From positions 1-34,634 of the forward strand of contig CAMBGS010000009.1 of the NCBI GenBank assembly GCA_945866305.1: a stretch of DNA of 34,634 nt, given 5' to 3'. The DNA is from Bifidobacterium breve (lineage in GTDB: Bacteria > Actinomycetota > Actinomycetes > Nanopelagicales > Nanopelagicaceae). Within the stretch, counting starts at the first letter, position 1. Each line of letters opens with the position of its first letter. Both the position numbers and the translations under genes were made by a program. The notes below the pieces were generated by a model that saw only the letters and a program-made list of their open reading frames with translations, had not been told where the DNA came from and made no database searches. Shown here piece after piece: positions 1 through 34,634 of the stretch.

Positions 1-257
1 TAGCCATCGACATCTAGATCAGAGTTATTTCCAATAGGGTTTATTGAAGACTTTCGAGTCGGGATTAATACTCCCTTGTTCCACGTTGTTTTCTTCCCCG
101 ATTTAATACAAGTGTATTTCTTACCATTGTAGTTTTGAATGGTTCCAAGTTTTGAGCAGCTACTTCCTGCTTTAGGGGGTACTGCATTTCCTATGGGAAT
201 GAGTCCTACAATGATCCCGAACACCAGGAGGGACAGACTCAACTTTCGCACCAACAT
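1..257 (-). CDS. Small secreted protein, partial (C-terminus off the window)
   Basis: The reading frame is open from an ATG at 257 to the left edge (85 codons), so only the N-terminus is visible. Residues 1-25 look like a Sec signal peptide: basic start (R4, K5), a hydrophobic run at 6-21, and a small-residue cleavage site near A25. The mature part begins PPKAGSSC and has two cysteines (C34, C50) framing a basic, Gly/Tyr-rich stretch that ends in WNKG around residue 60. I recall this Cys-YNGKKYTC-KSGKK-WNKG pattern from exported proteins of freshwater actinobacteria, but I know no function. AGGA lies a few bases before the ATG, and TAATTT (266-271) sits 8 nt upstream, so either a leadered or a leaderless start fits. 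TTG and GTG codons follow directly and could also initiate. Confidence 0.6.
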   Translation of the reverse strand, partial: MLVRKLSLSLLVFGIIVGLIPIGNAVPPKAGSSCSKLGTIQNYNGKKYTCIKSGKKTTWNKGVLIPTRKSSINPIGNNSDLDVDG

Positions 258-378
258 ATTGTCCTAAATTAGCGTCCACTACTGCAATGGGTAAACCCCT
301 TATTAATTTATCGTCTTAGACCCTTCACGCAGGCAGATTCACTTTTTATTGCCTCTAAAATCAGATACCGTGAGGCAC

Positions 379-666
379 ATGAGCAAAGTATTTCTCTTCG
401 TTGAAGTACATGTTAAGCCTGGCCAATTTGATGAGTTTGTTTCAAAACTCAAGAGCCATATCGCGGTAATTCGCACCGAAGCCGGTTGCGAATTCATTGA
501 TATCTATCGTGATACCCAGAAACCCGATGTAGTAAATGTTTGGGAGATCTGGAGCGATCGCCCATCGTGGGATGCCCATATGGTCAATGCAAATAGCAAG
601 GCTTGGCAGGCGGTAGGACCGAATTATGTTTTCGGTGAAACGATTACAGTTATGGGTGCGCTTTAA
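379..666 (+). CDS. Antibiotic biosynthesis monooxygenase (ABM/YgiN-type) domain protein
   Basis: A 95-residue protein made of one ferredoxin-like ABM fold: beta strand VFLFVEVHVKPG, helix around residues 17-32, then EAGCEFIDIY and VNVWEIWSDRPSWDAHM. This is the usual order for the family, in which the E-x-W-x-(S/D) strand and a downstream helical His are conserved. Members are cofactor-free quinol monooxygenases or small-molecule lyases, and the substrate cannot be read from sequence. I start at ATG 379 rather than the TTG at 349: homologous sequence begins there, and TACCGT (366-371) sits 7 nt upstream as a leaderless-type -10, with a weak GAGG as an alternative. The stop overlaps the convergent oxidoreductase by 4 nt through TTAA. 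Proximity to sugar oxidoreductases is suggestive only. Confidence 0.8.
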   Translation: MSKVFLFVEVHVKPGQFDEFVSKLKSHIAVIRTEAGCEFIDIYRDTQKPDVVNVWEIWSDRPSWDAHMVNANSKAWQAVGPNYVFGETITVMGAL

Positions 667-1646
667 AGCGAAGCGATACCTTTTTCGCAAGCAATGCTTG
701 CAGCGATTCCATCGTCGACAGTTGCCAAGTTTAGATTTACTACGCCATCTTTAATTGAGGCAATCCAAGCACGTAGCTCGCCGATGTAAGCATCAGTGAA
801 GCGACCGATCCAGTTATCGTGGAGGCGTCCGGCCTTGCGACCAGGTAGTTCGAAGCCAAAGCTGATTGTTAAATCGCCGAGGTTGTTAAGTTCTAATGAG
901 CCATTTTGCATTAATACCTCAACGCGAACGTCATAACCATAAGTGCTATTTGCGCAGTTATCGACAGTCATTAACACACCTGATTCGGTGTGGGCCAAGA
1001 TGCTAATCGCATCTTGAATATCCGGAACAGCGTGAGAGGTTTTCTTGGCGTAGGCCACAGAAACCGTGGTGAACTCTTCTTCTAGCAACCAACGGGCGAT
1101 ATCGAATTCGTGAACCGCTGAATTTGAAATCATTCCGGCAGTAGTTGCACCAGGAGATGAAACATTTCGGCTCACGGCGCGAATTTGAATTACTTCACCG
1201 TACTTGCCAGATTGAATCTCTTTCTTCATTTGCACATAACCTGGATCAAAGCGACGCATAAATCCAAGCGCAACAGGAACTCCTGAAGCTTTAACTATTT
1301 CTGCAATCTTCTTGGCATCTTCTAGACGGGGAGCTAATGGCTTTTCGCAGAGAGTTGGCTTTCCGGCCTTAACGCAAAGTTCAAGGTGTTCTGGATGTAA
1401 TCCGTCGGGTGAACAGATAATTACCGCATCAACGGTTGGATCGTTTACAAGATCTGCAACAGATGAGTGCTTATTAATCGTTGCACCAGATTTAGCGGAT
1501 AGTTCGGTAGCTAAAGCATCCATTCGTGCAGAATCAAGATCAAAGAATGCGGTTACTACTGCACCGTCAACAGACTCGGTTAAGTATCTGGCATGTCCTG
1601 CGCCCATGATTCCAACACCAATTACACCTACGCGAATGACCGACAC
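663..1646 (-). CDS. Gfo/Idh/MocA oxidoreductase, inositol 2-dehydrogenase-like
   Basis: A 327-residue NAD(P)-dependent sugar/cyclitol dehydrogenase. The N-terminal Rossmann fold shows GVIGVGIMG at residues 8-16, and the family EKP motif is in LCEKPLA near residue 98. The middle resembles IolG: MRRFDPGY, a SRNVSSPG strand, and HEFDIARWLLEEE, which aligns with the catalytic H-x-F-D-x-A-R of myo-inositol 2-dehydrogenase. Length is close to the IolG norm (about 335). The start is GTG at 1646 with a good GGGAG ribosome site 6 nt before it. IolG would make scyllo-inosose, and an IolE-like gene lies 1.7 kb away, but iolB, iolC and iolD homologues are not seen, so a different cyclitol or keto-sugar substrate is possible. 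The family is certain; the substrate is not. Confidence 0.85.
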   Translation of the reverse strand: MSVIRVGVIGVGIMGAGHARYLTESVDGAVVTAFFDLDSARMDALATELSAKSGATINKHSSVADLVNDPTVDAVIICSPDGLHPEHLELCVKAGKPTLCEKPLAPRLEDAKKIAEIVKASGVPVALGFMRRFDPGYVQMKKEIQSGKYGEVIQIRAVSRNVSSPGATTAGMISNSAVHEFDIARWLLEEEFTTVSVAYAKKTSHAVPDIQDAISILAHTESGVLMTVDNCANSTYGYDVRVEVLMQNGSLELNNLGDLTISFGFELPGRKAGRLHDNWIGRFTDAYIGELRAWIASIKDGVVNLNLATVDDGIAASIACEKGIASL

Positions 1647-1674
1647 GAAAAACTCCCTTGTATTTAAAAGTATT

Positions 1675-1681
1675 TACCTTA
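1675..1681. promoter_or_regulatory. Possible bidirectional -10 element TACCTTA
   Basis: The heptamer reads TACCTT on + and TAAGGT on -, so it fits TANNNT on both strands. On the minus strand it would place transcription initiation near 1669 and give the 663-1646 gene a leader of about 23 nt that contains its GGGAG site. The same heptamer recurs between upp and the tadA-associated gene. Inference from sequence only. Confidence 0.35.
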
Positions 1682-1703
1682 GGTCAGTCTACTCAAAAGC
1701 CAT

Positions 1704-1733
1704 TATCGCCGATAGGGACTATCCTTAATAATT
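1704..1733 (+). promoter_or_regulatory. Leaderless-type promoter and inverted repeats upstream of the ROK gene
   Basis: TATCCT (1720-1725) lies 8 nt before ATG 1734, and no ribosome site is visible, so a leaderless mRNA fits. Two small overlapping inverted repeats precede it: TATCG-C-CGATA (1704-1714) and GATAG-GGA-CTATC (1711-1723). They could form an operator over the -10 region. No sugar regulator gene is in the window to match it to. Confidence 0.35.
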
Positions 1734-2615
1734 ATGAATTCAGCGAAGGCGACCATCGCGATCGATGTTGGCGCATCAAAAATAGCTGGAGCGTTAGTCA
1801 GCGATAATTTCGAGATACTGCACGAGATTTCAACACCCGGGCGCGAATCCTTATATGGCTTGGCTGATCCAGATTTATCTTTGACTAAAGGATTGATTAT
1901 TCAGCTAATGGCCTTAGCCGAGAGCGAGAATATCGAAGTAATAAAAGGTGCTGCTTGTTTTGCAGAGTATGTAACCCCCAAACAAGAGTTAAATAGCAGA
2001 GATCAAATTGCTTGGAACATTCAACCCAAAGAAGACTTTGCAGCGCTCACTGGCTTTGACTGGACAATTGAATCTGATGTTCGGGCTATGGCGCTGGCAG
2101 AAGCGCGCGCTAGTGGATTAAGTAATTTTCTCTTCGTAACGGTTAGTTCTGGCATATCTCACTCGCTTGTAATCAATGGCAAACCTTGGGCAGGGGCCAC
2201 TGGTGAGGCGATCGGTTTTGGTATTACCGCTATAGATAATTCAAAGGAAAGTCCAAATTTAGAACAGTATTCCTCTGGTATGGGTATCGCACGTAGGTAC
2301 CAAAGTATTTTGCAGCAAGAAGTAGAAAGTGCCGAAAGTGTTTTTGCAAAATACTCCAGTGATGAAACAGCAAAGCAGGTAATCGATTCGGCTGCAGCGG
2401 TCTTAGGTAAATCACTTGCTGCAATGATTGATTATCTTGATCCGGAAAAAATTGTAATTGGTGGGGGATTATGGCTCGGTAGCGAGCTTTATCGAGAGTT
2501 GGTAGTCAAGAGTTATATAAATAGCGCAAGTAAGCGTCGCCCAGCGCCCGAAGTTAAGAATGCACGAACTGGATCGAATTCGGCAGTTATTGGCGCAGCA
2601 ATCGCGGCAAGTTAA
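1734..2615 (+). CDS. ROK-family sugar kinase, divergent
   Basis: A 293-residue ROK protein. The N-terminal phosphate loop is DVGASK (11-16); the catalytic aspartate is probably D115 in ESDVRAMALAE; the second phosphate motif is a degenerate VSSGIS (usually GTGIG); and GGGLWLG near the C-terminus matches the adenosine-binding segment. The Cys-rich zinc motif and the GE-x-GH histidine of typical glucokinases and N-acetylhexosamine kinases are absent (here GEAIGFG). There is no N-terminal helix-turn-helix, so it is a kinase-type member rather than a NagC-type repressor. The ends converge on the NagB-like gene with a shared TTAA. A ROK kinase beside a NagB-like protein recalls amino-sugar use, but both show altered motifs. 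Substrate unknown. Confidence 0.75.
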   Translation: MNSAKATIAIDVGASKIAGALVSDNFEILHEISTPGRESLYGLADPDLSLTKGLIIQLMALAESENIEVIKGAACFAEYVTPKQELNSRDQIAWNIQPKEDFAALTGFDWTIESDVRAMALAEARASGLSNFLFVTVSSGISHSLVINGKPWAGATGEAIGFGITAIDNSKESPNLEQYSSGMGIARRYQSILQQEVESAESVFAKYSSDETAKQVIDSAAAVLGKSLAAMIDYLDPEKIVIGGGLWLGSELYRELVVKSYINSASKRRPAPEVKNARTGSNSAVIGAAIAAS

Positions 2616-3394
2616 ATTCCGGCCGCAGCCTTATCGGCAAGAATTAAGTAGTTTTTACATTCACGAATAATTGTTGAAGGCCAATCACTTTCGTAACTTG
2701 TCGCAGAGTCGATTCGTTGAAAAGCTTGCGCTTTATGCGCACCGATTAGTTGCATAATCGCGATCGCAGAAACATCAACCATTGTGGCCGGACCAACACT
2801 AACGCCATGCGTTGGCACCTCGTCGATACCTTTAAAGTCAGGAAATGTACCTAAATTATCGTTACGTGTTTTATCTGCGATTCGCACTATGCGAGTGCGT
2901 GCATCTCTGGCGGTACCTGGCGGGTTAAAAGCAACGTGCCCATCTGAACCTCCGCTGGCCATTAAAAATACATCTACACCAACGGTGCGCAGAAATTCTT
3001 CATAACCATCAGGATCTTTAGCATCAGGGAAACGAATATTTTCTGCTGCGATCTTGCCACCTTCTGGAGCACCGGCATTTAAGACATCAAAAATCTCTAA
3101 CTTGGCAAAGCGGGCACAACTAAAATGCTTTTCGAATGCGTGATTAGAGTGGGTTCCATCAGGGTTATCTGTGAGATATTCATCCATCATGGCTATAACC
3201 ATGTGGCTAATATCTAATTGAGATAGTTTTATTAACTGAGCTAAATACTTGTATGTGCTACGAGGTGTTCGACCACCTGGGCAGCCAAGAACGAAACGCT
3301 TCCCCGATTCACTACTGCGAGCTAAATAAGAGTAGATAATCTCGGCAGCGTATAGGCCTACAGCGGAATCATCCGCAAGAACTACCGGTTCCAA
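2612..3394 (-). CDS. NagB/6-phosphogluconolactonase-family protein with altered active site
   Basis: A 260-residue member of the glucosamine-6-phosphate isomerase/deaminase superfamily. Visible motifs are the phosphate loop GCPGGRTPRSTY (38-48), the catalytic-base region MMDEY (D71), the ring-opening site GGSDGHVAFN (D151, H153), and ATMVDVSAI as the C-terminal phosphate-binding strand. In E. coli NagB the motif continues FNEP with Glu148 paired to the catalytic His; here it is FNPP (P158), so deaminase activity on GlcN6P is doubtful. Length fits NagB (about 260). The start is probably TTG at 3394, 3 nt after the stop of the IolE-like gene, so the two are translationally coupled and probably serve one pathway. 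A phosphorylated aminocyclitol or aldose/ketose isomerisation are possible alternatives. Confidence 0.75.
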   Translation of the reverse strand: MEPVVLADDSAVGLYAAEIIYSYLARSSESGKRFVLGCPGGRTPRSTYKYLAQLIKLSQLDISHMVIAMMDEYLTDNPDGTHSNHAFEKHFSCARFAKLEIFDVLNAGAPEGGKIAAENIRFPDAKDPDGYEEFLRTVGVDVFLMASGGSDGHVAFNPPGTARDARTRIVRIADKTRNDNLGTFPDFKGIDEVPTHGVSVGPATMVDVSAIAIMQLIGAHKAQAFQRIDSATSYESDWPSTIIRECKNYLILADKAAAGI

Positions 3395-3397
3395 TTG

Positions 3398-4309
3398 CTA
3401 CTTGCCTATTTTTGCGAGTTCAGGTGCAACAACTTTACGCAGGTAATCAACTGATTGTGTCATTCCCGTAATTGGACCTTCGCCAATACCTGGCATCTCA
3501 CCTGTGATTGCAACATCTTGTTCAATCACATACCAACCTTGATAGCCAGCGCTTTCCAGTGCCAAAATTGTTTCTATAATAGGAACATCGCCTTGCCCTA
3601 GCGGAGTAAATAAACCGTTCTGTACACCCTCCATAATGCTCTGTTGACGCGCGAGTACTGGCGGCACAGATTTCATGTTGACATCTTTTAAGTGCACGTG
3701 GCCAACACGGCTAGCATATTTCTTAGCAAACTCAACAGTGTCTTGCCCGCCGATTGTCATATGCCCGGTATCCAAACACCACATCACATCTGAGTTTTCT
3801 ACTACACGATCAATATCTCGCTTGGTTTCAACGACGGTCTGTAAATGTGGATGCACTACTTGAACCAGGCCGTGGTCTTTACAGATTTGATCTACTTCAC
3901 CAAGCATCTTAAAGAATTGAGTGACTTCATCATTGGTGAGCTCTTTTGGATTATCCCAATCCCAGCTTTGAACAGGAGATGAAACAAAATGAGTAGCGCC
4001 GATCTCTTGAAATTTCTTACTAGTCTTTAACGTCATTTCAATTGTTGCTTTTTCTTGAGACTTGTCGTGCAAGACAACGGGCGTGAAACCACCGATCATT
4101 GACATTTTAAATTCTGCTAATTGATCCTTAAGTTCTGCAGAATCATCAGAGAAGAAACCCGGTGCGCCAATTTCGGTTGCTGGTAAACCAAGGCTAGTCA
4201 TTTCAGATAGCACTCGTTTTGTTGGCAACATTGCGCCCCAACCCGGTACTTCACAGATTCCCCAAGAGATCGGTGCAGATGCAATTCGTTGTAAAAATGT
4301 CGTGGTCAT
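3398..4309 (-). CDS. IolE-like TIM-barrel isomerase/dehydratase
   Basis: A 303-residue protein of the AP-endonuclease-2/xylose-isomerase-like TIM barrel family. The N-terminus APISWGICEVPGWGAML (12-28) resembles inosose dehydratases. Probable metal and active-site residues are H153/H155 in VVHPHLQT, D180 in CLDTGH, H206 in GHVHLKD and E263 in VIEQD, in the order expected for IolE. I start at ATG 4309: an upstream frame to 4453 would run into aroE, and TATGAT lies exactly 6 nt before 4309. It is followed after 3 nt by the NagB-like gene. IolE converts scyllo-inosose to a diketone; other relatives are epimerases of sugar phosphates or of 3-keto sugars. The nearby GMC and Gfo/Idh/MocA oxidoreductases would suit a keto-sugar or cyclitol substrate. 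Confidence 0.75.
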   Translation of the reverse strand: MTTTFLQRIASAPISWGICEVPGWGAMLPTKRVLSEMTSLGLPATEIGAPGFFSDDSAELKDQLAEFKMSMIGGFTPVVLHDKSQEKATIEMTLKTSKKFQEIGATHFVSSPVQSWDWDNPKELTNDEVTQFFKMLGEVDQICKDHGLVQVVHPHLQTVVETKRDIDRVVENSDVMWCLDTGHMTIGGQDTVEFAKKYASRVGHVHLKDVNMKSVPPVLARQQSIMEGVQNGLFTPLGQGDVPIIETILALESAGYQGWYVIEQDVAITGEMPGIGEGPITGMTQSVDYLRKVVAPELAKIGK

Positions 4310-4344
4310 TGGCTGATCATAACTTGCGCGGTAAGGTCTGAACA
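4309..4344. promoter_or_regulatory. Compact divergent promoter pair, both leaderless-type
   Basis: Only 34 nt separate the start codons of the IolE-like gene (-) and the AroE-like gene (+). On + there is TTGGCT (4309-4314), a 17-nt spacer, TAAGGT (4332-4337), then 6 nt to ATG 4344. On - TATGAT (4321-4316) is followed by 6 nt and ATG 4309. The plus -35 therefore overlaps the first codon of the opposite gene. No ribosome site is visible on either strand. Confidence 0.5.
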
Positions 4345-5207
4345 TGACTATGGATATAGGCGGATCATTTCTGCACGAATTAACTGGCAGTTTCTCCCAG
4401 GGATCTGATTCAAATCCGACAGTTGCAATGGTGGAGGCCTCATATAAGGCCAATAACCTGCACTATCGCTACATCAATTGTGAAGTGAACCCTGACCAAC
4501 TGGCAGCGGCTGTAGCGGGTGCTAAAGCCATGAATTGGAAGGGTTTTAATTGCTCGATCCCTCACAAAGTAGAAGTGATCAAGTATTTGGACAGCCTGGG
4601 CGAATCTGCCTCCTTAATCGGCGCGGTCAATTGTGCGGTTAACAGAGGCGGCAAGTTAATAGGTGAAAATACTGACGGCAAAGGTTTTCTTAAATCATTT
4701 TTGGAAATAACCCCGGCCACTGAAAAAACTGTTGTTCTGCTCGGGGCAGGTGGTGCCGCGCGTGCAATCGCGGTTGAACTGGCTTTGGCGGGTGCGAGTA
4801 AGTTCTATGTCGTAAATCGCTCACGAGCTCGCGGAGAAGAGTTGACTGCGCTATTAAATGATAAAACAAAAGCTAGCGCTGAATTTGTGGAGTGGAATAA
4901 GACTTATGAAATTCCAAAAAATGCCGACATTGTGATTAATTCAACTTCAATGGGAATGGTCAACACTGAAGGGCGACAGGATATTAACTTTGACTCAATT
5001 CGCCCTGGAATGTTGGCAGCTGATGTAATTGTTAATCCACCACAAACCTACTTCTTGACCGAAGCTGGAAAGCGTGGAGCGACCACTCTGCAAGGTTTAG
5101 GAATGGTGGTTAATCAAGCTGTAATCGCGATCGAGTATTGGACCGGTGTTGCTGTAAATCCCAAGGATTTGCATAACGAACTTACGCGGGTCTTAGGGCT
5201 TTCTTAA
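4344..5207 (+). CDS. Shikimate/quinate dehydrogenase-like protein (AroE family)
   Basis: A 287-residue AroE-family NAD(P) oxidoreductase. The N-terminal substrate domain has GSFSQG (the family HSxSP region, with the two serines kept), NCSIPHKVEV with the catalytic Lys, and GAVNCAVN; ENTDGKGF carries the catalytic Asp. The Rossmann part starts LLGAGGAARAIA, followed by NRSRARGEE, where the Arg residues suggest NADP. The C-terminus GLGMVVNQAV is typical. AroE in the aromatic pathway reduces 3-dehydroshikimate, but this copy sits among sugar/cyclitol genes, divergent from an IolE-like enzyme, so it could be a catabolic paralogue acting on quinate, shikimate or another cyclitol. Its stop overlaps the convergent GMC gene through TTAA. 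ATG 4344 is favoured by the -10 spacing; 4350 is an alternative. Confidence 0.8.
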   Translation: MTMDIGGSFLHELTGSFSQGSDSNPTVAMVEASYKANNLHYRYINCEVNPDQLAAAVAGAKAMNWKGFNCSIPHKVEVIKYLDSLGESASLIGAVNCAVNRGGKLIGENTDGKGFLKSFLEITPATEKTVVLLGAGGAARAIAVELALAGASKFYVVNRSRARGEELTALLNDKTKASAEFVEWNKTYEIPKNADIVINSTSMGMVNTEGRQDINFDSIRPGMLAADVIVNPPQTYFLTEAGKRGATTLQGLGMVVNQAVIAIEYWTGVAVNPKDLHNELTRVLGLS

Positions 5208-6697
5208 ACCTTCGCGAGATCTGATTCAGCAACCACGCGCAGCGCTTGCGCAGCAATTGTTAACGCAGGATTCATCGCCGCAGATGATGGAAAGAATCCA
5301 CCATCAATTAGATAAAGATTGTAATGATCGTGGCTGCGGCAGTAACTATCAACGACACTGGTACGCGGATCGCTACCGGCAACAGTAGTTCCGCATTGAT
5401 GCGAGTTCATCGAAATATCAAAGGGTTGCCTGAAGATCCCTTGGTAGCCCGCCTTGCGTAATACCTTCTTGGCACGACGCAGAAGTTCCATATGTGTCTT
5501 CATTCCAACGGCGCGACGCACGATCTTGATCGCCCCATTTTCAGTGATAGTTACCCGATTTTCTGGGTGTGGCAGATCTTCACTCATAACCACAAATTCA
5601 ACACTGTGATCTGAAATTAAGTTAAGCAGCGGCAACGGAACCATCTTTGCAAAAGTTTTCATCATTATGCCTTGGACTTTTCCAATTAATTGAACAGCGC
5701 CAAGTGGATAACCCTTGCCTCCATCTAAGTACCAATCGGTGAAAGAGAGCGTTTTCTGGAAAGTTACATCGTTCTTGCGGCGCATATCAACTGCCGCGAT
5801 ATGGCTGTTGTTGTGCATCATAAAATTGCGACCAACTTGATCGGATGAGTTAGCAACACCTGAGCGCAGCAACAGCGCAGCGGTATTTACCGAGCCAGCA
5901 GAGATTACAAACTTCTTGCCATAAATCTCTAGCAGCTCTCCGTTTCGAGTTGCTTCTAAGTGGCTTACCGATTTTCTATCTTCGGATAAAACAATTCGAT
6001 TTACTTGTACCGAGGTCATCAGCGTGACATTGCCTGTTGCAATCGCAGGATTTAAAGCATTAACTTCGGCATCACTTTTGGCATCTAACTTACAAACAAA
6101 ACCATCGCAGGTTTTACAGCGGATACATTTTCCACCTGGCCCCAAGTCAATGCCCATTGAATTCGAATGTGGACGCACGCCCGCCTTAGTTAATCGCTTA
6201 CCGAGTTCTTCAACGTAAGGCTCGTGTTTCATCGCAGGATACGGAAATGGATTACTGCGCGTATTGCCGTAAATATTTTGGGCGTCACCGTGGACTCGAT
6301 ATAACTCTTCTGCGCCGTAGTAATACGGTTCTAAATCATCATATGTAAAAGGCCAGGCCGGCGATATTCCTTCTTGGTGTTTTACGGTTCCGAAATCGAA
6401 TCGGCTAAAGCGGGGAAGTGATGCGCCATAAACTTTGCTATTTCCGCCGACGAAGTAATGAACGCCAGGAACAAACTCTCTATCTTTCTCATCCACCCAT
6501 TTTTCATTGGGCTTGTATCTCGTCTTCATAAAGATTTCAGATGGAGACCAATTCTCTGGTTCGCGTGGCATTCGTTCTCCACGTTCCAAAACCAGCGTCT
6601 TGACCCCTTTATTGGCCAAAGCAAAGGCGGTTGTAGCGCCACCCATTCCAGAACCAACAATGACCACATCCGATTCGATACGAACCGGAGTGGTCAT
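5204..6697 (-). CDS. GMC-family FAD sugar/cyclitol oxidoreductase with Cys cluster
   Basis: A 497-residue glucose-methanol-choline oxidoreductase. The FAD-binding motif VVIVGSGMGGATTA is at 11-24, with the acidic end VLERGE at 37-41. The GMC C-terminal domain holds the probable catalytic pair H433 (NSHQCGTT) and N476 (MNPALTIAAQALR). An unusual insert C191-I-R-C-K-T-C-D-G-F-V-C202 supplies four closely spaced cysteines. No signal peptide is visible, so it is probably cytoplasmic. Family members oxidise a sugar or polyol hydroxyl; relatives of this short type include sugar 3-oxidases and aminoglycoside/cyclitol dehydrogenases. It lies 27 nt behind the ABC ATPase gene on the same strand, probably as the last gene of the transporter transcript, suggesting it oxidises the imported compound. 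Confidence 0.85.
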   Translation of the reverse strand: MTTPVRIESDVVIVGSGMGGATTAFALANKGVKTLVLERGERMPREPENWSPSEIFMKTRYKPNEKWVDEKDREFVPGVHYFVGGNSKVYGASLPRFSRFDFGTVKHQEGISPAWPFTYDDLEPYYYGAEELYRVHGDAQNIYGNTRSNPFPYPAMKHEPYVEELGKRLTKAGVRPHSNSMGIDLGPGGKCIRCKTCDGFVCKLDAKSDAEVNALNPAIATGNVTLMTSVQVNRIVLSEDRKSVSHLEATRNGELLEIYGKKFVISAGSVNTAALLLRSGVANSSDQVGRNFMMHNNSHIAAVDMRRKNDVTFQKTLSFTDWYLDGGKGYPLGAVQLIGKVQGIMMKTFAKMVPLPLLNLISDHSVEFVVMSEDLPHPENRVTITENGAIKIVRRAVGMKTHMELLRRAKKVLRKAGYQGIFRQPFDISMNSHQCGTTVAGSDPRTSVVDSYCRSHDHYNLYLIDGGFFPSSAAMNPALTIAAQALRVVAESDLAKV

Positions 6698-6724
6698 TGT
6701 TTAACTTCTACTTTTACTTAGAGA

Positions 6725-7519
6725 TTAACGAACTGAAGTCAGTGCTTGGTCTTTCTTATCGACTGTCATGGCGCCAGTCATAATCGCAACAACATCGTTC
6801 ATTGAGTGGCTCTTTGGAGTAACAACTGCAGCGCGCTTTCCGAGGCGTTGCACCTGGATGCGATCTGCAACTTCAAAGACCTGAGGCATGTTGTGTGAAA
6901 TCAAAATTACTGGCATTCCACGATCGCGAAGAGACTCGATTAACTTGAGTACCTGACGTGATTCACGAACACCAAGTGCCGCTGTTGGTTCATCAAGGAT
7001 GATTACCTTCTGACCGAACGCCGCAGCGCGAGCAACCGCAACTGCTTGGCGCTGACCACCTGAAAGTGTTTCAACAGCTTGTGTGATGTTCTGAATTGTT
7101 CCGATACCAAGAGCTGCAATATGTTCTTTAGCAGCCTTGCGCATTCCAGAGCTATCGATCATACGAAAGACTGATCCAAGTGGACCCTTCTTGCGCATTT
7201 CACGACCAAGAAAAAGATTCGATGCGATATCGAGAGCCGGTGCAACAGCAAGTGTCTGGTACACAGTTTCGATTCCGGCATGACGGCCATCTTGTGGTCG
7301 CTTAAATGAGACTTGTTGGCCATCAACAATGATCTGACCTTCGTCAGCAACTTCAGCGCCAGATAAGCATTTGATCATTGTTGACTTACCAGCTCCGTTA
7401 TCTCCGACTACTGCGAGAACTTCACCTGGAAACAGTTCCAAGTCAGAGCCATCAAGTGCGACGACGCGACCATAGGATTTAGTTAGCCCAACTGCTTGCA
7501 GAATTGGTTTCTTACTCAT
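6725..7519 (-). CDS. Sugar ABC transporter ATP-binding protein (FrcA/RbsA-type, single domain)
   Basis: A 264-residue cytoplasmic ATPase of the carbohydrate-uptake-2 (CUT2) class. Walker A GDNGAGKST is at 39-47, the Q-loop at VYQTL, the signature LSGGQ at 152-156, Walker B VIILDEP at 172-178 and the switch His in LISHNMP. CUT2 ATPases such as RbsA usually have two fused ATPase domains; this has one, like FrcA of the Sinorhizobium fructose system, and must dimerise. I choose ATG 7519 because it overlaps the permease stop in ATGA, the usual translational coupling; the alternative 7540 lies inside the permease gene. GMC oxidoreductase follows. Substrate by family resemblance: fructose, ribose or mannose-like monosaccharide or a cyclitol. 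Confidence 0.92.
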   Translation of the reverse strand: MSKKPILQAVGLTKSYGRVVALDGSDLELFPGEVLAVVGDNGAGKSTMIKCLSGAEVADEGQIIVDGQQVSFKRPQDGRHAGIETVYQTLAVAPALDIASNLFLGREMRKKGPLGSVFRMIDSSGMRKAAKEHIAALGIGTIQNITQAVETLSGGQRQAVAVARAAAFGQKVIILDEPTAALGVRESRQVLKLIESLRDRGMPVILISHNMPQVFEVADRIQVQRLGKRAAVVTPKSHSMNDVVAIMTGAMTVDKKDQALTSVR

Positions 7520-8559
7520 TTGCGTGCCTTTCTGATCCACTGGTCAACTGAGACAGCGAAGATAATAAGAAGTCCGATTGCGAGGAGCTGGTAGTACAAG
7601 TCAACGCCAGCAAGCGTTAGACCATTACGGAAAACACCCACGATGATCGCTCCGATCAATGAACCAAAGATTGTTCCTCGGCCACCGAATAGTGAAGTAC
7701 CCCCGATAACCACCGCAGTGATCGCATCAAGGTTTAGATCGCCACCTGTGTTCGGACTCGCCACGGTTACGCGGCCAATAACGATCCAGGCTGCAAGTGC
7801 GAAGGTAAGTCCGGCAACCATGTAAACGCTCATTAGGACGCGGTTAACTGAGATACCTGCCAGGCGCGCTGCATCAATGTCATCGCCAACTGCGTATACG
7901 TGGCGACCCCAAGATGTGTAGCGCAAGACGAAGGCCAAGACCATATACATAGCGAACATGAATAGAACGCCAGTTGTGACTCGGAACGGTCCGAGATTTA
8001 CATAATGACCAAGTGTTAATAGGAAGGGATCCATCTCAATTGAAGGAACAGTTCCTTTAGTTAAAGTCAGCGTCAACGCAAGGAATACGTTGAAGGTACC
8101 CAAGGTAACGATAAATGGTGGCAATTTAACTTTTGTTACTAAGAAGCCGTTAATTGCACCACCGAGCATGCCGACAAGTAATCCGGCTGGGAATGCTAAC
8201 CAGATGGCGATACCAACTGGTTCACCTTCGCCCGGCGTTCCTTGTACTAACTTCGCCATTGTCATTGATGAAAAGACTGCGATCGCGCCACAAGAAAGAT
8301 CGATACCGGCAGTTAAAATGATTAGCGTCTGTCCGGCGGCGACTGCGCCGACGATCGCTACTTGCTGAAGGATGAGTGAAAAGTTAGATGGTGTTAAAAA
8401 GTTTTCATTAAAAAAGCTAAAAATTATTGATGCTACAACTAGCACCATTGTTGAACTCAGCCATGGATATTTATGCAGAAGAGCTTGCGCTTTTTGGCTG
8501 ATTGATGCGCGGTCTTGAAATTCTGCCGCTGCATCGTATGTGGCCGTGTCTTGACTCAC
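7516..8559 (-). CDS. Sugar ABC transporter permease (RbsC/FrcC-type)
   Basis: A 347-residue membrane permease with about nine to ten hydrophobic segments. It carries family hallmarks: AAGQTLIILTAGIDLSCGAI early, GxxNGFLVTKVKLPPFIVTLGT in the middle, and the EAA-like cytoplasmic loop YAVGDDIDAARLAGISVNRV, followed by AVVIGGTSLFGGRGT. This is the RbsC/AraH/FrcC family that forms the channel for CUT2 importers. The start is GTG at 8559 with AAAGGA 7 nt before it. The stop overlaps the ATPase start. It follows the binding-protein gene after a 135-nt gap that contains a strong hairpin, which would lower its expression relative to the binding protein. Confidence 0.93.
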   Translation of the reverse strand: MSQDTATYDAAAEFQDRASISQKAQALLHKYPWLSSTMVLVVASIIFSFFNENFLTPSNFSLILQQVAIVGAVAAGQTLIILTAGIDLSCGAIAVFSSMTMAKLVQGTPGEGEPVGIAIWLAFPAGLLVGMLGGAINGFLVTKVKLPPFIVTLGTFNVFLALTLTLTKGTVPSIEMDPFLLTLGHYVNLGPFRVTTGVLFMFAMYMVLAFVLRYTSWGRHVYAVGDDIDAARLAGISVNRVLMSVYMVAGLTFALAAWIVIGRVTVASPNTGGDLNLDAITAVVIGGTSLFGGRGTIFGSLIGAIIVGVFRNGLTLAGVDLYYQLLAIGLLIIFAVSVDQWIRKARK

Positions 8560-8621
8560 TTGTGGTCCTTTCGAAGTTACGAAGTATCTTATTGTGCAAC
8601 GTAATTAATTCTAGTGCCTAG

Positions 8622-8659
8622 TTAAAGAGGGCGACTGCCGAAGCAGCCGCCCTCTTTAA
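8622..8659 (-). terminator. Strong intercistronic hairpin with C(UUCG)G loop
   Basis: A 17-bp stem with one G-U pair on the minus-strand transcript is closed by a C-UUCG-G tetraloop, one of the most stable RNA loops known. The 3' arm ends in CUCUUUAA rather than a long U-run. It lies 36 nt after the binding-protein stop and about 60 nt before the permease start. Best read as a partial terminator and 3' end stabiliser that gives excess binding protein over the membrane components, a common arrangement in sugar ABC operons. Confidence 0.75.
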
Positions 8660-8694
8660 ACACTCTTCTTTAGTTATTCACTAAAGAGCTGGGA

Positions 8695-9762
8695 TTAACC
8701 CCAAGCGTTTGCTAGACCGTATTCAGTTGTCTCTGATGGGACACCATCTTGTGGGTCATCAGTAATCAACTTAACGCCGGTGTTGAAGAAGTCCAAGCCT
8801 TCTGACTTAGATGGCTTTGTACCGTTCTTCACGATGTCGTAGATAGCTTGAACACCAAGGTCAGCCATCAACAATGGGTACTGCTGTGAAGTTGCATTGA
8901 TGCAACCTGACTTAACAGCACCGATACCAGCGCCGCCACCGTCAACAGAAACCATTACATCGAGCTTGATACCAGCAGCAGCTGCTGCAGCACATGCACC
9001 GATTGCTGTTGGCTCGTTGATTGTGTAAACAACGTTGATCTTCTTGTTCTTAGCAAGAAGTTGCTCAAGACCTGTACGGCCGCCGTCTTCGTTAGCGCCT
9101 GTCGCTACGTTTCCGACGATCTCATAGTCTCCGCCTGAGTACTTGCCCTTCTTGGCTTCGTCACCCATCTTGTTTGGATCTGCAACATCAATTCCCATAC
9201 CTGCAAGGAATCCGTTATCGCGCATGTAGTCAACAGACACAATGCGGTCATCGAAGATGTCGAGAAGTGCAATTGTTGCCTTCTTGCCAGCAAGCTTTGC
9301 AGCTGTCCACTGACCGATTAGAAGACCAGCTTCGCGGTTATCTGTTGCGAAAGTGATGTCCACAATGTCAGCAGGATCTGGTGCTGTGTCAAGGGCAATT
9401 ACATATAGACCTGCATCGCGGGCCTTAGTGATTGCTGCGTTAACTTCTGTTGACACTGGAACGATCAAGATACCAGCGTGCTTTGCTGAGATAGCGTTTT
9501 CAATCGCTGCGATCTGGCCAGCGTAATCTGATTCATCTACTCCAGATGTAACAGTTAGCTCTACGCCGAGTTCTTCTGCCTTAGCAGTAGCACCCTTGAT
9601 CATTGCAACGAAGAATGGGTTTGACTGATCTTTTGTAATTAATGAAACAGCAACTTTGTCGCCGCTTCCACTATCGCTATTTGAACAAGCAGATAGCACG
9701 AGCATTGACGCTGCGGCTACGGCAACAATTGCTGCAGCGCGGCGTGAGAAAAGCTTTGCCAT
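8695..9762 (-). CDS. Sugar-binding lipoprotein of the ABC importer (FrcB/RbsB-type)
   Basis: A 355-residue periplasmic-binding-protein-like lipoprotein. The N-terminus is a lipoprotein signal: RR at residues 7-8, hydrophobic core AAAIVAVAAASMLVL, and lipobox LSAC with C26 as lipidation site, followed by a Ser/Gly/Asp linker. The mature protein has the type I binding-protein fold: VAVSLITKDQSNPFFVAMIKGA, then ILIVPVSTEVNAAI, VIALDTAP, and the hinge and ligand segment VYTINEPTAIGA and VSVDGGGAG. The start ATG has an ideal AGGAGG 8 nt upstream. Codon choice looks strongly biased (AAC, AAG, ATC preferred) compared with neighbouring genes, consistent with a highly expressed binding protein. The gene leads the transporter transcript. 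Confidence 0.93.
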   Translation of the reverse strand: MAKLFSRRAAAIVAVAAASMLVLSACSNSDSGSGDKVAVSLITKDQSNPFFVAMIKGATAKAEELGVELTVTSGVDESDYAGQIAAIENAISAKHAGILIVPVSTEVNAAITKARDAGLYVIALDTAPDPADIVDITFATDNREAGLLIGQWTAAKLAGKKATIALLDIFDDRIVSVDYMRDNGFLAGMGIDVADPNKMGDEAKKGKYSGGDYEIVGNVATGANEDGGRTGLEQLLAKNKKINVVYTINEPTAIGACAAAAAAGIKLDVMVSVDGGGAGIGAVKSGCINATSQQYPLLMADLGVQAIYDIVKNGTKPSKSEGLDFFNTGVKLITDDPQDGVPSETTEYGLANAWG

Positions 9763-9770
9763 ATATATTT

Positions 9771-9804
9771 CCTCCTATAGGTGGGTCAATCGCAACCGAT
9801 ACTA
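9771..9804 (-). promoter_or_regulatory. Strong ribosome site and candidate -10 for the binding-protein gene
   Basis: AGGAGG (9776-9771 on the minus strand) is the best Shine-Dalgarno sequence seen in the window, 8 nt from ATG 9762. TAGTAT (9804-9799) is a possible -10, preceded at about 17 nt by a T-run, giving a leader of about 30 nt. The remaining gap up to 9896 shows nothing else I can name. Confidence 0.4.
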
Positions 9805-9896
9805 CATAGGCTCTGGCGGTAAAAAAAGGGTTATTAGGTGAAATTCAGATCGTTACAGAACCGTTACTCACCCTTGAAAAGGCGGAATAGGCCGGT

Positions 9897-11678
9897 TTAG
9901 CCCCGAATGAGGGCGATTTCAAAGGGGGTCAGGGTCAGCGGGAATTCAGCCGAAATTGGAGTTATCTCAGCATATGACCACCAATCCATGATCTGGCTCG
10001 ATTTATCGCAATCTTCGCCCCGCAGGCTCTGCATGGACTTATAGCCAGCTAATACTTTTGCAGTGATTTCTACCGTCCACGGGCGAAGTGATGCCACGAG
10101 AATTGTTTTCGTTTCTCGATTTTCAAATGCCACCCATGAATTATCAAGAGATGTGGCTATTGTAATTTGATGTGCGTGATGTGCGCCTAGCGCTGATATT
10201 GCGTGAAAAGTTGGTGTGAATTTTATGGAACCAGACTCTGAATAAATGGCCCCATATTCACCGAAGAGTTCGTGCCAACTTCCGGAGAATGCACCTGCGC
10301 TCGCAAGTGAGTGAATTGATCCAAGGGTCCACGCTGCACCTTCAATAGTGCGAATATGCAGTGCCATTTCTGGTTCCGCATAAACAAGTCGCTGATCTCT
10401 AGAATGTCCAGAATGAGGATTGCCGCGCGTCGAAAAAGTGATGGGAGATATGAAAACTTGCGGTGCAATGTATTTTTGTGCAAAGTTAATTGACTCTTGC
10501 TGTGTAAATAGAGTTTTAAAAATGGTTTCGGTATCAAAAGAATGCACAGTTGGCGCCATCGAGTAAGAAACCGAATTTCCAAAGTTATATTGATCGCTCT
10601 GTAGATCAACTAAGAACGCATCTGATCCAGGAATATAAGAATTAAGCGAGCTATTTTTTGGAAGATCTGCCTGGTCTACAACTTGGCGACCTGCTCTTTG
10701 AACAAGCAGGCGCGAACCGGCCGGAACTCTTTCACTCAGCCGCAGAACCTCCTCCTTTAAATCCTCACCTTTACTAGAAGAGAGCAGCGCGGTTTCTAAA
10801 ATAAGGCCATTTGCTGCAGTTGTCGCAATTTTTTGAGAAGTCAACGTTTCTTCATTTATTCGAAGATGGTCAATTTCTAGCAGAATAAAAGCCTTTTCCA
10901 AATCATCAGGAGTTAAAAGTGAATCATTATTAAACTGCAGACCAATGCTCGGTAGAGCCTCAATCTCCTTCACCAAGATTTTGGTTGCATCAGTAGTGAC
11001 GGATTCAGGAACGCCAACCTCAAAACTAACGCTCTGCTTCCAGACGCTTCCAGCGCTAGTCAAGAAAGGAAATGGCTCACTTAGAGAGCCGCTATAAATT
11101 TTGTAAGTGTTATCTGTCCAGTTGCGCTGATCTTCGGCTTCCAAAACTTTGTCGGTAGAAACCACCTTTAAATTGCGCTTATCTGGTGCGATGAATTGCA
11201 TTTCATTTGAGGCAGGAAAGAGGCCTTGTATAACCCCGTCGACAACTCGCTGCGGAGAAATATCTTGTGCCAGCGAGTAAGTATTTCCTGATGAGACCAC
11301 GCTAGACCCCATCCACTCTGCAGTATTAAGGCAGAGGCAGACACCCCAGCGACTAACTGGATATTCAGTCAAGCCTTTTAATTCATAACCAACTGAAAAA
11401 GTATTGCTTGAAGAAAGTATCACTTTTGTCTTAGCATCGAGTGCGCCGGCAAGTGATTCGGTAATTGTAATTACGCAATCGTCACCAATAATTTGCACAT
11501 CTGCTGAATACTCATCAGCTTTTAAAGTTGACCAATCCAACGGGCGTATTGCGGTGTACAGCAGATCTATTAGTTGCACACCTTCGAATCTAATATTTCG
11601 AATAGCCTCTCGGGCTAAATCCAAAGTGAAGCCGCCGTGAGTTACCCGAGTTGTGTCGGGCCAATGATTGACGCTCAC
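9897..11678 (-). CDS. apnL: D-apionate lactonase-like protein
   Basis: A 593-residue soluble protein with no signal peptide. The segment EAEDQRNWTDN (180-190), followed by a YKIY strand, matches the hallmark I recall from ApnL, the lactonase that opens D-apionolactone to D-apionate in bacterial apiose catabolism. The assignment is from memory of that motif, not a search. The N-terminal part is beta-rich, and a central region around 270-480 looks TIM-barrel-like. Its GTG start overlaps the SDR stop in GTGA, so it is the fourth gene of an operon with an ApnO-like enzyme, a TIM barrel and an SDR. That context independently supports a sugar-lactone role. If the motif is misread, it is an uncharacterised glycan- or lactone-acting protein. 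Confidence 0.65.
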   Translation of the reverse strand: MSVNHWPDTTRVTHGGFTLDLAREAIRNIRFEGVQLIDLLYTAIRPLDWSTLKADEYSADVQIIGDDCVITITESLAGALDAKTKVILSSSNTFSVGYELKGLTEYPVSRWGVCLCLNTAEWMGSSVVSSGNTYSLAQDISPQRVVDGVIQGLFPASNEMQFIAPDKRNLKVVSTDKVLEAEDQRNWTDNTYKIYSGSLSEPFPFLTSAGSVWKQSVSFEVGVPESVTTDATKILVKEIEALPSIGLQFNNDSLLTPDDLEKAFILLEIDHLRINEETLTSQKIATTAANGLILETALLSSSKGEDLKEEVLRLSERVPAGSRLLVQRAGRQVVDQADLPKNSSLNSYIPGSDAFLVDLQSDQYNFGNSVSYSMAPTVHSFDTETIFKTLFTQQESINFAQKYIAPQVFISPITFSTRGNPHSGHSRDQRLVYAEPEMALHIRTIEGAAWTLGSIHSLASAGAFSGSWHELFGEYGAIYSESGSIKFTPTFHAISALGAHHAHQITIATSLDNSWVAFENRETKTILVASLRPWTVEITAKVLAGYKSMQSLRGEDCDKSSQIMDWWSYAEITPISAEFPLTLTPFEIALIRG

Positions 11679-12391
11679 CGCGCAGTCATTCCGCCATCGA
11701 CTGCATACGATGCACCTGTTGCAAATGAAGAATCCTCAGAAACTAACCAGTTAACGATTCCGACTAAATCACGTGGGTCGCCCATTCGCCCAAGTGGTGT
11801 TCGCCGAATTAAATCTGGACCCTTTTCGGGATCATCCCAAATCTTTTTAATCAGCGGTGTAGACATTGTTCCGGGTACAACCACATTTGATCGCACGCCA
11901 ACTTCTTTGTAATCCACCGCGATGATGCGAGATAAGCCCATCATTCCCGCCTTCGATGCGCCATAAGCGGTGTAGCCAGCGCCTTCCATTGTAATTCCCG
12001 TTGGAGAACCGATAAGTACAACTGAGCCACGACCAGAATCAATTAAGAGCGGTATTGCATACTTAACAGATAGAAAAGCGCCCGTCATATTTACATCAAT
12101 AGTGCGCTGCCAAGTTTCTAAAGTTACGTTGGCGATCTTGGAATCACTGCCAACCAACTGCACGCCTGCTGAAACAATTATTGCATCAAGTTTTTCAATC
12201 TGCCCGAAAGCTTTTTGAACGGAGGGCTCATTAACTAAATCAACCGCGATGTAATTTGAATTCTGATCTGCAGGTTTAACCGAATCTAAATTGAATACGG
12301 TAGCCCCAGCGTCAATTAACCCAGTTGCTAAAGCAGATCCAATTCCGCCGGAACCACCAGTGATCGCTACGTTGTATCCGCTGAGATTCAT
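11675..12391 (-). CDS. Short-chain dehydrogenase/reductase
   Basis: A 238-residue classical SDR. The NAD(P)-binding motif TGGSGGIG is at 11-18, and the catalytic triad is S129 (LIGSP), Y143 and K147 (YGASKAG). VNMTGAF and the ending VNWLVSEDSSFATGASYAVDGGM are typical. An acidic residue after the second strand (NLDS, D36) favours NAD, as in sugar dehydrogenases. ATGA overlap with the TIM-barrel gene upstream and GTGA overlap with the lactonase-like gene downstream place it in a tight operon. In an apiose pathway it would be a candidate for oxidation of the free sugar to the lactone, a step done elsewhere by a Gfo/Idh/MocA enzyme, or for reduction of the keto product. Confidence 0.9.
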   Translation of the reverse strand: MNLSGYNVAITGGSGGIGSALATGLIDAGATVFNLDSVKPADQNSNYIAVDLVNEPSVQKAFGQIEKLDAIIVSAGVQLVGSDSKIANVTLETWQRTIDVNMTGAFLSVKYAIPLLIDSGRGSVVLIGSPTGITMEGAGYTAYGASKAGMMGLSRIIAVDYKEVGVRSNVVVPGTMSTPLIKKIWDDPEKGPDLIRRTPLGRMGDPRDLVGIVNWLVSEDSSFATGASYAVDGGMTAR

Positions 12392-13206
12392 ACTTTTAAT
12401 CCTATCGATTTACGTAAGAACGCCACACTTTCCTTTGCCCAAGCTTCTTCCAACGCCACTGTCGCTGAGTAATTTTCTTGGCGCGGAGTCCACAGTTCGA
12501 TAACTGAAGTAATTTCACGTGCGCTGCCACCAACCGCTGCGATAACTGCAGGGACGTCCAAACGACCTTTACCGAGCGCAGTGCCTTGCACCGTGAATCC
12601 CATTTGACCATTGCTACGAATTATTTCAAAATCTTTCATATGAACATTTATAGCCCTAGGCGCAAGTGCTGGCACGACGGTATTTGGTGCTTCTACGGCT
12701 CCAAGAGAATTTACAGTATCCAAACAGATGCCCACCCAATCAGGACCAAGGCGATCGATAATCTCGTTAAATTCTGCGCACGTTAGGCGATCATGATTTT
12801 CAATCGCTAATTTAATATTTGCAGATTTAAATCTAAGAGCAAAGGATTGAAGCAATTCACAAATTTCAGCAATATCTGGTTCGTGCCCTTTACTATCAAT
12901 CACCACTCGTAATATTGGTGAACCAAGAATTTGAGCAATTGCTAAGAATCGTTCAATATTTTCTGCTTTTATTCCTCGCGTACCAACTTCTAAGGCAATA
13001 CCAAAACCATCGGCGGTTGTTCTTAATTTTTGCAGTTCTGCATCGCTAAGGTGTCCGAGCGGCAAGTTATCTGCAATCTGCAAAACATCTGCGCCCAAAA
13101 CCTTAGCTTTATCTAACAACTGAAAGGCGTCCATAGAAACTGGATGATCGGGTTCAATCCCGCCGATCGCCCAAGGAAAGGTAAAGCTAGAAACGCCAAG
13201 TTTCAT
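12388..13206 (-). CDS. Xylose-isomerase-like TIM-barrel enzyme
   Basis: A 272-residue AP-endonuclease-2-family TIM barrel. The metal-binding set is clear: E136 (LAIENHD), D163 (CLDTVNS), H189 (INVHMKD) and E237 (VIELW), as in sugar epimerases, isomerases and decarboxylases of this fold. K191 in HMKD is also conserved in the family. The gene starts 8 nt after the ApnO-like stop, and its own stop overlaps the SDR start. In the described non-phosphorylating apionate route, 3-oxo-isoapionate is decarboxylated to L-erythrulose by OiaC; this gene would be my candidate for that step here by position. That is inference. An epimerase role on a keto sugar is the main alternative. Confidence 0.8.
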   Translation of the reverse strand: MKLGVSSFTFPWAIGGIEPDHPVSMDAFQLLDKAKVLGADVLQIADNLPLGHLSDAELQKLRTTADGFGIALEVGTRGIKAENIERFLAIAQILGSPILRVVIDSKGHEPDIAEICELLQSFALRFKSANIKLAIENHDRLTCAEFNEIIDRLGPDWVGICLDTVNSLGAVEAPNTVVPALAPRAINVHMKDFEIIRSNGQMGFTVQGTALGKGRLDVPAVIAAVGGSAREITSVIELWTPRQENYSATVALEEAWAKESVAFLRKSIGLKV

Positions 13207-13214
13207 CTTTAAAG

Positions 13215-14060
13215 TTACTTATCCCCGCCGGTGATTTGTTTAACGCTAGCAAGAACATTTTCGGGTTCGAAAATCGCTGCCCAGTCATCGCGGAAGAGCG
13301 AACCTTGGGCATTCTTTAACGCCATCAAAGCGCCATCAGATAATTTCCAATTCAACTCTTCAAATAAGAGCGCAATACTTATTTGTAAATGTCCCATACA
13401 GAAATCTTTCGCCGCAGCTTCTGGCACACCAAGATCAATGACTTTTTGCAAGCCTTGCGTAATAACTTCAACACAGCCATTAATTAGAGTTTCGCTCAGC
13501 GCCGGCTCCAGTAAGGCCATTTGCTGCACAGTGATTCGATGGCTAGCGCTAATAGGCGCAAACATTTCGGTGGCGATTGTTTCGACCAAGTCCGCTTCTT
13601 CTTCGGTTCCCCAAGCGATTGCAAATACCAAGGCTTGAGTAGCAAGTCCGCCGCCCCAATAATCACGACGTGCAGCCGGATCAGTTTCGCCCAAGAGGCT
13701 AAATACAGGCGGATGAGTTGGGTGGCAGACAAAGCAACTAATGTCTTCGCGCTTTTTTACACGACTTGCTGCAATTGCGGCAGGATCTAAAAATAGAATT
13801 TTTGTTCCGGGGTCTAACTTAGGAACCACCTCATCTGATATCTGTCGAACTAAAGCATCAGGTGTTGTAAAAATAACAACATCAGTTCCCTTAAGCGCTT
13901 CATCTAAATCCATAACTTGTAATCCGGCTTCACGGATACGGGCTTGCCCAGCTTCAGATTTTTCAACGAATCGAAGCTGATATTTCTTTGTCTCAAGAAG
14001 AGGCTTGGTAATTCGATTACCCATCTTGCCGCCCGCGCCAAGAATCGTTACAACAGTCAT
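13215..14060 (-). CDS. apnO: D-apionate oxidoisomerase-like dehydrogenase
   Basis: A 281-residue NAD-dependent dehydrogenase. The Rossmann motif LGAGGKMG is at 7-14, followed by a 6-phosphogluconate-dehydrogenase-like helical C-terminal half. The segment CFVCHPTHPPVFS (109-121), SASHRITVQQMALLEPALSET (171-191) and the ending FRDDW-x-x-IFEPE closely resemble what I remember of ApnO, which converts D-apionate to 3-oxo-isoapionate. The start is ATG 14060 with GGAG at good spacing. It heads a minus-strand operon of four genes. Not 6-phosphogluconate dehydrogenase itself, which is longer (about 300-470 residues) and has a different substrate motif. Family confidence is good; the exact substrate depends on operon context and recall. 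Confidence 0.72.
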   Translation of the reverse strand: MTVVTILGAGGKMGNRITKPLLETKKYQLRFVEKSEAGQARIREAGLQVMDLDEALKGTDVVIFTTPDALVRQISDEVVPKLDPGTKILFLDPAAIAASRVKKREDISCFVCHPTHPPVFSLLGETDPAARRDYWGGGLATQALVFAIAWGTEEEADLVETIATEMFAPISASHRITVQQMALLEPALSETLINGCVEVITQGLQKVIDLGVPEAAAKDFCMGHLQISIALLFEELNWKLSDGALMALKNAQGSLFRDDWAAIFEPENVLASVKQITGGDK

Positions 14061-14106
14061 CAGAACTCCAATTGTTTAAAAATTTGTATTTTTCCAAACT
14101 CTAGCA

Positions 14107-14131
14107 GCAGCAAGATGTGCTGCGGTAGGCT
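14107..14131 (+). promoter_or_regulatory. Leaderless-type promoter and inverted repeat upstream of araB
   Basis: TAGGCT (14126-14131) is 6 nt before ATG 14138. A perfect inverted repeat, GCAGCA-AGATG-TGCTGC (14107-14123), ends just upstream of it, where it would lie between the -35 and -10 regions. This is a plausible operator for an arabinose/ribulose-type regulator encoded elsewhere. Confidence 0.4.
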
Positions 14132-14137
14132 CTTCGG

Positions 14138-15835
14138 ATGTCAGATTCAACCGCGAATACACTTGCTAATAAATATGTGATAGGAGTCGATTACGGAACT
14201 CTCTCTGGCCGCGCGCTACTAGTGCGAGTCTCAGATGGCGCAGAAATAGCAACTTCCGTCTATGAATATCCCCATGCGGTTATCGAAGATTCACTTCCAA
14301 CCTCGGGTGCAAAACTTCCGCCTGATTGGGCGTTGCAAGTGCCGGCAGATTATGTCGATGTTCTGAAACATACTGTTCCAGCTGTTTTAAAAGATTCTGG
14401 TGTATCACCCGAATCCATAATTGGAATCACTACCGATTTCACTGCCTGCACCGCACTTCCTGTTAAATCAGATGGCACACCACTTTGCCAACTTCCTGAA
14501 TTTTCTAAAAATCCGCACGCCTTTGTGAAGTTGTGGAAACACCATTCCGCACAATCGCATGCTGATCGCATAAACACCGCTGCGCATTCTAGAAAAGAGC
14601 CTTGGATTTCGCGCTATGGTGGGAAAATCTCATCCGAATGGGAGTTTGCTAAAGCGCTACAAGTATTGGAAGAAGCGCCCGAAGTCTATGAGGCTATGGA
14701 TAAATGGGTTGAAGCCGCTGATTGGATTATCTGGCAACTATGCGGAAAGTATGTGCGCAATATTTGCACCGCAGGTTATAAAGGAATTTATCAAGATGGT
14801 AAATATCCAAGTAAAGAATATTTGGCTGCGCTGAATCCAAAGTTTGAAAACTTTGTTTCTGAAAAACTCGAACACGAGATTGGCCAACTCGGTGCAGTTG
14901 CCGGGACGTTAACGGCAGAAGCTGCCGCTTGGACCGGACTTAAAGAAGGAATTGCAGTAGCAGTCGGCAATGTTGACGCACATGTCACCGCCGCTGCAGC
15001 GAACGCGGTTAATCCTGGACAGATGGTTGCGATTATGGGTACATCAACTTGCCATGTGATGGTTTCTGAGAAATTTGCAGAAGTACCAGGGATGTGTGGA
15101 GTTGTTGACGGTGGGATTATCGCCGGCGCACTCGGTTATGAAGCAGGGCAATCTGGCGTTGGAGATATCTTCGGTTGGTTTGCAAATAACTATGCACCTG
15201 CCGAATACACGAATGCCGCTGCCGCCAAAGGCGTTGATATACATACCTATCTATCTGAATTAGCCAGCGCACAACCAGTCGGCGCTCACGGCTTAGTTGC
15301 TCTTGATTGGCAGAGTGGTAATCGCTCTACATTGGTGGATCACCAACTTTCTGGGCTAATAATGGGTCTAACTCTCTCTACAAAACCAGAAGAGATTTAT
15401 CGAGCGATCGTTGAATCAACTGCTTACGGAGCGCGCAAGATTGTCCAAACTTTTAACGAATCTGGAGTCCCAGTAAAAGAGTTCATTGCCGCTGGGGGTT
15501 TGATTAAAAATATGTTTGTAATGCAGATTTATGCTGATGTATTAAACATGCCAATTACGATTATTAAATCTGCCCAAGGCCCAGCCTTGGGATCAGCAAT
15601 TCATGCAGCGGTTGCTGCGGGTGCATATAAGGATGTACAAACCGCTGCGGCTGCCATGGGTGGAGTTGCTGAAGAGCGCTATCAACCAAATCCAGCGAAC
15701 GCCAAGGTTTATAACGAACTTTACGAGCGCTATGACGAACTTTACGAAAGTTTCGGCCACAATGGTGCAATGCATTCACTGCGTGCGATACGAGATCGCG
15801 CCCTAATTGGATCGGTAAATAAAAATGGCAGCTAA
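14138..15835 (+). CDS. araB: Ribulokinase
   Basis: A 565-residue FGGY kinase of full AraB length. The N-terminal ATPase-fold motif is GVDYGTLSGRALLV (16-29); the catalytic base is probably D280 in GNVDAHVTAA; and the MGTSTCHVM motif and C-terminal IAAGGLIKNMFVMQIYADV complete the FGGY signatures. It phosphorylates L-ribulose to L-ribulose-5-phosphate. The last 11 nt overlap araD, so the two are coupled. No L-arabinose isomerase (araA) is in the window, so L-ribulose must come from a distant araA or from another route such as polyol or keto-pentose oxidation. It is divergent from the ApnO-like operon across 77 nt. Confidence 0.95.
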   Translation: MSDSTANTLANKYVIGVDYGTLSGRALLVRVSDGAEIATSVYEYPHAVIEDSLPTSGAKLPPDWALQVPADYVDVLKHTVPAVLKDSGVSPESIIGITTDFTACTALPVKSDGTPLCQLPEFSKNPHAFVKLWKHHSAQSHADRINTAAHSRKEPWISRYGGKISSEWEFAKALQVLEEAPEVYEAMDKWVEAADWIIWQLCGKYVRNICTAGYKGIYQDGKYPSKEYLAALNPKFENFVSEKLEHEIGQLGAVAGTLTAEAAAWTGLKEGIAVAVGNVDAHVTAAAANAVNPGQMVAIMGTSTCHVMVSEKFAEVPGMCGVVDGGIIAGALGYEAGQSGVGDIFGWFANNYAPAEYTNAAAAKGVDIHTYLSELASAQPVGAHGLVALDWQSGNRSTLVDHQLSGLIMGLTLSTKPEEIYRAIVESTAYGARKIVQTFNESGVPVKEFIAAGGLIKNMFVMQIYADVLNMPITIIKSAQGPALGSAIHAAVAAGAYKDVQTAAAAMGGVAEERYQPNPANAKVYNELYERYDELYESFGHNGAMHSLRAIRDRALIGSVNKNGS

Positions 15836-16487
15836 AGAAGACCTGCAGAAAAAAGTTTGTAAATTAAATATTGACCTGCAGAGATATGGCCTAGTTGCTT
15901 GGACTGCCGGAAATGTTTCAGAGCGCATGTCTGATGGTAAAAGTTTTATTATCAAACCAAGTGGGGTTAGTTACGAAGATTTAAAGCCATCCCAAATGAT
16001 TATTTGTGATTTGGATGGGAATGTTATTGAAGGAGAACTTTCCCCCTCAAGTGATACTTTTACGCACGCATACATCTACCGACATATGCCAGATGTTGGT
16101 GGCGTTGTACACACCCACTCGAATTACGCAGCTGCCTGGAGCGCGATTCATAGCGCGATTCCTTGTGCACTAACTGCGATGGCTGATGAATTTGGTGGTG
16201 AAATTCCTTTAGGTCCATTTGCGCTAATTGGTAATGATGCAATCGGTAAAGGTGTTGTCGAAACACTTACAGGGCACCGATCTTCTGCAGTAATAATGAA
16301 GAACCATGGAGTTTTTGCAATTGGTAAAGATGCTACCGCTGCAGTTAAATCAGCCGTGATGTGCGAAGACGTCGCCAAGACAACTTGGATCGCAAAGACA
16401 TTGGGCCCGTTGCAATTAATTGATCAGGCAAGCATTGATAAGCTCTATGACAGATATCAAAACATCTACGGTCAGCGCGGCAAATAA
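15825..16487 (+). CDS. araD: L-ribulose-5-phosphate 4-epimerase
   Basis: A 220-residue class II aldolase/epimerase. The active-site set is GNVSER (29-34), KPSGVSY (44-50), SSDTFTH (D77), the zinc histidines H96 and H98 in VVHTHSN, a third at H161 in KNHGVFA, and D121. Aspartate at position 77, where fuculose aldolases have Glu, supports epimerase (AraD) rather than aldolase function. It links L-ribulose-5-phosphate to D-xylulose-5-phosphate and the pentose phosphate pathway. Translation is coupled to araB by an 11-nt overlap. A ROK gene follows 53 nt downstream, probably in the same transcript. Confidence 0.95.
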   Translation: MAAKEDLQKKVCKLNIDLQRYGLVAWTAGNVSERMSDGKSFIIKPSGVSYEDLKPSQMIICDLDGNVIEGELSPSSDTFTHAYIYRHMPDVGGVVHTHSNYAAAWSAIHSAIPCALTAMADEFGGEIPLGPFALIGNDAIGKGVVETLTGHRSSAVIMKNHGVFAIGKDATAAVKSAVMCEDVAKTTWIAKTLGPLQLIDQASIDKLYDRYQNIYGQRGK

Positions 16488-16540
16488 GCCTATTTATCTC
16501 CGAATTTCTATTGCTGTAATGATTGTGGGAAGATTGGCCA

Positions 16541-17308
16541 ATGGCAAACGATGAGCGCTTAACCCTCTCTGTCGATTGTGGCGGACTCTTTCTAAAGAGT
16601 TGTGTCCTCGATGAGTCAGGAACTATGCATTCAAAGCCGGGTCGTATCGAAACTCCGTATCCACTTTCACCACAACGTTTCGTCGATACGATGAAAGAAA
16701 TTTCTGATTCACTTCCCACAACTTATCGCGCAACAATCGGCATGCCTGGAATGATTCGCCACGGTGTAGTTATTTCAACTCCTCATTACATGACTAAGAG
16801 CGGACCGCGCACACGTATAGATCCGGAACTCCAAGAACAATGGAGTGGTTTTGATATGCAGAGTGCGTTAACAAAGCGATTAGAGATGCCGACACGCGTA
16901 TTAAATGATGCTGAAGTTCATGGCGCAGGAATTATCTCTGGATCAGGTTATGAAGTAGTAATCACTCTTGGTACTGGCCTCGGCTTTGCAATTTTTTATG
17001 GTGGATCACTCTCACCACATATTGAGTTTTCACACGCACCCGTTCGTCGTGCCACTACTTATGACACTTGGATTGGCGAGCACGAACGCCGTCGTCTGGG
17101 AAATGCGTTCTGGTCACGCCGAATTCGCGCCATGGTTGATGAGCTTCGCCCAGTATTTATGTGGGACCGCCTTTATATTGGTGGTGGAAATGCACGTTGT
17201 ATTCGCCAAGCAGATTTAGATCGAATGGGTGATGAAATTGTCATTGTTCCAAATGCTGCTGGAGTTTCAGGTGGAGTCCGCGCCTGGGCTTTAGAGCAAT
17301 ATAAGTAA
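16541..17308 (+). CDS. ROK-family protein, unusual subtype
   Basis: A 255-residue ROK member. It shows SVDCGGLFLKS at the N-terminus, LNDAEVHGAG with the catalytic Asp, and LGTGLGFAIF. Its C-terminal half is distinctive: HIEFSHAPV, TYDTWIGEHERRRLG, WSRRI, LYIGGGNARCI and a VPNAAGVSGG ending. I recall this subtype from cyanobacteria and actinobacteria, without a proven substrate. The Cys-rich zinc motif is missing. I choose ATG 16541 over the TTG at 16523, because the latter has no ribosome site. There is no DNA-binding domain. It abuts the convergent FGGY kinase with no gap. Probably a hexose kinase; a polyphosphate- or ATP-glucokinase role is possible. Confidence 0.75.
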   Translation: MANDERLTLSVDCGGLFLKSCVLDESGTMHSKPGRIETPYPLSPQRFVDTMKEISDSLPTTYRATIGMPGMIRHGVVISTPHYMTKSGPRTRIDPELQEQWSGFDMQSALTKRLEMPTRVLNDAEVHGAGIISGSGYEVVITLGTGLGFAIFYGGSLSPHIEFSHAPVRRATTYDTWIGEHERRRLGNAFWSRRIRAMVDELRPVFMWDRLYIGGGNARCIRQADLDRMGDEIVIVPNAAGVSGGVRAWALEQYK

Positions 17309-18625
17309 CTATTTAACCTTTAATTTAAATTTACCTGCAGCGATACCTGCAAACTCTGCTGCGCCAGTGGCTCCAGCTTCTGTTGCATCTGAAACTCGGT
17401 ACTTACCAAATTGTTTCTCTTTTGCGAAAGCAATCATCGGATTCTTAATCCATCCACCAGCAATAACCACATTCTCCGCTTTTCCAGTGAATTTCTCAAT
17501 CAGTGAAATCATCTCGGCGGAATCTTCGACTAGATGTTCAACTGTCGCGCGGAAGAGAGCAGCCGGTGAAACAGCGTCATCTAAATTCGTGATTGAAAGC
17601 CCGTGGTAATCATTTACTACTCGCATTGCACTTGCGGCGGGATCAATTGAGAGCGCTGCCGTTCCAAGTGCAACTTTCTCGTCAAGTGAAGTTACCCCAA
17701 GTAAAGAACAAGCACGCTCTAAAGTTAGGCCAGTTGGTAGCGCTCCAAGCAAGGTGTAATGATCTGCAATTACCGAACAACTTAGTCCAACATTTGCGGC
17801 AGCTAACTCTGCAATTGCATCTCGCTTAAGTGGGGCCTTAAATGTCCGTAATAGCGCTTCAGCAGTGCCCATTGAATCAAAGAGTGAACCTTCATTAATC
17901 GCACCGGAGTAATACGCGGCGGTGAAATGATCATGTCCGGCTATCGTTATTATCGCGCCACGCAAATTCTCAGGCGCTTTCTCGTTTACAAATCCGATTG
18001 GTTCGCCTGCGACAACTAACCTCGATAAGAAATCTTTTCCTCCGCCAACCAAATTAATCGCTTCTTCCCAAGGCTGGCGCGCTTCAACGTCGAAGAAACC
18101 AGTTCGGCTGACTAGTGAGAGTTCATTAACAGGTTCTGCGCCGAGACAGTAGGCCACCCATTCGGGTGCAGAAAGAAAGTGTTTGGCTCTCTTTGATTCA
18201 GGATAATTTTTATTTAACCAGAGCGTTTTGGAAATTGTCACAATTTCATTTAACAACGCACCAGCGCGCGCACGAAACTCAAAGTCACCCAGCTCTTTTA
18301 TAATTGGTTCCGTCAGACCACGAGGGTCATGCCAAGCTAATCCAGGAGATAGTGGAGTTCCTGAAGCATCAATCAACACGCCAGTTTCGCTAAATCCGGT
18401 AAACCCGATCGCTAAAACTTTCCCACCAGCTAGTTCAGCAGCCTTAGAAGCTACCGCTGTTACCGTTTTAGCCAACAACGCCATATCTATTTCGCTGAAA
18501 TTCTTTTCATGCTTCCAAGGAGTTGGTTCTGTGTATTCAGATAAAACTTTCAAATCTAAATCGGTTGCAACTGCTTTAAGGCGTGAAGTACCAATATCTA
18601 CGCCAATCAAAATTTCTTGCATCAT
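17309..18625 (-). CDS. FGGY-family carbohydrate kinase
   Basis: A 438-residue kinase, shorter than xylulokinase (about 490). The N-terminal motif GVDIGTSRLKAVA is at 8-20; GFTGFSETGVLID and AWHDPRG are in the substrate domain; the catalytic aspartate is probably D232 in AGHDHFTAAYYSG; and FDSMGTAEALLR and IAGGWIKNPMIAFAKE are the C-terminal nucleotide motifs. The MGTAEA and GHDH arrangement is closest to LsrK/gluconokinase/xylulokinase-like members; I cannot fix the substrate. It starts ATGATG immediately after the TAA of the ManA-like gene, with no intervening base, so the two are coupled. Confidence 0.88.
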   Translation of the reverse strand: MMQEILIGVDIGTSRLKAVATDLDLKVLSEYTEPTPWKHEKNFSEIDMALLAKTVTAVASKAAELAGGKVLAIGFTGFSETGVLIDASGTPLSPGLAWHDPRGLTEPIIKELGDFEFRARAGALLNEIVTISKTLWLNKNYPESKRAKHFLSAPEWVAYCLGAEPVNELSLVSRTGFFDVEARQPWEEAINLVGGGKDFLSRLVVAGEPIGFVNEKAPENLRGAIITIAGHDHFTAAYYSGAINEGSLFDSMGTAEALLRTFKAPLKRDAIAELAAANVGLSCSVIADHYTLLGALPTGLTLERACSLLGVTSLDEKVALGTAALSIDPAASAMRVVNDYHGLSITNLDDAVSPAALFRATVEHLVEDSAEMISLIEKFTGKAENVVIAGGWIKNPMIAFAKEKQFGKYRVSDATEAGATGAAEFAGIAAGKFKLKVK

Positions 18626-19660
18626 TTATTCAGCGACTCGTGCCAAATCTGCAAGAGGCGGACGGCAGATAATTGCGTTGGCCCCGGATAACGCATAGCC
18701 ACCAGCGGAGAAGGGAATTACAACAGCATCACCTTTTGTAATCGTCATCGTTGGCGCATTAGTGAAAGAGATTTCGCCATTTCCGTCTAGGACTAAAACA
18801 ATGGCAAAGCCGGCAGGAAGTTCACCGCTTCCTGGAGCTAAATGAGCTCGGAAATAACCATCAGATTTCAGAGGAAGAACTGTTCGCAAATTTCCACCAG
18901 CGAAAGTACTGTGGGTAATCAGAGAATCGAATTCTGCATCTGTTAACGGATCTAGTTTTAAAGCATCAGTGACGGTTTCAAAACCAAGGCCAAGGTGCCC
19001 GTCTTTAATACCATCTACGGCAAAACCTTCCCATTCCAAAAGTGCAGATAGATCAGTTGGTTCCTGTAATTCAAGAACAAAGATGCCTGCATCAATTGCG
19101 TGTGCAACACCAGCTGGAACAAGGACAGCGTCGCCAACCTTTACCTCTGTCCGGCGCAAAGATGCAAGAAGCGCTGCAGAGTTTTGGGCACGAACTAGTT
19201 TCAGAAGTTCCTCTTTATTTTGTTTAGTTGCAAATCCCAAACCGACACCAGAGCCAACGGGTGCCTCTAAAATTATCCAGGCTTCAGTTTTACCGTGGTC
19301 TAAACCTAAATGTGTTTTAGCAAATGCTTTATTTGGATGGTAATGAACCGGAAGTCTTTGATCAGGATCTAATAACTTAACTAATATCTCAGTTGATAAA
19401 CCAAAATTCTTAACGTGGTCTGCGCCGAGCCAACCATCTGGATCAGATTTAATTGCATCGCGCAGAAGAGTTCCATCGGCCAAATGTGAAAGACCTTGTT
19501 CGGCTTCGCCAAAGCGCGTAGTAATTGAACCAATCCACTCTTCGGGGCGCATCGGACCACCGGGACCATGTCGTAGCGCACCTATGCGATTTCCACCGCG
19601 ATAAAAGTGATCAAATTGATTAGATGGAAGTTTGGCGGGGGTAGTTGAACTATGCGACAT
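18626..19660 (-). CDS. Class I mannose-6-phosphate isomerase-like protein
   Basis: A 344-residue cupin of the type I phosphomannose isomerase family. Likely zinc ligands are in QRLPVHYHPNKAFAKTHLG (H106, H108), E126 in KTEAW and a later His in VPAGVAHAID. The usual E-x-W-G-x near the N-terminus is EEWIGS. The family interconverts mannose-6-P and fructose-6-P at a zinc site, but this copy is coupled to an FGGY kinase and not to mannose genes, so a different sugar phosphate may be used. The start at ATG 19660 is supported by TAGTCT 6 nt upstream (leaderless type). It is divergent from the aldolase operon across 56 nt. Confidence 0.82.
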   Translation of the reverse strand: MSHSSTTPAKLPSNQFDHFYRGGNRIGALRHGPGGPMRPEEWIGSITTRFGEAEQGLSHLADGTLLRDAIKSDPDGWLGADHVKNFGLSTEILVKLLDPDQRLPVHYHPNKAFAKTHLGLDHGKTEAWIILEAPVGSGVGLGFATKQNKEELLKLVRAQNSAALLASLRRTEVKVGDAVLVPAGVAHAIDAGIFVLELQEPTDLSALLEWEGFAVDGIKDGHLGLGFETVTDALKLDPLTDAEFDSLITHSTFAGGNLRTVLPLKSDGYFRAHLAPGSGELPAGFAIVLVLDGNGEISFTNAPTMTITKGDAVVIPFSAGGYALSGANAIICRPPLADLARVAE

Positions 19661-19666
19661 GGTTCT

Positions 19667-19672
19667 AGACTA
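19667..19672 (-). promoter_or_regulatory. Leaderless-type -10 of the manA-like gene
   Basis: On the minus strand TAGTCT ends 6 nt before ATG 19660, with no ribosome site between. The opposite gene (19717) instead has GGAG 8-12 nt before its ATG and a possible -10, TAGGGT, at 19677-19682. Confidence 0.4.
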
Positions 19673-19716
19673 CTTGTAGGGTTAACAAATTGACCAGTGA
19701 AAATGGAGTGAGTTAA

Positions 19717-20547
19717 ATGTCTGACGTATCAATTCGCCTCAAGCGCTTATTTAATAATGGGCGCTGCTTCGATATTGCAGTCGACCACGGCTTTTTTGGT
19801 GAAGGAACATTCCTTGCAGGAATTGAGGATATGCAGGCGGCAGTTAACACTCTGATCGCAGCAGCACCGGATGCGATTCAGTTAACCGTTGGACAAGCTA
19901 AGTTGTTACAGAACAATCCAAATCCAAATAAGCCAGCGCTTGTAATGCGCACCGATGTAGCAAATGTTTATGGAAAAGTAATTCCAGACCATCTCTTTAG
20001 TATTTTACTGGAAGAACCAGTTCTGCAGGCAGTTCGTCTCGATGCAGCGATAGTTGTTGTAAATCTCCTTGATTTGCCAGGTCGTCCCGAACTTCGTGAT
20101 GCTTGTATCCGCAACATAATGACACTTAAGGCGCAGTGTGAGCACTACGGAATGCCTCTGATGGTCGAACCGCTCGTTATGAAAGATGCTTCAACCGGTG
20201 GATATACATCAGATGGTGAACTTGAAAAAGTTGTTCCTTTAGTTCGCCAAGCGATTGAACTTGGCGCAGATGTGATTAAGGCAGATCCAACCGATATTGC
20301 AGCTGAATATCATCATGTAATTCAGACCGCTGGTTCGATTCCAGTTTTGGTTCGCGGAGGCGGACGCGTTTCCGATGAAGAGTTGTTAAATCGCACTGCA
20401 GAAGTGTTGAAGCAAGGTGCCGCCGGAATTGTTTACGGTCGCAACATTATCGCTCATCCAAAACCAGCGAAGATGACCCAGGCGCTTATGGCTATGTTAC
20501 ATAAAGGAACTTCTGCTGCCGATGCGCTAAAGATTGTTAACGCTTGA
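19717..20547 (+). CDS. Class I (DeoC/FbaB/LsrF-type) aldolase
   Basis: A 276-residue Schiff-base aldolase with a TIM barrel. CFDIAVDHGFFGEG (17-30) is the N-terminal phosphate/strand-1 motif, the Schiff-base lysine is probably K188 in ELGADVIKADPTD, and VLVRGGGRVSDEE plus GIVYGRNIIAH form the C-terminal phosphate site. The family includes archaeal-type fructose-bisphosphate aldolase, LsrF, and an aldolase found in actinobacterial inositol clusters. GGAG precedes the ATG. The next gene begins 1 nt after its stop, followed closely by a ribokinase-family gene, so the three probably make one pathway: dehydrogenase, kinase, aldolase. Substrate unknown. Confidence 0.88.
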   Translation: MSDVSIRLKRLFNNGRCFDIAVDHGFFGEGTFLAGIEDMQAAVNTLIAAAPDAIQLTVGQAKLLQNNPNPNKPALVMRTDVANVYGKVIPDHLFSILLEEPVLQAVRLDAAIVVVNLLDLPGRPELRDACIRNIMTLKAQCEHYGMPLMVEPLVMKDASTGGYTSDGELEKVVPLVRQAIELGADVIKADPTDIAAEYHHVIQTAGSIPVLVRGGGRVSDEELLNRTAEVLKQGAAGIVYGRNIIAHPKPAKMTQALMAMLHKGTSAADALKIVNA

Positions 20548-20548
20548 A

Positions 20549-21685
20549 ATGTCTAAGCAAAAAATAGTTAAAGTCGGAATCATCGGTGGCGGTTTGATGG
20601 GCCGTGAATTACTTACCTTGGTTGGGCGTTGGGATGCGCTCCTAGATCATCCGATTCGTCCTGTAATCACTGCGATCGCAGATACATCAGATGCGGTAAG
20701 AGAATTCTTTACCAACGCTGGTGTATCCGAGTCTTATGGCGATTACAAAGAGTTATTAGCTAGTTCGAATGTAGATGTGGTTTATATAGCGGTGCCACAC
20801 AATCTTCATGAAGAAATTTACATTGCGGCTATAAATTCCGGTAAAGATTTCTTGGGCGAAAAGCCATTTGGAATTGATTTAGCTGCAGCCGAAAAGATTG
20901 CTGCAGCCCTTGTAGGAAAATCTAATTTTGTAAGGGTTTCTAGCGAGCTACCTTTCTTCCCTGGAGCACAGGCAGCGGTACGTGAAGTGCAATCGGGAAA
21001 TCTAGGAGAAATTGTGGAAGTCCGATCTGGTCTTTTGCACTCATCAGATATCGATCGCAAGAAGAAAATTAACTGGAAGCGACAACGTAAATTCTGTGGC
21101 GATATTGGTGTGCTGGGTGATCTTGGAATGCACGCGGCGCATATTCCATTGCGCTTGGGCTATAACCCAACTAAAGTTTTTGCGATATTAGATGACATTG
21201 TTACTCACCGGGAAAGTGTCAGTGGTGAACAAGTTTCTTGCGATACTTTTGATAACGCGGTACTTGCAATGCGCGCTAAGAATCCGGGCAATGACCGTGA
21301 ATTTCCCATGTTCTGGGAGATGAAGAGAATTGCACCAGGAGAGAGCAACACCTTTTTCTTTACTGCGATTGGGATGACGGGTGGAGTTCGTTTCAGCACT
21401 AAAAACCCTGCGGTCTATCACACCTTTGCGCTGAGAAATGGCGAACAAGTTTGGTCAGAGATTCAGCCTGGCCACGTTACAAATTGGCCAGTGATTACTG
21501 GACATATATTTGAATTTGGTTTCCCAGATGCGCTTCTGCAAATGTGGGCGGCATATTTCGCAGAACGCGAAGGTAAGTTAGGTGATCGTTTTGCTTGCGC
21601 ATCTGTCGAGGAAGTAATTAACTCGCATAAAGCATTTGCCGCCGCTATGAAATCTCACGAAACTCATTCTGAGATCGCGATTTAA
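20549..21685 (+). CDS. Gfo/Idh/MocA-family oxidoreductase
   Basis: A 378-residue NAD(P)-dependent dehydrogenase. GIIGGGLMG begins at residue 8, EKPFGID is the catalytic-Lys motif, and GDIGVLGDLGMHAAH carries the conserved His region typical of the longer family members. I start at ATG 20549, one base after the aldolase stop; the 20534 alternative lies inside the aldolase gene. The next gene starts 2 nt after its stop. It would oxidise a cyclic sugar or cyclitol before phosphorylation and cleavage by its neighbours. It is not close in motif detail to the inositol-dehydrogenase-like copy at 663-1646. Confidence 0.85.
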   Translation: MSKQKIVKVGIIGGGLMGRELLTLVGRWDALLDHPIRPVITAIADTSDAVREFFTNAGVSESYGDYKELLASSNVDVVYIAVPHNLHEEIYIAAINSGKDFLGEKPFGIDLAAAEKIAAALVGKSNFVRVSSELPFFPGAQAAVREVQSGNLGEIVEVRSGLLHSSDIDRKKKINWKRQRKFCGDIGVLGDLGMHAAHIPLRLGYNPTKVFAILDDIVTHRESVSGEQVSCDTFDNAVLAMRAKNPGNDREFPMFWEMKRIAPGESNTFFFTAIGMTGGVRFSTKNPAVYHTFALRNGEQVWSEIQPGHVTNWPVITGHIFEFGFPDALLQMWAAYFAEREGKLGDRFACASVEEVINSHKAFAAAMKSHETHSEIAI

Positions 21686-21687
21686 TT

Positions 21688-22608
21688 ATGAAGAGTTTTG
21701 CTGATACAAAAATTGCGGTAATTGGCAGCACAATGATGGATTTAACTGTGTACGCCGATATCTTGCCCGCCGCTGGAGAAACCAGATTCGGTGAGAGCTT
21801 TACCACCGGTTTTGGCGGCAAAGGCGCTAATCAAGCAGTAATGGCAGCACGCACTGGTGCGAAGGTAACCATGATTACTGGCATCGGTAATGATGGCTTT
21901 GGTGATGAAAGTTTACAAAATTTTAAAAATTGTCAGATGGATACCTCATCAGTATTGCGCCTAGATACTCATACTGGCGTTGCGCATATATGGGTAGATG
22001 GCCAAGGACAGAATCGAATTTCTATCGTTCCGGGAGCTAATTTTAAATTAAAACCGCAAGATGCGATTGATGAAGTCAATAAGCTAAAGAACGTTAGCGT
22101 TCTAATTGCGCAATGCGAGATCCCACAGGAAGTAACTCTGGCGGCTTTCCGCACTGCTCAAGAACTGGGCATAACAACAATTTTGAATCCGGCTCCATTT
22201 CAACCACTTAGTGATGATTTATTAGATTTAACAGATTGGCTGATTCCCAACGAGATTGAATTTGCTGAATTAGATAAGGCTCACCGTTCCCCAGATACAG
22301 ATGAAATAATTTCCGCTCTTCGCGAGAAGGGTCGCACAATTGTTACTTTAGGAAGCGAAGGAGCCGCATTAGTAACAAGCGATCGAAAGGTTAAGAGATT
22401 TAGCGCTAAAAAAGTAAGCGTAACTGACACCACTGGTGCCGGCGATTGCTTCATTGGTGCATTTGCGGCGGCGATTGCAGCAGGTGCAGCTGAGGAAAGC
22501 GCAGTCCAATTTGGAATTGATTGTGCGACTAAGAGCGTTATGCGCAAAGGTGCGCAATCTTCTTATCCAAAAATAGAAGAGATAGATTTCAGCCTGATCG
22601 TAAAATAA
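21688..22608 (+). CDS. rbsK: Ribokinase-like PfkB-family kinase
   Basis: A 306-residue PfkB kinase. GGKGANQAVMAARTG (43-57) is the ribokinase substrate-binding motif; NEIEFAELD is in the middle; and DTTGAGDCFIGAF holds the catalytic base D253 and anion hole. IVPGAN is also typical of RbsK. Ribokinase makes ribose-5-phosphate; an rbsD-type gene ends against it, supporting ribose or a related pentose. In this operon it could alternatively phosphorylate a keto acid, as IolC does, but the GGKGAN motif argues for RbsK. The ends overlap rbsD by 20 nt in the convergent direction. Confidence 0.88.
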   Translation: MKSFADTKIAVIGSTMMDLTVYADILPAAGETRFGESFTTGFGGKGANQAVMAARTGAKVTMITGIGNDGFGDESLQNFKNCQMDTSSVLRLDTHTGVAHIWVDGQGQNRISIVPGANFKLKPQDAIDEVNKLKNVSVLIAQCEIPQEVTLAAFRTAQELGITTILNPAPFQPLSDDLLDLTDWLIPNEIEFAELDKAHRSPDTDEIISALREKGRTIVTLGSEGAALVTSDRKVKRFSAKKVSVTDTTGAGDCFIGAFAAAIAAGAAEESAVQFGIDCATKSVMRKGAQSSYPKIEEIDFSLIVK

Positions 22609-22978
22609 CGCTGCTGTAAGGAACAGCATCGCCAGTGTGAATAATTCCCAGCGTTTGTCCGACCTTCACTTTGAAATCCTCATGCGGAATTATCGTCGTG
22701 TTTATCCCACCGTGGTGCTTCTTGTATTCAGCAACGGTTTTAGCATCAACTTTTGTTTCAAATTCAGCAGCTAAATACAAGCCCGTTAATTCAAGGTGCG
22801 GCAAAATCGCATCAAGTACTTGGCAGACTGTCGGAGTTCCCATTACGAGTGCCAGATCAATTGTTTCTACATTGGGATATGTAGGAAAAGGCCCATCGAC
22901 AATTGCGATTGTATTTACGTGGCGAAATCTCGCCAATAGGGATGCAAGGTCGCCGTTGATAATTCCATTTTTAATCAT
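22589..22978 (-). CDS. rbsD: D-ribose pyranase / fucose mutarotase (RbsD/FucU family)
   Basis: A 129-residue protein that catalyses sugar ring-form interconversion. MIKNGIINGDLASLLARFRHVNTIAIVDGPFP is cut into its parts here: the N-terminal helix, the catalytic His in RFRH and the Asp in IVDG. The C-terminus VPYSSVILRSG matches the family Y-x-N/S-VIL ending. I start at ATG 22978 because family proteins begin at this point; an upstream frame to 23011 adds 11 residues without homology. The last 20 nt lie inside the ribokinase gene on the other strand. RbsD supplies the furanose form to ribokinase, so the two convergent genes are functionally linked although not co-transcribed. Confidence 0.9.
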   Translation of the reverse strand: MIKNGIINGDLASLLARFRHVNTIAIVDGPFPTYPNVETIDLALVMGTPTVCQVLDAILPHLELTGLYLAAEFETKVDAKTVAEYKKHHGGINTTIIPHEDFKVKVGQTLGIIHTGDAVPYSSVILRSG

Positions 22979-23017
22979 GAATTTATAATCCCCTAGTAAT
23001 CGCCTTCGCACAAGCGC

Positions 23018-23023
23018 TAAACT
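23018..23023 (+). promoter_or_regulatory. Leaderless-type -10 of the P-loop kinase gene
   Basis: TAAACT ends exactly 6 nt before ATG 23030, with no ribosome site between. A transcript would start at or next to the A of the start codon. Confidence 0.4.
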
Positions 23024-23029
23024 TGAAAA

Positions 23030-23665
23030 ATGCCTGAACAGTTAGCCAGCCAAGAGGCCGCACTTGCCCGAATTCAGAACCACCTTGAGAATTCCACAGA
23101 CCGTGTCTTAATTGGAATTATTGGCAAGCCAGGTGCAGGCAAGTCCACGCTATCTAAATTCTTAATGGCCAAACTCCCTAAAGAGTTTGTAACAGTTGTA
23201 CCTATGGATGGCTACCATCTAAGCAATAAGGTCCTTAAGGATTTAAAACGCGCAGATCGAAAAGGCGCACCGGATACCTTTGATGTTGCTGGATTTATTT
23301 CGCTTGTGAAACGTATCCGCTCTGAACAGACTCAGAATATTTACTATCCAATTTTTGATCGCGCGATAGAAGAATCAATAGCTGCCCAGGGGGTCGTCAC
23401 ATCAGCTACGAAAGTAGTAATTATTGAAGGTAACTATTTATTACACGATGATGGTGGCTGGGAGGTATGTAACGATTTACTAGATGAAAGCTGGATGGTT
23501 GACGTTGACGATGATAAGCGAATCTCTAGGCTAATCTCGCGACATATTGCCTATGGCAAAGAGCCAGAAGCGGCGAAAGCTTGGGCAAAAGGTACTGATG
23601 AAGTAAATGCAAAATTAATCGAACGCGGACGTAACCGCGCCGATTTCGTTGTTGCTATTGATTAA
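23030..23665 (+). CDS. P-loop sugar/nucleoside kinase (uridine kinase/PanK-like, FrcK type)
   Basis: A 211-residue kinase. The P-loop GKPGAGKST is at 32-40, followed by PMDGYHLSNKVL with the substrate Asp, RKGAPDTFDVAGF, and IIEGNYLLHDDGGW. These are shared by the bacterial pantothenate/uridine kinase-like group that includes FrcK, the kinase of the Sinorhizobium fructose operon. Because the window also holds a FrcBCA-type importer with a single-domain ATPase, FrcK is the best guess. Other members act on nucleosides or are uncharacterised. The gene stands alone and converges on the aminotransferase with a shared TTAA stop. Confidence 0.8.
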   Translation: MPEQLASQEAALARIQNHLENSTDRVLIGIIGKPGAGKSTLSKFLMAKLPKEFVTVVPMDGYHLSNKVLKDLKRADRKGAPDTFDVAGFISLVKRIRSEQTQNIYYPIFDRAIEESIAAQGVVTSATKVVIIEGNYLLHDDGGWEVCNDLLDESWMVDVDDDKRISRLISRHIAYGKEPEAAKAWAKGTDEVNAKLIERGRNRADFVVAID

Positions 23666-25056
23666 CTACGTAGCGCAGCAGCGAGAGAACGGAAATCTTC
23701 GACCAAGATGTCGATCTCTCTCTGTCCGTGAGCCAAACTAATTAACCACTGCTCATCTAGTCCAGGAGGCGTAATAATGCCGCGGTTTAGCGACCAAAGC
23801 CAAGAGAGTTCAGCGACTGCAAAATCTGTTGCCTTGTAATCACGATAGTTGCGAACAGGTTTTGTAGACCAAGTAATACAGCCTTTAACACCAAATCCAA
23901 CGGTATGTGCTGGAAGTTGGTACTCATCAATAATTTCAGAAATTCGTTCTAGAGCTTGTTGATTTAGCGCTTCTGCTGCAGCCAAGGTCTCTTCATTACA
24001 AATTTTATCTACTGCGCGAACACCAGCCATTGCTAATGGATTTCCGTTAAATGTGCCGAAGTGGGCCATTTTTCCGCTAGTCACATAATCCATGTATTTC
24101 TGCTTGCCACCAAATGCAGCAAGCGTCATTCCGCCACCAATTGATTTAGCAAGGGTAATTAAATCCGGTTGCACACCAAGTCTTTGTGCAGCGCCTTGAT
24201 GACCAGCGGTTAGACCTGTCTTTACTTCATCAAAAATCAAAACGATTCCGTATTGATCACATAATTCGCGAACACGTTCTAGATAGCCCGCATCAGGAAG
24301 AACGATTCCAATATTTTCAAGAACTGGCTCAACAATGAAGCAAGCAATTGTTGCTGAATATTTTTCGAAAATTGCTGCCAGTGAATCAGCGTTGTTATAA
24401 GGAACTACAAAAACTTTTCCGGCTACTAGATTTTCATCTGCGACAGGAGTTGGGAAATCTGGATCTCCAGTATATTCAACTTTAGGTTTTGCTGATACAA
24501 CAAATGGGTCGTAGCTACCGTGATAGCCGCCTTCTACCTTAACGATGTCGCTCTTTCCAGTTGCCGATCTCGCAACGCGGACCGCATACATAGTTGATTC
24601 AGTACCTGAATTTGTAAATCGAACTTGGTCTATTCTGAAGCGACGACAGATTCTTTCTGCTGCATCAGTTGAAATTGGAGAAGGTGTTACAAAGAGCATT
24701 CCGGTATCAAGGGCTGATTTAGCTTCTTCTACGACTACCGGGTTCAAATGTCCGGCGAGCATTGCGCCGAAGCCCATGGAAAGGTCGAGCAACTCACGAC
24801 CATCAACATCTGTCATCCACGCGCCTTTAGCGGAGACGATAGAGATCGGATAAGGATTCCAGTGCTGGAAGCTGGAGGTGACACCGAGGGGGAGCGACTT
24901 CATTGAGCGTGCGCTCTCAGTTGCTGAACCCTTAGTGTTCTTAGTAAACAGTAGCCATTCTGAGGCCAGTAAAGAGGCTACTTTCTCAGGCGATATCGGC
25001 GTGGATGTTGCTGGTAGTGATCTAAAAGTTTCCGCGTGATGCGATTGTGTAATCAT
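23662..25056 (-). CDS. Class III aminotransferase, glutamate-1-semialdehyde aminomutase-like
   Basis: A 464-residue PLP enzyme. NSGTESTMYAVRVARS and EGGYHGSYD bind the cofactor phosphate; FDEVKTGL holds the PLP-ring Asp (D276); LAKSIGGG holds the Schiff-base lysine (K304); HFGTFNGNPLAMA follows. These match the HemL/ornithine-aminotransferase family, most like HemL-type members. HemL proper is about 430 residues; this has roughly 45 extra at the N-terminus, and no haem gene is adjacent, so it is more likely a catabolic aminotransferase or aminomutase. The start could be ATG 25056 or the TTG at 25074, and no strong ribosome site decides. A small inverted repeat lies just upstream. Confidence 0.82.
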   Translation of the reverse strand: MITQSHHAETFRSLPATSTPISPEKVASLLASEWLLFTKNTKGSATESARSMKSLPLGVTSSFQHWNPYPISIVSAKGAWMTDVDGRELLDLSMGFGAMLAGHLNPVVVEEAKSALDTGMLFVTPSPISTDAAERICRRFRIDQVRFTNSGTESTMYAVRVARSATGKSDIVKVEGGYHGSYDPFVVSAKPKVEYTGDPDFPTPVADENLVAGKVFVVPYNNADSLAAIFEKYSATIACFIVEPVLENIGIVLPDAGYLERVRELCDQYGIVLIFDEVKTGLTAGHQGAAQRLGVQPDLITLAKSIGGGMTLAAFGGKQKYMDYVTSGKMAHFGTFNGNPLAMAGVRAVDKICNEETLAAAEALNQQALERISEIIDEYQLPAHTVGFGVKGCITWSTKPVRNYRDYKATDFAVAELSWLWSLNRGIITPPGLDEQWLISLAHGQREIDILVEDFRSLAAALRS

Positions 25057-25252
25057 TTTAAAGCTGTACGGCAAAGGTTTCTGATTTAGAAACTCGTTTG
25101 AGAAGTACTCTCCCCATCGTTGTCACTCTTTCGAGCGCCCACTAAGTATCTCTGAAGTCAAAAAAAGTTGCAACCCCTACCCCTTTTTATGCGAGAAATT
25201 CGGGCGTGTCTGAATAAACTTGTCCTAATTATGGAACTTATGGAAAAAATAA
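25057..25252. other. Divergent intergenic region with inverted and direct repeats
   Basis: This 196-nt region is the longest without a gene. It holds an inverted repeat GTTTCT-GATTT-AGAAAC (25077-25093) just before the aminotransferase start, a possible operator. On the + side a near-tandem repeat TTATGGAA (25229-25236 and 25238-25245) precedes the PGPGW gene. A 10-codon ORF (ATG 25231 to TAG 25263) overlaps the start at 25253; it may be chance. No clear -35/-10 pair was found. Confidence 0.35.
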
Positions 25253-25582
25253 ATGAAAATTAGAAATTGGATTAAAAAAACTAAAGCTGGCCGTTTTTTC
25301 TGGCGCGTGGTCATTGGTGTCGTTGGCGGAACAATAACCGTTTTAGGTGCAATTGCATTAGTTGGTCCGGGCCCTGGAATTTTAATTGTGATTGCCGGAC
25401 TGGGTATTTTGGCAACTGAATTTGCTTGGGCTTCGCGAGTTATGGTTCACACAAGAACTTATGCGCAGAAAGCAGCCGATAAAGTTGGAATACCAAAATG
25501 GGTTCAATTCGCACTTATTGCTGGTGCGGCAGTTTTATCAATTCTTGTAATTTTATATTTGTATTCAGCAGGAAAAATTTAA
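25253..25582 (+). CDS. Small PGPGW-motif transmembrane protein
   Basis: A 109-residue membrane protein. The basic N-terminus (KIRNWIKKTKAGRFFWR) is followed by a hydrophobic segment around 19-40 and the motif GPGPGILIVIAGLGILATEFAWA (38-60), diagnostic of the PGPGW/TIGR02611-type family of actinobacteria. A further hydrophobic span lies at about 84-104. No function is established for the family. It is convergent with tryptophan dioxygenase with a shared TTAA. Confidence 0.85.
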   Translation: MKIRNWIKKTKAGRFFWRVVIGVVGGTITVLGAIALVGPGPGILIVIAGLGILATEFAWASRVMVHTRTYAQKAADKVGIPKWVQFALIAGAAVLSILVILYLYSAGKI

Positions 25583-26376
25583 AACTGAGAACGAATATCC
25601 CAAAGATCTTTAAAAACTGGATTAAATAAAGTACTTGCTAAGTACTTAACTCCATCAGAGCCACCGGTACCCATTTTCTGTCCGATAGTGCGCTCAACCA
25701 TCTTTACGTGGCGGTAGCGCCACTCTTGCAGCCCTTCATCAATATCCATCAAACGTTCGCAGACCATTGCTGACTCAGGATCGCTGCGATGAACTTCTAA
25801 CAAAGCGTCAATTACCCTTGGATCAGATTGATAATGGGTTGATTTATCGCGTTTTAAAATTTCAACGGGGATCTTATGTCCGCGTTTTGCAAGATAAACC
25901 AGAGTCGAATCCCATATTGAGTTGCGAGATGCAATCTCCTTAATTTCTGCTTGGACATCTAAAGGCAGATGCGAAGCCATTTTAGAATCTCTGCGACCTA
26001 AGAGCGCTTCAACTTTTCTAAACTGAGCGGACTGGAAACCACTTGATGATGAGAGATAACCGCGGAAGGCGTTAAATTGCAGCGGCGTCATAGTTTCTAA
26101 AATATCAACCTGAGTTACACAGACTTTTAGAATTGTGCGAATTCGTCCAAGTATGGCCAGTGATCGATGTGTGTCGCCTGACTCAAGCGATTTTCCAGCC
26201 TCGTTGAATTCGTGAATTAACTGTTTAAACCAAAGTTCGTAACTCTGATGGATGATAATAAATAGCATTTCATCGTGCTCTGGGCCCTCAGATAAAGGGT
26301 TTTGTAATTCAAGTAACTTATCAATTGCTAAATAAGAAGTGTAAGTAAGAGCAGAATCAAAATCGGCATCGCTCAC
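25579..26376 (-). CDS. kynA: Tryptophan 2,3-dioxygenase
   Basis: A 265-residue haem enzyme that opens the indole ring of L-tryptophan to N-formylkynurenine. Family marks are TYTSYLAIDKLLELQNP near the N-terminus, HDEMLFIIIHQSYELWFKQ with substrate-site H43, FNAFRGYL and GFQSAQFR for substrate carboxylate binding, and RYRHVKMVERTIG with the proximal haem ligand H223, followed by GTGGSDG. Length is near the bacterial norm. GTG start, overlapping the kynureninase stop in GTGA. It is therefore the second gene of a kynU-kynA operon. Kynurenine formamidase is not in the window. Confidence 0.96.
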   Translation of the reverse strand: MSDADFDSALTYTSYLAIDKLLELQNPLSEGPEHDEMLFIIIHQSYELWFKQLIHEFNEAGKSLESGDTHRSLAILGRIRTILKVCVTQVDILETMTPLQFNAFRGYLSSSSGFQSAQFRKVEALLGRRDSKMASHLPLDVQAEIKEIASRNSIWDSTLVYLAKRGHKIPVEILKRDKSTHYQSDPRVIDALLEVHRSDPESAMVCERLMDIDEGLQEWRYRHVKMVERTIGQKMGTGGSDGVKYLASTLFNPVFKDLWDIRSQF

Positions 26377-27647
26377 GTGACTCTCGAATCTGTTGTTTCA
26401 ATCTTCTCATATTGTCGAGAAGCGACTAGATCGCGGATGCGCGCAAAACCATCCCAAACTTCTACATAAGAAGTTGGAAGTGGAGCAATTGCTAATCTAA
26501 TTGAATTAGGTGTTCGATAGTCCGGAATGACGTCAGCAAATTCTCGTAACGCTACACAGATACGTGCCGCATCGGGATGACCTAGAGAGATATGCCCACC
26601 ACGTTCTTGGGGATTTCTTGAGGTTAATAAAGTAAATCCAAGCTCTGCCAGCCAAGCATCGTAGAGCTGAATCATCATCTCAGTTCCGATCGCAGCCTTT
26701 TCTGAAATCGCACCGATTCCGGCTTCTTCGATCATGGTGAATGCGCTCCTAATGCAACGTAATCCGATCAGCGAAGGACTTGCAATTTGAAAACCGCGAA
26801 TGCCTTGTGCTTTCTCAAAATCTGGTCCCATTGCAAATTGATCGCCTTGTGAAAACCAACCTTGGATTGGAACTTGCAACTCGGCTTGCACTTTTTTATT
26901 CACATAAAGCCAAGCAGGCGCACCCGGGCCAGAATTTCCATATTTATATGTGCATCCAACTGCAATATCAACGCCATTTTTATCAAAGTCCATTTCAATG
27001 GCACCGACTGCGTGGCTGGCATCCCACAACATAAAGGCTCCGTGTTTGCGCACTAAATCGGTCAGGGATTTAATGTCATTGCGGGCACCCGAACGATATT
27101 GAATTACTTCTAAAGTAACTAGCGCTACATCATCATTTAAGAAAGGCGCAAGAATTTCGGGAGTTATTCGTTCGTGCTCAGCCGAACCTGCAGATTCGTT
27201 ATCGATTATGACTAGCTTCAATCCAAATTGTTTTGCAATTCCATCCAAAATGTAACGATCAGTGGGGAAATTTGCAGCATCCGTGATTATTGTTTTTCGA
27301 CCAGGGCGTGCATGAATTGCAGCCAGGGCTAATTGATAGAAATTTACGGATGTTGTATCGCAAGCAAGAACTTGGCCAGCAGCAGATCCAAGGGTGGCGC
27401 GGCCAATTAAATCTCCGGTTGGCTGCGCCTCATCCACCCAGTGGCCCCATCCAGTAACAACCTCAGGGCCCCACTCATCTTTCATAAATGCATTGACAGC
27501 ATCAACCGTGGTTAGCGGGAGTCTGCCTAAAGAATTTCCATCTAGATAGCAGATATTCGGATCGCTGATTACAAATTGGGAACGGAAGCGAGCCAATGGA
27601 TCGCGAGCATCTAGGTCGAGTGCAAATTGACGGTCAGTGGCTTTCAT
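26373..27647 (-). CDS. kynU: Kynureninase
   Basis: A 424-residue fold-type-I PLP enzyme that cleaves kynurenine to anthranilate and alanine. The start CYLDGNSLGRLP (33-44) and GWGHWVDEAQPTGDLIGR are family-specific. The PLP-binding Asp is in LWDASHAVGAIEMD, and the Schiff-base lysine is K235 in VGCTYKYGNSGPG. TACCTT lies exactly 6 nt before ATG 27647, so a leaderless mRNA is likely. It is co-transcribed with tryptophan dioxygenase downstream, and is divergent from the ABC-F gene by only 24 nt. With no formamidase visible, the operon as seen gives two of the three steps from tryptophan to anthranilate. Confidence 0.96.
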   Translation of the reverse strand: MKATDRQFALDLDARDPLARFRSQFVISDPNICYLDGNSLGRLPLTTVDAVNAFMKDEWGPEVVTGWGHWVDEAQPTGDLIGRATLGSAAGQVLACDTTSVNFYQLALAAIHARPGRKTIITDAANFPTDRYILDGIAKQFGLKLVIIDNESAGSAEHERITPEILAPFLNDDVALVTLEVIQYRSGARNDIKSLTDLVRKHGAFMLWDASHAVGAIEMDFDKNGVDIAVGCTYKYGNSGPGAPAWLYVNKKVQAELQVPIQGWFSQGDQFAMGPDFEKAQGIRGFQIASPSLIGLRCIRSAFTMIEEAGIGAISEKAAIGTEMMIQLYDAWLAELGFTLLTSRNPQERGGHISLGHPDAARICVALREFADVIPDYRTPNSIRLAIAPLPTSYVEVWDGFARIRDLVASRQYEKIETTDSRVT

Positions 27648-27653
27648 AGTTGA

Positions 27654-27663
27654 AAGGTACGCT
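27654..27663. promoter_or_regulatory. Overlapping divergent -10 elements between kynU and the ABC-F gene
   Basis: The sequence AAGGTACGCT contains TACCTT on the minus strand (27659-27654), 6 nt before the kynU ATG, and TACGCT on + (27658-27663), 8 nt before the ABC-F GTG. The two -10 boxes share the central TA. Two transcripts probably cannot initiate at once. Confidence 0.45.
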
Positions 27664-27671
27664 CTCCCATC

Positions 27672-29441
27672 GTGGCGCGCAATCTTGTCAATATCGAAGA
27701 GGTCAGTAAGGCCTTTGATATTAGAGCGCTGCTTGAAAGAGTTTCGCTTGGAGTTTCTGAAGGTGACCGCATTGGAATTGTGGGACGCAACGGTTCAGGT
27801 AAAAGTACTTTAATGAAGGTTATTGCTGCAATTGAAAGTCCTGATGAAGGAAGAGTAACTAAGGCAAATTCAGTCAGAATTGGATTACTTTCACAGGTTG
27901 ATAAAGCTGATCCAAATTCCACGGTAGGTGACGTCGTAATTGGAGATAGAGCAAAACACGAGTGGGCGAGTGATTCTGGAATAAGAGAAGTTTTCACCGG
28001 TTTATTCGGTGGATTTGATGATCATTTATTTGAAAGAAAGTTTTCAACTTTATCTGGCGGAGAAAGACGGCGAGTTGGTCTGGCTAAACTATTAATTGAC
28101 GAACTTGACTTAATTTTGTTGGATGAGCCAACCAACCATCTAGATGTTGAAGGCGTGGCATGGTTAGCAAACCATTTAAATAGCCGTAAATCATTAGCAG
28201 TTCTTGTGATCACACACGATAGATGGTTTCTAGATGCAGTCACTGACCGCACTTGGGAAGTAGTTGGCGGCAAGGTAGAAGAGTACGACGGCGGATACTC
28301 CGCATTTGTTTTAGCTAAAGCAGAACGGTCTCGCCAAGCCAGCGCAATGGATGCAAGAAGAAATAATTTAATTCGCAAGGAACTTGCCTGGTTACGAAGA
28401 GGAGCACCGGCTAGAACAACAAAACCTAAATTTCGCGTAGATGCCGCAAATGTTCTGATAGCAGAGGAGCCTGCACCACGCGATCAAGGTGAGTTATTGA
28501 AATTCGCACGCAACCGTCTAGGCAATACAGTGTACGAAGCGCATCATTTACAAGTTCGAGCTGGTGAAAAAGAGTTAATTGATGATCTGTACTGGAATGT
28601 TGGTCCAGGAGATCGCATCGGAATTGTTGGAATAAATGGATCCGGCAAAACAACGCTGATGCGGACGTTGGCTGGTGAGTTACAGCCATTTGCTGGGAAA
28701 TTAACAACAGGGATAACAGTTAAAGCAGCATTTCTAACTCAACATCTCGATGAGTTAAATCCCGAATGGCGAGTGCTGGAAGCGGTCGAAAAGGTTGCGT
28801 CCCACATAGAGCTTGGTAATGGAAAATCACTTTCGGCTTCACAACTCTGCGAACGATTAGGTTTTGATAAAGATTCACAATGGACGCCTGTACGAGATTT
28901 ATCTGGAGGCGAGAAGCGCAGATTACAATTAACGCGATTGCTAATGGACTCACCGAATGTATTGTTATTAGATGAGCCAACTAATGATTTTGATATTGAA
29001 ACGCTAACCGAGTTGGAAGACCTGCTAGATAGTTATGGTGGGTCTCTAATTGTTATCTCGCACGATAGATATTTCTTAGAACGAGTCTGTGATCGATTTG
29101 TTGGGTTATTAGGAGATAAATCTTTGCGAGATTTACCTCGCGGCGTTGACCAATACTTGGAACAGCGTGAAGCTTCTCTGCAACAACCAAACTCAGATAC
29201 AAAAGTGAAGAGCGCTTCCTCAGCCGCAGAGCAACGCCAACTCAAAAAGGACTTGGTGCGCGTTGAGAGACAGATTCAGAAATCAAAAGAAAAGATTGCT
29301 GAGTTAGAATTAGCACAAGAAATGGTGGCATTTCATCCCACTGAGTTATTAAGAATCAGCGAAGAACTTGAAAATCAGCGCGCGGAATTAAACACTCGAG
29401 AAGAAGAATGGCTGGAAATCACAGATCAACTGGGTGATTGA
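27672..29441 (+). CDS. ABC-F family ATPase (Uup-like)
   Basis: A 589-residue soluble protein with two ABC domains and no membrane segment. Domain 1 has Walker A GRNGSGKST (38-46), signature LSGGERRRVGLAKLL and Walker B LILLDEPTNHLD. Domain 2 has GINGSGKTT, DLSGGEKRRLQLTRLL and VLLLDEPTNDFD. The C-terminus (about 515-589) is a charged coiled coil as in Uup. ABC-F proteins act on the ribosome or, for Uup, in recombination and replication-linked processes. GTG start; the N-terminus LVNIEEVSKAF fits actinobacterial homologues. I cannot separate EttA, Uup or resistance subtypes with certainty, but the long C-terminal coil favours Uup. Confidence 0.92.
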   Translation: MARNLVNIEEVSKAFDIRALLERVSLGVSEGDRIGIVGRNGSGKSTLMKVIAAIESPDEGRVTKANSVRIGLLSQVDKADPNSTVGDVVIGDRAKHEWASDSGIREVFTGLFGGFDDHLFERKFSTLSGGERRRVGLAKLLIDELDLILLDEPTNHLDVEGVAWLANHLNSRKSLAVLVITHDRWFLDAVTDRTWEVVGGKVEEYDGGYSAFVLAKAERSRQASAMDARRNNLIRKELAWLRRGAPARTTKPKFRVDAANVLIAEEPAPRDQGELLKFARNRLGNTVYEAHHLQVRAGEKELIDDLYWNVGPGDRIGIVGINGSGKTTLMRTLAGELQPFAGKLTTGITVKAAFLTQHLDELNPEWRVLEAVEKVASHIELGNGKSLSASQLCERLGFDKDSQWTPVRDLSGGEKRRLQLTRLLMDSPNVLLLDEPTNDFDIETLTELEDLLDSYGGSLIVISHDRYFLERVCDRFVGLLGDKSLRDLPRGVDQYLEQREASLQQPNSDTKVKSASSAAEQRQLKKDLVRVERQIQKSKEKIAELELAQEMVAFHPTELLRISEELENQRAELNTREEEWLEITDQLGD

Positions 29442-29443
29442 GT

Positions 29444-29449
29444 TAAAAT
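29444..29449 (+). promoter_or_regulatory. Leaderless-type -10 of the YqhA-like gene
   Basis: TAAAAT lies 6 nt before ATG 29456, only a few bases after the ABC-F stop. It could drive a separate leaderless transcript for the two membrane-protein genes. Confidence 0.4.
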
Positions 29450-29455
29450 CTATCC

Positions 29456-29989
29456 ATGAGCCAAATTTCACACATCGTTGAAGTAATTCTCTTCCGCAGC
29501 CGTTTCTTACTTGCCCCGCTATATCTTGGGCTAGTTGGAGCGCTCATCCTCTTGGCTTACCGCTTTGTTGTTGAATTTTGGCACTTAGCGGAAAAGACCG
29601 CAGACATGAGTGCGAGTGAGTTCACGCTTTCTTTACTAGCACTTCTTGATTTAACGCTACTTGCAAACCTTATTCTGATGGTCATATTTGCGGGTTATGA
29701 AAACTTTGTATCGCGCATAGATATCGCGCTGGAATCCAAAGATCGCCCACATTGGATGGGAACAATCGACTTCAGTGGCTTGAAGATTAAGCTCATTGGA
29801 TCACTTGTTGCAATTTCAGTAATCGAACTTTTGAAAGATTTTATTGAATTAGCCGGAGAAGCAGAAGTTGGCGAAGGCACTATTTGGAGAATTGCCATTC
29901 ACCTAACCTTTGTAATTTCTGGAGTGCTTTTCGCGCTGATGGATTGGATCGCTGATAAGCGCGAATTCCACGGCACCCATCCACAGTGA
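29456..29989 (+). CDS. YqhA/UPF0114-family membrane protein
   Basis: A 177-residue inner-membrane protein with three to four hydrophobic spans (about 18-38, 57-80, 105-128, 145-163). FRSRFLLAPLYLGLVGAL, the LLDLTLLANLILMVIFAGYENFVSR segment and HWMGTIDFSGLKIKL are characteristic of the YqhA family. Function is not established. The last bases overlap the next gene in GTGA. Confidence 0.88.
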   Translation: MSQISHIVEVILFRSRFLLAPLYLGLVGALILLAYRFVVEFWHLAEKTADMSASEFTLSLLALLDLTLLANLILMVIFAGYENFVSRIDIALESKDRPHWMGTIDFSGLKIKLIGSLVAISVIELLKDFIELAGEAEVGEGTIWRIAIHLTFVISGVLFALMDWIADKREFHGTHPQ

Positions 29990-30945
29990 CCAAAGGTAAT
30001 TCCAAGCTTGATTTTCTAGCCGCAATTTCTGGGCTGATGATTGCGCTGCAAGCGCGCGCAAATGGTGAGCTCTCATATCGAATGGGAAATCCAATCGAAG
30101 CAGCGCTCGTTTCTTTTGGTTCAGGTTTAATTCTTATCACGTTTATTTCAATCTTCACTCCATCGATACGAAATGGAATGCAGAACTTAAAGGGTGCTGT
30201 TAGAAGCAAAGAGATTCCGGTGTGGACTCTCTTTGCTGGCATGCTCGGTGGAAGTTTTGTGGCGGTTCAAACACAAATTGTTCCGATAATTGGTGTTGCA
30301 ATATATTCCGTAGCATCAATCGCTGGACAGACGGCTGCTTCTCTGATGGTTGATCGCATCGGTTTAACCGGCGGTGGCAAAAAACCAATAACAATAAGAA
30401 GATTAACTGCAGCCGGAGTAACGGTTTTAGCGGTTCTAATTTCTGTAAGTGACCGGATAGAAGCCGATAATTTCTCACTTTTTGCCGTTGCATTCGGTTG
30501 TTTTGCAGGCTGCATTGTTGGCGTACAACGTGCCTTAAACGGTCAGATAAATGAGAGTACTCGCCAGAGTTTTGCGACATCGTGGCTTAACTTCATAATG
30601 GGAACAACGTTTCTCGTTATCTTTCTAGCGATTGGTGTATTTATCAATCGAACCGAATTGGTCGCTCTACCTTCGGGACCGTGGTGGATGTATATGGGTG
30701 GAACAATCGGCGTTATCTATATCGCCTTTACATCAACAATTGTTCAACACTTAGGAGTTCTAACATTTACACTAATCAGCGTCGGTGGACAGTTAGTTGG
30801 CTCATTACTTATTGATTTTTACTCGCCAACTCAAGGTGTGCAGATAAGTGCTTATTTGGTCACCGGAATTGTTATGACCTATATTGGAATTATCGTTGGC
30901 GGCGTCGGTAGTTTACCAAGGCGGAAATTAAAGAAGCAGTTATAA
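29986..30945 (+). CDS. DMT-superfamily transporter (YdcZ-type)
   Basis: A 319-residue membrane protein with about ten hydrophobic segments arranged in two halves, as in the drug/metabolite transporter fold. AISGLMIALQARANGELSYRMGNPIEAALVSFG in the first half and GVQRALNGQINESTRQSFATSWLNFIMGT in the second half repeat the same Gly/Asn/Phe pattern, typical of the duplicated YdcZ (DUF606) domain. The start is GTG 29986, coupled to the upstream YqhA-like gene. Substrate unknown. Its last 56 nt overlap the dedA gene on the other strand, an unusually long convergent overlap. Confidence 0.85.
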   Translation: MTKGNSKLDFLAAISGLMIALQARANGELSYRMGNPIEAALVSFGSGLILITFISIFTPSIRNGMQNLKGAVRSKEIPVWTLFAGMLGGSFVAVQTQIVPIIGVAIYSVASIAGQTAASLMVDRIGLTGGGKKPITIRRLTAAGVTVLAVLISVSDRIEADNFSLFAVAFGCFAGCIVGVQRALNGQINESTRQSFATSWLNFIMGTTFLVIFLAIGVFINRTELVALPSGPWWMYMGGTIGVIYIAFTSTIVQHLGVLTFTLISVGGQLVGSLLIDFYSPTQGVQISAYLVTGIVMTYIGIIVGGVGSLPRRKLKKQL

Positions 30946-31492
30946 AGAAAGCCGCGATTGCGTAAGACCAAGTTTTAACCCAAGGCAAAGTTGCCGCGTA
31001 GAACCCAGTTAGAGTGATTCCAACACCCCAAAGTAAAGCACCTAACGTATTTGCAGACAGAAATTTGTAGTAATTCATCTTTGCTGCGCCCGCAATCGGT
31101 GGAACAAAAGTGCGAATCCACGGAAAGAAACGGGCGGCGACAACCGCCCACCACCCAGTCTTTTCATAAAATGCTTCAGCATTAACAATCATTCGTTGCA
31201 TTCGAGGTGATTTTCTCTTATCCAAATAAGGGCGACCAACAACTCTGCCGATCACGAAGCCAACTTGATCCCCAAAAAATGCCGCCAGAAAAATGGCGGT
31301 GACTAAAATTACAATGTTTATATTTCCGTGCGCCGCTGCGACAAGGCCTGCGCTAAACAAAATTGAATCGCCTGGTAAGAAGAACCCAATCAAAAGTCCA
31401 GTTTCGATAAACACGATCCCAGCAACCACGATGTAGAAAATAAATGGAGCAAGTGAAGACAATTGAGCATCAAAAGATGCGGCTAACTCCAT
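30890..31492 (-). CDS. DedA-family membrane protein
   Basis: A 200-residue inner-membrane protein. FIETGLLIGFFLPGDSILFSAG (29-50) and the signature ARFFPWIRTFVPPIAGAAKMNYYKF near 120-145 with its key Arg and Pro residues define the DedA/SNARE-associated family, implicated in lipid-carrier flipping and membrane homeostasis. It has four to five hydrophobic spans. Its ATG directly follows the malic enzyme TAA with no gap. The last 18 codons overlap the convergent DMT transporter gene. Confidence 0.92.
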   Translation of the reverse strand: MELAASFDAQLSSLAPFIFYIVVAGIVFIETGLLIGFFLPGDSILFSAGLVAAAHGNINIVILVTAIFLAAFFGDQVGFVIGRVVGRPYLDKRKSPRMQRMIVNAEAFYEKTGWWAVVAARFFPWIRTFVPPIAGAAKMNYYKFLSANTLGALLWGVGITLTGFYAATLPWVKTWSYAIAAFFITASLISALVNYRRRQR

Positions 31493-32812
31493 TTAAACGC
31501 TCTTTTTCACTGCCGCTGCAACTTTTTGCACTACTTGCGGATCAAATACGCTTGGCACAATAAATGAGGCATTTAATTGTGATGAAGTGACACAAGAGGC
31601 GATCGCCTCCGCAGCAGCAATCAAAAGTTCGTCGGTAATTTTATGCGCATTTGCATCCAGCAAGCCTCGGAAAATTCCTGGGAAAGCCAAAACGTTATTT
31701 ATCTGATTTGGCTGATCGCTGCGGCCGGTTGCTACAACCGTTGCATATTTACGGGCTATAACTGGATCGATCTCTGGGTCTGGATTTGCTAGAGCAAAGA
31801 TGATTGATCCCTTTGCCATAGACGACACATCGCTTTCGGTTAATACATTTGGTGCACTAACCCCAATGAATACATCTGCGCCCTTCATTGCATCTGAGAT
31901 GTTCCCAGTGAAGCCAGGTGTGACACAGCCATTAATGTCGAAAGCAACAATTTTTTGGGCACCACTCTTAGTCAGTAAACGGGCAATAGCCGTGCCTGCT
32001 GCACCCGCTCCGCTCATCACAATAGTTATCTCGCCTAACTTTTTATTCACTAACTTAAGCGAGTTTGTAAGAGCAGCTAAAACAACAATGGCGGTGCCGT
32101 GTTGATCATCATGGAAGACTGGAATATCTAATAAATCACGTAGGCGTTCTTCAATTTCAAAACAACGTGGCGCGGAAATATCTTCTAGATTTATTCCGCC
32201 ATATACTGGGGCGATCAACTGAACAGTACGAACGATTTCATCGACATCTTGAGTGTCAAGGCAGACTGGCCAGGCGTCTACATCGCCAAATCTCTTGAAA
32301 AGTGCCGCTTTACCTTCCATCACGGGAAGTGCTGCGGCTGGTCCAATATTTCCTAAGCCAAGTACTGCAGAACCATCTGTAACCACAGCAACGGTATTGC
32401 GTTTCATTGTTAGGCGTCGCACATCAGATGGATCTTTAACAATCGCCTGGCAAATGCGCGCAACACCTGGTGTGTACGCTCGAGATAGGTCATCGCGAGT
32501 CTTTAGCGGGACTTTTGATTGAATTTCAATCTTCCCTCCAAGGTGCAAAAGAAAAGTGCGATCACTAACTTTACGAACTGTTAATCCGGAGTGTGCAGTC
32601 AAAGCGTTGGTTATCTCTTCAGCATGCTCTACATCAATCGTGTCACAAGTTACGTCAATAACAACTTTCTCCAACAGCGACTCGACGACATCTAACGCGG
32701 TAATCAACGCGCCCGCACCAGTGATTGCAGCAGTAATTAGCGCAACTGGCTGAAGCTCGGGAGGGCCTTCAACACGTATGGTTATTCCATATCCAGGAGA
32801 AGTAGATGCCAT
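31493..32812 (-). CDS. Malic enzyme with N-terminal ACT-like domain
   Basis: A 439-residue decarboxylating malate dehydrogenase (malate to pyruvate and CO2). Residues 1-85 form an ACT-like regulatory domain, as in many actinobacterial NAD-malic enzymes. The catalytic part has SRAYTPGVA (catalytic Tyr), VMEGKAALFKRF (catalytic Lys), INLEDISAPRCFEIE and FHDDQHGTAIV for metal binding, and the dinucleotide motif GAGAAGTA. It is the shorter bacterial type without a PTA domain. ATG follows the upp TAG without a gap, so upp, malic enzyme and dedA form one operon. Confidence 0.94.
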   Translation of the reverse strand: MASTSPGYGITIRVEGPPELQPVALITAAITGAGALITALDVVESLLEKVVIDVTCDTIDVEHAEEITNALTAHSGLTVRKVSDRTFLLHLGGKIEIQSKVPLKTRDDLSRAYTPGVARICQAIVKDPSDVRRLTMKRNTVAVVTDGSAVLGLGNIGPAAALPVMEGKAALFKRFGDVDAWPVCLDTQDVDEIVRTVQLIAPVYGGINLEDISAPRCFEIEERLRDLLDIPVFHDDQHGTAIVVLAALTNSLKLVNKKLGEITIVMSGAGAAGTAIARLLTKSGAQKIVAFDINGCVTPGFTGNISDAMKGADVFIGVSAPNVLTESDVSSMAKGSIIFALANPDPEIDPVIARKYATVVATGRSDQPNQINNVLAFPGIFRGLLDANAHKITDELLIAAAEAIASCVTSSQLNASFIVPSVFDPQVVQKVAAAVKKSV

Positions 32813-33451
32813 CTAGACAACACCATAAAGTCGATCGCCCGCATCGCCGAGTCCAGGCACGATATATCCGTGTTCATTTAATTTTTCATCGAGCGCGCCC
32901 GTGACAAGCGTGATTGGAACCCCTGATTTAGCAAAAGCGTCTTCAAGTACTTTTATGCCTTCAGGTGCAGAGAGAATGCAAATTGCAGTGATGTCATCTG
33001 CGCCTCGTTCGATTAAAAAGTTTATAGCTGCAACTAAAGTTCCGCCGGTAGCCAACATTGGATCTAACACAAAACATTGGCGCCCTGATAAATTCTCTGG
33101 CAAACGATTCGCATAAGTGCTCGCCTTTAAAGTTTTTTCATCGCGGACCATTCCGAGAAAGCCAACTTCAGCCGTCGGTATTAGACGCGTCATCCCTTCC
33201 AACATTCCTAGCCCAGCACGCAAAATCGGAACAACCACTGGCCGAGGGTCAGAAAGTTTCAAGCCGGTTGTAGTGGTCACCGGTGTCTTAATCGAAACCT
33301 TTTCAGTGCGCACGTCGCGAGTTGCTTCATAGGCGAGCAAGGTCACCAGTTCCTCAACCAAGTGACGGAACGTCGGGGAATCAGTTTTTTCATCGCGTAG
33401 AACGGTCAATTTATGGGTAATCAGCGGGTGGTCAGCGACGTGAACTTTCAT
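32813..33451 (-). CDS. upp: Uracil phosphoribosyltransferase
   Basis: A 212-residue enzyme that makes UMP from uracil and [20 protein letters not shown] at the N-terminus, the [16 protein letters not shown] segment, the PRPP-binding loop [13 protein letters not shown] and the C-terminal [16 protein letters not shown] are diagnostic. I start at ATG 33451, since the longer frame to 33688 is the antisense of the neighbouring gene. TAAGGT lies 7 nt upstream. It is the first gene of the upp-malic enzyme-dedA operon. Confidence 0.97.
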
Positions 33452-33457
33452 GGCTCC

Positions 33458-33464
33458 TACCTTA
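33458..33464. promoter_or_regulatory. Symmetrical -10 element TACCTTA between upp and the tadA-linked gene
   Basis: The heptamer reads TANNNT on both strands: TAAGGT (minus) is 7 nt before the upp start, and TACCTT (plus) would start a transcript near 33470. This is the arrangement described for bidirectional bacterial promoters. The same heptamer occurs at 1675-1681. Confidence 0.45.
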
Positions 33465-33497
33465 CAGGGGTTTCCAACTCGTCCAATGAGTGGGAAT

Positions 33498-33980
33498 ATG
33501 GCGGATGTGACGGATGCAATGATTAACGAGGTAGATATCGCAGTAGCTGCGTGGCACGAGGATGGGCGCTGGAATTTGGCGCTGTTACCTGACGCACATG
33601 ATTTACCGCACATTATTGATCGTCTAAAGTCGCAACAAACTAATGGTGGCGCAATTGCTTTATTAGCTATTGATGAAGAATTCTTCATGTTAATCCGTGT
33701 TTTAGGTTCTCATATAAGTATGTTTTTAAGCGATGTAACTTGTGCAGTAGATTACGAAGTCGCGGCAGATTTTCTTGAACTCTGTGATTTAGATTCACCC
33801 GAAGAAGATGAAGAGCCGCTTCCTGTTGGACACTTAGATATTTTGGCGGATCTCGGCGTAAATCAAATGGAACTTTCCGCACTTTGTGATGACGCCGAAC
33901 TATTCCCTGATGAACAATTAGAAGCAATTGCTAGTCGTTTAGGATTTGCAGAGCAATTCGCAGAGTTATTGGAGTTATAA
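33498..33980 (+). CDS. tRNA adenosine deaminase-associated protein
   Basis: A 160-residue acidic protein that always sits next to tadA in actinobacteria. [17 protein letters not shown], then a middle [17 protein letters not shown] strand, an Asp/Glu-rich stretch [11 protein letters not shown], and a C-terminal helical domain (about 120-160) beginning [12 protein letters not shown]. Function is not known; the name comes from gene neighbourhood. Three in-frame starts are possible (33486, 33498, and 33450 far upstream). I favour 33498 for its nearby GGGA and because homologues begin close to it. Divergent from upp. Confidence 0.82.
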
Positions 33981-34009
33981 GAATTTCAAATAAAACTCTC
34001 GAATCGTTA

Positions 34010-34441
34010 ATGGACGATGCAATTGCGATCGCAAGAAAAGCAACCGCAACTGGTGATGTTCCAGTTGGGGCAATAGTCATTAACAAAGATGGTGTCGTGA
34101 TCGGAAGCGGCTCAAATGAACGTGAAGCAAAAAATGATCCAACTGCTCACGCTGAGATAGTTGCACTGAGGAGCGCCGCAAATCGATTGCAAAATTCTAG
34201 ACTTGATGGCTGCTCATTGATAGTTACTTTAGAACCATGTGCAATGTGCGCAGGTGCGATTGCTCAAGCACGTATTTCGCATTTAATTTTTGGAGCATGG
34301 GATGAAAAAGCGGGTGCTGTTGGCTCTATTTGGGATGTCATTAGAGACCCACGCGCACTCTACAAAATGGATGTAACTGCTGGAATTCGCGAGCCCGAAT
34401 GCGCAAAACTACTGAGCGACTTTTTTGAAGGTCAGCGCTGA
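34010..34441 (+). CDS. tadA: tRNA adenosine(34) deaminase
   Basis: A 143-residue zinc deaminase that converts A34 to inosine in tRNA-Arg(ACG). The zinc and catalytic motif HAE is H47-A-E49, and PCAMC supplies C77 and C80. GDVPVGAIV, the WDEKAGAVGS loop and the C-terminal helix are as in TadA. There is no clear ribosome site. The frame upstream of ATG 34010 stays open and reads like a continued N-terminal helix (LESL), so a rare non-ATG start further upstream cannot be excluded. The stop lies 1 nt from the end of the convergent OB-fold gene. No tRNA gene follows. Confidence 0.95.
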   Translation: MDDAIAIARKATATGDVPVGAIVINKDGVVIGSGSNEREAKNDPTAHAEIVALRSAANRLQNSRLDGCSLIVTLEPCAMCAGAIAQARISHLIFGAWDEKAGAVGSIWDVIRDPRALYKMDVTAGIREPECAKLLSDFFEGQR

Positions 34442-34442
34442 T

Positions 34443-34634
34443 TTAAACGAGCAGTTGGTAAGAAGGATTCAAAATAGTTAGCGCACCGTCCTCTTCACCG
34501 ACCATGCCTTCTGCGCGAATTTGTGCGCCAACTTCTAGCCCGGCAATCTCGCGCCGTCCCAGGAAGTGAAGCGTTACGCCGCCGGATTGGTCCCACACTT
34601 CCACTTGGAGAAGAGGTGCAGATCCCTTTGCTGC
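34443..34634 (-). CDS. OB-fold nucleic-acid-binding protein, partial (N-terminus off the window)
   Basis: The last 63 residues of a small protein are visible, ending at the TAA 34445-34443. The pattern VEVWDQSGGVTLHFLGRREIAGLEVGAQIRAEGMVGEEDGALTILNPSYQLL is split here as strands of a five-stranded OB barrel: VEVWD, VTLHFLG, IRAEGMV and LTILNPSY. It resembles the OB-fold proteins (RecG-wedge-like) common in actinobacteria. It is convergent with tadA. Confidence 0.75.
   Translation of the reverse strand, partial: AAKGSAPLLQVEVWDQSGGVTLHFLGRREIAGLEVGAQIRAEGMVGEEDGALTILNPSYQLLV

Follow-up and report, generated by a model that had tools for sequence, protein, structure and literature searches.

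Apiose is a sugar of plant cell walls, where it occurs in rhamnogalacturonan II and in the apiogalacturonan of aquatic monocots, and an oxidative pathway for D-apiose, with its step names and a hydroxymethyl migration catalysed by ApnO, has reportedly been worked out; the chemistry of ApnO resembles that of a ketol-acid reductoisomerase run backwards. A marine strain carrying ApnL, ApsD, ApnO, OiaK and a 4-phosphate decarboxylase uses D-apiose as sole carbon source (PMC11747546), and in E. coli growth is also supported by an apiose cluster in which two oxidoreductases stand in for the isomerase (PMC13001218), which offers a precedent for swaps at the first step.

Several known clusters resemble in part the operon found in the stretch of DNA analysed here (34,634 nucleotides; hereafter the window). 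Shinella sp. HZN7 (L019), of the oxidative OiaX/OiaK type, shares with it an ApnO homologue (43.5% identical), an ApnL-like protein and a ribose-type ABC transporter; on Shinella plasmids ApnO is accompanied by an annotated OiaX, a Gfo oxidoreductase, an ApnL-like protein and a transporter, which is ribose-type ABC in one and TRAP in the other. Relative to the OiaX/OiaK-type pathway, the window has an SDR for the Gfo-family ApsD and a TIM barrel for the RuBisCO-like OiaX and the kinase OiaK, and its ApnL-like protein (ApnL1) is only about 20% identical. On plasmids of Erwinia sp. E602 and Pantoea sp. At-9b (L023, L265), a row of DHA kinase, TPI-like isomerase, OiaC-like TIM barrel and ApnO has rpiB nearby; the likeness to the window lies in ApnO adjoining an OiaC-like TIM barrel (32% and 33% identical to those of Erwinia), whereas the DHA kinase, TPI-like isomerase and RpiB are additions for L-erythrulose, and the row has no annotated SDR. 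Clusters of Bacteroidota, Chloroflexota and Verrucomicrobiota (for example L109, L117 and L158) combine ApsD, an OiaC-like TIM barrel (41–47% identical to that of the window), ApnO (43–48%) and, mostly, an ordinary ApnL, an SDR of the operon type not being detected among them. The same four enzyme types as in the window stand together in actinomycete clusters of the order DHAK-RpiB-TPI-OiaC-ApnO-SDR-ApnL (L240, L249 and L253, with L241 lacking the kinase part), although these have an ordinary ApnL, an OiaC from a different subclade and an ApnO less similar to that of the window (35–39%); L240, L249 and L253 also carry the L-erythrulose genes, unlike the window operon.

The ORF listing of the window places four genes on the minus strand, overlapping or nearly so, as the preliminary description had stated: a putative ApnO-like D-apionate oxidoisomerase (281 aa; 13215–14060), a putative OiaC-like 3-oxo-isoapionate decarboxylase (272 aa; 12388–13206), an SDR-family dehydrogenase that may stand in for ApsD as D-apiose 1-dehydrogenase (238 aa; 11675–12391), and the divergent ApnL-like putative lactonase ApnL1, which has a GTG start (593 aa; 9897–11678). 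Eight nucleotides separate the ApnO-like and TIM-barrel genes, and the TIM/SDR and SDR/lactonase overlaps are 4 nt each. Gene order is kept at dS of about 1.5 among carrier species (a carrier being a genome with an intact ApnO-like gene), and purifying selection is evident, strongest in ApnO (median dN/dS 0.019, against 0.080 for the TIM barrel and 0.105 for the lactonase-like gene), with no internal stops in the genes tested, in 12 genomes; kept order and purifying selection together place the operon beyond chance. Most flanking genes have dS values in the same range as the operon, which speaks against its having been acquired very recently. Promoter and terminator scans gave results no better than those from shuffled sequences. 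Judged from sequence and context, the operon is probably a cut-down oxidative, OiaC-type branch of D-apiose/D-apionate catabolism, with another dehydrogenase and a strongly altered lactonase.

The window comes from a fragmented assembly that is 83% complete, and we surveyed 135 genomes of its genus, in which presence counts reflect shared ancestry rather than independent events: 15 carry an intact ApnO-like gene (95–100% identical), and the TIM-barrel gene occurs in the identical set of 15 (77–100%). The lactonase-like gene, complete in 12 carriers and partial in two more, accompanies ApnO and the TIM barrel wherever the contig allows; in the last carrier (G074) the TIM-barrel gene lies within about 330 nt of the contig end. 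One further genome (G071) holds a decayed operon, of which only remnants are left between the sugar-binding-protein gene and araB: between 10005 and 10624 of L103 we observe a short fragment of ApnO and a lactonase 3′ end of about 366 bp that is 73% identical. Close relatives in public records are Actinomycetota metagenome genomes, one of them named after Lake Pavin, and from these records and genome size we infer that the genus is freshwater nanopelagic.

The ApnO assignment, proposed earlier from a motif (CFVCHPTHPP, present in the 281-aa protein), is supported. The protein matches PF16896 (4e-48) with a KARI-like N-domain, is 42–48% identical to proteins of ApnO clusters, and keeps 47 of the 51 columns conserved across 78 non-genus proteins (the differences being L6I, L64F, A65T and G159V). 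The context agrees in many phyla: close ApnO homologues adjoin ApsD, ApnL and either OiaX/OiaK or a TIM barrel, and alongside the window-type ApnO a TIM barrel is always present and an ApnL-like gene lies in the same operon. A scan across phyla, with one genome per species, yielded 80 ApnO loci, at 22 of which (18 outside the genus) there is a TIM barrel, accompanied in only two by OiaX/OiaK as well; 42 of the 58 loci without a TIM barrel have OiaX and/or OiaK. Because TIM barrel and OiaX/OiaK are thus almost mutually exclusive at ApnO loci, we read the TIM barrel as OiaC. In the ApnO tree the window's protein falls inside a supported set of 37 rows containing all 23 OiaC-linked rows.

The TIM barrel itself has the PF01261 fold, a family of metal-dependent enzymes, with the metal-ligand positions in place (E136, D163, H189, E237 and an ENHDR motif are invariant), and it is 33–47% identical to TIM barrels that stand next to ApnO in place of OiaX/OiaK. 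The earlier suggestion that it could be the decarboxylase is supported by context, and the protein is best read as the 3-oxo-isoapionate decarboxylase OiaC, an identity taken from its neighbourhood. NCBIfam held no OiaC model that we could find, and searches of solved structures by sequence returned no match for either the TIM barrel or ApnL1. As predictions from sequence, the ApnO and OiaC assignments are well supported. PF16896 and PF01261 are broad families, and it might be supposed that the window has paralogues of ApnO and the TIM barrel with shifted specificity, the whole operon acting on a different branched sugar acid; the divergence of ApnL1 and the failure to find an L-erythrulose kinase in carriers (see below) would fit such a view, but the 47 of 51 columns kept across ApnO clusters, the conservation of the TIM partner with ApnO and the restriction of ApsD-like genes to carriers within the genus speak against it, and we consider it very improbable.

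For the first oxidation, the operon holds an SDR and no protein of the Gfo/Idh/MocA fold. The best HMM match of the SDR is aldose dehydrogenase PRK06398, at 154.7 bits and below the cut-off of 341. In a class survey of 395 genomes an ApnO homologue was present in 22, five of them from the genus, and the 17 others were examined with their surroundings: in ten, RpiB, TPI-like and/or DHA-kinase genes lie next to an OiaC-like TIM barrel and ApnO, and four (L240, L249, L253 and L241, from two other actinomycete families) have an SDR and ApnL as well, with no ApsD match in the surroundings retrieved. These four SDRs are 41–45% identical to that of the window (174–197 bits), whereas among the matches listed from the plasmid collection (ordered by coverage × identity) no SDR exceeds 134 bits; the nearest relatives of the window SDR, among the matches listed, are thus SDRs in actinomycete ApnO/OiaC/ApnL clusters. 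In the SDR tree the ApnO-linked actinomycete proteins join the window-type SDRs (support 99/96), and one long plasmid row also falls within this group; around the plasmid SDR L264, which joined the ApnO-linked SDRs, there are no apiose genes. The idea that an SDR replaces the usual Gfo/Idh/MocA dehydrogenase therefore finds its backing in context, namely a related SDR beside ApnO, OiaC and ApnL without ApsD in four genomes, and the closed, 99%-complete carrier G066 likewise has no ApsD-like gene. It is plausible that the SDR is a D-apiose dehydrogenase replacing ApsD. The two Gfo proteins of the window were considered as ApsD and rejected, one being 23–26% identical to ApsD-type proteins and the other without a match. 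IolG-like and IolE-like genes, both under NCBIfam cut-offs, occur near the operon at 663–1646 and 3398–4453.

ApnL1 is the weak point of the operon. Its motif EDQRNWTDN (residues 182–190) is as previously quoted, and it keeps E180, E182, D183, R185, W187, D189, K193, Y195, H379 and D382, all invariant in ApsD-linked ApnL. However, it has no Pfam family, and against the NCBIfam ApnL model NF049900 it reaches 61 bits over residues 10–232 only, far below the curated equivalog cut-off of 750. The expectation that all catalytic residues would be kept failed for this 593-aa protein, with the ApnL invariants E35, R38, D46, H117 and D439 replaced. Among 70 columns conserved in 30 ordinary ApnL proteins it keeps 38, against 59 for a second ApnL-like protein of some carriers (ApnL2, below), and it forms a very long branch in both trees. 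The predicted fold fits ApnL. Models of ApnL1 and of an ApsD-linked ApnL, both of good confidence (pLDDT 88 and 90), share as top structural match, in the barrel part, the beta-glucuronidase 8b0d (Z 24.7, rmsd 3.7 over 335 residues for ApnL1; Z 26.8, rmsd 3.4 over 340 residues for the ApsD-linked ApnL), and mutarotase-like matches appear among the Foldseek rows of both, so that ApnL1 is predicted to combine a mutarotase-like N-domain with a GH-A-like barrel. Such a barrel could suggest a glycosidase, a reading we rejected: there is no catalytic glutamate at the predicted ends of strands 4 and 7 (judged by eye from the strand assignment of the model), and ApsD-linked ApnL shares the same fold. 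The earlier label of ApnL-like lactonase thus holds for fold and core motif and falls short on profile score and invariant residues; ApnL1 may open apionolactone or another lactone.

A second locus complicates the feeding of the pathway. An ApsD-like Gfo protein, 44–49% identical to ApsD where compared, occurs in nine of the 15 carriers but nowhere else in the genus (0 of 120 genomes; Fisher p 1.6e-10, a value that ignores shared descent), and in the loci read its gene lies directly before that for ApnL2 and a different SDR. ApnO searches found one full copy per genome, so apionate made by the second locus would depend on the operon's ApnO. Since these nine carriers have ApsD and ApnL2, the SDR and ApnL1 seem superfluous in them and may act on a different substrate or ring form. 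Extended to the operon in general, this becomes the proposal that ApnO and OiaC use apionate which the SDR and ApnL1 supply from another furanose or lactone form or a derivative, ordinary apiose being left to ApsD and ApnL2; the loss from ApnL1 of invariants of ApsD-linked ApnL, the 59 of 70 columns kept by ApnL2 and the confinement of ApsD and ApnL2 to carriers would all accord with it. Yet six carriers, among them the closed G066 and G001 (97% complete), are without ApsD and ApnL2, which leaves the SDR and ApnL1 as the only visible feed there, and other actinomycetes pair a related SDR with an ordinary ApnL; we regard this proposal as unlikely and retain the D-apiose reading. Genes near one second locus (L097:3946-8055) may belong to a route for a deoxypentose or methylthioribose: they encode a RuBisCO-like protein of 375 aa (PF00016), a 656-aa fusion of an aldolase with an SDR, and an MtnA-like protein (PF01008).

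The operon coordinates should be widened to include a ribose-type ABC transporter downstream on the same strand (6725–9762), made up of a sugar-binding protein (8695–9762), a permease (7516–8559) and an ATPase (6725–7540). The distribution of the sugar-binding protein makes this transporter the likely importer for the operon: an orthologue (90–98% identical) is found in 14 of 15 carriers, and a match in four of 120 non-carriers, one being the decayed G071. It is only 27.5% identical to its counterpart in an apiose cluster. The dS of its gene, about 0.2, is far below that of most neighbours; we do not take this as recent exchange, as the codon bias of a highly expressed gene would explain it equally well. 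The ATPase has one ABC domain (271 aa), whereas its homologue in the Shinella cluster L019 has two (514 aa). A GMC oxidoreductase gene (5204–6697) follows the ATPase gene by 27 nt on the same strand and is kept in G071; elsewhere in the window, tryptophan 2,3-dioxygenase and kynureninase genes adjoin (25579–27647).

On the other side of the operon, 77 bp from ApnO, lies the divergent gene of an L-ribulokinase AraB (plus strand, 14138–15835; equivalog match). We do not count it as an operon member, since 34 of the 135 genomes have it and 19 of these lack an intact operon. A gene for an FGGY kinase lies at 17309–18625. Dak1, of the DHA-kinase type, was found in none of the 15 carriers and in 20 other genomes of the genus, and we therefore rejected a DHA kinase as the next enzyme after the operon. 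The four-gene route of the preliminary description is incomplete, transport and an L-erythrulose kinase lying outside it and the usual kinase being absent.

Taken in order, the pathway that we propose would begin with import of D-apiose by the ribose-type transporter. The SDR would then oxidize C1 with NAD(P)+ to give apionolactone, in place of the Gfo-family ApsD, as its context and relatives suggest, and ApnL1 might open the lactone to D-apionate, this being the weakest step. Family and conserved residues point to ApnO for the oxidation of apionate to 3-oxo-isoapionate, in which one hydroxymethyl group would move from C3 to C2, and family and context to the TIM barrel for the decarboxylation of this beta-keto acid to L-erythrulose and CO2. 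Any use of L-erythrulose would have to proceed without the DHA-kinase-type enzyme of other ApnO/OiaC clusters. A bolder version, which we think quite unlikely, is that ApnL1 and the SDR form a new dehydrogenase–lactonase pair that acts on some form of apiose, or on a related branched sugar, beyond the reach of ApsD and ApnL. In this version the pathway of a streamlined planktonic genome would also be truncated at L-erythrulose, which carriers would pass on or hand to a kinase such as AraB.

Our search of the open-access literature found no paper linking apiose to this actinobacterial group. The parts of the proposed route are already known; what is new is the way they are combined, together with the SDR and ApnL1. 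The small size of the operon would allow work on it as a whole in a laboratory host. If the assignments are true, the SDR would be a second answer to the apiose-oxidation step, ApnL1 would mark a divergent lactonase subfamily, and this compact apiose route would tie lake bacteria to plant carbon.
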